Of a stretch of DNA of 64,000 nucleotides, positions 1 to 64,000 are shown in pieces. Position 1 is the first letter of the stretch. Every line of letters begins with the position of its first letter. The notes beneath the pieces were generated by a model, which did no database searches, was not told where the DNA came from, and worked only from the letters and a program-made list of their open reading frames with translations. Location: the NCBI GenBank assembly GCA_018645325.1, contig JABGOU010000002.1, forward strand, positions 111,345 through 175,344. The letters run 5' to 3'. This DNA comes from Desulfobacula sp. (GTDB taxonomy: Bacteria; Desulfobacterota; Desulfobacteria; Desulfobacterales; Desulfobacteraceae). A program made the position numbers and the translations under genes.

Positions 1-30
1 TTTTGAATATTAATCGGAGAATTATACTTT

Positions 31-705
31 ATTAAAAAATTAAACTCAATACCTCTTTTTTCCGGTCTCGCCCAAGAACACCTGGAAAAAATCGCCTCCA
101 TTGCCTCAACACTTAAATTTGACAAGGGTGAAATAATTTTTCATGAAGGAGACAAGGGAAACGGATTTTATATGGTTGAGAAAGGAAAAATTAAAGTTTT
201 TAAACTCTCCTATGAGGGTAAAGAACAAATCCTTCATATTTATGGTCCAGGCAACACCTTTGGAGAGGTTCCGGTTTTTGAAGGCAAAAATTTTCCAGCC
301 TCTTCCATGGCCCTTGAAAAATCTGTCATTCTTTTCCTTCCCAGAGATAAATTTGTAGATTTGATTACGGCAACACCGGGGCTGGGGATGATCATGCTGG
401 CAGATTTATCCAAGCGGCTTCGAGACTTTACCATGCAGATTGAAAACTTGAGTTTAAAAGAAGTCCCTGCAAGGCTTGCCGCCTATATCCTCACACTTTC
501 CAAAGAACAACAAAATAAAACCCAGGTGACACTTCCCATATCAAAAGCACAATTATCCAACCTGATTGGAACCACGCCTGAAACTGTCTCAAGGATATTA
601 AAAAAAATGATGGAATCTTCTTTTATTGAAGTCCAGACCAAAACTATTTTAATTAAAGATTTTGAAGGGCTTATTAACCTTTCAGAGTCAGGAAGCCTTT
701 CTTAA
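31..705 (+). CDS. Crp/Fnr family transcriptional regulator
   Basis: A cyclic-nucleotide-binding-fold sensor followed by a winged helix-turn-helix, the Crp/Fnr layout. The open frame runs from the stop at 4-6. It shows the N-terminal IPLFSGLAQEHLEKIA wording and the beta-roll motif GNGFYMVEKGKIKVFK, and near the C-terminus ISKAQLSNLIGTTPETVSRI, which is the DNA-recognition helix region. No ATG precedes the domain. The first ATG (172) would cut the sensor in half, so I place the start at the ATT codon 31, with GGAG at 16-19 upstream. That would give about 224 residues, the usual family length, but the rare start codon makes it uncertain. There is no cysteine cluster in the N-terminal part, so an Fnr-type iron-sulfur sensor is unlikely. 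The signal sensed is unknown. Confidence 0.85.
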   Translation: MKKLNSIPLFSGLAQEHLEKIASIASTLKFDKGEIIFHEGDKGNGFYMVEKGKIKVFKLSYEGKEQILHIYGPGNTFGEVPVFEGKNFPASSMALEKSVILFLPRDKFVDLITATPGLGMIMLADLSKRLRDFTMQIENLSLKEVPARLAAYILTLSKEQQNKTQVTLPISKAQLSNLIGTTPETVSRILKKMMESSFIEVQTKTILIKDFEGLINLSESGSLS

Positions 706-736
706 GAGAGAAAAAGTATTCATTGTATGATAAAAA

Positions 737-885
737 AAAGAGGTAAGGTTGATTTCTGCTGGAATTGATGAAATCCCATGGCATACAAAAATATAGAAGA
801 TGTCATGGATCAACAAAAGGGTCTTGTTAAAATTGTGGCAAAATTTGAGTCCAAGCTGGTAAAAATGGCGCCATCCGGCAGATAA
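737..885 (+). pseudogene. rtcB: 3' remnant of rtcB (RNA ligase), frameshifted
   Basis: This short stretch between two intact genes translates like the last 45 or so residues of the RNA-splicing ligase RtcB. One frame gives ISAGIDEIP (to 777); after a missing base the next frame gives MAYKNIEDVMDQQKGLVKIV, then ends in VKMAPSGR and a TAA at 883-885. E. coli RtcB ends with DEIPMAYKDIDAVM and a similar tail, so the join DEIP/MAYK is where one base has been lost. An in-frame stop lies just upstream (731-733), and nothing else of the roughly 400-residue ligase is present. I read it as a decayed gene end left after a deletion. Confidence 0.6.
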
Positions 886-932
886 AAACGAAGATAAAAA
901 TGGGCATTATTATTTTTTATTAACCCAGGGGA

Positions 933-972
933 CAAATAAAAATAGATGGGAATGTTCCTCTATTTTTATTTG
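933..972 (+). promoter_or_regulatory. Perfect 14-bp inverted repeat before the aor gene
   Basis: CAAATAAAAATAGA (933-946) and its exact reverse complement TCTATTTTTATTTG (959-972) flank a 12-base spacer containing GGAA and TTCC, which could extend the pairing. The repeat ends 11 bases before the AAGGAGG ribosome site (984-990) of the oxidoreductase at 996. It has no run of T after it, so it is more likely an operator or a 5' leader stem than a terminator for the upstream gene. Confidence 0.6.
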
Positions 973-995
973 ACAACTTAGCCAAGGAGGAAAAA

Positions 996-2723
996 ATGGG
1001 GAAATTATTAAGGGTAAATACCAAAGAAAAAACATTTGCTTTCGAAGGAGTACCAGGAGCTTATGAAGGTCTCGGCGGCCGGGCACTCACATCCAAAATG
1101 ATCCTGGATGAAGTACCTGCGACCTGTCATGCTCTTGGAAAATCAAACAAACTGATTTTCGCACCAGGACTTCTTACAGGATCCCCTGCAGCCAATTCAG
1201 GCAGATTGTCTGCAGGCGCCAAATCACCACTGACAGGTGGTATTAAAGAGAGCAATTCAGGCGGATATGCTTCCCAGAAACTTGCAAAACTGGGTATTAC
1301 CGCTCTGGTTCTCGAAGACAAGCCTGAAACTGCTGATTACAGCATTCTTGTCATAAATAATGAGGGGGTACAAATCCTTCCAGCCGGAGATCTTACCGGC
1401 AAAGGCAATTATGCCGTCATGGAAATCCTTTGGGAAAAATATGGAAAAAATGTTGCCGTTATCAGTATTGGCCAGGCAGGAGAGCAATGTCTCAAAGGGG
1501 CCAGTATGAACCAGGCGGATTTAAACGGAAGACCGGGACGTGCCCATGGTAGAGGAGGTCTTGGTGCCGTCATGGGATCAAAAAAAATCAAAGCCATTGT
1601 GGTGGATGACAAAGGTGCGCCCCGTGTTGAAATTAAAGATCCTGATGCTTTTAAAGCTGCCAATAAGAAATGGGCAAACATGTTAAGAAGTCATCCGGTC
1701 TCAGGAGAAGGGCTGCCTGCCCTTGGTACGGCAGTGCTGGTAAATGTAATCAATGAAGCCGGTGCATTTCCGACCAAGAACTTTCGCTCCGGCCGGTTTG
1801 AGCATGCCCAGGATATAAGCGGCGAAAAAATGGCTGAACTGATTGAAGAAAGAGGGGGTGTTACAACGGAAGGATGCCATCCGGGCTGTGTCATTAAATG
1901 TTCCAATGTGTACCATGACAAAGATGGTAAATATCTCACATCCGGTTTTGAATATGAAACCATCTGGGCATTTGGTGCCCATACCACTATCAAAGAGCTT
2001 GATGATATTGCCATGCTGGACAGGTTGTGTGATGATTTTGGCCTTGATACCATAGAAATGGGTGTTGCATTAGGTATTGCCATGGAAGGCGGCATGATTC
2101 CATGGGGAGACGGAAAGGCTGCTATCGATCTTCTTTCAAAAGTCGGCGGATATGCCCCTGAAGGAAAAATCATTGGTAACGGTGCCTTATTCACAGGAGA
2201 TGCCCTTGGTGTGGACCGGGTACCTGTGGTCAAAAAACAGGCGTTTCCTGCCTATGACCCAAGATCCTGTAAAGGCGTCGGAGTCACCTATGCCACAACA
2301 CCCATGGGCGCGGATCATACTGCCGGATATGGAGTTACTGCAAATATTCTGAGCGTTGGCGGAACCATTGACCCCTGCAAAAAAGAAGGAAATGTTGAAC
2401 TTTCCCAAAACCTTCAGATTGCAACTGCAGCCATTGATTCTGCAGGGCTTTGCCTGTTTATTGCCTTTGCTGTTCTTGACGATGCAGGTGGAGTTCCAAC
2501 CATTGTGGATATGCTTAACGCAATGTATGGACTGACTCTAACACCGGATGATGTGGTTGCCCTTGGGAAAGCTACACTGAACAATGAAAAGGAATTTAAT
2601 AAAAAAGCCGGGTTCACAAAAGTTGATGATCAGCTTCCAGAAATGTTCAGCGAAACATTTGCGCCCCACAATACAACCTGGGATTTTACTGCCGAAGAGT
2701 TGTCAAAAACACTCGATTTTTAA
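996..2723 (+). CDS. aor: Tungsten-type aldehyde:ferredoxin oxidoreductase
   Basis: Oxidises aldehydes to carboxylic acids with ferredoxin as acceptor, using a bis-pterin tungsten (or molybdenum) cofactor and one [4Fe-4S] cluster in the cytoplasm. The 575 residues are near the usual family length (about 600). The N-terminal domain has the GGRALTSKMI and SGRLSAGAKSPLTGG pterin-contact motifs. Cysteines 294, 298 and 302 (CHPGCVIKC), with C486 late in the chain, are the likely cluster ligands; the first spacing is C-x3-C where Pyrococcus AOR has C-x2-C. DPRSCKGVGVTYATTPMGAD (421-440) is the second pterin-binding stretch. A strong AAGGAGG site precedes the ATG. It is a single-gene unit closed by the hairpin at 2746. 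Substrate cannot be told from sequence. Confidence 0.93.
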   Translation: MGKLLRVNTKEKTFAFEGVPGAYEGLGGRALTSKMILDEVPATCHALGKSNKLIFAPGLLTGSPAANSGRLSAGAKSPLTGGIKESNSGGYASQKLAKLGITALVLEDKPETADYSILVINNEGVQILPAGDLTGKGNYAVMEILWEKYGKNVAVISIGQAGEQCLKGASMNQADLNGRPGRAHGRGGLGAVMGSKKIKAIVVDDKGAPRVEIKDPDAFKAANKKWANMLRSHPVSGEGLPALGTAVLVNVINEAGAFPTKNFRSGRFEHAQDISGEKMAELIEERGGVTTEGCHPGCVIKCSNVYHDKDGKYLTSGFEYETIWAFGAHTTIKELDDIAMLDRLCDDFGLDTIEMGVALGIAMEGGMIPWGDGKAAIDLLSKVGGYAPEGKIIGNGALFTGDALGVDRVPVVKKQAFPAYDPRSCKGVGVTYATTPMGADHTAGYGVTANILSVGGTIDPCKKEGNVELSQNLQIATAAIDSAGLCLFIAFAVLDDAGGVPTIVDMLNAMYGLTLTPDDVVALGKATLNNEKEFNKKAGFTKVDDQLPEMFSETFAPHNTTWDFTAEELSKTLDF

Positions 2724-2745
2724 AATTTTAACTGAATAGCACTAA

Positions 2746-2776
2746 AATAAGGGCAGAATTTCTGCCCTTATTTTTT
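2746..2776 (+). terminator. Intrinsic terminator after aor
   Basis: AATAAGGGCAGAA (2746-2758) is followed directly by its perfect complement TTCTGCCCTTATT (2759-2771) and a T run. It sits 22 bases after the aor stop codon. Confidence 0.9.
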
Positions 2777-2814
2777 TAATTCTAACTTTAATCTGTAAGG
2801 ATTAAGAATTCCAA

Positions 2815-3984
2815 ATGACCTTTTTTATCATTTTCAGCAGCTTACTTTTCATAATTTATATTTACACGGGTTTCAGACTGATCCCGGCTCTTTTAAAAAA
2901 AAGGGCTGGACAATGGTGCTGGGTTATTCTTATCCTTTCTTTTGTTTCCTTGATTTTGCATCTTTATTTGCGGGTCAATTTTATCTATTTTCATATTTCA
3001 CAGATTTTAGCCTTGATCGGATATACATCACTTGGACTTGTCAGTACTCTTTTTTGTCTTTCTTTTTTCCGTGATCTTCTTATTATACCAATTATAACAA
3101 TATTAAAAATCAAAGAATTCTTTATAAAATCCAAGAAAATTTCTTTGTTTAACCCTTTAAAAAGAAATTTTCTTTTTAAAGCATCTGGGTATTCAATTGT
3201 TGCCTTAAGTTCTTGTACAACTTTCTTTGGATATTTTAGAGCTTTACAGAAGCCAAAAGTTGTTAAAATTGATATTAGATTAAACCAAAACCATAAAAAT
3301 TTAAAAGGTTTTAAGATTGTTCAATTTACAGATCTTCATGTGGGACCTACTATTACATACGATTATGTTAAACAAGCCTGTGATATAATAAGTCGTCTCA
3401 ACGCAGACATTATCGTTTTTACAGGAGACCTTGCAGATGGTTCTCCCCGGGACCTTGCTCATGATATCTCCCCTTTAAAGGGTCTTGATGCTCCCCTTGG
3501 AAAATATTTTGTCACAGGCAACCATGAATATTATTCAGGCGCCAAAAAATGGATTCACCAGGCTCGAATTTTGGGTTTTGAACCATTGATCAATGAACAT
3601 CGGGTGATCAAATATAAAAAAGGGCTCTTAACCCTGGCCGGTGTGACAGACATAAGGGCCGAAGCATTTTTTAAAAATCATCGATCAAGCCCGAAAAAGG
3701 CAATTCAGGGGTGTCCTGAAAAGAGTTTCAAACTGCTTTGTGCTCATCAGCCCACCAGCATCTACTCGGCATCCCGGGCAGGATTTGACCTGCAAATGTC
3801 CGGCCATACCCATGGCGGTCAGTATTTCCCTTTTAATTATTTTATCCAAATGGAGCATCCTTTTGTGAAAGGGCTTTATCAATATCAGAAGACACAGCTT
3901 TATGTCAGTCAGGGGACCGGATACTGGGGCCCACCCTTAAGGATTGGAACCTTTCCTGAAATAACCTTGTTTGAATTTATTTAA
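2815..3984 (+). CDS. Membrane-anchored metallophosphoesterase (YaeI-like)
   Basis: A calcineurin-like phosphoesterase carried behind an N-terminal membrane region. The first 100 residues hold about three hydrophobic segments (1-20, 36-55, 60-100), with another weakly hydrophobic stretch near 120-140. The catalytic domain then shows all metal motifs: FTDLH (D173, H175), FTGDL (D205), GNHE (N236, H237), AHQP (H311) and SGHTHGGQ (H331, H333). This order matches the YaeI/YkuE group of predicted phosphodiesterases, some of which act on UDP-diacylglucosamine-like lipids; the substrate here is unknown. The gene stands alone, with a terminator upstream and a 120-base gap before hisD. Confidence 0.85.
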   Translation: MTFFIIFSSLLFIIYIYTGFRLIPALLKKRAGQWCWVILILSFVSLILHLYLRVNFIYFHISQILALIGYTSLGLVSTLFCLSFFRDLLIIPIITILKIKEFFIKSKKISLFNPLKRNFLFKASGYSIVALSSCTTFFGYFRALQKPKVVKIDIRLNQNHKNLKGFKIVQFTDLHVGPTITYDYVKQACDIISRLNADIIVFTGDLADGSPRDLAHDISPLKGLDAPLGKYFVTGNHEYYSGAKKWIHQARILGFEPLINEHRVIKYKKGLLTLAGVTDIRAEAFFKNHRSSPKKAIQGCPEKSFKLLCAHQPTSIYSASRAGFDLQMSGHTHGGQYFPFNYFIQMEHPFVKGLYQYQKTQLYVSQGTGYWGPPLRIGTFPEITLFEFI

Positions 3985-4107
3985 TGGCTTTATAAACTCT
4001 TTTTTGCTATAAAAAAGGCCACATACATATATGTCTGGAATTTATCCATACTTAACGTCATATAGTGGTCACCCTGTAAACCATAATTTTTTGGAACAAT
4101 AATAAGA

Positions 4108-5403
4108 ATGAAACTATATAAATACCCTTCTAAAATTGCTGAAAAAAGAGTGAAAGATACCATAGAAAGAGGTATGGGGTTTTCAAAACAGGATTATGAG
4201 ACTGTTGAAGCCTATCTTGATGATGTAAAAATTAGGGGCGATGAAGCCCTTGTTGAATACACCAATCAATTTGATTCCAAAAAAGTCACCATTGATACTT
4301 TAAAAGTGACCCCAAAAGAGTTTGAAACCGCTTTAAAAAAAGTTGATAAATCATTTTTAAAAGCCCTTGACAGATCTGTAGCTCAAATTGTGGCTTTTCA
4401 TTTAAAACAGAAAGAAAACTCCTGGATTGACACACCACGAAATGGTGTCATGGTGGGACAGCTTATAAAGCCTGTAGGTACTGCAGGTGTTTATGCGCCT
4501 GGAGCAAAAGGAGGGAAAACACCTCTTGTATCATCTGTACTGATGGGGGGAATTCCTGCAAAAGCCGCTGGTGTGCAATCCATTAACCTTATGACTCCAC
4601 CCATGGAAAACGGTGAGATCAACCCCCATATTCTTGCTGCAGCCCAAAAAATTGGAATTACTTCAGTTTTTAAAGCCGGAAGCGCCTGGGCAATAGGGGC
4701 CTTGGCCTATGGAACCCATACCGTCCCAAAAGTTGATGTGATTGTTGGTCCCGGAAATATCTACGTGACACTTGCTAAAAAAATTGTTGCCGGCAGTGTA
4801 GGAATTGATATGATCGCAGGCCCCAGCGAAATACTTATAATTGCGGATAAACACGCAAACCCCCAATTTCTGGCAGCAGACCTTCTTTCCCAGGCAGAAC
4901 ATGATGTCATGGCATCTTCTATACTTGTTACGGATTCACAAAGCCTTGCCAAAAAAACGGCTGCCGCCCTTGAAAACCAGATTGAACACCTGTCCAGAAA
5001 AGAGATTGCAAAACAATCCATTAAATATTTCGGTGCCATTATGCTGGTACCTGACATTGAAACCGGAATCGAACTTTCAAACCGTCTTGCGCCTGAACAC
5101 CTTGAGCTGATCGTCAAGGAACCCTTTGATTATATCGATCTTATACAGAATGCAGGTGCTTTATTTATAGGCCCGTATACACCTGAACCCATGGGAGATT
5201 ATATTGCAGGACCAAACCATGTCCTGCCCACTGCCGGAACAGCAAGGTTTTCTTCTGCATTAAGTATTGACCATTTTACAAAAAAAACAAGTTTGATACA
5301 TTATTCAAAAGCGGCGTTTAAAAGGGAAGCTGATGATGTGATCCGGCTTGCTGAGACCGAGGGGCTGACTGCCCATGCCAATTGCGTAAAAATAAGAAGA
5401 TAA
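4108..5403 (+). CDS. hisD: Histidinol dehydrogenase
   Basis: Catalyses the last two steps of histidine synthesis, L-histidinol to L-histidine with two NAD+. Length 431 is standard. Zinc and catalytic residues are visible: Q262 and H265 in LLSQAEHD, the general-base pair E330-H331 in APEHLE, D364 in PMGDY, and H423 near the C-terminus. GPGNIYVTLAK and GPSEILIIAD are family signatures. No other his biosynthesis gene is adjacent; instead hisS follows 108 bases later, with its own predicted promoter, so hisD is probably transcribed alone. Confidence 0.96.
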   Translation: MKLYKYPSKIAEKRVKDTIERGMGFSKQDYETVEAYLDDVKIRGDEALVEYTNQFDSKKVTIDTLKVTPKEFETALKKVDKSFLKALDRSVAQIVAFHLKQKENSWIDTPRNGVMVGQLIKPVGTAGVYAPGAKGGKTPLVSSVLMGGIPAKAAGVQSINLMTPPMENGEINPHILAAAQKIGITSVFKAGSAWAIGALAYGTHTVPKVDVIVGPGNIYVTLAKKIVAGSVGIDMIAGPSEILIIADKHANPQFLAADLLSQAEHDVMASSILVTDSQSLAKKTAAALENQIEHLSRKEIAKQSIKYFGAIMLVPDIETGIELSNRLAPEHLELIVKEPFDYIDLIQNAGALFIGPYTPEPMGDYIAGPNHVLPTAGTARFSSALSIDHFTKKTSLIHYSKAAFKREADDVIRLAETEGLTAHANCVKIRR

Positions 5404-5432
5404 CACCGGTTTTTATTACATGATTTTACGTA

Positions 5433-5460
5433 TTGACTAACACCTTGATTTTAATATATA
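5433..5460 (+). promoter_or_regulatory. Predicted sigma-70 promoter of hisS-aspS
   Basis: TTGACT (5433-5438) and TATATA (5455-5460) are separated by 16 bases, 51 bases before the hisS start. Predicted by eye only. Confidence 0.5.
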
Positions 5461-5511
5461 AACAACGCTTGTTTTAAATTTTACCAATAATTTTAATATA
5501 AAGAAAACATA

Positions 5512-6768
5512 ATGCAGACCATTCGAGGATTTAGAGATATACTGCCGGAAAAGATTTCTCTCTGGCAGAAAGTAGAAAAGGAAGCAACACATTTATTTAA
5601 AAGCTTCGGGTTTAAAGAAATCAGGATTCCCATCATTGAAAAAACCCAACTTTTTGCCAGAAGTATCGGAGAGGTAACGGATATTGTTGAAAAAGAGATG
5701 TATACATTTGAAGATCGAAAAGGGGACAAACTGACCTTAAGGCCGGAAGCCACAGCTTCTATTGTCAGGTCTTATATCCAGCATAAAATGTATGCAACAG
5801 ACCCTATCAGAAAATTTTACATGGTCGGCCCCATGTTCAGGCGTGAAAGGCCTCAAAAAGGAAGATACCGTCAATTCTATCAAATTGATGCAGAAATATT
5901 TGGGGTGGAATCTGCCTATGTTGACAGCCAATTGATTTTTCTATTGAACCAATTGTTTAAACGCCTGGGACTGACCGGACTTTCAGCACATATCAATTCC
6001 CTTGGATGTCCTGAATGCAGGCCTTCCTTTCAAAAAGTACTTTTGGATTTTATTGAGTCAAAAAAAGACATGCTTTGTGAAAACTGCTTAAGAAGGATGG
6101 ATAAAAATCCCTTAAGAATCCTTGACTGCAAAATAGAAAATTGTAGAAATGCGATTGCCCATGCCCCTGCAACCCTGGACCATCTCTGCAATGAATGTTC
6201 AGACCATTTTAATACAGTAAAAAAAGCCCTTGAAACACAGGGTGTTGATTTTATTGTGGACAAATCTCTGGTGCGGGGTCTTGATTACTATACAAGGACT
6301 GCCTGGGAAATTCAGACCACCACGCTTGGAGCGCAAAGTGCTGTTGCAGGAGGCGGTAGATATGACGGTCTTGTCAAGGAACTGGGCGGCCCCCAAACAC
6401 CAGCAATCGGATTCGCCATTGGCTTTGACCGCCTGGTGGAGGTCATGGAACAGATTGATAAAATACCCGAACCCCTCCCACTTGATCTGTTTATCATCTC
6501 TTTAGGTGATACTGCTATGGAAAAAGGATATCACTGGTCCTGTGAGCTGAACCAGAAAGGTATTCGCACAGAAATAGACTTCAGGGGAAAAAGCTTGAAA
6601 GCACTTATGAAAAGGGCAGATAAACTTGCCGCCCGATATGTATTGATTGCAGGAGAAAATGAACTTATTGAAAATGCTATTATACTTAGAAACATGAATA
6701 CCAAAGAACAGGTTTCTCTCTCCATGGAAGACATGATTCCAGAACTGATCAAGATATTTAAAAAATAA
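5512..6768 (+). CDS. hisS: Histidyl-tRNA synthetase
   Basis: Class II aminoacyl-tRNA synthetase charging tRNA-His; 418 residues is the normal size. Motif 2 is seen as GPMFRRERPQKGRYRQFYQI, the two histidine-specific loops as LVRGLDYYTRTAWEI and AGGGRYDGL, and motif 3 as AIGFAIGFDRL. The C-terminal anticodon domain (from about residue 325) ends in the usual alpha/beta fold. aspS follows after 17 bases, so the two form an operon, an arrangement common in bacteria. Confidence 0.97.
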   Translation: MQTIRGFRDILPEKISLWQKVEKEATHLFKSFGFKEIRIPIIEKTQLFARSIGEVTDIVEKEMYTFEDRKGDKLTLRPEATASIVRSYIQHKMYATDPIRKFYMVGPMFRRERPQKGRYRQFYQIDAEIFGVESAYVDSQLIFLLNQLFKRLGLTGLSAHINSLGCPECRPSFQKVLLDFIESKKDMLCENCLRRMDKNPLRILDCKIENCRNAIAHAPATLDHLCNECSDHFNTVKKALETQGVDFIVDKSLVRGLDYYTRTAWEIQTTTLGAQSAVAGGGRYDGLVKELGGPQTPAIGFAIGFDRLVEVMEQIDKIPEPLPLDLFIISLGDTAMEKGYHWSCELNQKGIRTEIDFRGKSLKALMKRADKLAARYVLIAGENELIENAIILRNMNTKEQVSLSMEDMIPELIKIFKK

Positions 6769-6785
6769 TATAGAGGAAATACTAC

Positions 6786-8573
6786 GTGGCTGATTCACTA
6801 GAAGGTTTAAAAAGAACACATCATTGTTGCCAATTAAGAGATACTGATATCAATAAACAAGTTGTTTTAATGGGATGGGTTCAGCACCGCCGTGACCATG
6901 GAGGTGTAGTCTTTATAGACTTAAGGGACAAAGAAGGCATTACCCAAATTGTTTTTAATCCGGAAAATTCTAAAGCAATTCATAAAAGAGCCCAGGAAAT
7001 AAGGAACGAATATGTTATTGGTGTTAAAGGAAAAGTTATTGCCCGCCCGGATGATATGCTCAATCCAAATATGGAAACCGGTGCCATCGAGGTATTGATA
7101 GATGAATTGAATATTTTTTCCAGGGCCACAACCCCGGCATTCCAGATTGAAGACAGAGTGGAAGCATCTGAATCCATTCGGTTACAATACAGATATCTGG
7201 ATTTAAGACGGCCCCAGCTGAAAAATAATATTCTGGCCAGACATAAAGCCACTATGGCTATCAGAAACTATCTTGACAATAACGGGTTTGTGGATATTGA
7301 AACACCCTTTTTGACCAAAAGTACACCAGAGGGTGCAAGGGATTACCTGGTTCCGTCCAGAGTCAACCCGGGCAACTTTTATGCACTCCCTCAGTCTCCC
7401 CAGCTTTTTAAACAATTATTAATGATAGCAGGATTTGACAGGTATTACCAGATTGTCAAATGTTTCAGGGATGAAGATCTAAGAGCGGACAGGCAGCCCG
7501 AATTTACCCAAATCGATATGGAAATTTCTTTCATTAATGAACAGGAGATTATGGAAATTGCAGAAGGTATGATTGTCGCTATTTTCAAAAAAGTACTCGA
7601 TCTTGACCTTGTCACTCCTTTTCCACAGATCACCTATGATGAAGCAATGTCAAAATTTGGTCTGGACAGGCCAGACTTAAGATTTGGTCTGGAATTGTGT
7701 GAAGTCTCCGATATTGTAAAAGATGCCGGGTTCAAGGTGTTTGCCAATGTAGTAAAAAATGGCGGCCTTGTTAAGGCCATTAATGCAAAGGGTTGTTCCT
7801 CTTTTACCAGAAAACAGATTGATGAGTTGACCGATTTTGCAGCTGTATATAAGGCAAAGGGTCTTGCCTGGATAAAGATTAAGGAAAATGAATGGCAGTC
7901 TCCCATCGCCAAATTTTTTACCAGCAAAGAAAAAGATGCTTTAAGGGTGAGGCTCGACCTTGAACCTGGCGATATTGTTTTCTTTGTTGCAGACCAGCCC
8001 AAAATTACCAACGAGGCTCTTGGCCAGCTTAGAAATGAACTGGCAAGACGGCTTGGGATGATTTCCGATGATAACTATGAATTTACCTGGGTTACCCATT
8101 TCCCATTGCTGGATTATGATGAAACTGAAAAACGCTATCAGGCCTTGCATCATCCTTTTACCGCACCCTTTGAGGAGGATATTGAAAAACTTTCCTCTGA
8201 CCCTCTTGCCGTCAAATCAAGGGCTTATGATTTGGTGTTGAACGGGATTGAAATCGGCGGTGGAAGTATTCGTATTCACTCCACTGAACTTCAGCGAAAA
8301 GTATTAAACTGCCTTGGGATTGATGAAACCGAAGCCAATGAAAAATTCGGATTTCTTTTAAATGCCCTGTCCTCTGGTGCACCGCCCCACGGTGGAATTG
8401 CTTTCGGATTGGACCGGTTGATGATGCTGCTATGCCGCGAAGACTCCATCAGAAACGTCATTGCTTTTCCAAAAACACAGAAAGCTACCTGCCCTCTGAC
8501 CGAAGCGCCATCAAGACCTTCAATGGAACAGCTTCAGGAGCTTTCAATCAGAATATCCAAAATAGAAGAATAA
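6786..8573 (+). CDS. aspS: Aspartyl-tRNA synthetase
   Basis: Bacterial-type class II AspRS, 595 residues. It begins at GTG with AGAGG upstream. An N-terminal OB-fold anticodon domain (about 10-110, MGWVQHRRDHGGVVFIDLRD) leads into RYLDLRR, motif 2 (CFRDEDLRADRQPEFTQID), the bacterial GAD insertion (about 285-420) and motif 3 (GIAFGLDRLMML). Whether it also charges tRNA-Asn cannot be read from the sequence; gatCAB and asnS are not in the window. A strong terminator follows the stop. Confidence 0.97.
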   Translation: MADSLEGLKRTHHCCQLRDTDINKQVVLMGWVQHRRDHGGVVFIDLRDKEGITQIVFNPENSKAIHKRAQEIRNEYVIGVKGKVIARPDDMLNPNMETGAIEVLIDELNIFSRATTPAFQIEDRVEASESIRLQYRYLDLRRPQLKNNILARHKATMAIRNYLDNNGFVDIETPFLTKSTPEGARDYLVPSRVNPGNFYALPQSPQLFKQLLMIAGFDRYYQIVKCFRDEDLRADRQPEFTQIDMEISFINEQEIMEIAEGMIVAIFKKVLDLDLVTPFPQITYDEAMSKFGLDRPDLRFGLELCEVSDIVKDAGFKVFANVVKNGGLVKAINAKGCSSFTRKQIDELTDFAAVYKAKGLAWIKIKENEWQSPIAKFFTSKEKDALRVRLDLEPGDIVFFVADQPKITNEALGQLRNELARRLGMISDDNYEFTWVTHFPLLDYDETEKRYQALHHPFTAPFEEDIEKLSSDPLAVKSRAYDLVLNGIEIGGGSIRIHSTELQRKVLNCLGIDETEANEKFGFLLNALSSGAPPHGGIAFGLDRLMMLLCREDSIRNVIAFPKTQKATCPLTEAPSRPSMEQLQELSIRISKIEE

Positions 8574-8584
8574 TCCTATACATA

Positions 8585-8632
8585 ACAAAGCACCAGAGCA
8601 AGCCTTTGACCCTGTCCTGGTGCTTTGTCTTT
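8585..8632 (+). terminator. Intrinsic terminator after aspS
   Basis: ACAAAGCACCAG (8585-8596) pairs perfectly with CTGGTGCTTTGT (8617-8628), with a 20-base loop and CTTT after it. Confidence 0.8.
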
Positions 8633-8881
8633 AATTTCAACTAAAAGAATATTAAAATCAAACACTAATTGAGACTTCCCCGGGTCTTTAAAAGACTTAA
8701 CCGCTTTTTTATTGCTCAAAAGGCTTAATCCTGATACAAATCAAGATTAAAGGAAACAATGTTATGAACTTTGCGGTCCTTAGTTGTGGCGGACCGGGTA
8801 TTCATTGGAGTTCTGCATTATGAGAATTCTGTTAAGGTGACTCATTTTTTGGGTATTAGTGGTGTAAAGGAGGTTATTCCG
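8633..8881 (+). other. Leader region of the DAHP synthase gene
   Basis: About 250 bases without a supported gene. The frame of the downstream enzyme stays open back to a TTG at 8771, but that stretch has no ribosome site and no DAHP-synthase similarity. At 8761-8782 lies GTTATGAACTTTGCGGTCCT, a near copy of one end of the palindromic element found at 10731-10896. GGTCC and GGACC within it could pair in RNA. No T-box or leader peptide rich in aromatic residues was seen. Confidence 0.4.
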
Positions 8882-9718
8882 GTGACAAAAACATATAAAC
8901 TTGTCGGCCGGGAGTTTCAGCAGGAAAACACCATAGTAAAAATTGGTGATGCTGTTTTCGGTAATGGTAGCTTTCCTGTCATTGCCGGCCCCTGTGCAGT
9001 TGAAAGCGAAAAACAAGTTCTGTCTATTGCAAAATCTGTTAAAGCTGCCGGGGCTAAAATATTCAGAGGAGGGGCGTTTAAGCCTAGGACTTCTCCATAT
9101 TCTTTCCAGGGGATTGGGAAAAAAGGCCTCATATTTTTAGCAAAAGTGAGAGAAGAAATAGGACTACCAATCGCAACTGAAGTTATGGATGTTGAAACTT
9201 TTGATCTTGTTGAAGAATATGCTGATGTTATCCAGATCGGTACCCGAAATATGCAGAATTTCAGCCTTTTAAGACGTGCTGGAAATTCTGCAAGGCCTGT
9301 TATTTTAAAAAGAGGAATGTCTGCTACGCTTGCCGAATGGCTCATGGCTGCTGAATATATCGTGGAGCAGGGCAATATCAATGTCATTCTCTGCGAAAGA
9401 GGGGTAAGAACATTTGTAAGACACAGCAGAAACACTTTAGATCTTTCTGTTGTACCGGCAGTTAAGAAAGAAAGCCATCTCCCTGTCATAGTTGATCCCA
9501 GCCATGCAGCCGGCATCAGGGATCAGGTCATATCACTTGCTCATGCTTCAGCAGCTTTAGGAGCGGATGGGGTGATGATTGAAGTTCACAATCATCCGGA
9601 AAAAGCCTTAAGTGACGGCCCACAGTCTTTATATCCGGATCAGTTTTTCACCGTCATGGAAAAAATGAAGGCTATTCACGCAATTATCAGGAAAAAAAAT
9701 GAAGACATTCCATATTAA
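8882..9718 (+). CDS. aroF: DAHP synthase, type I-beta (first shikimate step)
   Basis: Joins phosphoenolpyruvate and erythrose 4-phosphate to form DAHP. I start at GTG 8882, because AAAGGAGG lies at 8866-8873 with ideal spacing; this gives 278 residues. The chain has PVIAGPCAVES, KPRTSPYSFQG, QIGTRNMQNF, LKRGMSATLAEWLMAAEYI, VDPSHAAG and HNHPEKALSDGPQS, the KDO8P-synthase-like (AroA I-beta) set. It lacks the N-terminal ferredoxin-like domain that makes Thermotoga DAHP synthase feedback sensitive and carries no chorismate mutase domain, so it may be unregulated by allostery. Its end overlaps aroB by 20 bases. Confidence 0.93.
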   Translation: MTKTYKLVGREFQQENTIVKIGDAVFGNGSFPVIAGPCAVESEKQVLSIAKSVKAAGAKIFRGGAFKPRTSPYSFQGIGKKGLIFLAKVREEIGLPIATEVMDVETFDLVEEYADVIQIGTRNMQNFSLLRRAGNSARPVILKRGMSATLAEWLMAAEYIVEQGNINVILCERGVRTFVRHSRNTLDLSVVPAVKKESHLPVIVDPSHAAGIRDQVISLAHASAALGADGVMIEVHNHPEKALSDGPQSLYPDQFFTVMEKMKAIHAIIRKKNEDIPY

Positions 9719-10733
9719 AGGTGAGTATGGGCGTTCTTCCATCTATGTGGGTGAACGTTTAAAAAACTTGAAAAACTATCTTCCTTCTTCCCAAACCATT
9801 ATCATAACAGATGAAAATATAAAAAAATATTATCGAAAAGAATTCCCAAATGTTCCAGTCATAACAATTGGAACAGGAGAAGAGATTAAAACTCTTGCCA
9901 CCATTGAGACCATATTAAAAAAACTTATGCATTATTCCTGCGATCGCTCAAGCTTTATTGTAGGAATCGGTGGTGGTATTGTCTGTGATATTGTTGGATT
10001 TGCAGCCTCTGTCTTTTTAAGAGGTGTAAACTTTGGATTTGTATCCACATCTCTTTTGTCCCAGGTGGATGCCAGTGTTGGCGGAAAAAACGGAGTTAAC
10101 CTGGATTTTTATAAAAATATGGTCGGCGTTTTTAACCAACCCGAATTTGTCATTTGCGATCTTGATCTTTTAAACACCTTGCCGAAAAAAGAAATTTCAA
10201 ATGGTCTTGCCGAAATCGTCAAACATGCGCTTATTTTAGATAAAAATATGTTTGATTTTATTGAAGAAAACAGTCAGAAAGCACTTTCTCTTGATTATGA
10301 TACAATTTTCAGGCTTGTTGCAGAGTCCGTGAAAATAAAATCACAAGTGGTCCAGCAGGATGAAAAAGAATCCCATTTAAGAAAAAAACTCAATTTCGGC
10401 CACACCATTGGTCACGCCATTGAAAAGATCGAAAAGGAAGGCCACGGGAAAGCTGTTGCCGTGGGAATGCTGGCGGCTGCCAAATTTTCACAGGCAAGAA
10501 AGCTCATAAGCCTTGAAGACGTTTCAAGAATCTCTTCGGTTTTAAGTGACCTTAACCTTCAGACAGAATTTGATTATAATGCAGAAGAGATTATACTTGC
10601 TGCCAGTAAAGACAAAAAAAAACAGGGCAACTATCTTTTTTACGTTTTTCTTGAACAAATCGGAAAAGCAGGGGTTGAAAAAATCAGCTTTGATGAAATG
10701 AATAAATTCATATACTCAATTTTTGAAAAATAA
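9699..10733 (+). CDS. aroB: 3-dehydroquinate synthase
   Basis: Second shikimate-pathway enzyme, converting DAHP to 3-dehydroquinate with NAD+ and a divalent metal. The 344 residues include the NAD loop GIGGGIVCDIVGFAAS, the DASVGGKNGVN phosphate-binding loop and the metal site FGHTIGHAIE. Overlap with the DAHP synthase gene implies translational coupling of steps one and two. The stop codon TAA is also the first three bases of the nested palindrome 10731-10896, which probably ends the transcript. Confidence 0.96.
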   Translation: MKTFHIKGEYGRSSIYVGERLKNLKNYLPSSQTIIITDENIKKYYRKEFPNVPVITIGTGEEIKTLATIETILKKLMHYSCDRSSFIVGIGGGIVCDIVGFAASVFLRGVNFGFVSTSLLSQVDASVGGKNGVNLDFYKNMVGVFNQPEFVICDLDLLNTLPKKEISNGLAEIVKHALILDKNMFDFIEENSQKALSLDYDTIFRLVAESVKIKSQVVQQDEKESHLRKKLNFGHTIGHAIEKIEKEGHGKAVAVGMLAAAKFSQARKLISLEDVSRISSVLSDLNLQTEFDYNAEEIILAASKDKKKQGNYLFYVFLEQIGKAGVEKISFDEMNKFIYSIFEK

Positions 10734-10896
10734 GGACCGCAAATGAAATAAGTTGAGCAGAAATAGCGCAGGATTTTGGCCCATATACAAGGCGCATTAA
10801 AGGTTGCATACTGTACGTATTCAGCCTTTGACGCAACAAAGTAGATGGGCCAAAAGAAAAGCAATTTCGTTCAAGTTATAAACTTTGTGGTCCTAA
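10731..10896. repeat. 166-bp nested palindromic element
   Basis: Three nested inverted repeats share one centre. Outer arms 10731-10756 (TAAGGACCGCAAATGAAATA...) and 10871-10896 are imperfect. Middle arms TTTTGGCCCATATAC (10774-10788) and GTAGATGGGCCAAAA (10841-10855) differ at one position. The core 10799-10829 reads nearly the same on both strands around TGTACGTA. The element starts on the aroB stop codon and ends just before the rubrerythrin ribosome site. One outer arm recurs at 8761-8782. It looks like a non-coding mobile palindrome (MITE or REP-like), possibly acting as a terminator. Confidence 0.75.
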
Positions 10897-10920
10897 ATAG
10901 ATGACAAAGGAGGAAAATTT

Positions 10921-11496
10921 ATGACAAGTATAAAAGGAACCCAAACCGAAAAAAACCTTTTAACCGCTTTTGCAGGTGAGTCCCAGGCAAGAAACCGGTA
11001 TACTTATTTTGCAAGTGCAGCAAAAAAAGAAGGCTTTGTTCAAATCTCAAACATTTTTACAGAGACTGCCAACCAGGAAAAAGAACACGCTAAACGATTT
11101 TTCAAATTTCTTGAAGGTGGGGAACTTGAAATCACTAATGCATTTCCCGCAGGCATGATAGGAACTACCTTTGAAAACCTCAAAGAGGCTGCAGCAGGAG
11201 AAAAATTTGAATGGACACAAATGTATCCTGACTTTGCTAAAACTGCCAGGCAAGAAGGATTTGATGACATTGCTTATGTTTTTGAAATGATTTCCGTGGC
11301 AGAAAAACAGCATGGAAAAAGATATGCACAGCTGGCTGTCAATGTAGAAAAGGGAACCGTGTTTAAAAAAGAGAGCAATACAAAATGGCAGTGCGGAAAC
11401 TGTGGATATGTTCATGAAGGAGAAGAAGCCATTGAAATGTGTCCTGCCTGTTTACATCCCCAGGCTCATTTTGAGCTGCTGGTTGAAAACTGGTAA
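10921..11496 (+). CDS. rbr: Rubrerythrin
   Basis: Non-haem di-iron peroxidase that reduces hydrogen peroxide in anaerobes. The 191 residues hold the four-helix di-iron domain with GESQARNRYTYFA, ETANQEKEHAKRFF and MISVAEKQHGKRYAQL supplying Glu and His ligands, then a C-terminal rubredoxin domain with CGNCGYVHEG and CPACLHPQ (four cysteines for iron). This is a full two-domain rubrerythrin. AAAGGAGG precedes the ATG. It is a single gene between the palindromic element and a predicted terminator. Confidence 0.96.
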   Translation: MTSIKGTQTEKNLLTAFAGESQARNRYTYFASAAKKEGFVQISNIFTETANQEKEHAKRFFKFLEGGELEITNAFPAGMIGTTFENLKEAAAGEKFEWTQMYPDFAKTARQEGFDDIAYVFEMISVAEKQHGKRYAQLAVNVEKGTVFKKESNTKWQCGNCGYVHEGEEAIEMCPACLHPQAHFELLVENW

Positions 11497-11520
11497 AATG
11501 TATTAGCTGGTAATAGGATT

Positions 11521-11576
11521 TAAGGGGTTAAACTGCTTTGAGTAAATCATCAAAAGCTATTGCCCCTTATTCTTAT
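11521..11576 (+). terminator. Possible terminator after rubrerythrin
   Basis: TAAGGGG (11521-11527) and CCCCTTA (11563-11569) form an outer stem around an inner GCTTT/AAAGC stem, followed by TTCTTATTT. The stem is interrupted, so the call is moderate. Confidence 0.45.
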
Positions 11577-11595
11577 TTCGAACCTAATTGATTAA

Positions 11596-11623
11596 TTGAC
11601 AAAAAATGAATAAGCACTATATT
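11596..11623 (+). promoter_or_regulatory. Predicted sigma-70 promoter of trxA-trxB
   Basis: TTGACA (11596-11601) and TATATT (11618-11623) with a 16-base spacer, 46 bases before the trxA ATG. A near-consensus match seen by eye. Confidence 0.6.
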
Positions 11624-11669
11624 TACAAGGATATTTTTTAATCATAAACTTTAATTTAGGACGGTTGTC

Positions 11670-11996
11670 ATGACAAAAAATATAATTGAACTTGAAGATG
11701 ATTCCTTTGAGGAAAGAGTCCTTAAATCAGATAAGCCTGTAATGGTGGATTTCTGGGCACCCTGGTGTGGTCCTTGTAAAGCCATTGCTCCCACGATTGA
11801 TGCACTTGAAAAAGAGTATGGTGACAAAATGATCTTTGCAAAAGTAAACGTTGATGAAAATCCAATCACCCCCAGTAAATATGGTGTTCAGGCAATACCT
11901 ACACTGATTTTCTTCAAAGCTGGCGAAATAGCAGACCAGATCACGGGAATGGTTGCCAAAGAAAAACTTGAAGAAACAATCAAAGGGGTCTTGTAA
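11670..11996 (+). CDS. trxA: Thioredoxin
   Basis: Small dithiol reductant, 108 residues, thioredoxin fold. The active site W32-CGPC-K37 is canonical, and the cis-proline loop is AIPTLIFFKAG. It is followed after 11 bases by thioredoxin reductase, so enzyme and substrate are co-transcribed. Cytoplasmic: no signal peptide. Confidence 0.97.
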   Translation: MTKNIIELEDDSFEERVLKSDKPVMVDFWAPWCGPCKAIAPTIDALEKEYGDKMIFAKVNVDENPITPSKYGVQAIPTLIFFKAGEIADQITGMVAKEKLEETIKGVL

Positions 11997-12007
11997 GGAG
12001 AGGTTTA

Positions 12008-12928
12008 ATGTCAAAAAGTAACTATGACCTTGTAATTATTGGTGCAGGTCCTGCCGGTCTGACAGCTGGTATGTACGCAGCAAGGGCAAGAATGAATGTA
12101 CTTTTACTGGAAAAGGCCGTACCCGGTGGTCAGATCCTGGTAACTGACTGGATAGAAAACTACCCTGGTTTTCCCGAAGGCATTTCAGGATTTGATCTTT
12201 CTGAAAAAATGAGAATCCAGGCCGAAGAAATGGGATTGAAAATTGAGATTGCAGAGGTTCATTCTCTTAATCTTTCCAAGGAATTAAAAGAAATTGTTTT
12301 AAAAGACAGGAGTATTATCACGAAAAGTCTTATTATTGCATCCGGGGCCTCCCCAAAAAACCTTGGCATTGGCGAGGATAAATTTATCGGAAAGGGGGTT
12401 TCCTTTTGTGCCACTTGTGATGCACCTTTTTTTAAGGGAAAAACCGTTGTTGCCATAGGCGGAGGAGATACTGCAGTCCAGGAAGCCATATTCCTGACAA
12501 AATTTGCAAAAAAAGTCTATCTGATTCACAGGAGAGATGAGCTTCGAGCAGCAAAAATACTTCAGGAACGAGCTTTTGAAAATAATAAGATTGAAATTGT
12601 CTGGGACAGTGTTGCAACCAGTATTGAAGGCTTTTTCGGCGTAGAGAGCGTTAAGATAAAAAATATTAAAACCAATGAAGAAAAAGTTTTAAAGGCTGAC
12701 GGCTGTTTTATATGGGTTGGTATTTTACCAAACACATCATTTTTAAATGATGCAGTTGAAACAGATGAGTTCGGTTTTATTCTTGCGGACACTAAAATGC
12801 AGACATCTGTTCCCGGCGTTTATGCTGTGGGGGATGTAAGAGATACACCCTTAAGACAGATAACAACTGCCGTAGGAGATGCTGCTATTGCTGCCTTATC
12901 TGCAGAACATTTTATTGAGAACCTTTAA
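12008..12928 (+). CDS. trxB: Thioredoxin reductase
   Basis: Flavoprotein that reduces the neighbouring thioredoxin. The 306 residues show the FAD site GAGPAGLTAGMYAARA, the redox disulfide C134-x2-C137 (SFCATCDAPFF), the nucleotide site GGGDTAVQEA with HRRDELRA, whose arginines suggest NADPH, and the C-terminal FAD motif GVYAVGDVRD. Its stop codon overlaps the start of the following lipoprotein gene. Confidence 0.96.
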   Translation: MSKSNYDLVIIGAGPAGLTAGMYAARARMNVLLLEKAVPGGQILVTDWIENYPGFPEGISGFDLSEKMRIQAEEMGLKIEIAEVHSLNLSKELKEIVLKDRSIITKSLIIASGASPKNLGIGEDKFIGKGVSFCATCDAPFFKGKTVVAIGGGDTAVQEAIFLTKFAKKVYLIHRRDELRAAKILQERAFENNKIEIVWDSVATSIEGFFGVESVKIKNIKTNEEKVLKADGCFIWVGILPNTSFLNDAVETDEFGFILADTKMQTSVPGVYAVGDVRDTPLRQITTAVGDAAIAALSAEHFIENL

Positions 12929-13581
12929 TGATGAAAAAATTATTATTATTATTTACGATTGTTTTGCTGGTTTCAGGATGCTCTCTGTTTGAAAGCTCAC
13001 ATGAAATGGAAAAAAGTGCTGAGGAACTTGTTTCAGAAGGTTCTTCAGCCTTTATGGATGAAAAATATAAAAATGCGATAAAAGCATATACTGATCTAAA
13101 GGATTGGTATCCGTTCAGTAAGTATGCCATTTTAGCTGAGCTGAAAATTGCAGATTCCTATTATCATCTTGAAAAATATGATGAAGCAGTACTTGCCTAT
13201 GAAGCTTTTGAAAAAATGCATCCAAAAAATGATGCTGTTCCTTATGTTATATACAGAACCGGGCTCTGCTGGTTTAACCAACTTGATACTGTAGACAGAG
13301 ATCAAACCCCTGCTAAAAACAGCATGGATCAGTTCAAGAGGCTTATTGACCAATATCCTGAAAGTGAGTACGTCCAAGAAGCAGAGGAAAAAATTCAACT
13401 ATGTGTTGAAAACCTTTCAGCACATGAATTCTATGTGGCCAATTTCTATTATAAAACAAAAAAATATAAATCGGCATTAAAAAGATATGAGTCTCTTGTC
13501 ACAAATTACCCGAACTCAAAAGAAAGTAAAGAAGCATTAAATAAAATTATTGAGTGCAGGGCATTGGCAAACAAAATTTAA
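12928..13581 (+). CDS. bamD: BamD-like outer-membrane assembly lipoprotein
   Basis: Predicted lipoprotein of the outer-membrane beta-barrel assembly machine. The N-terminus MMKKLLLLFTIVLLVSGC is a lipoprotein signal with the acylated cysteine at 18. The rest (217 residues in all) is a string of TPR-like helical hairpins, including AIKAYTDLKDWYPFSKYAILAELK-type repeats as in BamD/ComL; a second set near AEEKIQLCVENLSAHEFYVA is typical of BamD. It overlaps trxB by one base. Some YbgF-type or other TPR lipoproteins look similar, but length and motif order fit BamD best. Confidence 0.82.
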   Translation: MMKKLLLLFTIVLLVSGCSLFESSHEMEKSAEELVSEGSSAFMDEKYKNAIKAYTDLKDWYPFSKYAILAELKIADSYYHLEKYDEAVLAYEAFEKMHPKNDAVPYVIYRTGLCWFNQLDTVDRDQTPAKNSMDQFKRLIDQYPESEYVQEAEEKIQLCVENLSAHEFYVANFYYKTKKYKSALKRYESLVTNYPNSKESKEALNKIIECRALANKI

Positions 13582-13666
13582 AAATTTCTTTACTTTTATT
13601 TATTTTTAATATATCTATCCAAGGTTATTATTTTGTTAAAAAGATTTTTCTTTTAGGAGTATAAAA

Positions 13667-13861
13667 ATGGCGAAAGAATGTGCAATTTGCGGAAAGAAAC
13701 CAATGGTTGGCAATAATGTCAGCCATGCCCATAATTTGAATAAGAGAGTATTTAATCCCAATCTTCAAAGAGTTCGTGCAGTAATTAAAGAAGGTTGTGT
13801 TAGAAAAATAGATGTCTGTACAAGCTGTATCAAAGCAGGAAAAGTAACTAAAGCCTCTTAA
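13667..13861 (+). CDS. rpmB: 50S ribosomal protein L28 (zinc-binding form)
   Basis: Large-subunit ribosomal protein, 64 residues. [19 protein letters not shown] at the N-terminus is the family signature. Cysteines 5, 8, 51 and 54 form two CxxC pairs, so this is the zinc-ribbon (C+) version. TTAGGAG precedes the ATG. L33, often its neighbour, is not here. Confidence 0.95.
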
Positions 13862-13890
13862 GACTGCTTGCTTATTTTAAAAATATTTAT

Positions 13891-13949
13891 GGTTCGGGCC
13901 GTTAAGTAAGACTGCTCGAACCTTTATTTTTGTAATCTGATTACAAAAA
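13891..13949. terminator. Terminators between convergent rpmB and rel
   Basis: GGTTCGGGC (13891-13899) pairs with GCTCGAACC (13914-13922) and is followed by TTTATTTTTG, which suits rpmB. Next to it TTTTTGTAATC (13927-13937) and GATTACAAAAA (13939-13949) form a perfect palindrome with a one-base centre, able to work on both strands. Confidence 0.75.
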
Positions 13950-13997
13950 TTTTGATGCAAATTCGAAAGTGCATACCTTTTTTAATATTGTTATAAT

Positions 13998-16151
13998 TTA
14001 TTCAGCTCTGACAATTCGTTTGACATCTGTCACTTTTTTTACTTTCCTGATATCTATCATAATTTTTCTAAGCTGGGCTGTACTTTCAACCAGGATGGTA
14101 AAATAAAATAGACCGAGGCCTGTTTCATTTGTTTCTGTTTTAGCATTTAATATATTTGATTTATATTTGCTGATCACAGAAGCTATATCTGCTAAAAGTC
14201 CAAACCTGTCCTCTGTCCTGACCCTTATATTTGCAGGATATGATTCTGTAAAGTCTTTACTCCACTGGACTTCAATCTGACGCTCATTGCTCATTTTCAT
14301 GACATTCACACACCCTTTTCGGTGAATAGTCACACCCTGGCCCTGGGTAATATAACCGATTATGGGATCTCCCGGAAGTGGGTTGCAGCATTTTGAAAAT
14401 CGGACAAGAATATCATTCAGCCCTTTTACGATGATGCCGGTACTGTCTTTTTTCTTCCGTTTTCCAACCAGTTTTTGAAGAATATTTCCTTTTTTAACTT
14501 CCTGTTTTTCAAGTTCAGGCAAAGCTTTATTCAAAACCTGTAAAGGAGTGAGTTTTCCAAAGCCCACATGGGCAATCAGATCATCAATTGATTTAAAACC
14601 ATAGTTATCGGCAACTTTTTTGATTTCTCCTGATTTAACCAAAGCATTAAAATTCTGATTTTTCTTTCTAAATGTTTTTTCACATATCTCTCTTCCCAGG
14701 GAATAACTTCTCTCTTTTTCCCTGGCATTAATCCAGGACCTTATTTTAGTTCTGGCTTTTACCGTCTTTACGAAATTCAGCCAGTCAGGGCTAGGGGTAT
14801 GACCTTTGGTTGTGATAATTTCTATTTTATCTCCGGTCTTCAATTTATGTGGAAGCTGCACCATTTTTCCGTTGACCTTTGCTCCTGTACACTCGGCACC
14901 AACTTCCGTATGGATCAGATAAGCAAAGTCGACGGGTGTTGCCTTTTTAGGCAGAGTTTTGATCTCGCCCTGGGGTGTGAATACATATATTTCATCAGGA
15001 TACAGATCCATTCTCACATTTTCTAAAAATTCATCCGGATCATTATAATGTTCCTGGTTTTCCACAAGCTTACTGATCCAGGAAAAAAGTTCTCCAGTAT
15101 TTTCATCAACTTTCGTACCTTCTTTATAACTCCAGTGAGCAGCAATTCCGGATTCTGCAATCTTATCCATATCCCTGGTCCTGATCTGCATTTCAACCCG
15201 TTCTCCTTTCGGGCCCACAACAGTGGTATGTATGGATTGATACATATTGGGCTTAGGGTTACCGATATAATCTTTAATTTTATAGTAAATCGGCTTATAC
15301 ATGGAATGAATAGCACCCATGGCGGCATAACACTGGGGAACCGTATCCAGAATAATTCTAAATGCAATGATATCGTAGACCTCATCAAATTCAAGACTCT
15401 GAGATATCATTTTCTGATAAATGCTGTAATGCTGCTTATAACGCCCTTTTATTTCACCTTCCAGCCCCATCTCCCTCATTTTATCGTAAAGTTTCTCATT
15501 CACCTCTTTAATGTACTCGTCTTTTTCATCTTTGGCTTTATTCACCAGGGTATCAATACGTTCATATTCATCTCTTAAAGTGTAATAAAACGCAATTTCC
15601 TCAAGTTCATATTTGATCCAAAAAATCCCCAGACGTGCAGCTATTGGGGCATAAATATCCAGTGTTTCCTGTGCAATGGCTGCCTGTTTCTCAGGAATGC
15701 GATGATATTTTAAAGTCCTCATATTATGGATCCTGTCCGCAAGCTTGATCAGAACCACCCTTATATCATCAGCCATGGCAAGAATCATTTTTCTTAAACT
15801 TTCAGCCTGCTGGGCTATTTTGGTTGAAAACGGCAAAGCTGAGAGTTTTGTTACACCTGAAACTATATGGGCCACACCCGGTCCGAACATCTTTTCAATG
15901 TCTTCTTTTGTTGCCGGAGTATCTTCAATAACATCATGCAGAAGGGCTGCAGCAATGCTCTCAACATCCAGACGCATGTCAGCTAAAATACTGGCCACCT
16001 CAAGGGGATGGGACAAATATGGTTCTCCTGAAAGTCTGACCTGGCCTTCATGGACTCTTGCCGAGTAAACATAGGCCCGGTCTATTATATCTAAATCTCC
16101 ATCGGGATTATATTCCTCTATTTTATCCAGTATGTCTGTGATCCTGATCAT
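13998..16151 (-). CDS. rel: Bifunctional (p)ppGpp synthetase/hydrolase
   Basis: Makes and degrades the stringent-response alarmone. The 717 residues follow the RelA/SpoT order: HD hydrolase domain with H34, H48 and the H72-D73 pair (ALLHDVIEDT); synthetase domain with YIGNPKPNMYQSIHTTV and VEMQIRT (catalytic Glu near 320); TGS domain (IYVFTPQGEIKTLP); a zinc-finger-like CCNPLPGD; and a C-terminal ACT domain. The intact HD motif means it should hydrolyse as well as make ppGpp, as the sole Rel of many deltaproteobacteria does. It lies 9 bases after proS in the same direction. Confidence 0.95.
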   Translation of the reverse strand: MIRITDILDKIEEYNPDGDLDIIDRAYVYSARVHEGQVRLSGEPYLSHPLEVASILADMRLDVESIAAALLHDVIEDTPATKEDIEKMFGPGVAHIVSGVTKLSALPFSTKIAQQAESLRKMILAMADDIRVVLIKLADRIHNMRTLKYHRIPEKQAAIAQETLDIYAPIAARLGIFWIKYELEEIAFYYTLRDEYERIDTLVNKAKDEKDEYIKEVNEKLYDKMREMGLEGEIKGRYKQHYSIYQKMISQSLEFDEVYDIIAFRIILDTVPQCYAAMGAIHSMYKPIYYKIKDYIGNPKPNMYQSIHTTVVGPKGERVEMQIRTRDMDKIAESGIAAHWSYKEGTKVDENTGELFSWISKLVENQEHYNDPDEFLENVRMDLYPDEIYVFTPQGEIKTLPKKATPVDFAYLIHTEVGAECTGAKVNGKMVQLPHKLKTGDKIEIITTKGHTPSPDWLNFVKTVKARTKIRSWINAREKERSYSLGREICEKTFRKKNQNFNALVKSGEIKKVADNYGFKSIDDLIAHVGFGKLTPLQVLNKALPELEKQEVKKGNILQKLVGKRKKKDSTGIIVKGLNDILVRFSKCCNPLPGDPIIGYITQGQGVTIHRKGCVNVMKMSNERQIEVQWSKDFTESYPANIRVRTEDRFGLLADIASVISKYKSNILNAKTETNETGLGLFYFTILVESTAQLRKIMIDIRKVKKVTDVKRIVRAE

Positions 16152-16160
16152 AAGCTGTGC

Positions 16161-17672
16161 TTAATATGCTTTTGCAAAAAGAACCCTTCGTGAGCTTGAG
16201 TTATCACAACAAATACATTTACCTTCTTCTGTAGGGCTGTCAAAAGGAATGCAGCGGATAGTAACTGATAAATCATTCTTTATTTTTTCTTCACATTTTT
16301 CAGACCCGCACCAATGGGCCATGACAAAGGCACCATTATTATATCCACCCGTATTTTTATATAGCTTGTAAAACTCTTTTTTATCATCAATTTCAAAGGT
16401 ATTTTCTTTTTGATAGGTAATTGCCCGATTAAAGAGATTATCCTGCATGTCGTCCAGAATATCTGTGATCTGATCAACAAATTCTTCTCTATTCATGGAT
16501 TGTTTCTGACCTGCCGGTTTATCCCTTCTGCCCATAAAAACAGAATTATTTTCAATGTCCCGGGGGCCCAGTTCAATCCGAATGGGAATACCTTTTTTAA
16601 CCCAGTCCCAACCTCTGGCACCTCCGATATCCCTATCATCTATTTCAACCTTAATCTTTATGCCGTGGAATAATTTTTCTTCCAGCACATCTTTAAGACC
16701 CTGGGTGCTTTCCATGATTGTTCGGCTATCTTCACCTTTTTTAAAAATTGGAAGAATAACGACATGGGCAGGTGCCACCCGTGGAGGAAGCACAAGGCCA
16801 TCATCATCAGAGTGCACCATGATCATCCCGCCTATCATCCGGGTGGAGGTTCCCCAGGATGTAGTCCAGGCATATGCTTCTTCACCCTCTTCATTCTGAA
16901 ATTTAATATCAGATCCTTTGGCAAAATTCTGGCCCAGAAAATGGGAGGTGCCAGCCTGAAGAGCCCTCTTATCCTGCATCATAGCTTCAATACAGGTGGT
17001 ATCGTCAGCTCCTGGAAATCGTTCTGCAACGGTCTTCTGGCCCCGGATCACTGGCATTGCCAGATATTCTTCAACAAATTTTGTATAGACATCCAGCATA
17101 AGCATGGTTCGCTCTTTTGCCTCCTGCTCTGTGGCATGGGCAGTATGACCTTCCTGCCATAAAAATTCGCTGGTTCTTAAAAACATCCGGGTCCGCATTT
17201 CCCATCGAACCACATTGGCCCACTGGTTTAAAAGAAGCGGAAGATCCCTGTAACTTTCCGTCCACCTGGCCATGGATTCCCCGATAATGGTTTCAGACGT
17301 AGGACGAACAATTAAAGGTTCAGCAAGTTTGCCTGCCGGATTTAAACCGCCTTTACCATCCTTTTCAAGCCTGTGATGGGTTACAACTGCACACTCTTTT
17401 GCAAACCCTTCCACATGCTCTGCCTCTTTCTCCAGATAACTTAAAGGAATAAACAAGGGGAAATAGGCATTTTTTACCCCGGTTTCCTTAAACATTATAT
17501 CCATCCTATGCACGATATTTTCCCAAAGCGCATATCCCCAGGGTTTTATTACCATACATCCCCTGACAGGTGAATTTTCAGCCATATCAGATGCTTTAAC
17601 CACTTCCTGATACCAGGCTGAATAGTCCTGCTCCCGGGTGGGTGATATCGCTGATTTATTCTTCTTGCTCAT
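16161..17672 (-). CDS. proS: Prolyl-tRNA synthetase, archaeal/eukaryotic type
   Basis: Class II synthetase charging tRNA-Pro. At 503 residues without the large editing insertion it belongs to the short archaeal-eukaryotic type rather than the 570-residue bacterial type. Motifs seen: VRPTSETIIGESMARW, RWEMRTRMFLRTSEFLWQEGHTA and AYAWTTSWGTSTRMIGG. The C-terminal zinc domain (CGSEKCEE, then CICC) ends in the conserved terminal tyrosine (AKAY). Its start overlaps the end of ispG by 17 bases, so translation of the two is likely coupled. Confidence 0.95.
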   Translation of the reverse strand: MSKKNKSAISPTREQDYSAWYQEVVKASDMAENSPVRGCMVIKPWGYALWENIVHRMDIMFKETGVKNAYFPLFIPLSYLEKEAEHVEGFAKECAVVTHHRLEKDGKGGLNPAGKLAEPLIVRPTSETIIGESMARWTESYRDLPLLLNQWANVVRWEMRTRMFLRTSEFLWQEGHTAHATEQEAKERTMLMLDVYTKFVEEYLAMPVIRGQKTVAERFPGADDTTCIEAMMQDKRALQAGTSHFLGQNFAKGSDIKFQNEEGEEAYAWTTSWGTSTRMIGGMIMVHSDDDGLVLPPRVAPAHVVILPIFKKGEDSRTIMESTQGLKDVLEEKLFHGIKIKVEIDDRDIGGARGWDWVKKGIPIRIELGPRDIENNSVFMGRRDKPAGQKQSMNREEFVDQITDILDDMQDNLFNRAITYQKENTFEIDDKKEFYKLYKNTGGYNNGAFVMAHWCGSEKCEEKIKNDLSVTIRCIPFDSPTEEGKCICCDNSSSRRVLFAKAY

Positions 17673-18750
17673 TCAATTCCTCCGAATTATTTGTCATATT
17701 ATCAATTTCGTCCAGCAATTGGTCCACAAGTTGATTCTGGTCTATTTTTCGGATCACTTTTCCTTTTTTAAATAAAATCCCCATTCCATCACCGCCTGCA
17801 ATACCTATATCTGCTTCCTTTGCTTCACCAGGACCGTTTACAACGCATCCCATAATAGCAACTTTAATCTGGGAGGGCTGTTCAAGTAAAGCTTTTTCTA
17901 CTTTCTCCGTAATTTTAAAAAGATCAATCTTACACCGTCCGCAAGTCGGACATGAAATCAGTTCCGGCCCTCGGTTTCTGATTCCTAAGGCCCTTAAGAT
18001 CTCAAACCCTGTCCTGATTTCTTCAACAGGATCCCTTGTTAATGAGACCCGGATAGTATCACCAAGGCCCTGGGCCAGGAGCATACCAATACCAATGGCT
18101 GATTTTGTGATGCCTGCATAAAGACCGCCGGCCTCAGTTATTCCTACATGAAACGGCACATTAGTTTTTGAAGACAATAATTGATAAGCCTTTACAGTTC
18201 TTGAAACATCCGAGGCTTTCAGAGAAACTTTGATATCATAAAAATTTAAATCTTCAAGAATTTTTATATTACGCAAGGCGCTTTGTACCATAGCCTCAGC
18301 CGTTGTGCCAAGGCGTTGTTCAATCAGTTTTTCAAGTGAGCCTGCATTCACACCGATTCTTATGGGAATTCCATGATCTTTTGCACAATCCACCACAGCC
18401 CTGATTTTTTTTGTTTCCCCGATATTACCGGGGTTTATTCTCAAGGCGTCTGCACCTGCCCTTGCAGATGCCAGGGCCAGCCTGTAATCAAAATGAATGT
18501 CTGCAATGATAGGGATTGTGATCTGCTGTTTGATCTTTTCAATTGCTAAAGCCGCTTCCTTATCTGGAACCGCCACTCTTATTATTTCGCATCCTGCCTT
18601 TTCAAGGGCCTTGATCTGGAGTGTTGTCGCTTTTACATCCTGTGTCTGAGTGTTGGTCATAGACTGGACCGAAATAGGTGCCTTAGAGCCTATCTTAACA
18701 TTGCCAATACTGATTTGCCGAGTTTCCCGTCTTTTTTGAACCAATGACAT
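17656..18750 (-). CDS. ispG: 4-hydroxy-3-methylbut-2-enyl diphosphate synthase
   Basis: Iron-sulfur enzyme of the MEP isoprenoid pathway (GcpE). The 364 residues start SIGNVKIGSKAPISVQSMTN and carry ISCPTCGRCKID and MGCVVNGPGEAKEADIGIAGG, which supply the three cysteines of the [4Fe-4S] cluster. It is the short bacterial form without the plant-type insertion. It heads the ispG-proS-rel run on the minus strand; no other MEP gene is in the window. Confidence 0.96.
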   Translation of the reverse strand: MSLVQKRRETRQISIGNVKIGSKAPISVQSMTNTQTQDVKATTLQIKALEKAGCEIIRVAVPDKEAALAIEKIKQQITIPIIADIHFDYRLALASARAGADALRINPGNIGETKKIRAVVDCAKDHGIPIRIGVNAGSLEKLIEQRLGTTAEAMVQSALRNIKILEDLNFYDIKVSLKASDVSRTVKAYQLLSSKTNVPFHVGITEAGGLYAGITKSAIGIGMLLAQGLGDTIRVSLTRDPVEEIRTGFEILRALGIRNRGPELISCPTCGRCKIDLFKITEKVEKALLEQPSQIKVAIMGCVVNGPGEAKEADIGIAGGDGMGILFKKGKVIRKIDQNQLVDQLLDEIDNMTNNSEELNEQEE

Positions 18751-18922
18751 CTTAAATTTTCCTGCAATTTAAAAAAATAAAAACTTACACCAGTTTATTT
18801 AAACTGTAAGCCAAGAAGTATTAACCTTCTTAGAAATCAAAGATACCAAAGCTTCCCTCTTTATTCAAGACAAGTGTCTTTGAAACTTTGAGTATTCACA
18901 AAATTTAAATGTTTGGTTTAAT

Positions 18923-19744
18923 TTACTTATAATGAATATATGGAGCAATATTATTAAAAATTTTTGAAAGTAAACTTAATGACCGATTCAAATTTTCAAG
19001 ATTAAACACTTCAAGGCTGACCACTCCAGTAAACTTTTTCAGAATCGTTTGAACCTGGTCAAAATATTTTTTCGGCAATTTATCAAGCGATGTGTGATCT
19101 TGGATTTTATGATCCAAAAAGGCCACACCATGCAGATGTATAATGGACGTTTTTGATTTATATTTTTCAAAAGTTTGAAAAAGATCGTAATTATATTTTA
19201 TCTGGTGGCCGGCATCTATGCACACGGACAGGGAAAATTGCTCCACCAGTGTTTCAATAAGAGAAAAAGGATAATCAAGAGTTTCAATGGAAATGATGCC
19301 CGGGTCAACCATATCTTTCACCAGATCCTCCAGGCCTTGGCAGGTGTTCTGTTTCCATTGTTCAAGTCTGCTTTGATTTGCCAAATCATTTTTTAATTTC
19401 TGTGGCATATCAAGGTGAAGGGTGTACGTCGTTGGAGTTAAAGGTTTAAAAAGATCAATTACATTTAAAAGTGCATCCTTTGCTTTGTGTCTTTTCCCTG
19501 ATGATTTACTTGTCAGGCTCACATCAATGGGAAGATGAATGTTGTAGATGATATCATGCTGCAGGGATAAATATAAAAGTTCTTCCACATCGCTTTTTGA
19601 CGGCAGCACAAAAGCGGGTTGACTTTCAAAGATAAGGAGTTCAATTGCATCAAAAACCGGGCCCAGTTTTTTTACATTGGGAATGATATGATCAGGGAAA
19701 ATAAAAGAAGTGGTACCAAGCTTGAAAGGTTTGTCAGGTTTCAT
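18923..19744 (-). CDS. cbiR: CbiR-like cobamide remodelling hydrolase
   Basis: A 273-residue TIM-barrel protein of the xylose-isomerase/AP-endonuclease superfamily. It opens KLGTTSFIFPDHIIPNV and has metal-site stretches YNIHLPIDVSL, TLHLDMPQ, ISIETLDYPF, VCIDAGHQ, IIHLHGV and SLEVFN at the ends of successive strands. This wording, and its place as last gene of a cobamide cluster, fit CbiR, the phosphodiesterase that hydrolyses cobamides or cobinamide-phosphate-containing forms so that the lower ligand can be replaced. It overlaps cbiB by 4 bases. A different metal-dependent isomerase is possible, but context makes that unlikely. Confidence 0.8.
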   Translation of the reverse strand: MKPDKPFKLGTTSFIFPDHIIPNVKKLGPVFDAIELLIFESQPAFVLPSKSDVEELLYLSLQHDIIYNIHLPIDVSLTSKSSGKRHKAKDALLNVIDLFKPLTPTTYTLHLDMPQKLKNDLANQSRLEQWKQNTCQGLEDLVKDMVDPGIISIETLDYPFSLIETLVEQFSLSVCIDAGHQIKYNYDLFQTFEKYKSKTSIIHLHGVAFLDHKIQDHTSLDKLPKKYFDQVQTILKKFTGVVSLEVFNLENLNRSLSLLSKIFNNIAPYIHYK

Positions 19745-20703
19745 GTCTTAACCTGAAAAACAAAAAGGATAAAGCAGGAAATAAGGGTTGCCCAAAATGA
19801 ACCAAACATCATCAGATCACATGCCTGCTTTATACTTTCTTTTTCAGGATCTTTAAATTCTTTTCCTATATAAGGTTTTTCAACCATTTGCCCATGATAA
19901 ATATTGGGGCCGCCAAGCCTTATTTTAAGAGCACCTGCAAAAGCAGCCTCTGGATATCCAGCATTGGGGCTTTTGTGAAGCGAGCCCTGGGAAAAGCCGA
20001 TCTTTAATGCTGAAATTGCTTTTTCAAACGAAAAAAACGCCATACTAAGGGAGATAATAAAAACTGAGATCCTTGCCGGGATAAAATTTGCCACATCATC
20101 AATCCTTGCAGCGGGTCGTCCAAAAAGAATATACACATCATTTTTATATCCAATCATTGAATCCAGTGTATTTACCATTTTATAGGCAAGTGCTAGTGGT
20201 ACCCCACCGATCATGGCAAAAAACAAGGGAGATAAAAACCCATCCACAAAATTTTCAGCCACGGTTTCTACACTGGCACGGGTCACACCTTTTTGATCCA
20301 GGGTTTTGGTGTTCCGGCCCACAATATAGGAAACTTTTTTTCGGGCCTCTTCAAGATTCTTCTCCTTAAGGGAATAAAAAACACTCATGGCAGCCTTTTC
20401 CAGGCTTGCTGATGAAAAACAGAAAAAGAGCAGAACAACCTGGACAAAATTTCCAAAAAAAGGATGGATATAAAAACTTAACTTTAGCGTAACAAAAGCC
20501 ACAAGCCATGTAGATAAAATCAGAAAGGCGGCAAATAAAAATCCTGAAACCAGAAGCGGTTTGAAATATCGCCTGAACCTGCCTTCGAAAAAATCAATGG
20601 CCTTACCCATATATATAACTGGATGGGGTAATCTTTCGGGATCACCCAGGACAAAATCAAGGATAAAAGCCGCCCCAATAATGTACCATTGAATTTCAAT
20701 CAT
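19741..20703 (-). CDS. cbiB: Adenosylcobinamide-phosphate synthase (CbiB)
   Basis: Integral membrane protein that attaches (R)-1-aminopropan-2-ol phosphate to adenosylcobyric acid. The 320 residues open with the hallmark FVLGDPERLPHPVIYMGKAI and have several hydrophobic spans; SVETVAENFVDGFLSPLFF and NTLDSMIGYK are further family motifs, and GYPEAAFAGALKIRLGGPN is typical near the end. It overlaps its neighbours on both sides (8 bases with cobD, 4 with cbiR). Confidence 0.94.
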   Translation of the reverse strand: MIEIQWYIIGAAFILDFVLGDPERLPHPVIYMGKAIDFFEGRFRRYFKPLLVSGFLFAAFLILSTWLVAFVTLKLSFYIHPFFGNFVQVVLLFFCFSSASLEKAAMSVFYSLKEKNLEEARKKVSYIVGRNTKTLDQKGVTRASVETVAENFVDGFLSPLFFAMIGGVPLALAYKMVNTLDSMIGYKNDVYILFGRPAARIDDVANFIPARISVFIISLSMAFFSFEKAISALKIGFSQGSLHKSPNAGYPEAAFAGALKIRLGGPNIYHGQMVEKPYIGKEFKDPEKESIKQACDLMMFGSFWATLISCFILFVFQVKT

Positions 20704-21781
20704 TTTTTGCTGCCTGTTTTATCAGGTTAGCCAGGCGATCATTGATCTGTCTTTTCTTTAAAGACAATCTCACATATTGATCAGACAGGCCAAAAAAATT
20801 GGAACAATCCCTTATCAATATTTTATGATGACCGATCTTCTCACAAAAATCCTTTGATTTCATATTGTTTTTTAACCCGGCCAGAATAAAATAGGTATTT
20901 GTTTCAAAAAGATTAATACCTTGAATACCCTTAAGATGTTCAAGGAATACCTTTTTTTCCTCTTTAATATAGTCTCTTGTTTTCCTGTAAAAAGGCTCGA
21001 TTCTTTCAGGATAATCAAAAATATGTTTGATAACTGCCTGGGCCAGAGCATTCACGCTCCAGGGCTGATAATAGGCCATGATTTTTTCGCAAAGCCCCTT
21101 TGTACCACTTAAAAATCCCGTGCGAAGCCCGGGTATCCTGAATATTTTAGACATGGAAGAAAGCACGATCAAATTTTCATACCCTGTTTTGGCTACCAGT
21201 GAATATTGGTCTGCCTGATCCACAAAGGGGAGATAGGATTCATCAATAATAAAAATTGTATTTTCATGTTTTTTGATCAAATACTCCAGCTGTTCACGTA
21301 AAATAAGTGAGCCCGTGGGATTGTTGGGATTACAGATAAATAGTGTATCTGCCTTTTTTGCCATCCCGGATATTTCATCAATATTCAGATTAAAATAGTT
21401 CTCTGCCTTTGCAGTACAATGGTGAAAGTCAATTTTATGCATAAGGCATGCATCTTTGTAATCCGAGTAGGTGGGACCACAAATTAACACTTTTTTTGAA
21501 CCAAGGGCTTTGGGGATGGTATAAATAAACCATGTGGTGCCATTGCCTGCAACAACCTGATTATCCTCTATCCCGTGAAAAAGGGCAAATCCTTTTCGCA
21601 TGGTGAATGCATCCGGTTCAGGCAGGGATCTTATTTTAATTAAATTGTCACAAATAACTTTTTCTATGGTTTCAGGTGGTCCCAGAGGATTTAAATTGCT
21701 GCTCATGTCAATTATATCATCAACAGCACAGCCCTCCTTTTTTGCCAGGTCCTGAATATTGCCGCCATGGCCGATAATCAT
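20696..21781 (-). CDS. cobD: Threonine-phosphate decarboxylase (CobD type)
   Basis: PLP enzyme related to histidinol-phosphate aminotransferase that makes (R)-1-aminopropan-2-ol phosphate, the substrate of CbiB next door. The 361 residues have SSNLNPLGPP near the start, FICNPNNPTGSL, FIIDESYLPFVD, the PLP lysine in SSMSKIFRIPGLRTGF, and an arginine-rich RLSLKKR tail region. Context (overlap with cbiB) separates it from HisC. Confidence 0.88.
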   Translation of the reverse strand: MIIGHGGNIQDLAKKEGCAVDDIIDMSSNLNPLGPPETIEKVICDNLIKIRSLPEPDAFTMRKGFALFHGIEDNQVVAGNGTTWFIYTIPKALGSKKVLICGPTYSDYKDACLMHKIDFHHCTAKAENYFNLNIDEISGMAKKADTLFICNPNNPTGSLILREQLEYLIKKHENTIFIIDESYLPFVDQADQYSLVAKTGYENLIVLSSMSKIFRIPGLRTGFLSGTKGLCEKIMAYYQPWSVNALAQAVIKHIFDYPERIEPFYRKTRDYIKEEKKVFLEHLKGIQGINLFETNTYFILAGLKNNMKSKDFCEKIGHHKILIRDCSNFFGLSDQYVRLSLKKRQINDRLANLIKQAAKND

Positions 21782-21797
21782 TGAATGCTTCCTTTTA

Positions 21798-21819
21798 CGT
21801 GTGACCTTCAGGTCACACG
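21798..21819. promoter_or_regulatory. Intercistronic 10-bp hairpin between cobD and cobS
   Basis: CGTGTGACCT and AGGTCACACG are perfect complements around a two-base loop, in the 42-base gap between cobS and cobD. It lacks a T run on the minus strand, so RNA processing or differential expression is more likely than termination. Confidence 0.55.
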
Positions 21820-21823
21820 CAGG

Positions 21824-22582
21824 TTAAACTATTAATGCGCCTGTTGCTAAAAATAAAACAGCTTCTGTTACCTCTGTCATGGCTCCCAGCATATCACCTG
21901 TAATACAATTGAATTTCTTTTTATAAAACCCTAAAATCAGCACCAGGGAACCTATAAAAACAAGGTTCAAAACCAGGCCTTTATATCCTAAAAAAAGAGA
22001 TATGACCACTGGAATCAACACAAATAAAAAATCTTTTAAGCCAATGGACTTTTCAAAAAAATCAAGTCCGGTTCCAGTGTCTTTTCTGCCGTACTCTAAT
22101 AATCTAATACCAAATATCATTGTTGCTCGTGAATAAGAAGGAATAATCAACAGCAGGGCAAGAATTTGGAAATGAGTTCCACTTGTTTTAACGGAATAAA
22201 TCCCGGCTGTTTTAATTGCCAGTATGCATATAACTGCCACAAGCCCCATCATCCCTGTCCTGCTGTCTTTCATAATCTCCAGAGCTCTTTTCTTGGACCT
22301 GTGACTGAACAACCCATCTGCTGAGTCTCCAAGACCGTCGAGATGGAATGCCCCTGTCACAATAACGAGAAAAACAACGTCTAAGACGGCCACCACAAAA
22401 GGAGACCAAAGGGGTGTAATGCACAGATCAAAGACCAAAAGCCCGCCCCCTAATATCAGCCCTACAATGGGAAAAAACTTGATCATGCCCAGGGGAGAAT
22501 AGGCCACATTTTTTCCTGCTGGAAGAATGCTGATAAACAATATTGCAGATCTTAGTTGTGTAAATAAATTTTTCATTATCAT
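21824..22582 (-). CDS. cobS: Adenosylcobinamide-GDP ribazoletransferase
   Basis: Membrane enzyme that joins adenosylcobinamide-GDP to the alpha-ribotide of the lower base, closing the nucleotide loop. The 252 residues contain the signature GAFHLDGLGDSADGLFSH and DSRTGMMGL, with several transmembrane segments. The start overlaps the stop of the radical SAM gene by 4 bases. cobT is not present here, so the lower-base activator must lie elsewhere. Confidence 0.93.
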   Translation of the reverse strand: MIMKNLFTQLRSAILFISILPAGKNVAYSPLGMIKFFPIVGLILGGGLLVFDLCITPLWSPFVVAVLDVVFLVIVTGAFHLDGLGDSADGLFSHRSKKRALEIMKDSRTGMMGLVAVICILAIKTAGIYSVKTSGTHFQILALLLIIPSYSRATMIFGIRLLEYGRKDTGTGLDFFEKSIGLKDFLFVLIPVVISLFLGYKGLVLNLVFIGSLVLILGFYKKKFNCITGDMLGAMTEVTEAVLFLATGALIV

Positions 22583-23523
22583 TGCTCTTTTAATGTCTGA
22601 TAGAAAACACCGCGTTCCCGGGTTTTGCCAATAATTTTCTTTTCTTTTTCAAGAAGGTTTATATTATTATCAATCACTTTTTTTTCAACACCCAGGATCT
22701 GCAGCAAGTCTTTTTTTGTACATGGCCTTCGGTGAATTGTTTCAATAATGGCTGCCTTAACATCTTTTCTTTGTATCCCGGCTTTAATCTGGCTATCTAC
22801 ATTTGCAATGATTTCAATATTGTGAAACCCTATTGTATGAACCACCTTTTCAAGTTCTGATCTTGATGCGGGTTTGATATCTAACAAAGTTCCCGGCCTG
22901 TCCAGTGTATTGATCTGAACAAGGTCTGGATTGATTTTTTTTATGGCATCTTTTAACTTCAATAAATCTGATTTGCCGTCATTAATTTTTGGAAGAATAA
23001 AAACTTCAAGCCATAGTCTACCCTGGTATTCTTTTGCAAAAGTTTCAATGCCTTTTACAAGTTTGTTAACCTCCAAACCTTTATTTGATCTGTTTATCCT
23101 TGCAAATCCCTTTTTTGATGCTGCATCAAGAGACGGTACCACAAGGTCGGCTTTTAAAAGTGCTTTTCTGACCGCAGGATCAGAAAAAAGACTTGAATTG
23201 GTTAGAACTGCAACTTTAATATCGGGTTTTTTCTCCTTGATATATTCAATCACCTCTCCTATTCTACTATTTAATGTGGGTTCGCCAGACCCTGAAAAAG
23301 TTATATAATTCGGATCAACATTGTGGTTCCAATAATGATCCAACTCATTTTTTACATCCTCAAACCTGACATATTCCCTTCTTTCAAGGGTTAATTGAGT
23401 TGTTTTCCCACATTCACAATAAATACAGTCCATACTGCATATTTTATGTGTCACAAGGTCTATGCCCAACGAAATTCCAAGACGTCGTGATGGAACCGGC
23501 CCGAAGATATGGTTATATTTCAT
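22579..23523 (-). CDS. Radical SAM protein (COG0731 type) in cobamide operon
   Basis: A 314-residue radical SAM protein. The cluster motif is C29-SMD-C33-IY-C36, preceded by FGPVPSRRLGISLGID, the standard opening of this group. FSGSGEPTLN is the glycine-rich SAM-binding segment. The last 70 residues look like a small winged-helix domain (AIIETIHRRPCTKKDLLQIL). The reaction is unknown; members of this group resemble Fe-S oxidoreductases distant from TYW1. It sits between cobU and cobS and overlaps cobS by 4 bases, so it is co-translated with cobamide enzymes, but I cannot assign it a step in the pathway. Confidence 0.85.
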   Translation of the reverse strand: MKYNHIFGPVPSRRLGISLGIDLVTHKICSMDCIYCECGKTTQLTLERREYVRFEDVKNELDHYWNHNVDPNYITFSGSGEPTLNSRIGEVIEYIKEKKPDIKVAVLTNSSLFSDPAVRKALLKADLVVPSLDAASKKGFARINRSNKGLEVNKLVKGIETFAKEYQGRLWLEVFILPKINDGKSDLLKLKDAIKKINPDLVQINTLDRPGTLLDIKPASRSELEKVVHTIGFHNIEIIANVDSQIKAGIQRKDVKAAIIETIHRRPCTKKDLLQILGVEKKVIDNNINLLEKEKKIIGKTRERGVFYQTLKEQ

Positions 23524-23578
23524 TTTTAATTATTTCCCGATAGAATTCAGTGCCGGTTGGAAACTGCTAATGTTCATT

Positions 23579-24112
23579 TTAAGGTCCGGGTTTTATCTGA
23601 ACGTCAATGCCAGCAACCGTCATAACAACAGTGTCGGCAACTTTTGCTATCCTTTGATTAGCAGATCCGGCAAAATCCCTGAATTGCCTTGCAAGTTTAT
23701 TTTCCGGGACAATACCACACCCAACCTCATTGGAAACCAGGAATACAGGACATTCACATTTTTCAAGAGACACCTCCAGATTCGTGATGGCCGTATCAAT
23801 TTGAACCCCGTCAAGGGAATGAAACAATAGATTGGATACCCAGAGTGTCAGGCAATCCACCAGGATAACATCTGCTTTAGGGGAGTATTGATTGATTTTT
23901 TCGTGAATCTTTACTGGTTCTTCAATAGTATACCATTCCTCTCCCCGCTCCTGCTGATGGCTTTCCACCCGTTTTTCCATTTCAGAATCCATTGGCACTG
24001 AGGTGGCAATAAAATATTTATTGTTCCCTTTTATTTTGTTGGCCTGATCCAGGGCAAAAGAACTTTTTCCGCTTCTGCACCCTCCGATCACAAATGTTAT
24101 ATTATTTATCAA
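23579..24112 (-). CDS. cobU: Adenosylcobinamide kinase/guanylyltransferase
   Basis: Bifunctional enzyme that phosphorylates adenosylcobinamide and transfers GMP to it. The 177 residues show the P-loop GGCRSGKSSFAL, the guanylylation segment IATSVPMDSEMEKRVESHQ with its histidine, VDCLTLWVSNLL, and the conserved VSNEVGCGIVPENKLARQFR. It is the first pathway gene of the minus-strand cluster, 55 bases before the radical SAM gene. No cobalamin riboswitch was recognised upstream. Confidence 0.95.
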   Translation of the reverse strand: MINNITFVIGGCRSGKSSFALDQANKIKGNNKYFIATSVPMDSEMEKRVESHQQERGEEWYTIEEPVKIHEKINQYSPKADVILVDCLTLWVSNLLFHSLDGVQIDTAITNLEVSLEKCECPVFLVSNEVGCGIVPENKLARQFRDFAGSANQRIAKVADTVVMTVAGIDVQIKPGP

Positions 24113-24195
24113 ATTAATTCTTTTTCCTTATCTTTTTTTGCATATTCATTATTTTTGAGCAATCTGCCTTATCTTTGCCCTTATTGACACACTCT

Positions 24196-24900
24196 TCATG
24201 AATTATCACTGCTTGAACCCCAAATATCAACTATCTTGGTATTTCCCGGGTAATTTATGGTTTTATATTGGGTAATATTGGAAAGTCTTTTTGTAATTTC
24301 ACCTATCCTTTTGGCCTGGGCCTTAATTTGATTCATTTGCCGGGAAGAGATGATGTCATTGTCCGGGTACAAGGTTGAATAGCCTATAATGGTTTGCAAA
24401 GGCTGGTTAATTTCGTGGCAGACTGCGCCAGCCATTTCCAGAACCCCTTGAAGCTTTTGTTTTTCCATTTTTGCCTTTTGCGCCTCTTCCCTATGAGAAA
24501 TATCGGTAATAATGACAATGGTGCTTTCAATAGAATTTTCAGGGCCATTACTCGTGATAATAATATGCGCTTTAAAAATGGTGCCGTCTTTTCTTTTTAA
24601 ATCAAAATCAAAATCAGATTTACCCTTTTCCATTAAATCATGATAAATAATTTTTCCGGCCGTTGTATAATCTTCGAATGACTTGTAAATCATGTGCACA
24701 TCAGCATCTTCAAAATCTTCTTTTTCCTCATATCCAAACATTTTAAGCATCTCATTATTCACCCACGTAAAAACCCTGTTTTCCACAAGACAAATCCCAA
24801 CAGGAGATGCTTCCAGAATCTTTTCAAGAATATTGTGTTTGTTCTTTAAGCTTTCATCACATTTTTGAATGTTTTTTTTTTTATTTTTGTCACCCTTCAT
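24196..24900 (-). CDS. PAS / HisKA protein lacking an ATPase domain
   Basis: A 234-residue cytoplasmic sensor-like protein. A PAS domain (about 23-135, EASPVGICLVENRVFTWVNN) is followed by a histidine-phosphotransfer helix pair with H162 in GAVCHEINQPLQTIIGY. The chain then stops about 70 residues later (YKTINYPGNTKIVDIWG), with no HATPase domain. It therefore cannot autophosphorylate alone and may be a phosphate acceptor, a dimer partner or a decoy. A sigma-54 activator is divergent 120 bases away, and cobU lies 83 bases downstream. I find no frameshift that would restore an ATPase domain. Confidence 0.8.
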   Translation of the reverse strand: MKGDKNKKKNIQKCDESLKNKHNILEKILEASPVGICLVENRVFTWVNNEMLKMFGYEEKEDFEDADVHMIYKSFEDYTTAGKIIYHDLMEKGKSDFDFDLKRKDGTIFKAHIIITSNGPENSIESTIVIITDISHREEAQKAKMEKQKLQGVLEMAGAVCHEINQPLQTIIGYSTLYPDNDIISSRQMNQIKAQAKRIGEITKRLSNITQYKTINYPGNTKIVDIWGSSSDNS

Positions 24901-25020
24901 TTTTCACTTATACCTTGTTATAAAATCTGATTTTATGCAATAATATTCCAAACAGATAAATTATAACAATGATGATATGAAAGCAATCTCTTATATGAAT
25001 TATTATTTGGAAAAAACGAA

Positions 25021-26541
25021 ATGAAATCTTTTGAAGAGATATCCCTTCTGTATGAAATCAGCGAATCATTGAACCAGCACATGGACATGAAAAAATCATT
25101 ATTCAAAGTATTAAGCGTTCTCTCTGAATCATTAAATCTGGTAAGGGGTATTATTTTTTTGATCAACTCTGAAACCGGTGAAATTCGGATTGAAATTGCC
25201 CATGGCATTTCTGAAGACACCACCCGGCAAATCAAGTACCTTCCAGGGGAAGGCATAATTGGCAGAGTTATTCAAACCGGAGAACCGGCTATTGTACCAA
25301 GGATAAGTGAAGAGCCGTTATTCCTGGATAAAACCCAATCAAGAGATATCGCAGACGGCCAGGGCTATTCTTATATATGTGTTCCCATCAAAAAAGATAC
25401 CCGTGTCGTTGGTGCCATAAGTGCAGATTGCCCATTTGAAGGCAAAAAATCCCTGGAAAAAGGAGAAAAGCTTTTATCTGTTGTAGCAGCAATGGTTGCC
25501 CATCATGTCATCAATATTGAAAACATCCGGGTTGAAAAAGAACAATTAAAAACTGAAAACATCCGACTCAAATCAGAACTTGAAAATAGATACAGCTTTA
25601 GAAATATCATTGGAAATTCCAATAAAATGAGAGAAGTACTTCAAATGATATCCCAGGTATCTTCTTCTTCAGCAACTGTTCTGATAAGGGGAGAAAGCGG
25701 AACTGGAAAAGAACTTGTGGCTAATTCAGTTCATTATAACAGCGAAAGAAATAAAAAGCCGTTTATCAAAATAAATTGTGCCGCTATTCCGGAAAACCTT
25801 ATTGAAAGCGAATTGTTCGGCCATGAAAAAGGGGCGTTCACAGGGGCATCCCGCCTGAAAAGAGGCAAATTTGAAATGGCGGATCAAGGTACTATTTTTT
25901 TAGATGAAATAGGGAACATGGCAATTTCCGCCCAGGTAAAACTTCTAAGAGTTCTCCAGGAAAAAGAATTTGAACGGGTTGGCGGATATAAGACTATCAA
26001 AAGCGATGTCAGAATTATAGCTGCAACCAATTCTAATCTTGAAGAGATGGTGCAACTTGGTAAATTCAGGGATGACCTTTATTTCAGGCTGAATGTCTTT
26101 CCTATTTATATTCCCGGTCTTAAAATGAGAAAAACAGATATCATTCTTTTAGCCGACCATTTTCTTGAAAAATATAGAAAAGAACATGGTAAAGATATCA
26201 AAAGAATCACAACTCCAGCCATAGATATGATGATGGAATACCATTGGCCCGGAAATGTAAGGGAGCTTGAAAACTGTATTGAGCGTTCTGTGATCTTATG
26301 TAATGAAGGCGCAATCCACAGCTATCATCTTCCGGCAACCCTTCAAACAGGAATTAAATCCAAAACCCTTCCTCTCTCCCTTGAAGATGCAGTTGCTCAT
26401 CTTGAAAAAGAAATTCTGATGGATTCTCTAAAAAATACCAAAGGAAATATTAATAAAGCAGCCAGACTCATTGGGATCACTGTCAGGAAATTTTCTTATA
26501 AGGCGCAAAAATATGGTATTAACTATAAAGATTACAGATAA
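25021..26541 (+). CDS. NifA-like sigma-54-dependent activator
   Basis: Enhancer-binding protein, 506 residues. N-terminal GAF sensor (about 20-165), coiled linker, then an AAA+ ATPase with Walker A GESGTGKE (224-231), the sigma-54 contact loop GAFTGA (271-276) and Walker [12 protein letters not shown] Fis-type HTH ends the chain ([20 protein letters not shown]). Domain order is that of NifA, but no nif genes are here, so the regulon is unknown. The RND genes downstream are possible targets, though I saw no convincing -24/-12 promoter in front of them. Confidence 0.9.
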
Positions 26542-26657
26542 CCAAAAAACCCCGGGCTCTTTCAATTATTCAAAGTACCACAATGTGGGTTGACGATTAA
26601 AACTGATTCTATAGGATGACTTTTAATAATTAATTGAAAATAAAAAAGAGTGTATCC

Positions 26658-27779
26658 ATGAAAAGAAAATTATTTTTCGTATTTCTAATATCAATTTTTT
26701 TTATATTTTTAGCCTGTGAAAATGATAAAATACAGCCGGGAGTTTCAGGGGACGGCCCTTCTAAAAAAAAATTTGATCCTGAACATATAGTTTTTGTAGA
26801 AGAACAGGAAATCACCCGGATGTACGAAGCTGTCGGAACCATCCGGCCGCTGACGGAAGCTATTATTGAATCCCAGGTAAGCTCAAAGGTTTTAAAGGTA
26901 TTTATCGTTCCAGGTAGTGCAGTAAAAAAAGGACAGCTTCTTATACAGCTTGATGCAAGGCAGCTGACAACCCAGCTTAAACAATCACAGGAAGGGCTTG
27001 TCGTTGCAAAAAACAACCTAAAACAGACCTATAAATCCATGGATGGGGCAAAGGCTGATCTAGACCAGGCAGAAGCAGCCTACAACAGAACAAAAAAACT
27101 TTTTAAGTCCGGCATTGTGACATCTCAAAACCTGGAAATTGATAAATCAAAATTCCTTCAGGCAAAAGCACGGCTTGAAAAATCCCAGGAAATGGAAGTC
27201 TCGGCACAAGCATCCATCAGACAGGCACAGGAAATTGTCAAAGAAGCCCAAATTGCTCTTGGTTATTCTGAAATTACATCTCCTGCAAACGGTGTTGTAG
27301 CTAAGAAAATGATTGACCCGGGAGATCTTGCCTTACCTGGAAAACCGCTTTTAATAATCCAGACCAGCGGCTCTTTAAGACTTGAGGCCAATGTAAGAGA
27401 AGGCTTGATCAGCCAAATCCTTCTGGGCAATAATTATCCTGTTAAAATTGAAAGTCTGGGGAAAACTATACCGTCAAAAATTGAAGAAATCGTACCATAT
27501 GCTGATCCGGCAACAAGGACCTTCCTGGTAAAGGCATCATTGCCCGATACTACCGGTATTTATCCAGGAATGTTTGGAAGGCTTCTTATCCCCGTTGAAC
27601 AAAATAAGACACTTCTTATTCCGCAAAAAGCTGTTATACTCGTGGGCCAGCTTGAACAGGTTTTTGTAAAAAAAGATACTTCGTGGCAATTGGTTTATAT
27701 CAAGACAGGAAAAAAGTTTGAAGAAAAAATTGAAGTGCTTTCTGGGCTTATAGGAAATGAAACCATAGGATACAAATAA
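26658..27779 (+). CDS. RND efflux periplasmic adaptor, lipoprotein type
   Basis: Membrane fusion protein linking an inner-membrane RND pump to an outer-membrane channel. I start at ATG 26658 (MKRKLFFVFLIS...FLAC), which gives a lipoprotein signal with an acylated cysteine; an upstream TTG is less plausible. The 373 residues show the biotinyl-lipoyl halves around a coiled-coil hairpin (about 95-200, rich in Gln, Ala and Lys), SEITSPANGVVAKKMIDPGD, and a beta-barrel domain with YPGMFGRLLIPVE. The RND pump starts 2 bases after the stop. Confidence 0.92.
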   Translation: MKRKLFFVFLISIFFIFLACENDKIQPGVSGDGPSKKKFDPEHIVFVEEQEITRMYEAVGTIRPLTEAIIESQVSSKVLKVFIVPGSAVKKGQLLIQLDARQLTTQLKQSQEGLVVAKNNLKQTYKSMDGAKADLDQAEAAYNRTKKLFKSGIVTSQNLEIDKSKFLQAKARLEKSQEMEVSAQASIRQAQEIVKEAQIALGYSEITSPANGVVAKKMIDPGDLALPGKPLLIIQTSGSLRLEANVREGLISQILLGNNYPVKIESLGKTIPSKIEEIVPYADPATRTFLVKASLPDTTGIYPGMFGRLLIPVEQNKTLLIPQKAVILVGQLEQVFVKKDTSWQLVYIKTGKKFEEKIEVLSGLIGNETIGYK

Positions 27780-27781
27780 GC

Positions 27782-30700
27782 ATGGCCCAACAAAAAGATA
27801 CCAGTATTACCCATATTGTAAAACTTTTTCTAACCTCCCAGCTGTCTATTATGCTGATAATCATCTCCTTGGCCCTTGGTGCATTCAGTATCTATATCAC
27901 CCCAAAAGAAGAAGAACCCCAGATCGTTGTCCCCATGGCAGATATTTATGTTCAAGCGCCGGGTGCAAGCCCTGGAGAAATAGAAAAACTTGTGGCAACA
28001 CCCCTTGAAAAACTTCTCTGGGAAATTGACGGGGTTGAGTATGTATATTCAATGTCTACAAAAGAAAAAGCCGTTGTCACTGTCCGGTTTTTTGTAGGAG
28101 AAGACAGAGAAAATTCTATTGTCAAACTTCACAACAAAATACAGATGAACCTTGACAGGGTGCCCAGCATTGTTACCAACTGGTTGATCAAGCCCATAGA
28201 AATAGATGATGTCCCTATTTTAAATCTCACCCTTTATTCAGACAGATACAGCGATCATGAACTTCAAAGGGTTGGAGAAGAAATGATAGCAAGGCTGTCA
28301 AGACTTGAAAATATTTCCAGGTCTTCCATTTACGGGGGACGAAAAAGAGAAATCCGGGTTGAACTTGATCCATTACGGATGAAGGGATTTGGTGTTTCAA
28401 TACAGGATATTGAACAGGCACTTCAAGGGGCTGATGTCGCAACTCAGGCAGGAAACTTTAACAAAAACAATACCCAAATCACCATTACCAGCAGTTCTTT
28501 TTTAACTTCTGTTAATGAGGTTAAAGCACTTGTGATATCGGGAAGACAATCTAAACCCGTTTATCTGGAAGATGTTGCAATCGTCATTGACGGTCCTAAA
28601 GAAGCCGAGTCCTATACCCGGATTGGGTTTTCCAATTATTATAAAACCGCTAATAATATACAATCTGACAACCCTTTGTCTTTTCCTTGTGTAACCCTGG
28701 CGTTTTCAAAGAAAAAGGGGACCAATGCAGTTAAAGTAGCCCAATACATACTGGAAGAGGTTGAAAAACTTAAAAATACCATCATTCCTGATGATATTCA
28801 AATTGAAGTCACCCGAAACTATGGGAAAACCGCTCAAGACAAGGTCAATGAGCTTTTAAAATCTCTTGGGTTTGCCATATTTTCCGTTGTCATCCTTTTG
28901 GCGTTTACCCTGGGATGGCGGGAAGCCTGTGTGGTAGCCATAGCCGTTCCCATATCATTTTCTTTGGCTCTTTTTACGAACTATCTTTTAGGGTATACCA
29001 TAAACAGGGTCACACTGTTTGCTCTTATTCTCTCTTTGGGACTTGTGGTTGATGATCCCATAACTAACGTGGACAATATCCAGCGACATATTAAAGAAAA
29101 AGTTTTAATGCCTTTTGAAGCTACTCTTTATGCTGTGCAAGAAGTATTGCCACCCGTGATCATGTCAACTATTGCGATTATTGTCTGTTTTACACCCCTG
29201 TATTTTATTACGGGCATGATGGGTCCATACATGGCACCCATGGCCATAAATGTGCCCTTGACAGTTACCTTTTCAACAGTGTGTGCCCTGACTATTGTTC
29301 CCTGGATCTCCTATAAGCTTTTAAAGGACCTTAAAGAAAAACCCAAAGACAAAAAAGAATCAAAGCAATATCTATTCAAATTTTACAAAGCCGTTTTAAA
29401 ACCATTTTTAGACAAACAATACATGCGGATCTTATTATTCATTGTGATCATACTCCTTTTGATCGGATCATGTATGCTTGGAGTATTCAGACTTGTGCCC
29501 TTGAAGCTTTTACCCTTTGACAATAAGAACGAATTTCAGATCGTAATTGATATGCCTGAAGGGACATCCCTTGAATATACGGACCGCGTTGTAAGGGAGT
29601 TTGAAAATTATATAAAGACAGTCAACGAGGTGATCAGTTTTGTTTCTTTTACGGGAATTTCATCCCCTATGGATTTTAACGGCATGGTACGGCATTATTT
29701 TATCCGTAAAGGCAGTCATTTTGCAGACATACGCATTAATCTGGCTGATAAATCCCGCAGACAGCAGCAAAGCCATACAATCCTTTTACGTATCAGAAAA
29801 AATCTTGAAAAAATCGCAAAAGAAAACAACGCCCAGATCCAGCTTGTGGAAGTACCGCCGGGGCCACCTGTTTTATCTACCATTGTGGCTGAAATATACG
29901 GCAGTTATGACAAAACCTATGAAGAGCTTTTACAGGGCGCCCAATATATTAAAACCATCATGGAGCAGGAATCCAATGTTTCCGATATAAAGATCATGAC
30001 CGAAAAAAACAGTCAGAGAATAGATATCATTATTGACAGGGAAAAAGCAGCCTTACACGGAATTGATACAAAAACCATCCTTGAAGCCCTGAAAAGTGCA
30101 GTGGGAGGCATCGCCCCGGCAAGTCTTCATCTGGACCCGGAACGAAACCCTCTCTTGATTAAGGTTATTTTGCCCCGGGACAAACGATCTGACATGGCTT
30201 CTATTTCCCACATTCCCATAAGATCTTTTTTAGGTAAAATGATCCCTTTGGCCGAGCTTGTCCAAGTTAAGGAAACAAAAAACAAAAAACCCATTTACCA
30301 TAAAAACCTTGAACCCGTAGTCTATGTGGTTGGAGAAATGACGGGCAGAGCACCCGGAGAAGCTGTCCTGGATATGATGAAAAAGCTTAAACACAAACCC
30401 GTCCAAAATGGTATACGTGTCAACTGGGCAGGAGAAGGCGAATGGAAAATTACTCTCAGGGTCTTCCGGGATATGGGCCTTGCTTTTGCAGCAGCCCTTT
30501 TTGGCATCTATTTTATTCTGGTGATCAATACAGGGTCATATTTTATGCCCATGTTAATCATGATGGCCATTCCATTAACCATTCTTGGTATTATGCCGGG
30601 ATTTTTTATTTTAAACTTGTTCACAGACAGTGTAAGCGGTTTTGGTGATCCTATCTTTTTTACAGCCACAAGCATGATAGGAATGATCGCTCTTGGCGGT

Positions 30701-30985
30701 ATTGTAATACGAAATTCCCTGGTATTGATCGAATTTATTCAAGATTCCATAAAAAAAGGCCTTGCTTTCAAAGATGCCATTTTAATCAGCGGGGTTGTCA
30801 GGATGCGGCCTATTTTATTAACAGCTTTGACAACTGCCATCGGCGCCTTTCCCATCACCTTTGACCCTGTATTTTCAGGATTGGCCTGGGCTTTGATATT
30901 TGGTCTTTTTGCATCCACGCTATTTACACTTTTGGTGATCCCCGTCACCTATTATGCTGTTTATAAAACAAAATATGAAAAATAA
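27782..30985 (+). CDS. RND-family efflux pump, inner-membrane subunit
   Basis: Proton-driven exporter of 1067 residues with the AcrB-type two-fold layout: TM1, a large periplasmic domain (opening PQIVVPMADIYVQAPGASPG), TM2-6, then the second repeat. The proton-relay aspartates are seen in LSLGLVVDDPITNVDN (about 418). RPILLTALTTAIGAFP is the conserved late-helix motif. Sequence wording is closest to the broad HAE1-like group; substrates cannot be inferred. No TolC-type outer-membrane gene is nearby, so a shared channel must be used. Confidence 0.93.
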   Translation: MAQQKDTSITHIVKLFLTSQLSIMLIIISLALGAFSIYITPKEEEPQIVVPMADIYVQAPGASPGEIEKLVATPLEKLLWEIDGVEYVYSMSTKEKAVVTVRFFVGEDRENSIVKLHNKIQMNLDRVPSIVTNWLIKPIEIDDVPILNLTLYSDRYSDHELQRVGEEMIARLSRLENISRSSIYGGRKREIRVELDPLRMKGFGVSIQDIEQALQGADVATQAGNFNKNNTQITITSSSFLTSVNEVKALVISGRQSKPVYLEDVAIVIDGPKEAESYTRIGFSNYYKTANNIQSDNPLSFPCVTLAFSKKKGTNAVKVAQYILEEVEKLKNTIIPDDIQIEVTRNYGKTAQDKVNELLKSLGFAIFSVVILLAFTLGWREACVVAIAVPISFSLALFTNYLLGYTINRVTLFALILSLGLVVDDPITNVDNIQRHIKEKVLMPFEATLYAVQEVLPPVIMSTIAIIVCFTPLYFITGMMGPYMAPMAINVPLTVTFSTVCALTIVPWISYKLLKDLKEKPKDKKESKQYLFKFYKAVLKPFLDKQYMRILLFIVIILLLIGSCMLGVFRLVPLKLLPFDNKNEFQIVIDMPEGTSLEYTDRVVREFENYIKTVNEVISFVSFTGISSPMDFNGMVRHYFIRKGSHFADIRINLADKSRRQQQSHTILLRIRKNLEKIAKENNAQIQLVEVPPGPPVLSTIVAEIYGSYDKTYEELLQGAQYIKTIMEQESNVSDIKIMTEKNSQRIDIIIDREKAALHGIDTKTILEALKSAVGGIAPASLHLDPERNPLLIKVILPRDKRSDMASISHIPIRSFLGKMIPLAELVQVKETKNKKPIYHKNLEPVVYVVGEMTGRAPGEAVLDMMKKLKHKPVQNGIRVNWAGEGEWKITLRVFRDMGLAFAAALFGIYFILVINTGSYFMPMLIMMAIPLTILGIMPGFFILNLFTDSVSGFGDPIFFTATSMIGMIALGGIVIRNSLVLIEFIQDSIKKGLAFKDAILISGVVRMRPILLTALTTAIGAFPITFDPVFSGLAWALIFGLFASTLFTLLVIPVTYYAVYKTKYEK

Positions 30986-31004
30986 ATAGAGTGAGGATAA
31001 TATC

Positions 31005-31202
31005 ATGAAAATGGAACAATATATCAGAATCATTGCAGGGTCATTAATATTAATCTCTTTAATCCTTGGACATTTTCATTCACCACTCTGGCTCTTTTTT
31101 ACGGCTTTTGTGGGATTGAATCTGCTGCAGTCTGCTTTTACAAAATTTTGCCCCATGGAAAATATTCTGGAAAAAGTGTTTAAAATTCCCCGATTCAAAT
31201 AA
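31005..31202 (+). CDS. DUF2892-type small membrane protein
   Basis: 65 residues with two hydrophobic helices and the late FCPMENIL motif, as in the membrane part of YgaP and stand-alone DUF2892 proteins. GTGAGGAT precedes the ATG, and it follows the RND gene by 19 bases, so it is probably the last gene of that operon. Function unknown. Its final 8 bases overlap the convergent enolase-superfamily gene. Confidence 0.8.
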   Translation: MKMEQYIRIIAGSLILISLILGHFHSPLWLFFTAFVGLNLLQSAFTKFCPMENILEKVFKIPRFK

Positions 31203-32382
31203 CTGGCCTGTCAAGCATCTCAAGATGAAGCTCTTTACCCTTATAGGGATTGTTAACTGCAACATCTTCGTTTAATTCAACACCAAGTCCAGGCTTGTTT
31301 GATGGTATAATATATCCATCTTCCCAGCAAATCGGATCATTTAAAATCTCAGCGTGAAAACCTTCGCAGGTTTTTATAGTTTCCTGAATAAGAAAATTTG
31401 GACTGCAGGTATCGATCTGAATATTTGCAGCACACTCAATAGGACCGCAATAAAGGTGGGGTGCAATCTGGGCATAGTGTGCTTCAGCCATACCTGCAAT
31501 CTTTTTTGCTTCAAGAATACCACCCACTCTTCCCAGGGCAAATTGTAGAATTGATGCTGCCTGTGTTGCCAGTAGCCTGGCAAACTCGTACTTTGTCGCA
31601 AGCCTCTCTCCTGTTGCGATGGGAATACTTGTCTGACTGGCAACCCTGGCCATTTCTTCTGTATTTCCAGGCGGTACAGGCTCTTCAAACCATAATGGAT
31701 CAAATTTTTCCAGTCTCCGGGCCAAACGTATGGCACCGGAAGTGGTCATCTGCCCATGTGTTCCAATAAGCAGGTCACATTTATTGCCAACCGCTTCTCG
31801 AACAGCTTTAACAAACTTCTCAGTATGTTCCAGTGCTTCCAGAGAAAGCTGTCTTGGATCAAATACGGAATAGGGTCCGACAGGATCAAACTTCACTGCC
31901 GTAAAACCTTTTTCCACATATTCAGCCGCCCTTTTAGCAGCTGTTTCAGGATCACTATACACAGATAGTTTATCCTGTGTCTCAGGATACAGGTAGCTAT
32001 ACGCTCTTAATTTTTCATGAACCTGACCACCCAGCAACTCATAAATCGGCTTGTTCAGTTCTTTGCCTATAATATCCCAGCAGGCCATTTCAATTGCACT
32101 TAGTATACCCATAATAGATGTATCTGGGCGCAGTGTAAAACCGCTTCCATAGATAATCCGCCATAGCCTCTCTATTTTAAATGGATCAGAACCAATAACA
32201 CACCGCTCGCAAACATCCCCAATCATATTTTCTACAATGTTTGGATGAAATGGTATGGAATAGGCTTCGCCAATACCGACTATCCCGCTATCCGTTGTGA
32301 GTTTCAGAAAAATCCAGTAACGCCCCCCGAAATGGGGTGGCGGATTCCCCACTACAAATGTTTTGAAATCCCTGATTTTCAA
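31195..32382 (-). CDS. Enolase-superfamily (mandelate racemase-like) protein
   Basis: 395 residues with the N-terminal capping domain (to about 125) and a beta-barrel C-terminal domain, resembling sugar-acid dehydratases such as galactonate dehydratase. Visible barrel motifs are FTAVKFDPVGPY, LLIGTHGQ, WFEEPVPP, IATGERL and AQIAPHLYCGPI. Two of three metal ligands (Glu in FEEP, Glu in GER) and the late His (APH) are present. At the first ligand position, where relatives have DxN or DxH, the sequence reads GTH. The substrate is unknown. The gene stands alone, divergent from the penicillin-acylase homologue. Confidence 0.8.
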   Translation of the reverse strand: MKIRDFKTFVVGNPPPHFGGRYWIFLKLTTDSGIVGIGEAYSIPFHPNIVENMIGDVCERCVIGSDPFKIERLWRIIYGSGFTLRPDTSIMGILSAIEMACWDIIGKELNKPIYELLGGQVHEKLRAYSYLYPETQDKLSVYSDPETAAKRAAEYVEKGFTAVKFDPVGPYSVFDPRQLSLEALEHTEKFVKAVREAVGNKCDLLIGTHGQMTTSGAIRLARRLEKFDPLWFEEPVPPGNTEEMARVASQTSIPIATGERLATKYEFARLLATQAASILQFALGRVGGILEAKKIAGMAEAHYAQIAPHLYCGPIECAANIQIDTCSPNFLIQETIKTCEGFHAEILNDPICWEDGYIIPSNKPGLGVELNEDVAVNNPYKGKELHLEMLDRPVI

Positions 32383-32600
32383 TGTTATTTATCCTCCATA
32401 TTGTTAATTTATCTGTAACTCTATGACTCTTTTTATGGAATTAAAAATATAAAACCTTTGTGTACTACATCAAGGCTCTGGAATTCAATTTAAAAAAACC
32501 AATTGTTAAAACTTATTTCATTTGATACGCAATAAATATTATACGATTTTTGGTGGAGTATGATGGCGAATTGATTGTCTGTGAACCAAAAGGAAAAAAT

Positions 32601-34754
32601 ATGAACAACAATGATAAAATATGGAGAGACGGGCACGGAATATGCCATGTTGAGGGAAAAACCAAGGCCGATGCCTTTGGCATGATGGGATATGCCCATG
32701 GAAAAGACAGGGGTATGCAGATTATTTTAATGCGTATTTTAGGACAGGGAAGGGCATCTGAACTCCTGGACGCCAGTGATGAAATGCTTGGAATTGATAC
32801 CTTCTTCAGAAGAATGAATTGGTCCGGCTCAACGGACTTGGAAATAAAAAAGCTCTCTTTTGAAACAAAAGAGATTATTGAGGCATATTGTATGGGCGTC
32901 AACAGGGCATTGGAACAAAAAACACCCTGGGAATGCAAACTATTAGGATTTAAACCGGATCCCTGGTGCCCGGAGGATACGTTTCTCATTTCAAGAATGA
33001 TCGGCTATCTTACCCTTGCGCAATCCCAGGGCGAAATGGAAAGGCTTTTTATCGAACTAGTTCAGGCGGGTATCGATAAAGAAAAACTCAACGAACTTTT
33101 CCCTCACATCCTTGGGGAAGCGGATTTTGATCTTATCAAAAAGATAAATCTTCAAGAGAGGATTGTTTCGCCCACATCTCTGTGGAACATTGCGGCACCC
33201 TTAATGATGGCCTCCAACAACTGGGCCGTATCCGGGAAAAAGACAAAATCAGGAAGACCTATTCTAGCCAATGACCCTCACCTTGAAGTAAACAGGCTCC
33301 CCAATATCTGGTATGAAATCGTTTTAAAAACAAAAGACAGATATGCAATGGGCGGAACCATGCCCGGGGCACCCGCCCTTCTTGTGGGCAGAAACCCGGA
33401 CCTTGCCTGGAGTGCAACCTATACCTTCATGGATGGTATCGATTCATGGATTGAAAAATGTAAACACGGCAAATATCTTTGCCGGCGCGACACCTGGGAG
33501 AATTTTACCCAAAGAGAAGAAATCATAAAAAGAAAGAAAAAAGACCCTGTAACCATAGCCTTTTACGAAAACCGGCATGGTATTCTTGAAGGAAATCCAA
33601 AGGAGGACGGGTATTATCTTACAACGTCCTGGGCCCCTGCCCGTTCAGGTGCTCTTACATTGGACAGCATTATTAAATTATTTGATGCAAATACCGTCAC
33701 CAGAGGAATGGATCTTCTGGGTCGTGTTGAGACATCATGGAATTTTGTTCTAGCAGACAAGAAAGATAATATCGGTTACCAGATGTCCGGACTGATGCCG
33801 AAAAGAAGGAAAGGAATCACAGGATTTGTTCCCTTGCCCGGCTGGGAGGAAAAAAATGACTGGCAGGGGTTTGAAAATCCAAAAGACCTGCCCAAATGCT
33901 ATAATCCGGAATGCGGGTATTTTATTACCAGTAATCAAAACCTGAATGAATATGGAAAATTGAATCCGATTAATATGGGCATGGGGCCATATCGGTCAGA
34001 CCGGATTGGCAAACTTCTTTCACAAAACAATGAGATTACGGCCGTTACCATGCAAAAACTGCATTATGATGTGTATTCAACTCAGGCTGAGGCTTTCATG
34101 AAAATTCTTCGTCCTCTTATTCCTGACACAAAACAGGGAAAAATCCTCAAAAATTGGGGTTTTGAATATGGTGAAAACTCTAAAGGTGCATTCATTTTTG
34201 ATCGGTTTTATAAAGCGCTTTACCGGGAAGTCTTTGGTAAAAACGGTTTTGGCCCAAAGGCTTTTGATCATATTGATAAACATTCGGGAATATTCAATGA
34301 TTTTTATATCAATTTTGATCAAATACTGCTTTGTGAAAAATCCCTATGGTTTGGTAAGCATACAAGAGAAAACCTCTATATTACGGCAGTGGAAACCGCC
34401 CTGGAATCTGAACCTGAGAAATGGGGCAATACAAGAAAAGTCATGATGAACAATATTCTTTTTAACGGCAAACTTCCAAAATTTTTAGGCTTTGACCGCG
34501 GACCGATAACGCTTATCGGAAGCCTTGCCACACCGAATCAGGGACAAATTTTTGAGAGTGCAGGCAGGCAAACCACTTTTGCCCCGTCTTTTAGAATGGT
34601 TATTGATCTTGCCAAGGATGAAATATACACGAACATGGCAGGAGGCCCTTCTGATCGTAGATTTTCAAAATGGTATTGTTCGGATCTTGAAAACTGGTTG
34701 TCGGGAAAGTATAAAACACTTTCTGTGAGGCCTAAAAAAAAATATAAGCTATAA
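32601..34754 (+). CDS. Penicillin acylase family protein without signal peptide
   Basis: Ntn-hydrolase of the penicillin G acylase / acyl-homoserine-lactone acylase family; such precursors self-cleave to alpha and beta chains. I start at ATG 32601 behind AAAGGA; the upstream TTG frame (32550) lacks a ribosome site. The 717 residues open IWRDGHGICHVEG, and the beta chain should begin at S205 in MMASNNWAVSG, followed by GRPILANDPHLEVNRLPNIW, which is the family active-site region. Neither start gives a signal peptide, unlike the usual periplasmic members. Amide substrate unknown. Confidence 0.85.
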   Translation: MNNNDKIWRDGHGICHVEGKTKADAFGMMGYAHGKDRGMQIILMRILGQGRASELLDASDEMLGIDTFFRRMNWSGSTDLEIKKLSFETKEIIEAYCMGVNRALEQKTPWECKLLGFKPDPWCPEDTFLISRMIGYLTLAQSQGEMERLFIELVQAGIDKEKLNELFPHILGEADFDLIKKINLQERIVSPTSLWNIAAPLMMASNNWAVSGKKTKSGRPILANDPHLEVNRLPNIWYEIVLKTKDRYAMGGTMPGAPALLVGRNPDLAWSATYTFMDGIDSWIEKCKHGKYLCRRDTWENFTQREEIIKRKKKDPVTIAFYENRHGILEGNPKEDGYYLTTSWAPARSGALTLDSIIKLFDANTVTRGMDLLGRVETSWNFVLADKKDNIGYQMSGLMPKRRKGITGFVPLPGWEEKNDWQGFENPKDLPKCYNPECGYFITSNQNLNEYGKLNPINMGMGPYRSDRIGKLLSQNNEITAVTMQKLHYDVYSTQAEAFMKILRPLIPDTKQGKILKNWGFEYGENSKGAFIFDRFYKALYREVFGKNGFGPKAFDHIDKHSGIFNDFYINFDQILLCEKSLWFGKHTRENLYITAVETALESEPEKWGNTRKVMMNNILFNGKLPKFLGFDRGPITLIGSLATPNQGQIFESAGRQTTFAPSFRMVIDLAKDEIYTNMAGGPSDRRFSKWYCSDLENWLSGKYKTLSVRPKKKYKL

Positions 34755-34878
34755 AAAAATCTTTGTTACATATACATGAGGCAAATGTCGGATATCGGTT
34801 TTTTTAGAACCTGTCCTTTACAAAAGAAGATCTCTTTAAAGTATCGTTTTCCCATTGCAAGTTTTTTGATTGGAAAAT

Positions 34879-35361
34879 TTATTGGTTGGAAAGTTTATTG
34901 GTTGGATCCCCCTCTTTTACCATGGCACTTAAAATGGCTTTTTCTTTTTCTATAGGAAGCCTGCCTGACATGTGGGCAGAACAAACCTGTATTTTATCCT
35001 GATTGATGAAAACGGCTTTGGCTTCTGCCCGGTTGTTTTCCTGGATTTTAGTTATGGTTACACTACACTTTATAGTATCCCCAAAGTATACGGGATGAAT
35101 AAAATTAAAATTCATGCCCGTGGCAAGCCATCCCACCTGGCCGCCAAATTCACAGACCATTGACCCCACCAGAAGGCCGTGACAGATAAGCTCCTTAAAA
35201 CCTTTTTCCCTTGTCCATCGTTCATCATAATGGACAGGATTGTAATCCCTTGTAATATCACCAAATAAAAGGGTTTCTTTTTTTGTAAACCTTTTTTGAT
35301 ATGTAAAGCAGTCACCTGGTTTAAGGCCTTGAATTGCTTTTAAGCGAATTGGGTTTGCCAT
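34879..35361 (-). CDS. MaoC-like hot-dog hydratase
   Basis: 160 residues of the hot-dog fold with the (R)-specific enoyl-CoA hydratase signature FGDITRDYNPVHYDE, including the catalytic Asp and His. LICHGLLVGSMVCEFGGQ follows, as in PhaJ-type hydratases. It could act on 2-enoyl-CoA or be a stand-alone dehydratase of unknown substrate. It lies 19 bases after the M23 peptidase gene on the same strand, though no functional link is obvious. Confidence 0.85.
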   Translation of the reverse strand: MANPIRLKAIQGLKPGDCFTYQKRFTKKETLLFGDITRDYNPVHYDERWTREKGFKELICHGLLVGSMVCEFGGQVGWLATGMNFNFIHPVYFGDTIKCSVTITKIQENNRAEAKAVFINQDKIQVCSAHMSGRLPIEKEKAILSAMVKEGDPTNKLSNQ

Positions 35362-35380
35362 ATTTTTTCCCCTAAGTCTT

Positions 35381-36637
35381 TTATGTTGGCTTTTTATCGT
35401 GGGAACCTTGTTTCCGGGCTGTCAGGATTTTTTCAGACAATTCAATTGTTCTTGTTATAAATGCTTCCATTTCATCGGGTGTGATGGGATTTGCCGGCGG
35501 CAATCGATGCTTGAGCGGATCAACCAGTTTTCCTTTATTCTTCATGCGAAAATCAAGGTGAGGACCCGTTACATAACCTGTCATTCCAACATATCCGATT
35601 ACATCCCCCTGAAATACCTTTTTATTTTTTTTCATTCCTCGGGCAAATTTAGACATATGATTATACCCTGTCGTATATCCATTATAATGACGAATATTAA
35701 TATAATTTCCCATGCCTCTGTTAAAACCGATTTCCAGGATGACCCCATCCCCCACTGTTTTTATGGGCGTGCCTTTGGGTGCGGCATAGTCCACTCCGGG
35801 ATGGGACCGATATTCTTTAAAAATAGGATGAAGCCTTTTTTGGGTAAATTTGGATGTAATTCTTGAAAACGCAAGGGGTGCTTTTAAAAATGCCTTTTGA
35901 AGTGATTTTCCGTTCTCATCATAATATCTTGGCACCCCATTTGAGGTTTTATGCAGAAAGGCTTTAAAAAGAGTACCATTGTTGGTAAAAAAAGCCGCTT
36001 GGATATTACCATAGCCAAAAAGCTTGCCATCCCGGTATCGTTTTTCCACAAGAACCTTGAACTGGTCTCCGGGTTTAAGATCTCGTATAAAATCAATATC
36101 CCAGGCAAAAATATCAGATAATTTTCTAGCCAGGTCTTTTTGTTCCCCTGATTTTCTCACAGCATCAAACATGGTGGATGTAATGGTGGAGGACACCACT
36201 TCAAGATCTACATCATATTGAATCGGTAACCGGTTGATCAAAAACAGGTCATTTTTATTTTGAATCACCAGTCTGTCTTTTTTATTGATTTCATATTCAA
36301 AACCAACTAGATGATTCTCTTGCAAAATAATTTTAAACATCCGGCCCGCACGGATATGAGTAAGGGGAAAAATATCTGAACTGCGCCGGTTTATAGCGTA
36401 TATAGTTTTTAGCGGAAGATATTTTTTTAGTAAAGAAGATGCAGTATCTCCTTTTTTCACAACTCCTTTTAAAACTTGAATATCGGGAAGGTTTATAGAG
36501 TTTCCCTTGCCGGCATTTTTGTCCGAATTTAAGGCAAAAGCGATGTTTAAACTATAATTAAAAAGAATACCGGCAGCAAAGAGTATAAAAATAATTTTTT
36601 TTATACAAGGCCTTTTCCGGCTATGGCATATCCTCAT
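35381..36637 (-). CDS. M23-family peptidoglycan endopeptidase
   Basis: Envelope murein hydrolase or LytM-domain protein, 418 residues. A single N-terminal hydrophobic signal/anchor (about 12-35) is followed by a LysM/OapA-like region (VKKGDTASSLLKKYLPLKTI) as in MepM, then the LytM domain. Zinc motifs are RSHPGVDYAAPKGTPI (His, Asp) and TGYNHMSKFA. The final motif reads GPHLDFRM, where MepM and LytM have HxH: the second His, a zinc ligand in LytM, is Asp here. It may still bind zinc or be a regulatory protein. Confidence 0.85.
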   Translation of the reverse strand: MRICHSRKRPCIKKIIFILFAAGILFNYSLNIAFALNSDKNAGKGNSINLPDIQVLKGVVKKGDTASSLLKKYLPLKTIYAINRRSSDIFPLTHIRAGRMFKIILQENHLVGFEYEINKKDRLVIQNKNDLFLINRLPIQYDVDLEVVSSTITSTMFDAVRKSGEQKDLARKLSDIFAWDIDFIRDLKPGDQFKVLVEKRYRDGKLFGYGNIQAAFFTNNGTLFKAFLHKTSNGVPRYYDENGKSLQKAFLKAPLAFSRITSKFTQKRLHPIFKEYRSHPGVDYAAPKGTPIKTVGDGVILEIGFNRGMGNYINIRHYNGYTTGYNHMSKFARGMKKNKKVFQGDVIGYVGMTGYVTGPHLDFRMKNKGKLVDPLKHRLPPANPITPDEMEAFITRTIELSEKILTARKQGSHDKKPT

Positions 36638-36702
36638 ATTTTCTTCCTGTTTAAAATAATCATTCTTTCAAATTTTTTGAAACCATATACAACCAAATTA
36701 TC

Positions 36703-36730
36703 TTTAGTAAATAAAATTTTATTTACTAAA
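36703..36730. repeat. 28-bp perfect palindrome
   Basis: TTTAGTAAATAAAA followed directly by its reverse complement TTTTATTTACTAAA. It lies 66 bases before the M23 gene start on the minus strand, where it could be an operator, or in effect a bidirectional terminator. Confidence 0.7.
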
Positions 36731-36871
36731 TTTGTAATTGTTCAGCCCGTTAAAAAAGTTATCCTCTAAGCCCTGTCTGATGGATATTTGCAGAAGGTTA
36801 AGCGTTTAGCATCGAAACAAAGATCCATCAGACAGGGCGGTTTCAAGCGTAAGAGCTTAAATAATTACAAA
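36731..36871. repeat. 141-bp nested palindromic element
   Basis: Outer arms TTTGTAATTGTTCAGCCC (36731-36748) and its imperfect complement (36853-36871) enclose strong inner arms GCCCTGTCTGATGGAT (36770-36785) and ATCCATCAGACAGGGC (36823-36838), extended by TTTG/CAAA. The loop is about 27 bases. With the adjacent palindrome and the nifJ terminator, it fills the 309-base gap between the M23 and nifJ genes; no open frame of note is present. It resembles a non-coding MITE-like repeat. Confidence 0.7.
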
Positions 36872-36888
36872 AATTTGTCTATAAATTT

Positions 36889-36921
36889 AAAAGGGCCGGC
36901 ATTTTAAATCCCGGTCCTTTT
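36889..36921 (-). terminator. Intrinsic terminator after nifJ
   Basis: AAAAGGGCCGG (36889-36899) pairs with CCGGTCCTTTT (36911-36921) with one G-T pair. On the minus strand the stem is followed by a T-rich stretch, 26 bases after the nifJ stop. Confidence 0.75.
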
Positions 36922-36946
36922 AAATGATTTGTACCTGTTTAAAATA

Positions 36947-40474
<3,528 letters not shown>

Positions 40475-40583
40475 TCATTTATATTAATGAAAAAAGCTAA
40501 AATTCCAATATAGCTTTCAAGTCATACCTCAAAAGATTCGATATGTAAATAATTAAAGAAATTCGATACTTAAGATAGAGACC

Positions 40584-41711
40584 CTAGAGGACCAGACCCA
40601 GTGCATCCTCGAGCTTTTTGACCGTTCGATCAATATTTTGCAGTTTGTCAAGGCCGAATAATCCAAGTCTAAAAGTCTGGAAGTCTTCCGGCTCATCACA
40701 TACTAAAGGAACCCCTGCAGCAGTCTGTATTCCTATCTCTGAAAATTTTTTCCCCGTGTGAATACCAATATCTTTTGTATAGCTGACAATAACACCCGGA
40801 GCCTGGAATCCCTCTGCCGCAACACTTTTGATGCCATTGCTTTTAAGCAGTGCCCTGACTTTGTCTCCCAGCTCATACTGCTGAGCACAGGCTTTCTCAA
40901 AACCATAGTTTTCTGTTTCTTTCATCACATTTCTAAAAGCTCTTAGTGAATCAGTGGGCATTGTTGCGTGATAAGCATGTCCGCCGTTCTCATATGCCTC
41001 CATAATTTTAAACCACTTAAGCAAATCGCAGGCATAACTGGTACTTATAGTTGTTTCTATTCTTTCTTTTGCAAGGGAGCTCAGCATTACCAATCCACTG
41101 CAGGGTGATCCGCTCCAGCCTTTTTGTGGTGCAGTTATAAGAATGTCTATACCACTTTTTTCCATGTCCACCCAAATTGTTCCCGAGGCAACACAATCTA
41201 AAACAAAAAGGCCTCCAACTGAATGTACAGCATCTGCCACTGCGAAAAGATAATCGTCAGGAAGGATCATACCTGATGAGGTTTCAACATGCGGGGCAAA
41301 AACAACTTCTGGTTTTTCAGCCTTTATGGTTGCTATAACTTCTTTGATTGGAGCAGGTGCAAAGGAGGCTTGTTTGCTGTCATCAACAGGGCGGGCTTTT
41401 AATACAATGGATTCAAGCGGAATATCACACATATCAAAAATCTGGGTCCAGCGATAACTAAACCAACCGTTTCGAATAACAAGACATCTTTTATCTGTTG
41501 CAAATTGCCGTGCAACGGCTTCCATGGCAAACGTACCACCTCCTGGAACGATCACAACTGCTTTGGCCTTGTATACTTTTTTAAACGTGGTGGAAATATC
41601 ATTCATCACTCCTTGGAATGATTGAGACATATGGTTAAGTGACCGGTCTGTGAAAACCACTGAGTATTCTAGTAACCCATCCGGGTCAATATCTGGAAGT
41701 AATCCTGGCAT
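40584..41711 (-). CDS. Class V aminotransferase (alanine-glyoxylate type)
   Basis: PLP enzyme of 375 residues. VVIVPGGGTFAMEAVARQF is the N-terminal cofactor loop, VETSSGMILPDDY and FVLDCVASGTIWVDM (with Asp) contact PLP, and the lysine lies in ITAPQKGWSGSPCSG. The pattern matches the serine/alanine-glyoxylate aminotransferase group, which also includes aminoethylphosphonate transaminases and soluble hydrogenase small subunits. The exact amino donor is not clear. Single gene; minus-strand coding ends here and plus-strand coding begins next. Confidence 0.8.
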   Translation of the reverse strand: MPGLLPDIDPDGLLEYSVVFTDRSLNHMSQSFQGVMNDISTTFKKVYKAKAVVIVPGGGTFAMEAVARQFATDKRCLVIRNGWFSYRWTQIFDMCDIPLESIVLKARPVDDSKQASFAPAPIKEVIATIKAEKPEVVFAPHVETSSGMILPDDYLFAVADAVHSVGGLFVLDCVASGTIWVDMEKSGIDILITAPQKGWSGSPCSGLVMLSSLAKERIETTISTSYACDLLKWFKIMEAYENGGHAYHATMPTDSLRAFRNVMKETENYGFEKACAQQYELGDKVRALLKSNGIKSVAAEGFQAPGVIVSYTKDIGIHTGKKFSEIGIQTAAGVPLVCDEPEDFQTFRLGLFGLDKLQNIDRTVKKLEDALGLVL

Positions 41712-41913
41712 ATATATATCCTTCTGTTAAAATTGAAAAATTTATCAAAAATGTTTGTATATGGCAAGAATAAAAAAAAGGACAAAAGGATTGTATTGAT
41801 TCAAAAGATTAAAGAAGAATCCTGTTAATTTTTATTCAACTATGATAAAAAGAATCGGTTCGAGCAATATATTATTTTTAATTAAAATAACTATTTATAA
41901 CAAGGATAAATAT

Positions 41914-42528
41914 ATGGGATTAATCTCTTCAACACATTCTGTCAGCCGGTATCATATTGATGGAAAAATTGAGGGTTCATTAATAGATGAAGTGCGAAAT
42001 GGTTTAATAAAACATTCAATTCCAAAAATTGAAAGTGACTATGATGAAATCTCAGCCGGGTGGACACCGGTTGAAAGTCCTTATAATCCGGATTTTGATA
42101 AATTTTCTTTCCTTTTTGGAACTTATTTTCTTTTTTCACTGAGAATTGATAAAAAAGCAATCCCTGCCAAAGTGATCCAAAAATATATGGCCATTGAAAT
42201 TGAAAAAAAAAAAGAAAAATCAGGAAGAGATTTTATTTCCAAAAATGAAAAAACTGAAATAAAAGAAATGGTGATAGACATTTTAATGCATAAAATTCCG
42301 GCAATTCCTAATTTATATGATGTATTGTGGGATTATGAAAAAAAAAATTTATACCTTTATACCACACAGAAAGCAGCTAATGAGTTTTTTGAAACCATAT
42401 TTTTAAAATCCTTTAATTTAAAACCCATTAGACTTTTCCCCTATACCATTGTTGAAACCAAATCCAAATTTTCCAACCCGCAAAAAGACCGGGTCCAAAC
42501 ACTTGTCCCTTTAAAATATTCGAGGTAA
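41914..42528 (+). CDS. RdgC-like recombination-associated protein (short form)
   Basis: 204 residues from ATG 41914, which has AAGGA upstream; an earlier ATG at 41842 has no such site. The stretch KAIPAKVIQKYMAIEIEKKK, then KNEKTEIKEMVIDILMHKIP, LWDYEKKNLYLYTTQKAANE and FLKSFNLKPIRLFP, follow the order of RdgC, the ring-shaped DNA-binding protein that tempers RecA action. E. coli RdgC has about 300 residues, so this is the shorter form that I recall from deltaproteobacteria. The next gene starts 5 bases after the stop, and dnaN lies 800 bases on. Confidence 0.7.
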   Translation: MGLISSTHSVSRYHIDGKIEGSLIDEVRNGLIKHSIPKIESDYDEISAGWTPVESPYNPDFDKFSFLFGTYFLFSLRIDKKAIPAKVIQKYMAIEIEKKKEKSGRDFISKNEKTEIKEMVIDILMHKIPAIPNLYDVLWDYEKKNLYLYTTQKAANEFFETIFLKSFNLKPIRLFPYTIVETKSKFSNPQKDRVQTLVPLKYSR

Positions 42529-42533
42529 TCTTT

Positions 42534-43067
42534 ATGCTTGATATTGCAACTGCTTATAATAAATACAAATTTCTTGGAAATGATTATCTAACCTGGATCT
42601 GGTTTTTAATTGAAACTGATCAGAATATTTCATCTCTTTTAAACTCAAAAGATGTAGTTACACTTGAAGTTGGTAATTCAATTGTTCTTGAAAATAAATT
42701 AGGGGATAAATCAAAGGAAAAAATTACCATAAAAGGGGATCAGGCAGGCCTGGAAGAAGGAACTACTGCTTTAAAAAAAGGTGCCTATGTCACTCAGATC
42801 AACCTTGTCTGTAAAATTAATGAAGATGAGTATAGGTTCACCATCAAGGGTGAGAGTCTTAATATTACAGGTCTTAAAACTCCAAAAACAGATCTGTCAA
42901 CCAAAGAAAATGAAATAGAAGGAGTGGTATTGGAAAAATCTTTTTTTTGTTTTAATATTTTTAAAGTTATTGACACTCTTTTTTTAAATTATCTTGAACA
43001 AAGAACAGCAGATGAATGGAATATAAAAGGATTACAGGATATTAGAAACTGGATTGGATCATTTTAA
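42534..43067 (+). CDS. Uncharacterised partner of the RdgC-like protein
   Basis: 177 residues, unrecognised by family name. It opens KFLGNDYLTWIWFLIETDQ, has a central beta-rich half (EVGNSIVLENKLGD, EDEYRFTIKGESLNITGL), an acidic linker, and a helical tail with VIDTLFLNYLEQRTADEWN. No signal peptide, membrane helix, zinc motif or nucleotide site is seen. GAGG precedes the ATG and the 5-base gap means co-translation with the RdgC-like gene, so a role in the same DNA-binding complex is a reasonable inference and no more. Confidence 0.75.
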   Translation: MLDIATAYNKYKFLGNDYLTWIWFLIETDQNISSLLNSKDVVTLEVGNSIVLENKLGDKSKEKITIKGDQAGLEEGTTALKKGAYVTQINLVCKINEDEYRFTIKGESLNITGLKTPKTDLSTKENEIEGVVLEKSFFCFNIFKVIDTLFLNYLEQRTADEWNIKGLQDIRNWIGSF

Positions 43068-43080
43068 TAAATTGTTTAAA

Positions 43081-43320
43081 AAAAGCTAGTTTTGAACACT
43101 TTAAAATAATGATACAAAAACGATATTTTTTTATCTAATAATAAACCAATCTTAAAATATTTTTTATTAAAATTTAGTAATAATTTTAATAACTTAAAAA
43201 GTTATAAACATTTAAACACTCTTTATTATTATTATTAATTTTTTAAATATATAATTAATAAAACCATACATATTTATTAATTGATAAAACAAATTATTTG
43301 ATATAAATATTAATGAATAT
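43081..43320. other. Extremely AT-rich tract before dnaN (candidate origin)
   Basis: These 240 bases contain only 28 G or C (about 12%), and 43141-43320 only 17 in 180. TTATAAACA at 43202-43210 is one base from the DnaA-box consensus TTATNCACA; I saw no exact box. No gene fits. Position before dnaN-gyrB and at a coding-strand switch suggests a DNA-unwinding element, but dnaA and a box cluster are missing from view. Confidence 0.4.
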
Positions 43321-43345
43321 ATAATTTTTTTGAAAAGGAACTTAA

Positions 43346-46890
<3,545 letters not shown>

Positions 46891-46923
46891 CATTTTTTTC
46901 TTATTGTTTTCAGGAGAGATATC

Positions 46924-47358
46924 TTGAATTTATTGTATTTGGTTATGATTGCAGCAATAGGGGGTGTCGCCGTTGCCTGCCAAGGGCAACTCATTGGTAT
47001 TATAGATAAAAACATAGGTACTCTTGAGAGTGTGTTTATAACATATGGAGGTGGAGGGCTCATTATCGGGATGATCATGCTGGTCTTGAGAGGCGGAAAT
47101 CTATCTTCTCTTCAAACTATTCCTACGTATACGCTTTTGGTAGGTCCGTTGGGGTTGATATTAATCGCAGCCATCGGGTATAGCGTCCCCCGTCTGGGGC
47201 TTGTAACCGCATTCACTATTATTGTTGCTGCTCAGTTTATCATTGCAGCTGTTATTGACCACTATGGTTTTTTAGGTGCAGAAATGCGCCAGATTAACAT
47301 TTCCCGCATGTTTGGTATCTGTATTATGCTTGTTGGTATTTGGCTGACTGTTCGATAG
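46924..47358 (+). CDS. Half-size DMT-type membrane protein (YdcZ/DUF606)
   Basis: 144 residues with about five hydrophobic helices. TTG start behind AGGAGA. Motifs such as AACQGQLIGIIDKNIGTLES and FTIIVAAQFIIAAVIDHYGF are those of the YdcZ (DUF606) group of small multidrug/metabolite transporters, which work as dimers of half-length chains. Substrate unknown. It follows gyrB by 33 bases, probably by read-through. Confidence 0.8.
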   Translation: MNLLYLVMIAAIGGVAVACQGQLIGIIDKNIGTLESVFITYGGGGLIIGMIMLVLRGGNLSSLQTIPTYTLLVGPLGLILIAAIGYSVPRLGLVTAFTIIVAAQFIIAAVIDHYGFLGAEMRQINISRMFGICIMLVGIWLTVR

Positions 47359-47392
47359 AACACTCAAAAGAGTGCCATCAATAAAACAAGAA

Positions 47393-48052
47393 TTATTTCT
47401 TATCTTTATTCCCCACGGACTGAATATGAGTGATCACATCGTGAAACAGGGACAGGTCCTGGGCAATGAGAAGTCCTGGAAGAGTATCACCACTGGTCCT
47501 GTTCATTCTGTAAGCAGATACTGTTCCTACAACCTTGACATCTTCTTCCTCATCTATATGCAGGACCGGTCCCCCACTGACACCATTGATGGCAACACCA
47601 TCAATCAGGTAGGAATTTTTATGATCCTGCCTGGCGGATATAGAACCTGAGAAAAAACAAGGAGTGTCCGGCTCCAGTGTGGGAAATCCGATCCACCCGA
47701 CCTGGGTTCCGAGCCTGAGGACATATTCCTGGTCCAGCAATGGCAGCGGCAAGGTTTGCCCAAACAGGTCCTGGGTTTTTGAAAAAAGAATTATAGCAGA
47801 GTCTGATAGTTCTCCCATGGTAATATGGCGCGCTTTTGCTTTTAGGAGCAGAGATTTGGATCCGTCATGAGAATAAATCCGAATGGGCTCCATCCATTTG
47901 TCGGCATGGTAAATCACATGTCCCGCCGTAGCAATGGCATACATGGATTTGTCTTCATTCTGAAAACATAGAAACCCGGTACCGTGACCCGTAGGGGTTT
48001 CGATTTTAACAATACAAGGTAAAGTGGAGTTAACTGCATCAGACCAGTGCAT
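47393..48052 (-). CDS. Trypsin-like serine protease, cytoplasmic
   Basis: 219 residues with the chymotrypsin-fold triad in order: His in ATAGHVIYH, Asp in LSDSAIILF, Ser in NGVSGGPVLH. GHGTGFLCF marks the first barrel. There is no signal peptide, PDZ domain or membrane segment, unlike DegP-type proteases, so it appears to be a minimal intracellular protease of unknown target. Convergent with the transporter gene, 34 bases apart. Confidence 0.8.
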   Translation of the reverse strand: MHWSDAVNSTLPCIVKIETPTGHGTGFLCFQNEDKSMYAIATAGHVIYHADKWMEPIRIYSHDGSKSLLLKAKARHITMGELSDSAIILFSKTQDLFGQTLPLPLLDQEYVLRLGTQVGWIGFPTLEPDTPCFFSGSISARQDHKNSYLIDGVAINGVSGGPVLHIDEEEDVKVVGTVSAYRMNRTSGDTLPGLLIAQDLSLFHDVITHIQSVGNKDKK

Positions 48053-48129
48053 GTAAAGAATTCCTTTTTATTAAGTGTTTACTCAAAGTCAGGGGTATCT
48101 CTTTTCCAGGGATCATATCACATTTAAAA

Positions 48130-49329
48130 TTAAACAACTATATTTTCCATGGCTTTTTTCATTTGACGAACAGCTTGTCTTAATCGTTCTTCATTTTCCA
48201 CAAGAGCAAGACGTAGAAAGCCTTCTCCTTCCTCGCTGAATCCGATTCCGGGGGCAACAGCTACATTTGCCTTGTTCATCATTTCAATGGCAAACTGCAT
48301 GGATCCTATTTTGTTAAAGGGTTCTGGAATTTTTGCCCAGACAAACATGCCGGCTTTTGGTTTTTGAATATCCCACCCAGCCCTTTCAAGGCCGCTGCAC
48401 AATACATCCCTTCTGGTTTGATAAATATTGGCAAGTTTGGGAATAGTATCATCACAGTCTCTTAAGGCAATAATACCGGCCACCTGTATGGCCGAAAAAA
48501 TACCATAGTCAAAATAACCCTTTATATTTCCAAGGGCCTGAACGATCCTTTCATTTCCCACACAATACCCGATTCTCCATCCGGCCATGTTATAGGATTT
48601 TGAAAAAGATCCAAATTCCACCCCCACATCTTTTGCGCCTTCCACCTCAAGAAAACTGGGAGCCTCATACCCGTCAAAGGTAATTTTTGAATAGGCAAAG
48701 TCATTGATAACCATAAATTTAAATCGTTTGGCAAGCTTTACCACTTCTTTGAAAAATTCTTTGTTCGTTACAACTCCCGTGGGATTGTGAGGATAATTGA
48801 TCATGAGAACTTTGGGCTTAGGATAACAAGATTCGCAGATATTAATAATCCTGTCAAGAAATCCTTTTTCTGGTTCTATGGGGATTTTCATGACAGTGGC
48901 CCCGGCAATAACGGCAGCATAAATATGCACAGGAAATGCAGGTGCAGGGACAAGCACGGAATCTCCAGGGCCCATGATAGCAAGACATAGATGGGATATT
49001 CCCTCTTTGGAACCAATGGTAAAATAGGTTTGGGTTTCAGCATTAAGTTCAATATTATAATGACGCTTGTAATATTTTGCTATTTCATTTTTCAAGTGTG
49101 GCATGCCGGAACTTTCAGGATACCGGTGTGCTTTTGGGTCTTTTGCCACTTCAACCAGTTTTTCAATCACTTCATTGGGAGCGGGATCCATGGGGTTGCC
49201 CATACCAAGGTCTATGACATCATCCCCTTTTCGTCTTTTCTCCATTTTCATTTTATTGATCATTCCAAATAAATACGGGGGAAGTTGATCCATACGACTT
49301 GCAAAACGAATAATATTGTTATCTTCCAA
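48130..49329 (-). CDS. alaC: Alanine-type class I aminotransferase (AlaC-like)
   Basis: PLP aminotransferase, 399 residues. Motifs: DLGMGNPMDPAPNEVIEKL, INYPHNPTGVV, VINDFAYSKITFDGY, the PLP lysine in GSFSKSYNMAGWRIGYCVGN, and the substrate arginine in GFLRLALVENEERLRQA. This wording matches the AlaC / glutamate-pyruvate transaminase group rather than AspC. LL-diaminopimelate aminotransferase is a close relative and cannot be fully excluded. Confidence 0.85.
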   Translation of the reverse strand: MEDNNIIRFASRMDQLPPYLFGMINKMKMEKRRKGDDVIDLGMGNPMDPAPNEVIEKLVEVAKDPKAHRYPESSGMPHLKNEIAKYYKRHYNIELNAETQTYFTIGSKEGISHLCLAIMGPGDSVLVPAPAFPVHIYAAVIAGATVMKIPIEPEKGFLDRIINICESCYPKPKVLMINYPHNPTGVVTNKEFFKEVVKLAKRFKFMVINDFAYSKITFDGYEAPSFLEVEGAKDVGVEFGSFSKSYNMAGWRIGYCVGNERIVQALGNIKGYFDYGIFSAIQVAGIIALRDCDDTIPKLANIYQTRRDVLCSGLERAGWDIQKPKAGMFVWAKIPEPFNKIGSMQFAIEMMNKANVAVAPGIGFSEEGEGFLRLALVENEERLRQAVRQMKKAMENIVV

Positions 49330-49444
49330 AACAGACTCCTTTAAGAAATGTAATCCGGTTACAAGAAAAATATAACAGATTTTTTAAAGATAATAAAAGA
49401 GAAATCAAAAAGTAGTCTTATACCTATGCCCTGATCCACCGTAA

Positions 49445-49489
49445 AAAAAGAAAAAAGGTGAGGTTCCCATTACGAAAAACTCACCTTTT
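49445..49489 (-). terminator. Intrinsic terminator after msrAB
   Basis: AAAAGGTGAG (49453-49462) pairs with CTCACCTTTT (49480-49489). Read on the minus strand the stem is followed by two T runs, just after the msrAB stop at 49506. Confidence 0.85.
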
Positions 49490-49505
49490 AAAATTAAAGT
49501 GTAGG

Positions 49506-50678
49506 TCAAAATATATCAAGATATTGACCATACCCTTCCTTTTTTAGTTTTTCCTTTGGGACAAACCTCAATGATGCAGAATTGATGCAATATCTTAATC
49601 CAGTGGGTTTTGGGCCATCGTCAAACAAATGTCCTAAATGAGAATCTGCAGTTTTACTTCTGACCTCTGTTCTGACCCTAAAAAGGGTTTTATCTGTTTT
49701 TTCTACAATATGTTCAGATTCAAGGGGTTTAGCAAAGCTTGGCCATCCCGTTCCTGACACAAACTTGTCTTTGGAACTGAAAAGCGGCTCTCCTGAGACG
49801 ATATCCACATAGATCCCCGGTTTTTTATTGTCCCAGTACTCATTTGAAAAGGGGCGTTCAGTACCATCTTTCTGGGTGATCTCGTACTGCAGCCGTGTCA
49901 GCTTTTGTTTTATTTCAGCATTGCTGGGTTTTGACCAGGGTGAAACGTCCATTGATGCATTATCATTGGGTCGAGCTTTTTCCTTATCCATATCTGTTTT
50001 TTTCCATGCCTTTTCTAAAAATTGGTCCCGGCCGGAACCCCATCGGTAATATTTGTAAGAGTATGCCTTTTTTTTATAATAATCCTGGTGATACGCTTCA
50101 GCCGTGTAAAAGTTTTCGAATTTTGTAATGGGCGTGACAATGGGTTTGTCAAATACCATGGATTTTTCCAGGGCCATTTTAGATGAAATAGCCTGTTTCT
50201 TTTGTATTTCATTATGATAAAATATTTCCGACCGATACTGGGACCCCCGGTCTACGAATTGTCCCCCAGGATCTGTCGGATCAATGTGCCGCCAGAATAT
50301 TTCTAAAAGTTCCTTGTAGGTCACAACATTGGGATCATAATGGACCTGTATGGCCTCGGTATGGCCAGTGCCTCCTTTGGACACTTCCCCGTATGTCGGA
50401 TCTAACTTATGTCCCCCGGAATAGCCGGATACGGCATCCTTCACTCCTTTGACCTTCTCAAAATCAGATTCTGTACACCAGAAGCACCCACCGGCAAAAG
50501 TGGCAATTTTCAATGTTTGAACACCTGTTTTCTTATCGTTTACTTCTGATTTTATATCAGACGTCATTTTTGCTTTCATATCCATTTTTTGTGTCTCTTG
50601 TTTTTGGGCAAAGGATTGCCATCCAAATAAAATCACTGCTGGAATGATGATCATAAGCATGAGTATTTTTGTTTTCAT
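49506..50678 (-). CDS. msrAB: Exported fused methionine sulfoxide reductase MsrA-MsrB
   Basis: Repairs both diastereomers of methionine sulfoxide in exported proteins. An N-terminal signal ([20 protein letters not shown], cleavage near SFAQ) is followed by MsrA (about 55-220, [11 protein letters not shown] with nucleophile C65 and C68) and MsrB (about 255-385, [30 protein letters not shown] with C364). I see no other cysteine in the MsrB half, so it lacks the zinc CxxC pairs and a resolving cysteine. It lies 115 bases after a histidine kinase gene on the same strand. Confidence 0.93.
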
Positions 50679-50793
50679 GATAGGTCTCCTTGATTAAGGT
50701 TATTTCCCTACTCATAAAGATAAATGCAAAAAATCACAGAGTCGTTGTAAAATGATCACAAGTTTATCACAAAATAAAAAAACAGTGGTGATT

Positions 50794-52278
50794 TCAGAAA
50801 GAACGTGTTTTTGGCAGGGAAAAAGAAAAGCAAGACCCTTTTTTAAGCTTTGTTTCAATGGTTATCTTTTGTTGGTGGAGTTCAATAATTTTTTTCGTAA
50901 TGGCAAGCCCTAGGCCTGAATGCCTCTCTCTCTTAGTTTTGGATCGGTCTGCATGATAAAATCGCTTGAAAATATTCTCCAAATCATGTTTTGAAATACC
51001 AGGGCCCGTATCACGGATGGCCACAGCAAGTTGTTCTGCATTGGTAATTTCAATGGTGACGCAACCTTTTTCTGGCGTATAATGAAGGGCATTTTCAATC
51101 AAATTTTCCAAAGCTCTTTCAATTAAGGCAATATCTGCTGTTACAAAGGGAAGTCCCACTTCAAACCGGGTGACAAGCGAAATTTGTTTTTCTTTAGCTC
51201 TCAATAAAAATTTTTGGGTTACGTCCTGGGCAAGCTCCTGCAGGTTGAATGATTCCAGATTAATCTGCATTTGGACAGATTCAAGTTTTGCCAGCTCAAG
51301 AAGTTCGCTGACCAAATGATTCAGCCGTTGACAATGCTGGATCGCAATTTCAAGATAGTGTCTTCGTTCCTGCCGTGTATACTGCTTCTCCTTGATTAAA
51401 AGCGTTTCAATATACCCCTGCAGGGTGGCCAGGGGTGTTCGTAAATCATGGGAAACATTGGCAACCAGTTCTCGCCGCATCTTATCGGAGGCCTTTAATT
51501 CTTCCATCTGAGTTTCAATGCGACGGGCCATATCCTTAAAAGTTGAACTCAGCCGGTCAATCTCATCAGATGACCTGTTATTTTTTTGAAAAGAAAAGGA
51601 TTCAACGGCATCCCCCCGCTTGAAAGCATCCATGACATGGGCCAGCTTTTTAAGCCTGCCCGTCAGAAGGCCGAAGAGCATAAGTCCTGTGATCAATGCA
51701 AACAAAAGGCCGGCAAATATCATGGAGGCGCTCAATTGAAGAATATAGCTGCCTTTTATTTTTTGAACAACAGAGTCATATTCTTCTCCGCCCAGAATGA
51801 CGTAAAGATATCCTTCAAGTTTTTTCTGCCGGACAATAGGGGCTGCGGAAAAGACTTTTTTCCGGTGGAGGCTTTTGGGATCATCTCCTTGAATAGGAGC
51901 GGTCAGATCCTGGGTTAAATATTGGCTTAAAAATTTTTGAACGGGTTTAAGATCAATAGATTCACGCTTTACGCTTCCCTTTGGGGCGGAAAATGTTAAA
52001 ATTTTGCCTTCAATGTCAAGCAAGTATATTTCTATTCCAGGGTTAATCACCATGAGCATGTGAAAAATATCTTTTAAAGCGTTATGGTTCACACGGCCTT
52101 CTTTTATGAGCAGTCGCTCTTTTACAATCTGCCGGGCAAGCTGGGTGTTGAGTTTCTGGCTGACCTCTTGCTGATACATATCTGTGGAAAAAACTGTCAC
52201 ACCGATAAAAAGCAGACCTAAAACAAAAAAAAGGACGGCAAGCCCTGCACCTATTTTAGAATATAGGGAATTAAACAT
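50794..52278 (-). CDS. Membrane sensor histidine kinase
   Basis: 494 residues: TM1 (about 8-31), a periplasmic sensor of about 145 residues, TM2 (about 180-206), HAMP, a HisKA domain with H277 in ANVSHDLRTPLATLQGY, and HATPase with ENALHYTPEKG, RDTGPGISKHDLENIFKRF and SGLGLAITKKI. All catalytic boxes are intact. Pairs with the response regulator 69 bases upstream. The signal is unknown; the exported MsrAB downstream hints at envelope oxidation. Confidence 0.93.
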   Translation of the reverse strand: MFNSLYSKIGAGLAVLFFVLGLLFIGVTVFSTDMYQQEVSQKLNTQLARQIVKERLLIKEGRVNHNALKDIFHMLMVINPGIEIYLLDIEGKILTFSAPKGSVKRESIDLKPVQKFLSQYLTQDLTAPIQGDDPKSLHRKKVFSAAPIVRQKKLEGYLYVILGGEEYDSVVQKIKGSYILQLSASMIFAGLLFALITGLMLFGLLTGRLKKLAHVMDAFKRGDAVESFSFQKNNRSSDEIDRLSSTFKDMARRIETQMEELKASDKMRRELVANVSHDLRTPLATLQGYIETLLIKEKQYTRQERRHYLEIAIQHCQRLNHLVSELLELAKLESVQMQINLESFNLQELAQDVTQKFLLRAKEKQISLVTRFEVGLPFVTADIALIERALENLIENALHYTPEKGCVTIEITNAEQLAVAIRDTGPGISKHDLENIFKRFYHADRSKTKRERHSGLGLAITKKIIELHQQKITIETKLKKGSCFSFSLPKTRSF

Positions 52279-52347
52279 GGCAGAATCCCTTTTTAAGTAT
52301 CATCTTTTAAGTCCCCCTTTTAAATATCACTTTTTAAGTAACCCATT

Positions 52348-53049
52348 TTAAATATCCTGGAATTTATACCCGACGCCCCAGACCGTCAGAATAAATTCAG
52401 GTTCTGCAGGATTTTTTTCAATTTTTCCCCTTAACCGGTTGATATTGGAGTTCACCGTATGTTCATACCCGTCATGCCCGTATCCCCACACTTTGTCCAG
52501 AAGCTGGGATCGGTTAAACACCCTTCCGGGGTGGGTTGCAAAATAGAGGAGAAGATCAAACTCTTTTGCTGTCAGATCGACGGATTTGGAGTTTATCATC
52601 ACCTTTCGTTTCTCAGGGATAATGGTCAACTCACCAATGGTTAAAACCATGTCCCTATTCTCTTTCATGGCAGGCTGAAAGGTCTCCATCCTGCGGAAAA
52701 TTGCCTTAATTCTGGCGATCAGCTCCCGGATACTGAATGGCTTTGTTACATAGTCATCTGCACCAAATTCCAATCCCAGAATCCGGTCGATTTCAGAAGA
52801 CTTGGAGGTGAGCATTAAAATCGGTGTGTGGATATGCTTACTTCTAAGCTGCTTTAAGATTTCAAGTCCATCCATCCCGGGAAGCATGATATCCAGAAGA
52901 ATCAGATCATAATTCTGGGTAACAGCTTTTTTAAACCCTGTGTTCCCCTTAAATTCTAGATCCACTTTCCAGGACTGATCTGTCAGATGAAGTTTTAGGA
53001 GACCTGCAAGATCATGATTGTCTTCAATCACTAGAATTTTTTGATGCAT
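52348..53049 (-). CDS. OmpR-family response regulator
   Basis: 233 residues from ATG 53049, where MHQKILVIEDN follows a GGAGAC ribosome site; a longer reading from 53187 has no domain support. The receiver has the phospho-acceptor D53 (LILLDIMLPGMDG), LTSKS and the lysine in DDYVTKPFS. The DNA-binding domain is winged-helix (VDLTAKEFDLLLYFATHPGRVFNR, YEHTVNSNINRLRGKIE). First gene of the RR-HK-msrAB run and divergent from the ynj operon. Confidence 0.93.
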   Translation of the reverse strand: MHQKILVIEDNHDLAGLLKLHLTDQSWKVDLEFKGNTGFKKAVTQNYDLILLDIMLPGMDGLEILKQLRSKHIHTPILMLTSKSSEIDRILGLEFGADDYVTKPFSIRELIARIKAIFRRMETFQPAMKENRDMVLTIGELTIIPEKRKVMINSKSVDLTAKEFDLLLYFATHPGRVFNRSQLLDKVWGYGHDGYEHTVNSNINRLRGKIEKNPAEPEFILTVWGVGYKFQDI

Positions 53050-53224
53050 TGACTTTGTCTCCAATAAAATAATGCTGACAAGATCATCTACCCATCTTTT
53101 AAATCGCAAGTCAAGTCGACGGCATATAGAAAGGGACTTTTTTTGTCTTGACAAAGGGACTATTCCAAAAGAATATGGTTGAATCATAAAAAACAGAAGT
53201 CATTAAAGGGAAAAAGGTAAAATT

Positions 53225-54418
53225 ATGAGACAATTTTTTTTAATTTTTCTGAGTCTGCTTTTTTTAGGCTTTTTATCTCAAGCCCATGCAGTAGACTGGG
53301 AAGAGATTGAAAAAAAAGCAAAAGGGCAAACCGTGTATTTCAATGCATGGGGCGGATCTCAACCTATTAATGAATATATTCAATGGGCCGGCCGGTTGGT
53401 ACAAAAAAAATATGGGGTTCGGGTCATCCATGTAAAAGCAACGGACATTGGCGATGTAGTTTCCCGCATCCTCGTTGAAAAAGCAGCAAAAAAATTGCAA
53501 AACGGCAGTGTGGACCTGATGTGGATCAATGGCGAAAATTTTAAGGCCATGAAGGAAAACACGCTTTTGTTTGGGCCGTTCTCTCAAAATTTACCCCATT
53601 TCCAAAAGGTGGACAATCAGAAAAAAACATTGAAATATGATTTTACCGTTCCCGTTGACAATCTGGAATCGCCTTGGGGAATGGCCCAGCTTGTGTTTTC
53701 ATATGACACCAGCCAGGTTTTAAAACACCCTGAAACCATGTCAGACCTTTTGGCGTTTGCAAAAAAGCATCCAGGAAAATTTACCTATCCTGCCATACCC
53801 AGCTTTCATGGCACAACCTTTATTAAACAGGCACTTTCTGAGCTGATCCATGATCCAAAAATATTGAGTCAAAAGGTGAGCGCACCTGATTTTGAAAAAC
53901 ACACACAGCCATTGTGGGATTTTCTGGATGCGTTGCATCCTTTGTTGTGGCGGAAAGGCAAAGTGTTCCCCACCAGCGGCTCCCAGATGTTAAGTCTTTT
54001 AAATGATAATGAAATTTTTATTTCTTTGAGTTTTAACCCGAATTCCGTGAGCAATGCCATTGAAAATGGTGAACTTCCCAATACCATAAGGACCTATATT
54101 CATAAAGGGGGCACCATTGGCAATGCCCATTTTGTGGCCATTCCCTTTAATTCCTCAGCCAAGCCCGGGGCCATGGTGTTTGCCAATTTTCTTTTAAGCC
54201 CTTTGGCCCAGGCCAGAAAAGCAAATCCAAAGATCTGGGGCGATCCAAGCGTTCTTGATATCAAAAAACTTTCCGGGCCGGATAAAAAATTATTTGATGA
54301 TGTTCCCAAAGGGATTGCTACCTTGTCCGCCGACGAGCTGGGACCGGGTTTGCCTGAACCCCATGTGTCATGGGTTCAGGCTCTTGAAAAAGAATGGCTT
54401 AAAAAGTACAACAAATAA
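53225..54418 (+). CDS. ynjB: ABC transporter substrate-binding protein, YnjB-like
   Basis: 397 residues with a cleavable signal peptide (ends SQAHA, cleavage near 22). The mature chain starts with the YnjB-like FNAWGGSQPINEYIQWAG, followed by DLMWINGENFKAMKE. This is the iron/thiamine-type binding-protein fold. In E. coli, ynjB is followed by ynjC and ynjD as here. The ligand of this system is not established. AAAGGGAAAAAGG precedes the ATG. It heads a four-gene operon. Confidence 0.88.
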   Translation: MRQFFLIFLSLLFLGFLSQAHAVDWEEIEKKAKGQTVYFNAWGGSQPINEYIQWAGRLVQKKYGVRVIHVKATDIGDVVSRILVEKAAKKLQNGSVDLMWINGENFKAMKENTLLFGPFSQNLPHFQKVDNQKKTLKYDFTVPVDNLESPWGMAQLVFSYDTSQVLKHPETMSDLLAFAKKHPGKFTYPAIPSFHGTTFIKQALSELIHDPKILSQKVSAPDFEKHTQPLWDFLDALHPLLWRKGKVFPTSGSQMLSLLNDNEIFISLSFNPNSVSNAIENGELPNTIRTYIHKGGTIGNAHFVAIPFNSSAKPGAMVFANFLLSPLAQARKANPKIWGDPSVLDIKKLSGPDKKLFDDVPKGIATLSADELGPGLPEPHVSWVQALEKEWLKKYNK

Positions 54419-54427
54419 AACCGGATA

Positions 54428-56200
54428 ATGATGAGACTGTTTGGACAGGAAAAGACCTATATCTTTCCTGTATTTGTAATGGGATTGTTTAGTGTTACAA
54501 TACTGGCCGGTTTTATTGGAACGCTTTTACCTTCATTCAATTATCTACCCGTAATCGGGCATACAAACCTTTCATTATCCGTCTGGTTTGATTTTTTTTC
54601 CTACCCCGGGATTCAAACCTCAATTTTAGTGACGATTTTTTCCGGAATGACTGCTTCTTTTTGCGTGGTCACCCTTGCCTTTTTGTTTATCAGTGTTTCC
54701 TATGAAAATGCATTATGGAAATTCTTTGAAAAAATTCTTTCCCCGGTTCTTTCTATTCCCCATGCGGCTTTTGCCGTGGGATTTGGTTTTTTAATTGCAC
54801 CGTCAGGATGGATGGTCCGGTTGGTTTCTCCCGTGTTAACAGGCTTTCATACGCCACCGGACTGGATTCTTCTCAATGATCCTTTAGGCATCAGTCTTAC
54901 CATTGCACTGGTGATTAAAGAGTTTCCTTTTTTAATCATGGTGGCCATGGGTGCCCTGGGTCAATTGGATATAAAAAAAACCCTTTTGGTGGGAAGAGCA
55001 CTTGGGTATAAAAAAGAACAGATCTGGCTGAAGGTTTTAATTCCCAGGCTGTATCCTCACTTAAGATTATCTATTTTTGCTATTATTGCCTATTCGCTGT
55101 CCGTTGTGGATATGGCCATTCTTTTAGGCCCAAACACGCCGTCTTCTCTTTCCGTACTGGTTTTGAAATGGTTTAATGACCCGGATGTGAACTTTAAGCT
55201 TTTGGCGTCTGCAGGGTCTTTGTGCCTTTTTTTTATTGTGCTGGTCAGCATTTTTATTGTTTATCTCATAGAACGAATTGCCCATTTTTTTTTAGGACCC
55301 TGGATTACCAATGGAAAGCGCAGTTCTTTTTTGGCATTATTTAAACCTTTCATTGCCTTTATGGGAATTTGTATCATCCTTTTCACCATTATTTCCTCTG
55401 TTATTCTTGTGATCTGGTCATTGGCATGGCAGTGGCGGTTCCCTGATTTTCTACCCACAACATGGAGCCTCAACTTTTGGGCAAAGGGTATGGTTTCATC
55501 TTTTGATCCGGTTATGACAACTGTTGTCACAGGAGTTGCTTCTGCTTTTATTGGGCTTTTTTTGACCATCGGCTGTCTGGAACATGAAGGCAATTACCGA
55601 AAAAATCAAACCAATCAAAATCAAAATAGTCAAGATCTCATCGGACTAAACCAGATCCGGAAAAAAAGGACTAACAATTTTATAAAAAATATCCATTATT
55701 TTTTATACCTTCCCTTATTGGTTCCCCAGATCACATTTATGGCAGGTATTCAGCTTCTTTTGGTCATCATGAAGATGGACGGGTATTGGATTACCCTTAT
55801 GGGATCACATCTTTTGTTTGTTCTGCCTTATATGTTTATTGCATTAAGTGCCACATATCTTTCTTTTGACGAAAGGGTGACGGACCAGGCAATGCTTTTG
55901 AGGAGATCATATGCAAGGGTTATGCTCAGCGTAAAATGGCCCATGCTGTTAAAACCGATTCTTTTTTCTTTTGCCATTGGGTTTTCCGTGAGTGTGGCAC
56001 AATATATTCCTACCATGCTTGTGGGAGCGGGAAGGTTTTCAACAATTACAACTGAGGTGGTTAATATTGCCTCTGGCTCCGATCGGAGGATTATGGCGGT
56101 TTATGCGCTGATTCAGCAGTGTTTACCCTTGATAATGTTTGCTGCGGCCATTATCATTCCTAAAATTTTGTATTACAATAGAAAAGGAATGCAGGTATAA
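54428..56200 (+). CDS. ynjC: ABC transporter permease, fused double domain (YnjC)
   Basis: 590 residues with about twelve transmembrane helices in two homologous halves, as in ThiP and FbpB-type permeases. The coupling loop is seen as ALGYKKEQIWLKVLIPRLYP in the first half and LLRRSYARVMLSVKWPMLLK in the second. A hydrophilic linker rich in Asn and Gln (about 390-420) lies between halves. Starts 9 bases after ynjB; the ATPase starts 11 bases after its stop. Confidence 0.9.
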   Translation: MMRLFGQEKTYIFPVFVMGLFSVTILAGFIGTLLPSFNYLPVIGHTNLSLSVWFDFFSYPGIQTSILVTIFSGMTASFCVVTLAFLFISVSYENALWKFFEKILSPVLSIPHAAFAVGFGFLIAPSGWMVRLVSPVLTGFHTPPDWILLNDPLGISLTIALVIKEFPFLIMVAMGALGQLDIKKTLLVGRALGYKKEQIWLKVLIPRLYPHLRLSIFAIIAYSLSVVDMAILLGPNTPSSLSVLVLKWFNDPDVNFKLLASAGSLCLFFIVLVSIFIVYLIERIAHFFLGPWITNGKRSSFLALFKPFIAFMGICIILFTIISSVILVIWSLAWQWRFPDFLPTTWSLNFWAKGMVSSFDPVMTTVVTGVASAFIGLFLTIGCLEHEGNYRKNQTNQNQNSQDLIGLNQIRKKRTNNFIKNIHYFLYLPLLVPQITFMAGIQLLLVIMKMDGYWITLMGSHLLFVLPYMFIALSATYLSFDERVTDQAMLLRRSYARVMLSVKWPMLLKPILFSFAIGFSVSVAQYIPTMLVGAGRFSTITTEVVNIASGSDRRIMAVYALIQQCLPLIMFAAAIIIPKILYYNRKGMQV

Positions 56201-56211
56201 GGAAAAGAACA

Positions 56212-56850
56212 ATGTCCCTTGAACTTGAAAATATCAGCATATTAAAACAGAGATCATCTATATTTGATCCAGTGAATCTTGTGATTAAGCCAGGTGAGAT
56301 CACAACAATCATGGGGCCAAGCGGGTGTGGAAAATCAACCCTTTTGTCTGCCGTGTCAGGAAGCCTGGACAAAGTTTTCACCCTCAAAGGGTCTGTTTTC
56401 TTATATGGCCGGGATATGGCAAATCTACCCATGGAAAAGAGGAATATCGGTATACTTTTCCAAGATGATCTTCTTTTTCCTCACATGGATATCCGTGGCA
56501 ATCTGGCCTTTGCCATTAAAGAGAAAACATCCAGGGCTCAAAAAAACAAAATAATTGATACTGCCCTTAAAACAGCAGGGCTGAAAGGGTTTGAAAAAAG
56601 AGACCCATCAAGCCTTTCAGGAGGGCAGAAAGCAAGAATCAGTCTTTTGAGAAGCCTTTTGGCCAAACCCACCGCCCTTCTTTTGGATGAGCCTTTTTCA
56701 AAGCTGGATCAAACCCTGAAGGCAAAAATCAGGGCCTTTGTTTTTTCCCAGATAAAAAAAATGAATATCCCGGCACTCCTGGTGACACACGACCCCATGG
56801 ATTGTCCCGAAGGCGGGGTGATATTAAATCTGAACAAAGAAAAAGGATAA
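56212..56850 (+). CDS. ynjD: ABC transporter ATP-binding protein (YnjD)
   Basis: 212 residues: Walker A GPSGCGKSTLL, Q-loop LFQDDLLFPHM, signature SLSGGQKARISLLRSLL, Walker B ALLLDEPFSKLD, switch His in LVTHDP. No C-terminal regulatory domain, so a minimal nucleotide-binding subunit for the preceding permease. Confidence 0.94.
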   Translation: MSLELENISILKQRSSIFDPVNLVIKPGEITTIMGPSGCGKSTLLSAVSGSLDKVFTLKGSVFLYGRDMANLPMEKRNIGILFQDDLLFPHMDIRGNLAFAIKEKTSRAQKNKIIDTALKTAGLKGFEKRDPSSLSGGQKARISLLRSLLAKPTALLLDEPFSKLDQTLKAKIRAFVFSQIKKMNIPALLVTHDPMDCPEGGVILNLNKEKG

Positions 56851-56854
56851 AACC

Positions 56855-57478
56855 ATGCTTGATCCCTGGGCGATAAAATTAGTTGAATCACCTTTGAAAG
56901 CCTGCGCCAATATTCTTAAAGAAAAAGGTATCAAACCGGATCAGGTCACAATAGCAGGTTTTGGGATAGGTCTGCTGGCTTTTTTTACCATATGGATTAA
57001 CGGGTATAAAGTGGCATTGTTTTTTATTGTTTTGAACCGCATTATGGACGGGCTGGATGGGGCGCTTGCAAAACTGACAACCAGAACAGATGCAGGCGGT
57101 TTCCTGGATATTTGTCTGGATTTTATTTTTTATTCCTCAATTGTAGCAGGATTTGCCCTGGCTGATCCCCAAAATAATGCCCTTGCAGCTGTTTTTTTGT
57201 TATTGGGTTTTGTGGGAACAGGGACCAGTTTTCTTGCCTTTGCCGTCATGGCCCAGAAGCATGATTGGAAAAGTATGGCCTATCCCAATAAGGCCCTGTA
57301 TTATATAGGAGGACTCACTGAGGGAACGGAAACAATTATTTTTATGGTAATAATCTGTATATTTCCCGACCATTTCCCTTTCTTTGCTTTTTTCTTTGCC
57401 CTTTTGTGTCTTATAACAACAATAACAAGGGTTTTATCAGGATATGAGATGTTGAAACAAGTTGCAAAAAACAAGTGA
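56855..57478 (+). CDS. ynjF: CDP-alcohol phosphatidyltransferase family protein (YnjF)
   Basis: Integral membrane protein of 207 residues. The family catalytic motif reads DGLDGALAKLTTRTDAGGFL then DICLD: all four acidic residues are in place, with AK where most members have AR. It lies 4 bases after ynjD, and E. coli also places a ynjF gene in the ynjBCD locus, which suggests a lipid-linked role for the transported compound. The alcohol acceptor is unknown. The E. coli sulfurtransferase ynjE is absent here. Confidence 0.88.
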   Translation: MLDPWAIKLVESPLKACANILKEKGIKPDQVTIAGFGIGLLAFFTIWINGYKVALFFIVLNRIMDGLDGALAKLTTRTDAGGFLDICLDFIFYSSIVAGFALADPQNNALAAVFLLLGFVGTGTSFLAFAVMAQKHDWKSMAYPNKALYYIGGLTEGTETIIFMVIICIFPDHFPFFAFFFALLCLITTITRVLSGYEMLKQVAKNK

Positions 57479-57623
57479 AAAATGGTATTTAAATAGAGCT
57501 TGACCTGAAACATGAAAATTTTTCAAAGTACAGCTAAATAATCTGAAAAATTGGCGGTTCTCGGTATTGCATTGAATAAAAGATGAATATTGGTCACAAC
57601 CCTTAATTTAAAGGCGATATATA

Positions 57624-58241
57624 ATGAAACCACAGGAAATAGAAAATTTAAGTTTTAAAATAATTGAACAGGAAGCCGGGGATCACGCCTTTAGTGATGA
57701 CCAATGGCCCATTGTCAGACGAATGATTCATACTTCTGCAGATTTTGAATATATGAACACGATCCGGTTTTATCCCGATGCCGTAAAAACGGGGATAAAA
57801 GCAATACAACAAGGCTGTCAGATATTCACGGATACCAACATGGCCAGGGTGGGGATCAGAAAAAAAGAGATTAATGAATTTGGCGGAAAAGTAAGTTGTC
57901 TGATTGCCGACAAAGATGTTGCCAATATGGCAAAAGAAAAGGGGACCACAAGAGCCCTTGCAGCAGTGGATATGGCCTGTGACAGGATGAAAGGCGGAAT
58001 TTATGTGGTGGGTAATGCCCCCACAGCCCTTTTAAGGCTCATTGAGTTGATAAAGGAGAAAAAAGCAAGTCCAGCCCTGGTGATAGGATTTCCAGTCGGG
58101 TTTGTTAATGCGGCAGAATCAAAGGATGAGCTTATGACCCTGGATTTTCCCTATATCACCAACAAGGGAAGAAAAGGCGGTTCCAATCTTGCAGCGGCCA
58201 TTGTTAATGCCCTGGCAATCATGGCAAATGAACATAAATAA
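57624..58241 (+). CDS. cbiC: Precorrin-8X / cobalt-precorrin-8 methylmutase
   Basis: Moves the C-11 methyl to C-12 to give (cobalt-)hydrogenobyrinic acid. The 205 residues include RRMIHTSADFEY with the catalytic histidine, GCQIFTDTNMARVGI, VVGNAPTALLRLIEL and IGFPVGFVNAAESK, all typical. The anaerobic cobalt-early version is expected from the CbiA and CbiD neighbours. Its last 14 bases overlap the cbiA start. Confidence 0.95.
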   Translation: MKPQEIENLSFKIIEQEAGDHAFSDDQWPIVRRMIHTSADFEYMNTIRFYPDAVKTGIKAIQQGCQIFTDTNMARVGIRKKEINEFGGKVSCLIADKDVANMAKEKGTTRALAAVDMACDRMKGGIYVVGNAPTALLRLIELIKEKKASPALVIGFPVGFVNAAESKDELMTLDFPYITNKGRKGGSNLAAAIVNALAIMANEHK

Positions 58242-59673
58242 AGAACTGGAGGATGCTATCAAAGGGTTTGTAATTGGTGCCACGGGAAGCGGAACAGGAA
58301 AGACCACAATCAGCATTGCCATTTTGTCATATCTTGCTGATTTAGGGTATAAGGTTGCCCCTTTTAAAGTAGGCCCGGATTTTATCGATCCGGGACATCA
58401 TACTAAAATTGCAGGAAAAACCAGTTTTAACCTGGATTCCTGGATGCTTTCCAGGGAGTATAATCAAAAGGTTTTCAACGAAAATACCAAAGGTGCAGAT
58501 ATTGCAGTGGTTGAAGGGGTTATGGGCCTTTTTGACGGATATGACGGCTTGTCAGAAGCCGGGTCCACGGCCCAGATGGCCAAATGGCTGGATCTGCCGG
58601 TCGTGCTCATTATCAGCGCAAAGGGAAAGGCCAGAAGTGCGGCTGCCATTGTCAAGGGCTTTGAAGAGTTTGATCACGACCTGAAAATTGCCGGGGTCAT
58701 CTTCAGCAAAACGGGAAGCCTGCGCCATTATGAATATCTTAAAAAAGCCGTTGAGCAAAACTGCAAAACCAGGTGTCTCGGGTTTATGCCCAGAAACGAT
58801 GCCATTGTCATGCCGGAAAGACATTTGGGCCTTGTCACATCAGATGAGCTTGATATCAGCAAAGAGGTTCTTTCAACCCTTTCTTCCATGGTCAGGGACA
58901 ATATTGACATGGAAGCTTTGATAAACAGCCTGGATTCTTTTGATATATCCTGTCAAATTGAGCAGGAAATAATTGGTTCTGACCAAAAACAAGGTCCAAG
59001 AATTGCAGTTGCAAGGGACAAGGCCTTTTGTTTTTATTATCAGGATAATATAGACATCCTGAAAAAATTCGGAGCAGACATTGTTGAATTTTCACCATTA
59101 AATGATGAAGGACTGCCCCAGGGTATTGACGGGATTTATTTTGGCGGAGGATACCCGGAAGTGTTTGCCAAAGACCTGTCACAAAAAACAAACCTTTTTC
59201 AGGAAATCAAAAAAAACAGTGTTGCCCGTATGCCCATTTACGGGGAATGCGGGGGGTTCATGTTCCTGTGCAACAAACTTTGTGGCATGGATGAAGTCCG
59301 GCAATACCCCATGTCCGGGTGTTTTAATTTTAATATTCACATGTCAAAGCGACTTAGATCCCTTGGATACAGGGAAATAACTTTAAAAAAGGATACCATT
59401 ATAGGCAAAAAAGGTGATGTGTTAAGGGGGCATGAATTTCATTATTCTTCCCTTGAAAATCAAAATCAGGCAAATCAAAAAAAGGATATCCTTGATGTTT
59501 ATCATGTGACGTCCAGGGCAGGGCAGGATCTAACCCTGAAAGGATACCAGGTTCATAACACCCTGGGAAGTTATCTTCACGTCCATTTTGGCAGCAACCA
59601 GGGATGTGCAAAACATTTTGTAGATACCTGCAGAAGATTTAAGGATAATAAAAATGTCATCCAGAACTCTTAA
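58228..59673 (+). CDS. cbiA: Cobyrinate a,c-diamide synthase
   Basis: Amidates the a and c side chains of cobyrinic acid with glutamine. I start at ATG 58228 (MNINKELEDAIKGFVIGATG), giving 481 residues, rather than the longer frame from 58189, which would run further into cbiC. P-loop ATGSGTGKTT and VGPDFIDPGHH mark the synthetase domain; the class I glutaminase domain shows YGECGGFMFLC with the nucleophile Cys and a late His in YLHVHFGSN. Ends overlap cbiC (14 bases) and cbiD (20 bases). Confidence 0.94.
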   Translation: MNINKELEDAIKGFVIGATGSGTGKTTISIAILSYLADLGYKVAPFKVGPDFIDPGHHTKIAGKTSFNLDSWMLSREYNQKVFNENTKGADIAVVEGVMGLFDGYDGLSEAGSTAQMAKWLDLPVVLIISAKGKARSAAAIVKGFEEFDHDLKIAGVIFSKTGSLRHYEYLKKAVEQNCKTRCLGFMPRNDAIVMPERHLGLVTSDELDISKEVLSTLSSMVRDNIDMEALINSLDSFDISCQIEQEIIGSDQKQGPRIAVARDKAFCFYYQDNIDILKKFGADIVEFSPLNDEGLPQGIDGIYFGGGYPEVFAKDLSQKTNLFQEIKKNSVARMPIYGECGGFMFLCNKLCGMDEVRQYPMSGCFNFNIHMSKRLRSLGYREITLKKDTIIGKKGDVLRGHEFHYSSLENQNQANQKKDILDVYHVTSRAGQDLTLKGYQVHNTLGSYLHVHFGSNQGCAKHFVDTCRRFKDNKNVIQNS

Positions 59674-60751
59674 AAAAGGGTTTACTACGGGAGCCGCAGC
59701 AGCAGCCTCAGTAAAAGCCGCTTTGATCTCTTTTTTTTCTAAACATCCCAAATCAGTTGAAATTTTATTTCTGACAGGTGAAAAAAAACAAATTGATATT
59801 CAAGCCGTAAGAAAAACAGGGGAAAATCAATATGAGGCCATTGTCATAAAAGATGCGGGAGATGATCCTGATATTACCCACAAGGCTCAAATAGGGGCCA
59901 GGGTAACATTGTCTGATTCAAATTCCTTAAAGATAAATATTATTGGTGGAAAAGGGGTTGGGACTATAACAAAACCAGGGCTTGAACTGCCAGTGGGAGA
60001 AACTGCCATCAATCCAGGACCAAGGACAATGATTAAAAATTCCGTGGAGGATGTTTTTGCCCTGTTCAATATTAAAAATAAAGGTGTAGATATAGAAATT
60101 TTTGTTCCAAAGGGTGAAATACTTGCCAAAAAAACTCTGAACGCCCGATTGGGTATTCTGGGGGGTATTTCTATTTTAGGTACCACGGGCATTGTCACCC
60201 CCATGTCCCACGATGCCTATATTGCAACCATTAAATCAAGTATTTCAGTTGCTGCAGCCAAGGGCATGGATACCCTTGTATTTACCACGGGCAGACGAAG
60301 TGAACGCTTTGCCATGGAAATCTTTAAGTCTTTTGATGAAGAGGCTTTTATTCAGACCGGGGATTTTTTTAAGGCATCCCTTGATATGGTGGAAAAAAGC
60401 CCGGAGATTCAAACTATCATTTATACTGTATTTTTTGGAAAAGCCGTCAAAATGGCTTTGGGGTTTGAACATACCCATGCGGCAAAGTCTGAGCTGACCT
60501 TGAAAAAGCTGTCCACATGGGCTTTTGATACTACTAAAAGTCGCAAGCTTGCAAAAAATATTGATAACGCCAATACGGCTCGCCATGCATTTTCATATAT
60601 TTATCCTGACCACCCTGAACTTATAACCCTTGTGGGCAAAAAAATTAAAGAGACAGCATTAAAATTTTCAGACCATAAACTTGAAATCCGTATTATTATC
60701 CTTGATTTTGATGGGAAAACTGCCTTTGATTCAAACTATGGCAAAAAATAA
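59654..60751 (+). CDS. cbiD: Cobalt-precorrin-5B C1-methyltransferase
   Basis: SAM-dependent C-1 methylation in the anaerobic corrin pathway. The 365 residues start KKGFTTGAAAAASVKAA, the CbiD signature, and continue NIIGGKGVGTITKPGLELPVGE and ISILGTTGIVTPMSHDAY. CbiD is diagnostic of the oxygen-independent route, in line with an anaerobe. The other ring genes (cbiE, F, G, H, J, L, T) are not in the window. Confidence 0.96.
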   Translation: MSSRTLKKGFTTGAAAAASVKAALISFFSKHPKSVEILFLTGEKKQIDIQAVRKTGENQYEAIVIKDAGDDPDITHKAQIGARVTLSDSNSLKINIIGGKGVGTITKPGLELPVGETAINPGPRTMIKNSVEDVFALFNIKNKGVDIEIFVPKGEILAKKTLNARLGILGGISILGTTGIVTPMSHDAYIATIKSSISVAAAKGMDTLVFTTGRRSERFAMEIFKSFDEEAFIQTGDFFKASLDMVEKSPEIQTIIYTVFFGKAVKMALGFEHTHAAKSELTLKKLSTWAFDTTKSRKLAKNIDNANTARHAFSYIYPDHPELITLVGKKIKETALKFSDHKLEIRIIILDFDGKTAFDSNYGKK

Positions 60752-60829
60752 CCCCTGACCGGAAACACTAAATAACCCGATCCTTTAGCAGGAAGGGGTA
60801 GAATAAATATATTTAAAGGAGAATAAATA

Positions 60830-61309
60830 ATGGAATTCAGCATTACACCTATAGGGATAATTCAAACCCCATTTGATAATTTAAAGGGAATGCCCATACA
60901 GCCATCAGGGGCAGCTAAAGTCATGGGAACCATTGTTATGGAAAAGGAATACGAACAGGGTTTAAATGATCTGGACGGCTTTTCCCATATCATTCTTCTC
61001 TATCATTTCCATGAATCAAAGGGGTATAATTTAATGGTAAAGCCATTTTTAGATGATCATAAAAGAGGTCTTTTTTCCACACGGGCTCCAAGACGGCCCA
61101 ACCCCATCGGCTTATCCATAGTCCGGCTCATTAAAAGAGAGGGCAATAGATTAACCATTAAAGGAATAGATGTATTAAATGGTACCCCTTTAATTGACAT
61201 CAAACCCTATGTTCCGGGGTTTGATACAAAAGAAGTGACTTCCATTGGCTGGCTTGAAAAAAGTTATGAAAAAGCAGTCTCTATAAAGTCGGATGACCGG
61301 TTTATATAG
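60830..61309 (+). CDS. trmO: TrmO-like tRNA threonylcarbamoyladenosine methyltransferase
   Basis: 159 residues of the TrmO/UPF0066 (formerly TsaA or YaeB) family, which N6-methylates t6A37 in tRNA-Thr. Seen are IGIIQTPFDNLKGMPIQPSG at the start and STRAPRRPNPIGLSIVRL, the SAM-binding and substrate core. It is shorter than the E. coli protein (about 235), lacking its C-terminal domain, as in many archaeal and deltaproteobacterial copies. AAAGGAG precedes the ATG. Confidence 0.85.
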   Translation: MEFSITPIGIIQTPFDNLKGMPIQPSGAAKVMGTIVMEKEYEQGLNDLDGFSHIILLYHFHESKGYNLMVKPFLDDHKRGLFSTRAPRRPNPIGLSIVRLIKREGNRLTIKGIDVLNGTPLIDIKPYVPGFDTKEVTSIGWLEKSYEKAVSIKSDDRFI

Positions 61310-61415
61310 TTTTTGGTCAGGCGCTATTCAGTCTGCTCGGAATTACTAAAACTTTTTGATGGATTCAGTTTTATCTGGAAAAAGATTATAAATAATAATT
61401 AGTCTGGAGAACACA

Positions 61416-62318
61416 TTGCAAAACGATGATATGTCGGTTAAGGCATCGGCCTTAACCGTATTTATATGCTTTCTTTTTGGTGCCAATCCCGTGGCCATAA
61501 AATTTTGTCTCACGGGGCTAGGTGCTTTTACAGCGGCGGGAATCAGGTTTGCCATTGCTGCCCTGGTGATTTTTGCCTGGGCAAGATATAAAAAAATACC
61601 CTTAAAAATCAGTCAAAAGCAATTGGGACAGATGCTGATCCTTGCCGCCATTTTTGTTGTTCAGCTTTCCTGTTTTTATCAGGGTATGGGCAAAACCACA
61701 GCTTCCCACGGGGCACTGATAGCAAATGTCCTGCCGTTTATGGTATTGATTATGGCCCATTTTTTTATTCCAGGTGACACAATTTCTTTAAAAAAGGGGG
61801 TCGGCATAACACTCGGTTTTTTAGGGGTTTTATTCCTGTTTTTTGATGAACAGGATTTGACCGGGGAGTTAAAAACAGGGGATTTAATAGTTCTTGCGGC
61901 TGTCTTTTTCTGGAGTTCAAGTGCCGTTTTTGTCAAAAGAATTATTTCCCATTACAATGTGGTTCAAATTACCATATATCCCATGATCTTCAGCATACCC
62001 TTCTTTTTTCTGGGCGGATTTTTATGGGATGATCAAATGATAAAAATGATCGATCCCGCCGTTATTAATGCCATGCTGTACCAGTCCTTTGTAACTGCAT
62101 CCTTTGGGTTTATTGCCTGGAATACCCTGCTTCAAAAATTCGGGGCCACAGCCCTTCATTCCTTTATTTTTATCATGCCCCTGGCAGGTGTTTTATTTGG
62201 TGTGCTGCTTTTAGGGGAGGTCTTTACCCTTCATCTGGCCATCTCAATCGGTTTTATTGTGGCAGGGGTGATTATTGTAAACCTGAGAAGAAGAAAAAGA
62301 CCTGTATCCGTGCATTAA
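61416..62318 (+). CDS. EamA/DMT-family transporter
   Basis: 300 residues with ten predicted transmembrane helices in two EamA repeats; FGANPVAIKFCLTGLGAFTAAGIRF opens the first and ASFGFIAWNTLLQKFGATALH lies in the second. TTG start with GGAGA six bases upstream. Likely an exporter of amino acids or other metabolites; substrate unknown. Confidence 0.88.
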   Translation: MQNDDMSVKASALTVFICFLFGANPVAIKFCLTGLGAFTAAGIRFAIAALVIFAWARYKKIPLKISQKQLGQMLILAAIFVVQLSCFYQGMGKTTASHGALIANVLPFMVLIMAHFFIPGDTISLKKGVGITLGFLGVLFLFFDEQDLTGELKTGDLIVLAAVFFWSSSAVFVKRIISHYNVVQITIYPMIFSIPFFFLGGFLWDDQMIKMIDPAVINAMLYQSFVTASFGFIAWNTLLQKFGATALHSFIFIMPLAGVLFGVLLLGEVFTLHLAISIGFIVAGVIIVNLRRRKRPVSVH

Positions 62319-62417
62319 AATGAGGATTACTTGATGCAAATCAAGGATTTATCATTGATCCTGGGGTATGTTTACCTTTATAAAGGACAGCTGTAATGAC
62401 AGAAAGGTAAATATAAA

Positions 62418-63701
62418 TTGAGACAAGCCCCTGAAAAACTGATACTGGAACCCACAACCCGGTGTAATTTCAAATGTGAGATGTGTGTGAAACAATCCAA
62501 AGGGTGTGATATTGCTGAAGGCGATCTTGACAATGATGCGTTTTCAAGATGTGAGAGCCTGTTCCCTTCATTGAAATCCGTCATTTTCACAGGCATTGGC
62601 GAGCCCCTTTTAAATGAGAATCTTGAGACCTATATTTCAAGGACAAGGGATTTGATGCCCCAAAAAAGCATACGAGGCTTTCAGACAAATGGAAAACTGT
62701 TAACAAGGAATAGAGCCCTCTCTCTTTTCAAAGCAGGAATAAATAAAATCTGCATATCCGTGGATACTATTCGTCCTGGTCTGTTTGATGCAGTCCGTAA
62801 CGGTGGAACGTTGTCTGATATAAACCAGGCATTTGATGCAGTAAAATATGCAAAAAAGATGTTTCCTCAAACCAATGTAAAAATCGGGATTGAGTTTGTA
62901 CTGATGAAAAAAAATATGGAAGAGCTTCCTCTTCTTGTTGAATGGGCAGGTAAAAGGCAGGTGGATTTTATCATTGTCACCCATGTTGTGGCCTATGAAA
63001 AACATATGGAAAAAGAGATTGCCTTTCTGAATAATTCACATGAAGCACTGGCCCTGTATGAAACATTTAAACAAAAGGCGAAAATAAAAGAGATTAGCCT
63101 GGCCCAGTATTATCAGGCCCTCTGGAAAGTTAATAAATCCAAAAAGGAAATAGAGATTTATAAAATGGCCGGGAAACTTAAAAAAGAAGGACTGAAACAA
63201 GATCTTTATATAAATTTGTTTCACATTCTTTCTGAACCTTCAGGCGAGTATGGCAGAATCCGTACAGTTTTTGATCAGGCAGCAACTATTGCACACAAAC
63301 AAGGCATAGAGCTTACCCTGCCCTCTATCAGGCCTAAAACAAAAAGGGAGTGCTGTTTTATTGAAGATGGCTCCATGTTTGTTTCCTGGGACGGGAATGT
63401 GTCGCCCTGTTATTTTCTCTGGCATAAATATACGGTTATGCGCATGGGATATATCAAACACGTTACACCGGTTTTTTTTGGAAATGTTCATACAGTATCT
63501 CCAGAAGAGATCTGGAACAAGGATGAGTTTAAAAAATTTAGAACCAAAGTTGCACAATATGATTATCCAAACTGTCATGCCTGGTGTGAAACAAGGTGTG
63601 ACTATGTTCTTGATGAACCTTTTCACCAGGACTGCTATATCAATGATATACCCTGTTGTGACTGCCACTGGAACCTTGGTCTCTTAAATTGCCTGGCATA
63701 A
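62418..63701 (+). CDS. Radical SAM/SPASM-type protein
   Basis: 427 residues. Radical SAM core with C16-x3-C20-x2-C23 in TTRCNFKCEMC and FTGIGEPLLN as the SAM glycine motif. The C-terminal third carries a cysteine-rich SPASM-like region: SPCYFLW, NCHAWCETRCDY and a final cluster (DIPCCDCHWNLGLLNC), likely binding auxiliary Fe-S clusters. TTG start behind AAAGG. SPASM proteins mature peptides, sugars or enzymes, but no small precursor-peptide gene is adjacent, so the target is unknown. The rrn promoter lies just downstream. Confidence 0.85.
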   Translation: MRQAPEKLILEPTTRCNFKCEMCVKQSKGCDIAEGDLDNDAFSRCESLFPSLKSVIFTGIGEPLLNENLETYISRTRDLMPQKSIRGFQTNGKLLTRNRALSLFKAGINKICISVDTIRPGLFDAVRNGGTLSDINQAFDAVKYAKKMFPQTNVKIGIEFVLMKKNMEELPLLVEWAGKRQVDFIIVTHVVAYEKHMEKEIAFLNNSHEALALYETFKQKAKIKEISLAQYYQALWKVNKSKKEIEIYKMAGKLKKEGLKQDLYINLFHILSEPSGEYGRIRTVFDQAATIAHKQGIELTLPSIRPKTKRECCFIEDGSMFVSWDGNVSPCYFLWHKYTVMRMGYIKHVTPVFFGNVHTVSPEEIWNKDEFKKFRTKVAQYDYPNCHAWCETRCDYVLDEPFHQDCYINDIPCCDCHWNLGLLNCLA

Positions 63702-63757
63702 ATCATTCATTAATTCAGACAGATATAATTTAATTTTAATTTTTATGAAAAAAAGGT

Positions 63758-63786
63758 TTGACATATCCTTTCTTTTCATGCATTAT
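63758..63786 (+). promoter_or_regulatory. Predicted rRNA operon promoter
   Basis: TTGACA (63758-63763), a perfect -35, and CATTAT (63781-63786), a 4-of-6 -10, separated by 17 bases, with an A/T-rich stretch upstream (63720-63756) like an UP element. Confidence 0.65.
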
Positions 63787-63794
63787 ACGCCGGT

Positions 63795-63933
63795 CTTCTC
63801 GAGAGACGGTTTGAAGTGTCTTCGGGAAGTTTTTTTTTGAACAAGTTAGTTTGATCTTTGAAAATTGGTCAGTGAGAAATTTTGAAGCGGGTCTTAAAAC
63901 AAGACCTTAAAGAGTTTAGTAGTATAAGGATTA
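63795..63933 (+). promoter_or_regulatory. rRNA leader with terminator-like hairpin and boxA-like site
   Basis: CTTCTCGAGAGAC (63795-63807) can pair with GTGTCTTCGGGAAG (63816-63829), followed by nine T. TGATCTTTGAAAA (63852-63864) resembles the boxA antitermination site found in rRNA leaders. Confidence 0.5.
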
Positions 63934-64000
63934 TAACTGGAGAGTTTGATCCTGGCTCAGAATGAACGCTGGCGGCGTGCTTAACACATGCAAGTCGAAC
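63934..64000 (+). rRNA. rrs: 16S ribosomal RNA, 5' end (partial)
   Basis: AGAGTTTGATCCTGGCTCAG at 63941-63960 is the universal 16S 5' sequence, followed by GAACGCTGGCGGCGTGC and ACACATGCAAGTCGAAC. By alignment with E. coli the mature 5' end falls near 63934. The gene runs off the window. Confidence 0.97.

Follow-up and report, generated by a model that had tools for sequence, protein, structure and literature searches.

A divergent two-gene relative of RdgC upstream of dnaN in Desulfobacula and its split and fused forms in the Desulfobacterota

According to the sections of PMC11077077 that treat them, RdgC homologues are ring-shaped dimers that close through base and tip contacts and bind DNA without sequence specificity. 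The same sections describe a base domain, in which four helices flank five antiparallel strands, and, in addition, a center domain, the tip consisting of two helices placed between center strands 4 and 5. RdgC is an inhibitor of RecA and becomes important in the absence of PriB-dependent restart, as stated in the relevant passages of PMC9713433. Other remote relatives of RdgC are already known, namely RexA and the RdgC-like proteins of histone operons (available text of PMC11390915), and in the accessible text of the openly licensed literature on RdgC we found no report of a split RdgC. Here we describe a locus of Desulfobacula sp., in a window of 64,000 nt (the whole stretch of DNA that was analysed), where the two halves of an RdgC-type protein are encoded by two adjacent genes, P1 and P2.

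P1 (41914..42528, + strand) encodes a 204-aa protein with a pI of 9.1, which PF04381, an AlphaFold2 model and Foldseek assign to the N-terminal half of RdgC (center and tip domains). Its start is the ATG at 41914, where M1 is invariant in 60 aligned sequences, and it is preceded by AAGGA (41902..41906, +), the likely P1 ribosome-binding site; a longer open reading frame from 41842 was, on these grounds, not supported. P2 (42534..43067, +) encodes a 177-aa protein with a pI of 4.9, assigned to the C-terminal half (base domain) by phrog_724, fused relatives, AlphaFold2 and Foldseek; it begins with the ATG at 42534 and its stop codon ends at 43067. The P1/P2 junction (42520..42536, +) comprises GAGG at 42522-42525, the P1 stop codon TAA at 42526-42528, a 5-nt gap and the P2 ATG. 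The GAGG just 5′ of the P1 stop is likely the P2 ribosome-binding site, and judging from the sequence the translation of P2 is apparently coupled to that of P1. Behind the pair, and outside it, lie an AT-rich tract (43068..43345, no strand assigned; 88% AT), which is a candidate origin with a DnaA-box-like array, a near-consensus promoter-like site before dnaN (TTGATA-16-TATAAT, 43298..43325, +; a consensus match only), dnaN for the replication clamp (43346..44467, +; TIGR00663, 232.8 bits) and gyrB (44464..46890, +; TIGR01059, 959.4 bits). The earlier note had described an RdgC homologue co-translated with a second gene upstream of an AT-rich tract and dnaN, and all three statements were borne out, the first by the PF04381 score and RdgC fold of P1 and the second, from sequence, by the 5-nt gap and the GAGG.

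The closest named relatives of the window locus, among the best 80 of 513 relatives, belong to Desulfobacula, a genus with 22 other genomes listed besides the window's own. Of the 24 near-complete genomes in the relatives set, the window's own among them, 23 have both P1 and P2. One relative, G031, has two copies of the pair. PF04381 matches in 38 relatives were listed at 28 places in 27 genomes; all 28 are P1-type genes, and these listed matches include no separate RdgC besides them.

P1 matched the Pfam RdgC profile PF04381 with 37.7 bits (cut-off 25) over profile positions 21-161 of 298. No match to P2 was obtained in Pfam, NCBIfam or PADLOC up to an E-value of 1, and a profile of P2 found no RdgC chain in the PDB but two weak unrelated chains (E 0.05 and 1.5). 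Since PADLOC matches neither P1 nor P2, a defence system was rejected. The phage RdgC family phrog_724 covers both proteins, its N half (41-150 of 312) matching P1 and its C half (188-265 of 312) matching P2 at E 6e-4; 14 of 22 P2 homologues also match it (best E 2e-5), and none of the 22 is matched by PF04381. Against the NCBIfam RdgC model (PRK00321), the best score of P1 was 39.9 bits, far under the cut-off of 227. Because of this shortfall the pair is, by profile score, a divergent two-gene relative and not an RdgC equivalog, and its function may have drifted from that of RdgC.

We searched 296 genomes of the phylum, each at least 90% complete, with the P1 and P2 profiles. The P1 profile matched 145 genomes and the P2 profile 141, and 147 genomes were matched by neither. 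Among the 149 carriers, 55 have the fused form only, 92 the split form only and two (G164, G239) both, a genome tally that was summed by hand; once weak and contig-edge cases are read, both types are present in every carrier. P2-type sequence is thus a separate gene in 94 of the 149 carriers (92 split only plus the two with both forms). Among the 30 best loci, ten have P1-type followed by P2-type sequence in one frame and 20 have them in neighbouring frames on one strand. List matching yielded 48 fused places, 85 split and adjacent, six spaced by ~1.5-3 kb (five genomes plus G217, a duplicate fragment of a genome already counted) and five with P2 but without a listed P1. Four of these five are fused, with a divergent N half (L057, L062, L234, L270), and the fifth (G220) is divided between contig edges; in the eight genomes with a listed P1 only, the DNA shows P2 in all (five fused, three split). 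The fused relatives are mostly open frames of ~360-440 aa. A fused and a split copy occur in one genome in G239 (L157, L158) and in G164 (L300, L301), and two genomes outside the order Desulfobacterales (G158, G317) carry extra canonical RdgC genes of ~300 aa (L188, L189, L190) beside the split form. Among sulfate-reducing bacteria and their relatives the split form is both frequent and stable.

The fused relatives were compared with RdgC by sequence. All nine that were scanned exceed the PF04381 cut-off, some narrowly (25.6 against 25), and a profile built from ten of them finds 2owl (E 1.4e-5) and 2owy (E 1.7e-4) through its N half; the C half of that profile alone gave no significant match to an RdgC chain. 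Canonical RdgC proteins of ~300 aa (three genes, two genomes) match the P1 profile with their N end (E 1e-13 to 5e-19), and the C end of the same three matches the P2 profiles weakly (E 3e-4 to 0.07). By such comparisons the similarity of P2 to RdgC is weak, so that the identification of P2 draws more on its fused relatives and its fold than on direct similarity in sequence.

AlphaFold2 models of P1 and P2 were compared with the PDB by Foldseek, the underlying structure alignments having 60 rows (P1) and 64 rows (P2) drawn from 73 and 79 complete sequences, respectively, plus the window. The P2 model (pLDDT 85.1, pTM 0.82) has five strands with flanking helices, and its first three matches are the RdgC chains 2owy_A, 2owl_A and 2owl_B (probability 1.00, E 6e-3 to 2e-2, query TM 0.48-0.53), the probability dropping to 0.41 at rank 4. 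The P1 model (pLDDT 86.1, pTM 0.73) has two helices (85-103 and 110-127) between strands 71-80 and 131-140, and its top three matches are the same RdgC chains (probability 1.00, E 8e-9 to 6e-8). Its lower matches, with much lower scores, are inner-kinetochore (CCAN) and other chains (best CCAN probability 0.87, query TM 0.29). The five-stranded sheet and flanking helices of P2 agree with the base domain, and the two helices of P1 with the tip, as both are portrayed in the cited sections of PMC11077077. The predicted models thus contain every domain of the RdgC fold (center, tip and base), spread over the two proteins. Because P1 shows tip-like helices and P2 base-like strands, P1 is predicted to be center plus tip and P2 the dimerising base domain, and the break would fall between center and base. 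The 177-residue product, which the earlier note had taken for a protein of no known family, is the C-terminal (base-domain) half of RdgC rather than a separate unknown partner, since it is in one frame with P1 in 57 of the 149 carriers (two of them also split) and has the RdgC fold.

That RdgC is one gene in reference bacteria would fit an rdgC gene that is decaying or has been frameshifted, or else an error of assembly, and single cases among the phylum genomes may include sequencing frameshifts. Against this, P2 is a separate frame in all 80 named loci (the best 80 of 513 relatives, a set that leans to the order). Junctions were counted in 76 of the 80, L069, L083, L103 and L105 being left out for want of a P1 match. 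The gap is 12 nt or less at 70 of the 76 named junctions, nine of these overlapping, one junction has a 204-nt spacer, and a Shine-Dalgarno-like tetramer lies within 18 nt of the P2 start at 63 of 76, as against 21% of random windows. P1 and P2 stand in each of the three frame relations at some junctions (38, 23 and 15 of the 76). A programmed frameshift or stop read-through joining P1 to P2 was rejected in view of the three frame relations and of spacers up to 204 nt. Median dN/dS was 0.109 for P1 and 0.121 for P2 (66 pairs each from 12 same-genus sequences, with finite dS in 64 and 66 pairs, respectively); both genes are under purifying selection. With dN/dS at ~0.11 and a ribosome site and stop-start spacing that recur, a broken gene is refuted for the window locus, and its overall probability is negligible. 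On a FastTree tree of 130 tips (one family, a subset of carrier genomes, with G164 and G239 at two places each), Fitch parsimony counted five changes between split and fused forms, as against a mean of 39.8 and a minimum of 33 in 200 label shuffles; as the tree is midpoint-rooted and of a single family, five is an approximate number, for events in either direction. Few changes on the tree, a dN/dS of ~0.11 and the retention of both halves on different contigs in two genomes (those of L083 and L103) show that the split arrangement is old and selected.

The earlier note had proposed a survey of whether the two genes always occur together. Of the named loci (the best 80 of 513), 74 extend upstream by more than 650 bp, and 72 of these have P1 immediately before P2, a result in favour of the pairing. 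In the genomes of the two others, L083 and L103, P1 is on another contig and P2 is single; P1 is followed by a saccharopine-dehydrogenase-like gene, not P2, in the L103 genome, and lies ~180 bp from a contig end, with no P2 sequence behind it there, in the L083 genome. These two genomes, together with the five in which the halves are ~1.5-3 kb apart, are what would be seen if the two RdgC-derived proteins had gone separate ways, P1 binding DNA on its own as a basic protein and P2 forming a dimer that serves another partner, with co-expression as the main reason for their linkage. The conservation of both as separate genes, their opposite charges (pI 9.1 and 4.9) and G333, which has P2 and in which P1 was not found, point in the same direction. 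However, all carriers have both types, adjacency is nearly universal in the named loci, and the lone cases sit at contig edges: P2 begins its contig (L105) in G333, and P1 ends 2 nt before a contig end in G009. We therefore regard such a parting as unlikely. In both loci examined among the five widely spaced genomes (L183 1308-2996, L184 2209-4191), a TPR-repeat gene lies between the halves, and it may encode a third partner.

The reading that we prefer, and consider probable, is that the pair is a two-subunit RdgC, a P1(2)P2(2) ring on duplex DNA that restrains RecA; its assembly, its encirclement of DNA and its restraint of RecA are what we infer from the ring shape and RecA inhibition of RdgC, as given in the sections cited of PMC11077077 and PMC9713433, and from the charges of P1 and P2. 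P2 would be translated in coupling with P1, two P2 chains would pair through their β-sheets, each holding one P1, and the two P1 tips would close the ring, with duplex DNA in a basic channel lined by P1. The opposite charges fit an arrangement in which P1 lines the channel and P2 forms the joint, and because of its acidity P2 is unlikely to bind DNA by itself. Like RdgC of E. coli, the ring would bind duplex DNA without sequence preference and would keep RecA off where it is unwanted, for example at stalled forks.

The relation of the pair to dnaN was read from 70 named loci (of the best 80 of 513), those that extend 1500 bp or more downstream. dnaN lies downstream in 41 of them, within 600 bp in 39, and is absent in 29. 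In complete genomes outside the order the family is at least ~170 kb from dnaN in 12 of 12, so that the linkage is a lineage trait; in addition, none of seven fused loci with several kb of flank has dnaN. Proximity to dnaN, which the earlier note had proposed to survey, thus held for 41 of the 70 named loci and for none of the 12 complete genomes outside the order. The idea that co-transcription with dnaN explains the locus found no support, given the promoter-like site before dnaN and the loss of linkage elsewhere; the region as a whole has five promoter-consensus matches, fewer than its shuffles (mean 11.9). In L149, from G007, a complete genome of the window's genus, 7.7 kb (10204-17906) with sigma-54 activator, 4Fe-4S, NrfD and cytochrome c genes separates P2 from dnaN. 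The cumulative GC skew of the window has its minimum at 41612. In the complete genome G032, the skew is positive in the 11 samples between 0 and 2.25 Mb and negative in the nine between 2.45 and 4.25 Mb, and the pair, at 4.42 of 4.46 Mb, is inside the interval where the skew turns from minus to plus; the sampled skew of G007 is irregular and places the minimum only within ~1 Mb of dnaN. The locus may sit by a replication origin.

Among 278-bp stretches of the window, the one with the highest AT fraction begins at 43100 (0.89, as against 0.77 for the next), and the tract has TTWTNAACA sites at 43073 (−), 43090 (+) and 43202 (+). This motif corresponds to the DnaA box with C changed to A at position 6. 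It occurs 120 times in 39 tracts between P2 and dnaN (window included; the tracts are related and not independent), as against 9.0 (sd 2.9, maximum 16) in 100 dinucleotide shuffles, and its density is 11.2 per kb in the tracts but 0.34 per kb in the rest of these loci. No canonical DnaA box was found in the window, and TTWTNCACA has one site in the 39 tracts. In the 38 named loci (of the best 80 of 513) with dnaN 150-600 bp away, the size of the tract is conserved, it is AT-richer than its own locus in 37 (the exception is L127), and at least two array sites stand behind P2 in 34; the array is absent behind P2 in G032 and in three loci with a short P2-dnaN gap. It is also present behind P2 without dnaN in four of the 29 named loci with room (L079, L083, L098, L100), with up to 12 sites, and L095, whose contig ends 728 bp on, carries array sites too. 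In Desulfamplus, eight and 12 sites lie right behind P2 in L098 (6565-6721) and L100 (6575-6821), dnaN not being in the available stretch, and a third locus (L099) has none behind P2. The array before dnaN is doubled in L149, the copies being 626 bp apart and ~80% identical, and in L079 (10008-10360; Desulfobacter vibrioformis) a C-terminal fragment of P2 and two array sites are repeated 3.7 kb behind the intact P2. dnaA is far from dnaN in the two complete genomes of the order that were examined, at 1.27 Mb (G032) and ~2.5 Mb (G007). An origin beside dnaA was rejected, since dnaA is more than 1 Mb from dnaN and no strong array lies near it in G000, G007 or G032; a group of three TTWTNAACA sites, 12 bp apart, does lie ~430 bp upstream of dnaA in G007. 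The tract between P2 and dnaN is a candidate oriC.

The earlier note had suggested a role in replication start or in fork protection. A dedicated start factor, acting with the clamp at the adjacent candidate origin, would account for dnaN behind the pair in 41 of 70 testable named loci, for the skew at the window locus and in G032, and for an array that stands by P2 even in four of 29 loci without dnaN. Yet 29 of the 70 lack dnaN, the family is remote from it in all 12 complete genomes outside the order, 147 of the 296 phylum genomes match neither profile, G032 has no array beside the pair and the skew of G007 is irregular, and the fold belongs to a protein that binds DNA without specificity, as depicted in the cited sections of PMC11077077. 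We consider a start factor very unlikely; the other half of the suggestion, a role at forks and on RecA, is plausible from the family. For the two-subunit ring proposed above, it is conceivable, though rather improbable, that the split lets the ring open by subunit exchange at the center/base joint and so permits regulated loading and unloading on closed circular DNA; in Desulfobacteraceae it would be loaded beside the candidate oriC and guard new forks, a clamp-like use of RdgC.

These results give a likely identity to P2, a conserved 'hypothetical' protein. They indicate that RdgC also occurs as a long-established protein of two subunits, distant from the E. coli type, whose naturally separated domains lend themselves to studies of the opening of an RdgC ring and its loading on DNA. 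The pair shares with the RdgC proteins of E. coli and Pseudomonas (PF04381; 2owl, 2owy) the fold of both halves, the order of center/tip then base, the N-terminal profile match of P1 and, probably, the ring on duplex DNA. It differs in being two polypeptides of 204 and 177 aa instead of one chain of ~303 aa, and in that P1 is far below the NCBIfam RdgC cut-offs and P2 beyond the reach of Pfam. The fused RdgC-like proteins of the phylum likewise combine P1- and P2-type sequence, but in one chain. As far as the sections on them in PMC11077077 and PMC11390915 go, RexA of phage lambda and the RdgC-like protein of histone operons in Bacillus and Halobacteria have, by structure, an RdgC-type fold in a single chain, the former with RexB as partner and the latter with a histone and a membrane protein. 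The inner-kinetochore pairs Iml3-Chl4 and CENP-L-CENP-N, as described in PMC11077077, place an RdgC-related fold on DNA as a heterodimer in which each subunit has both domains, whereas in P1/P2 the domains themselves are the subunits.
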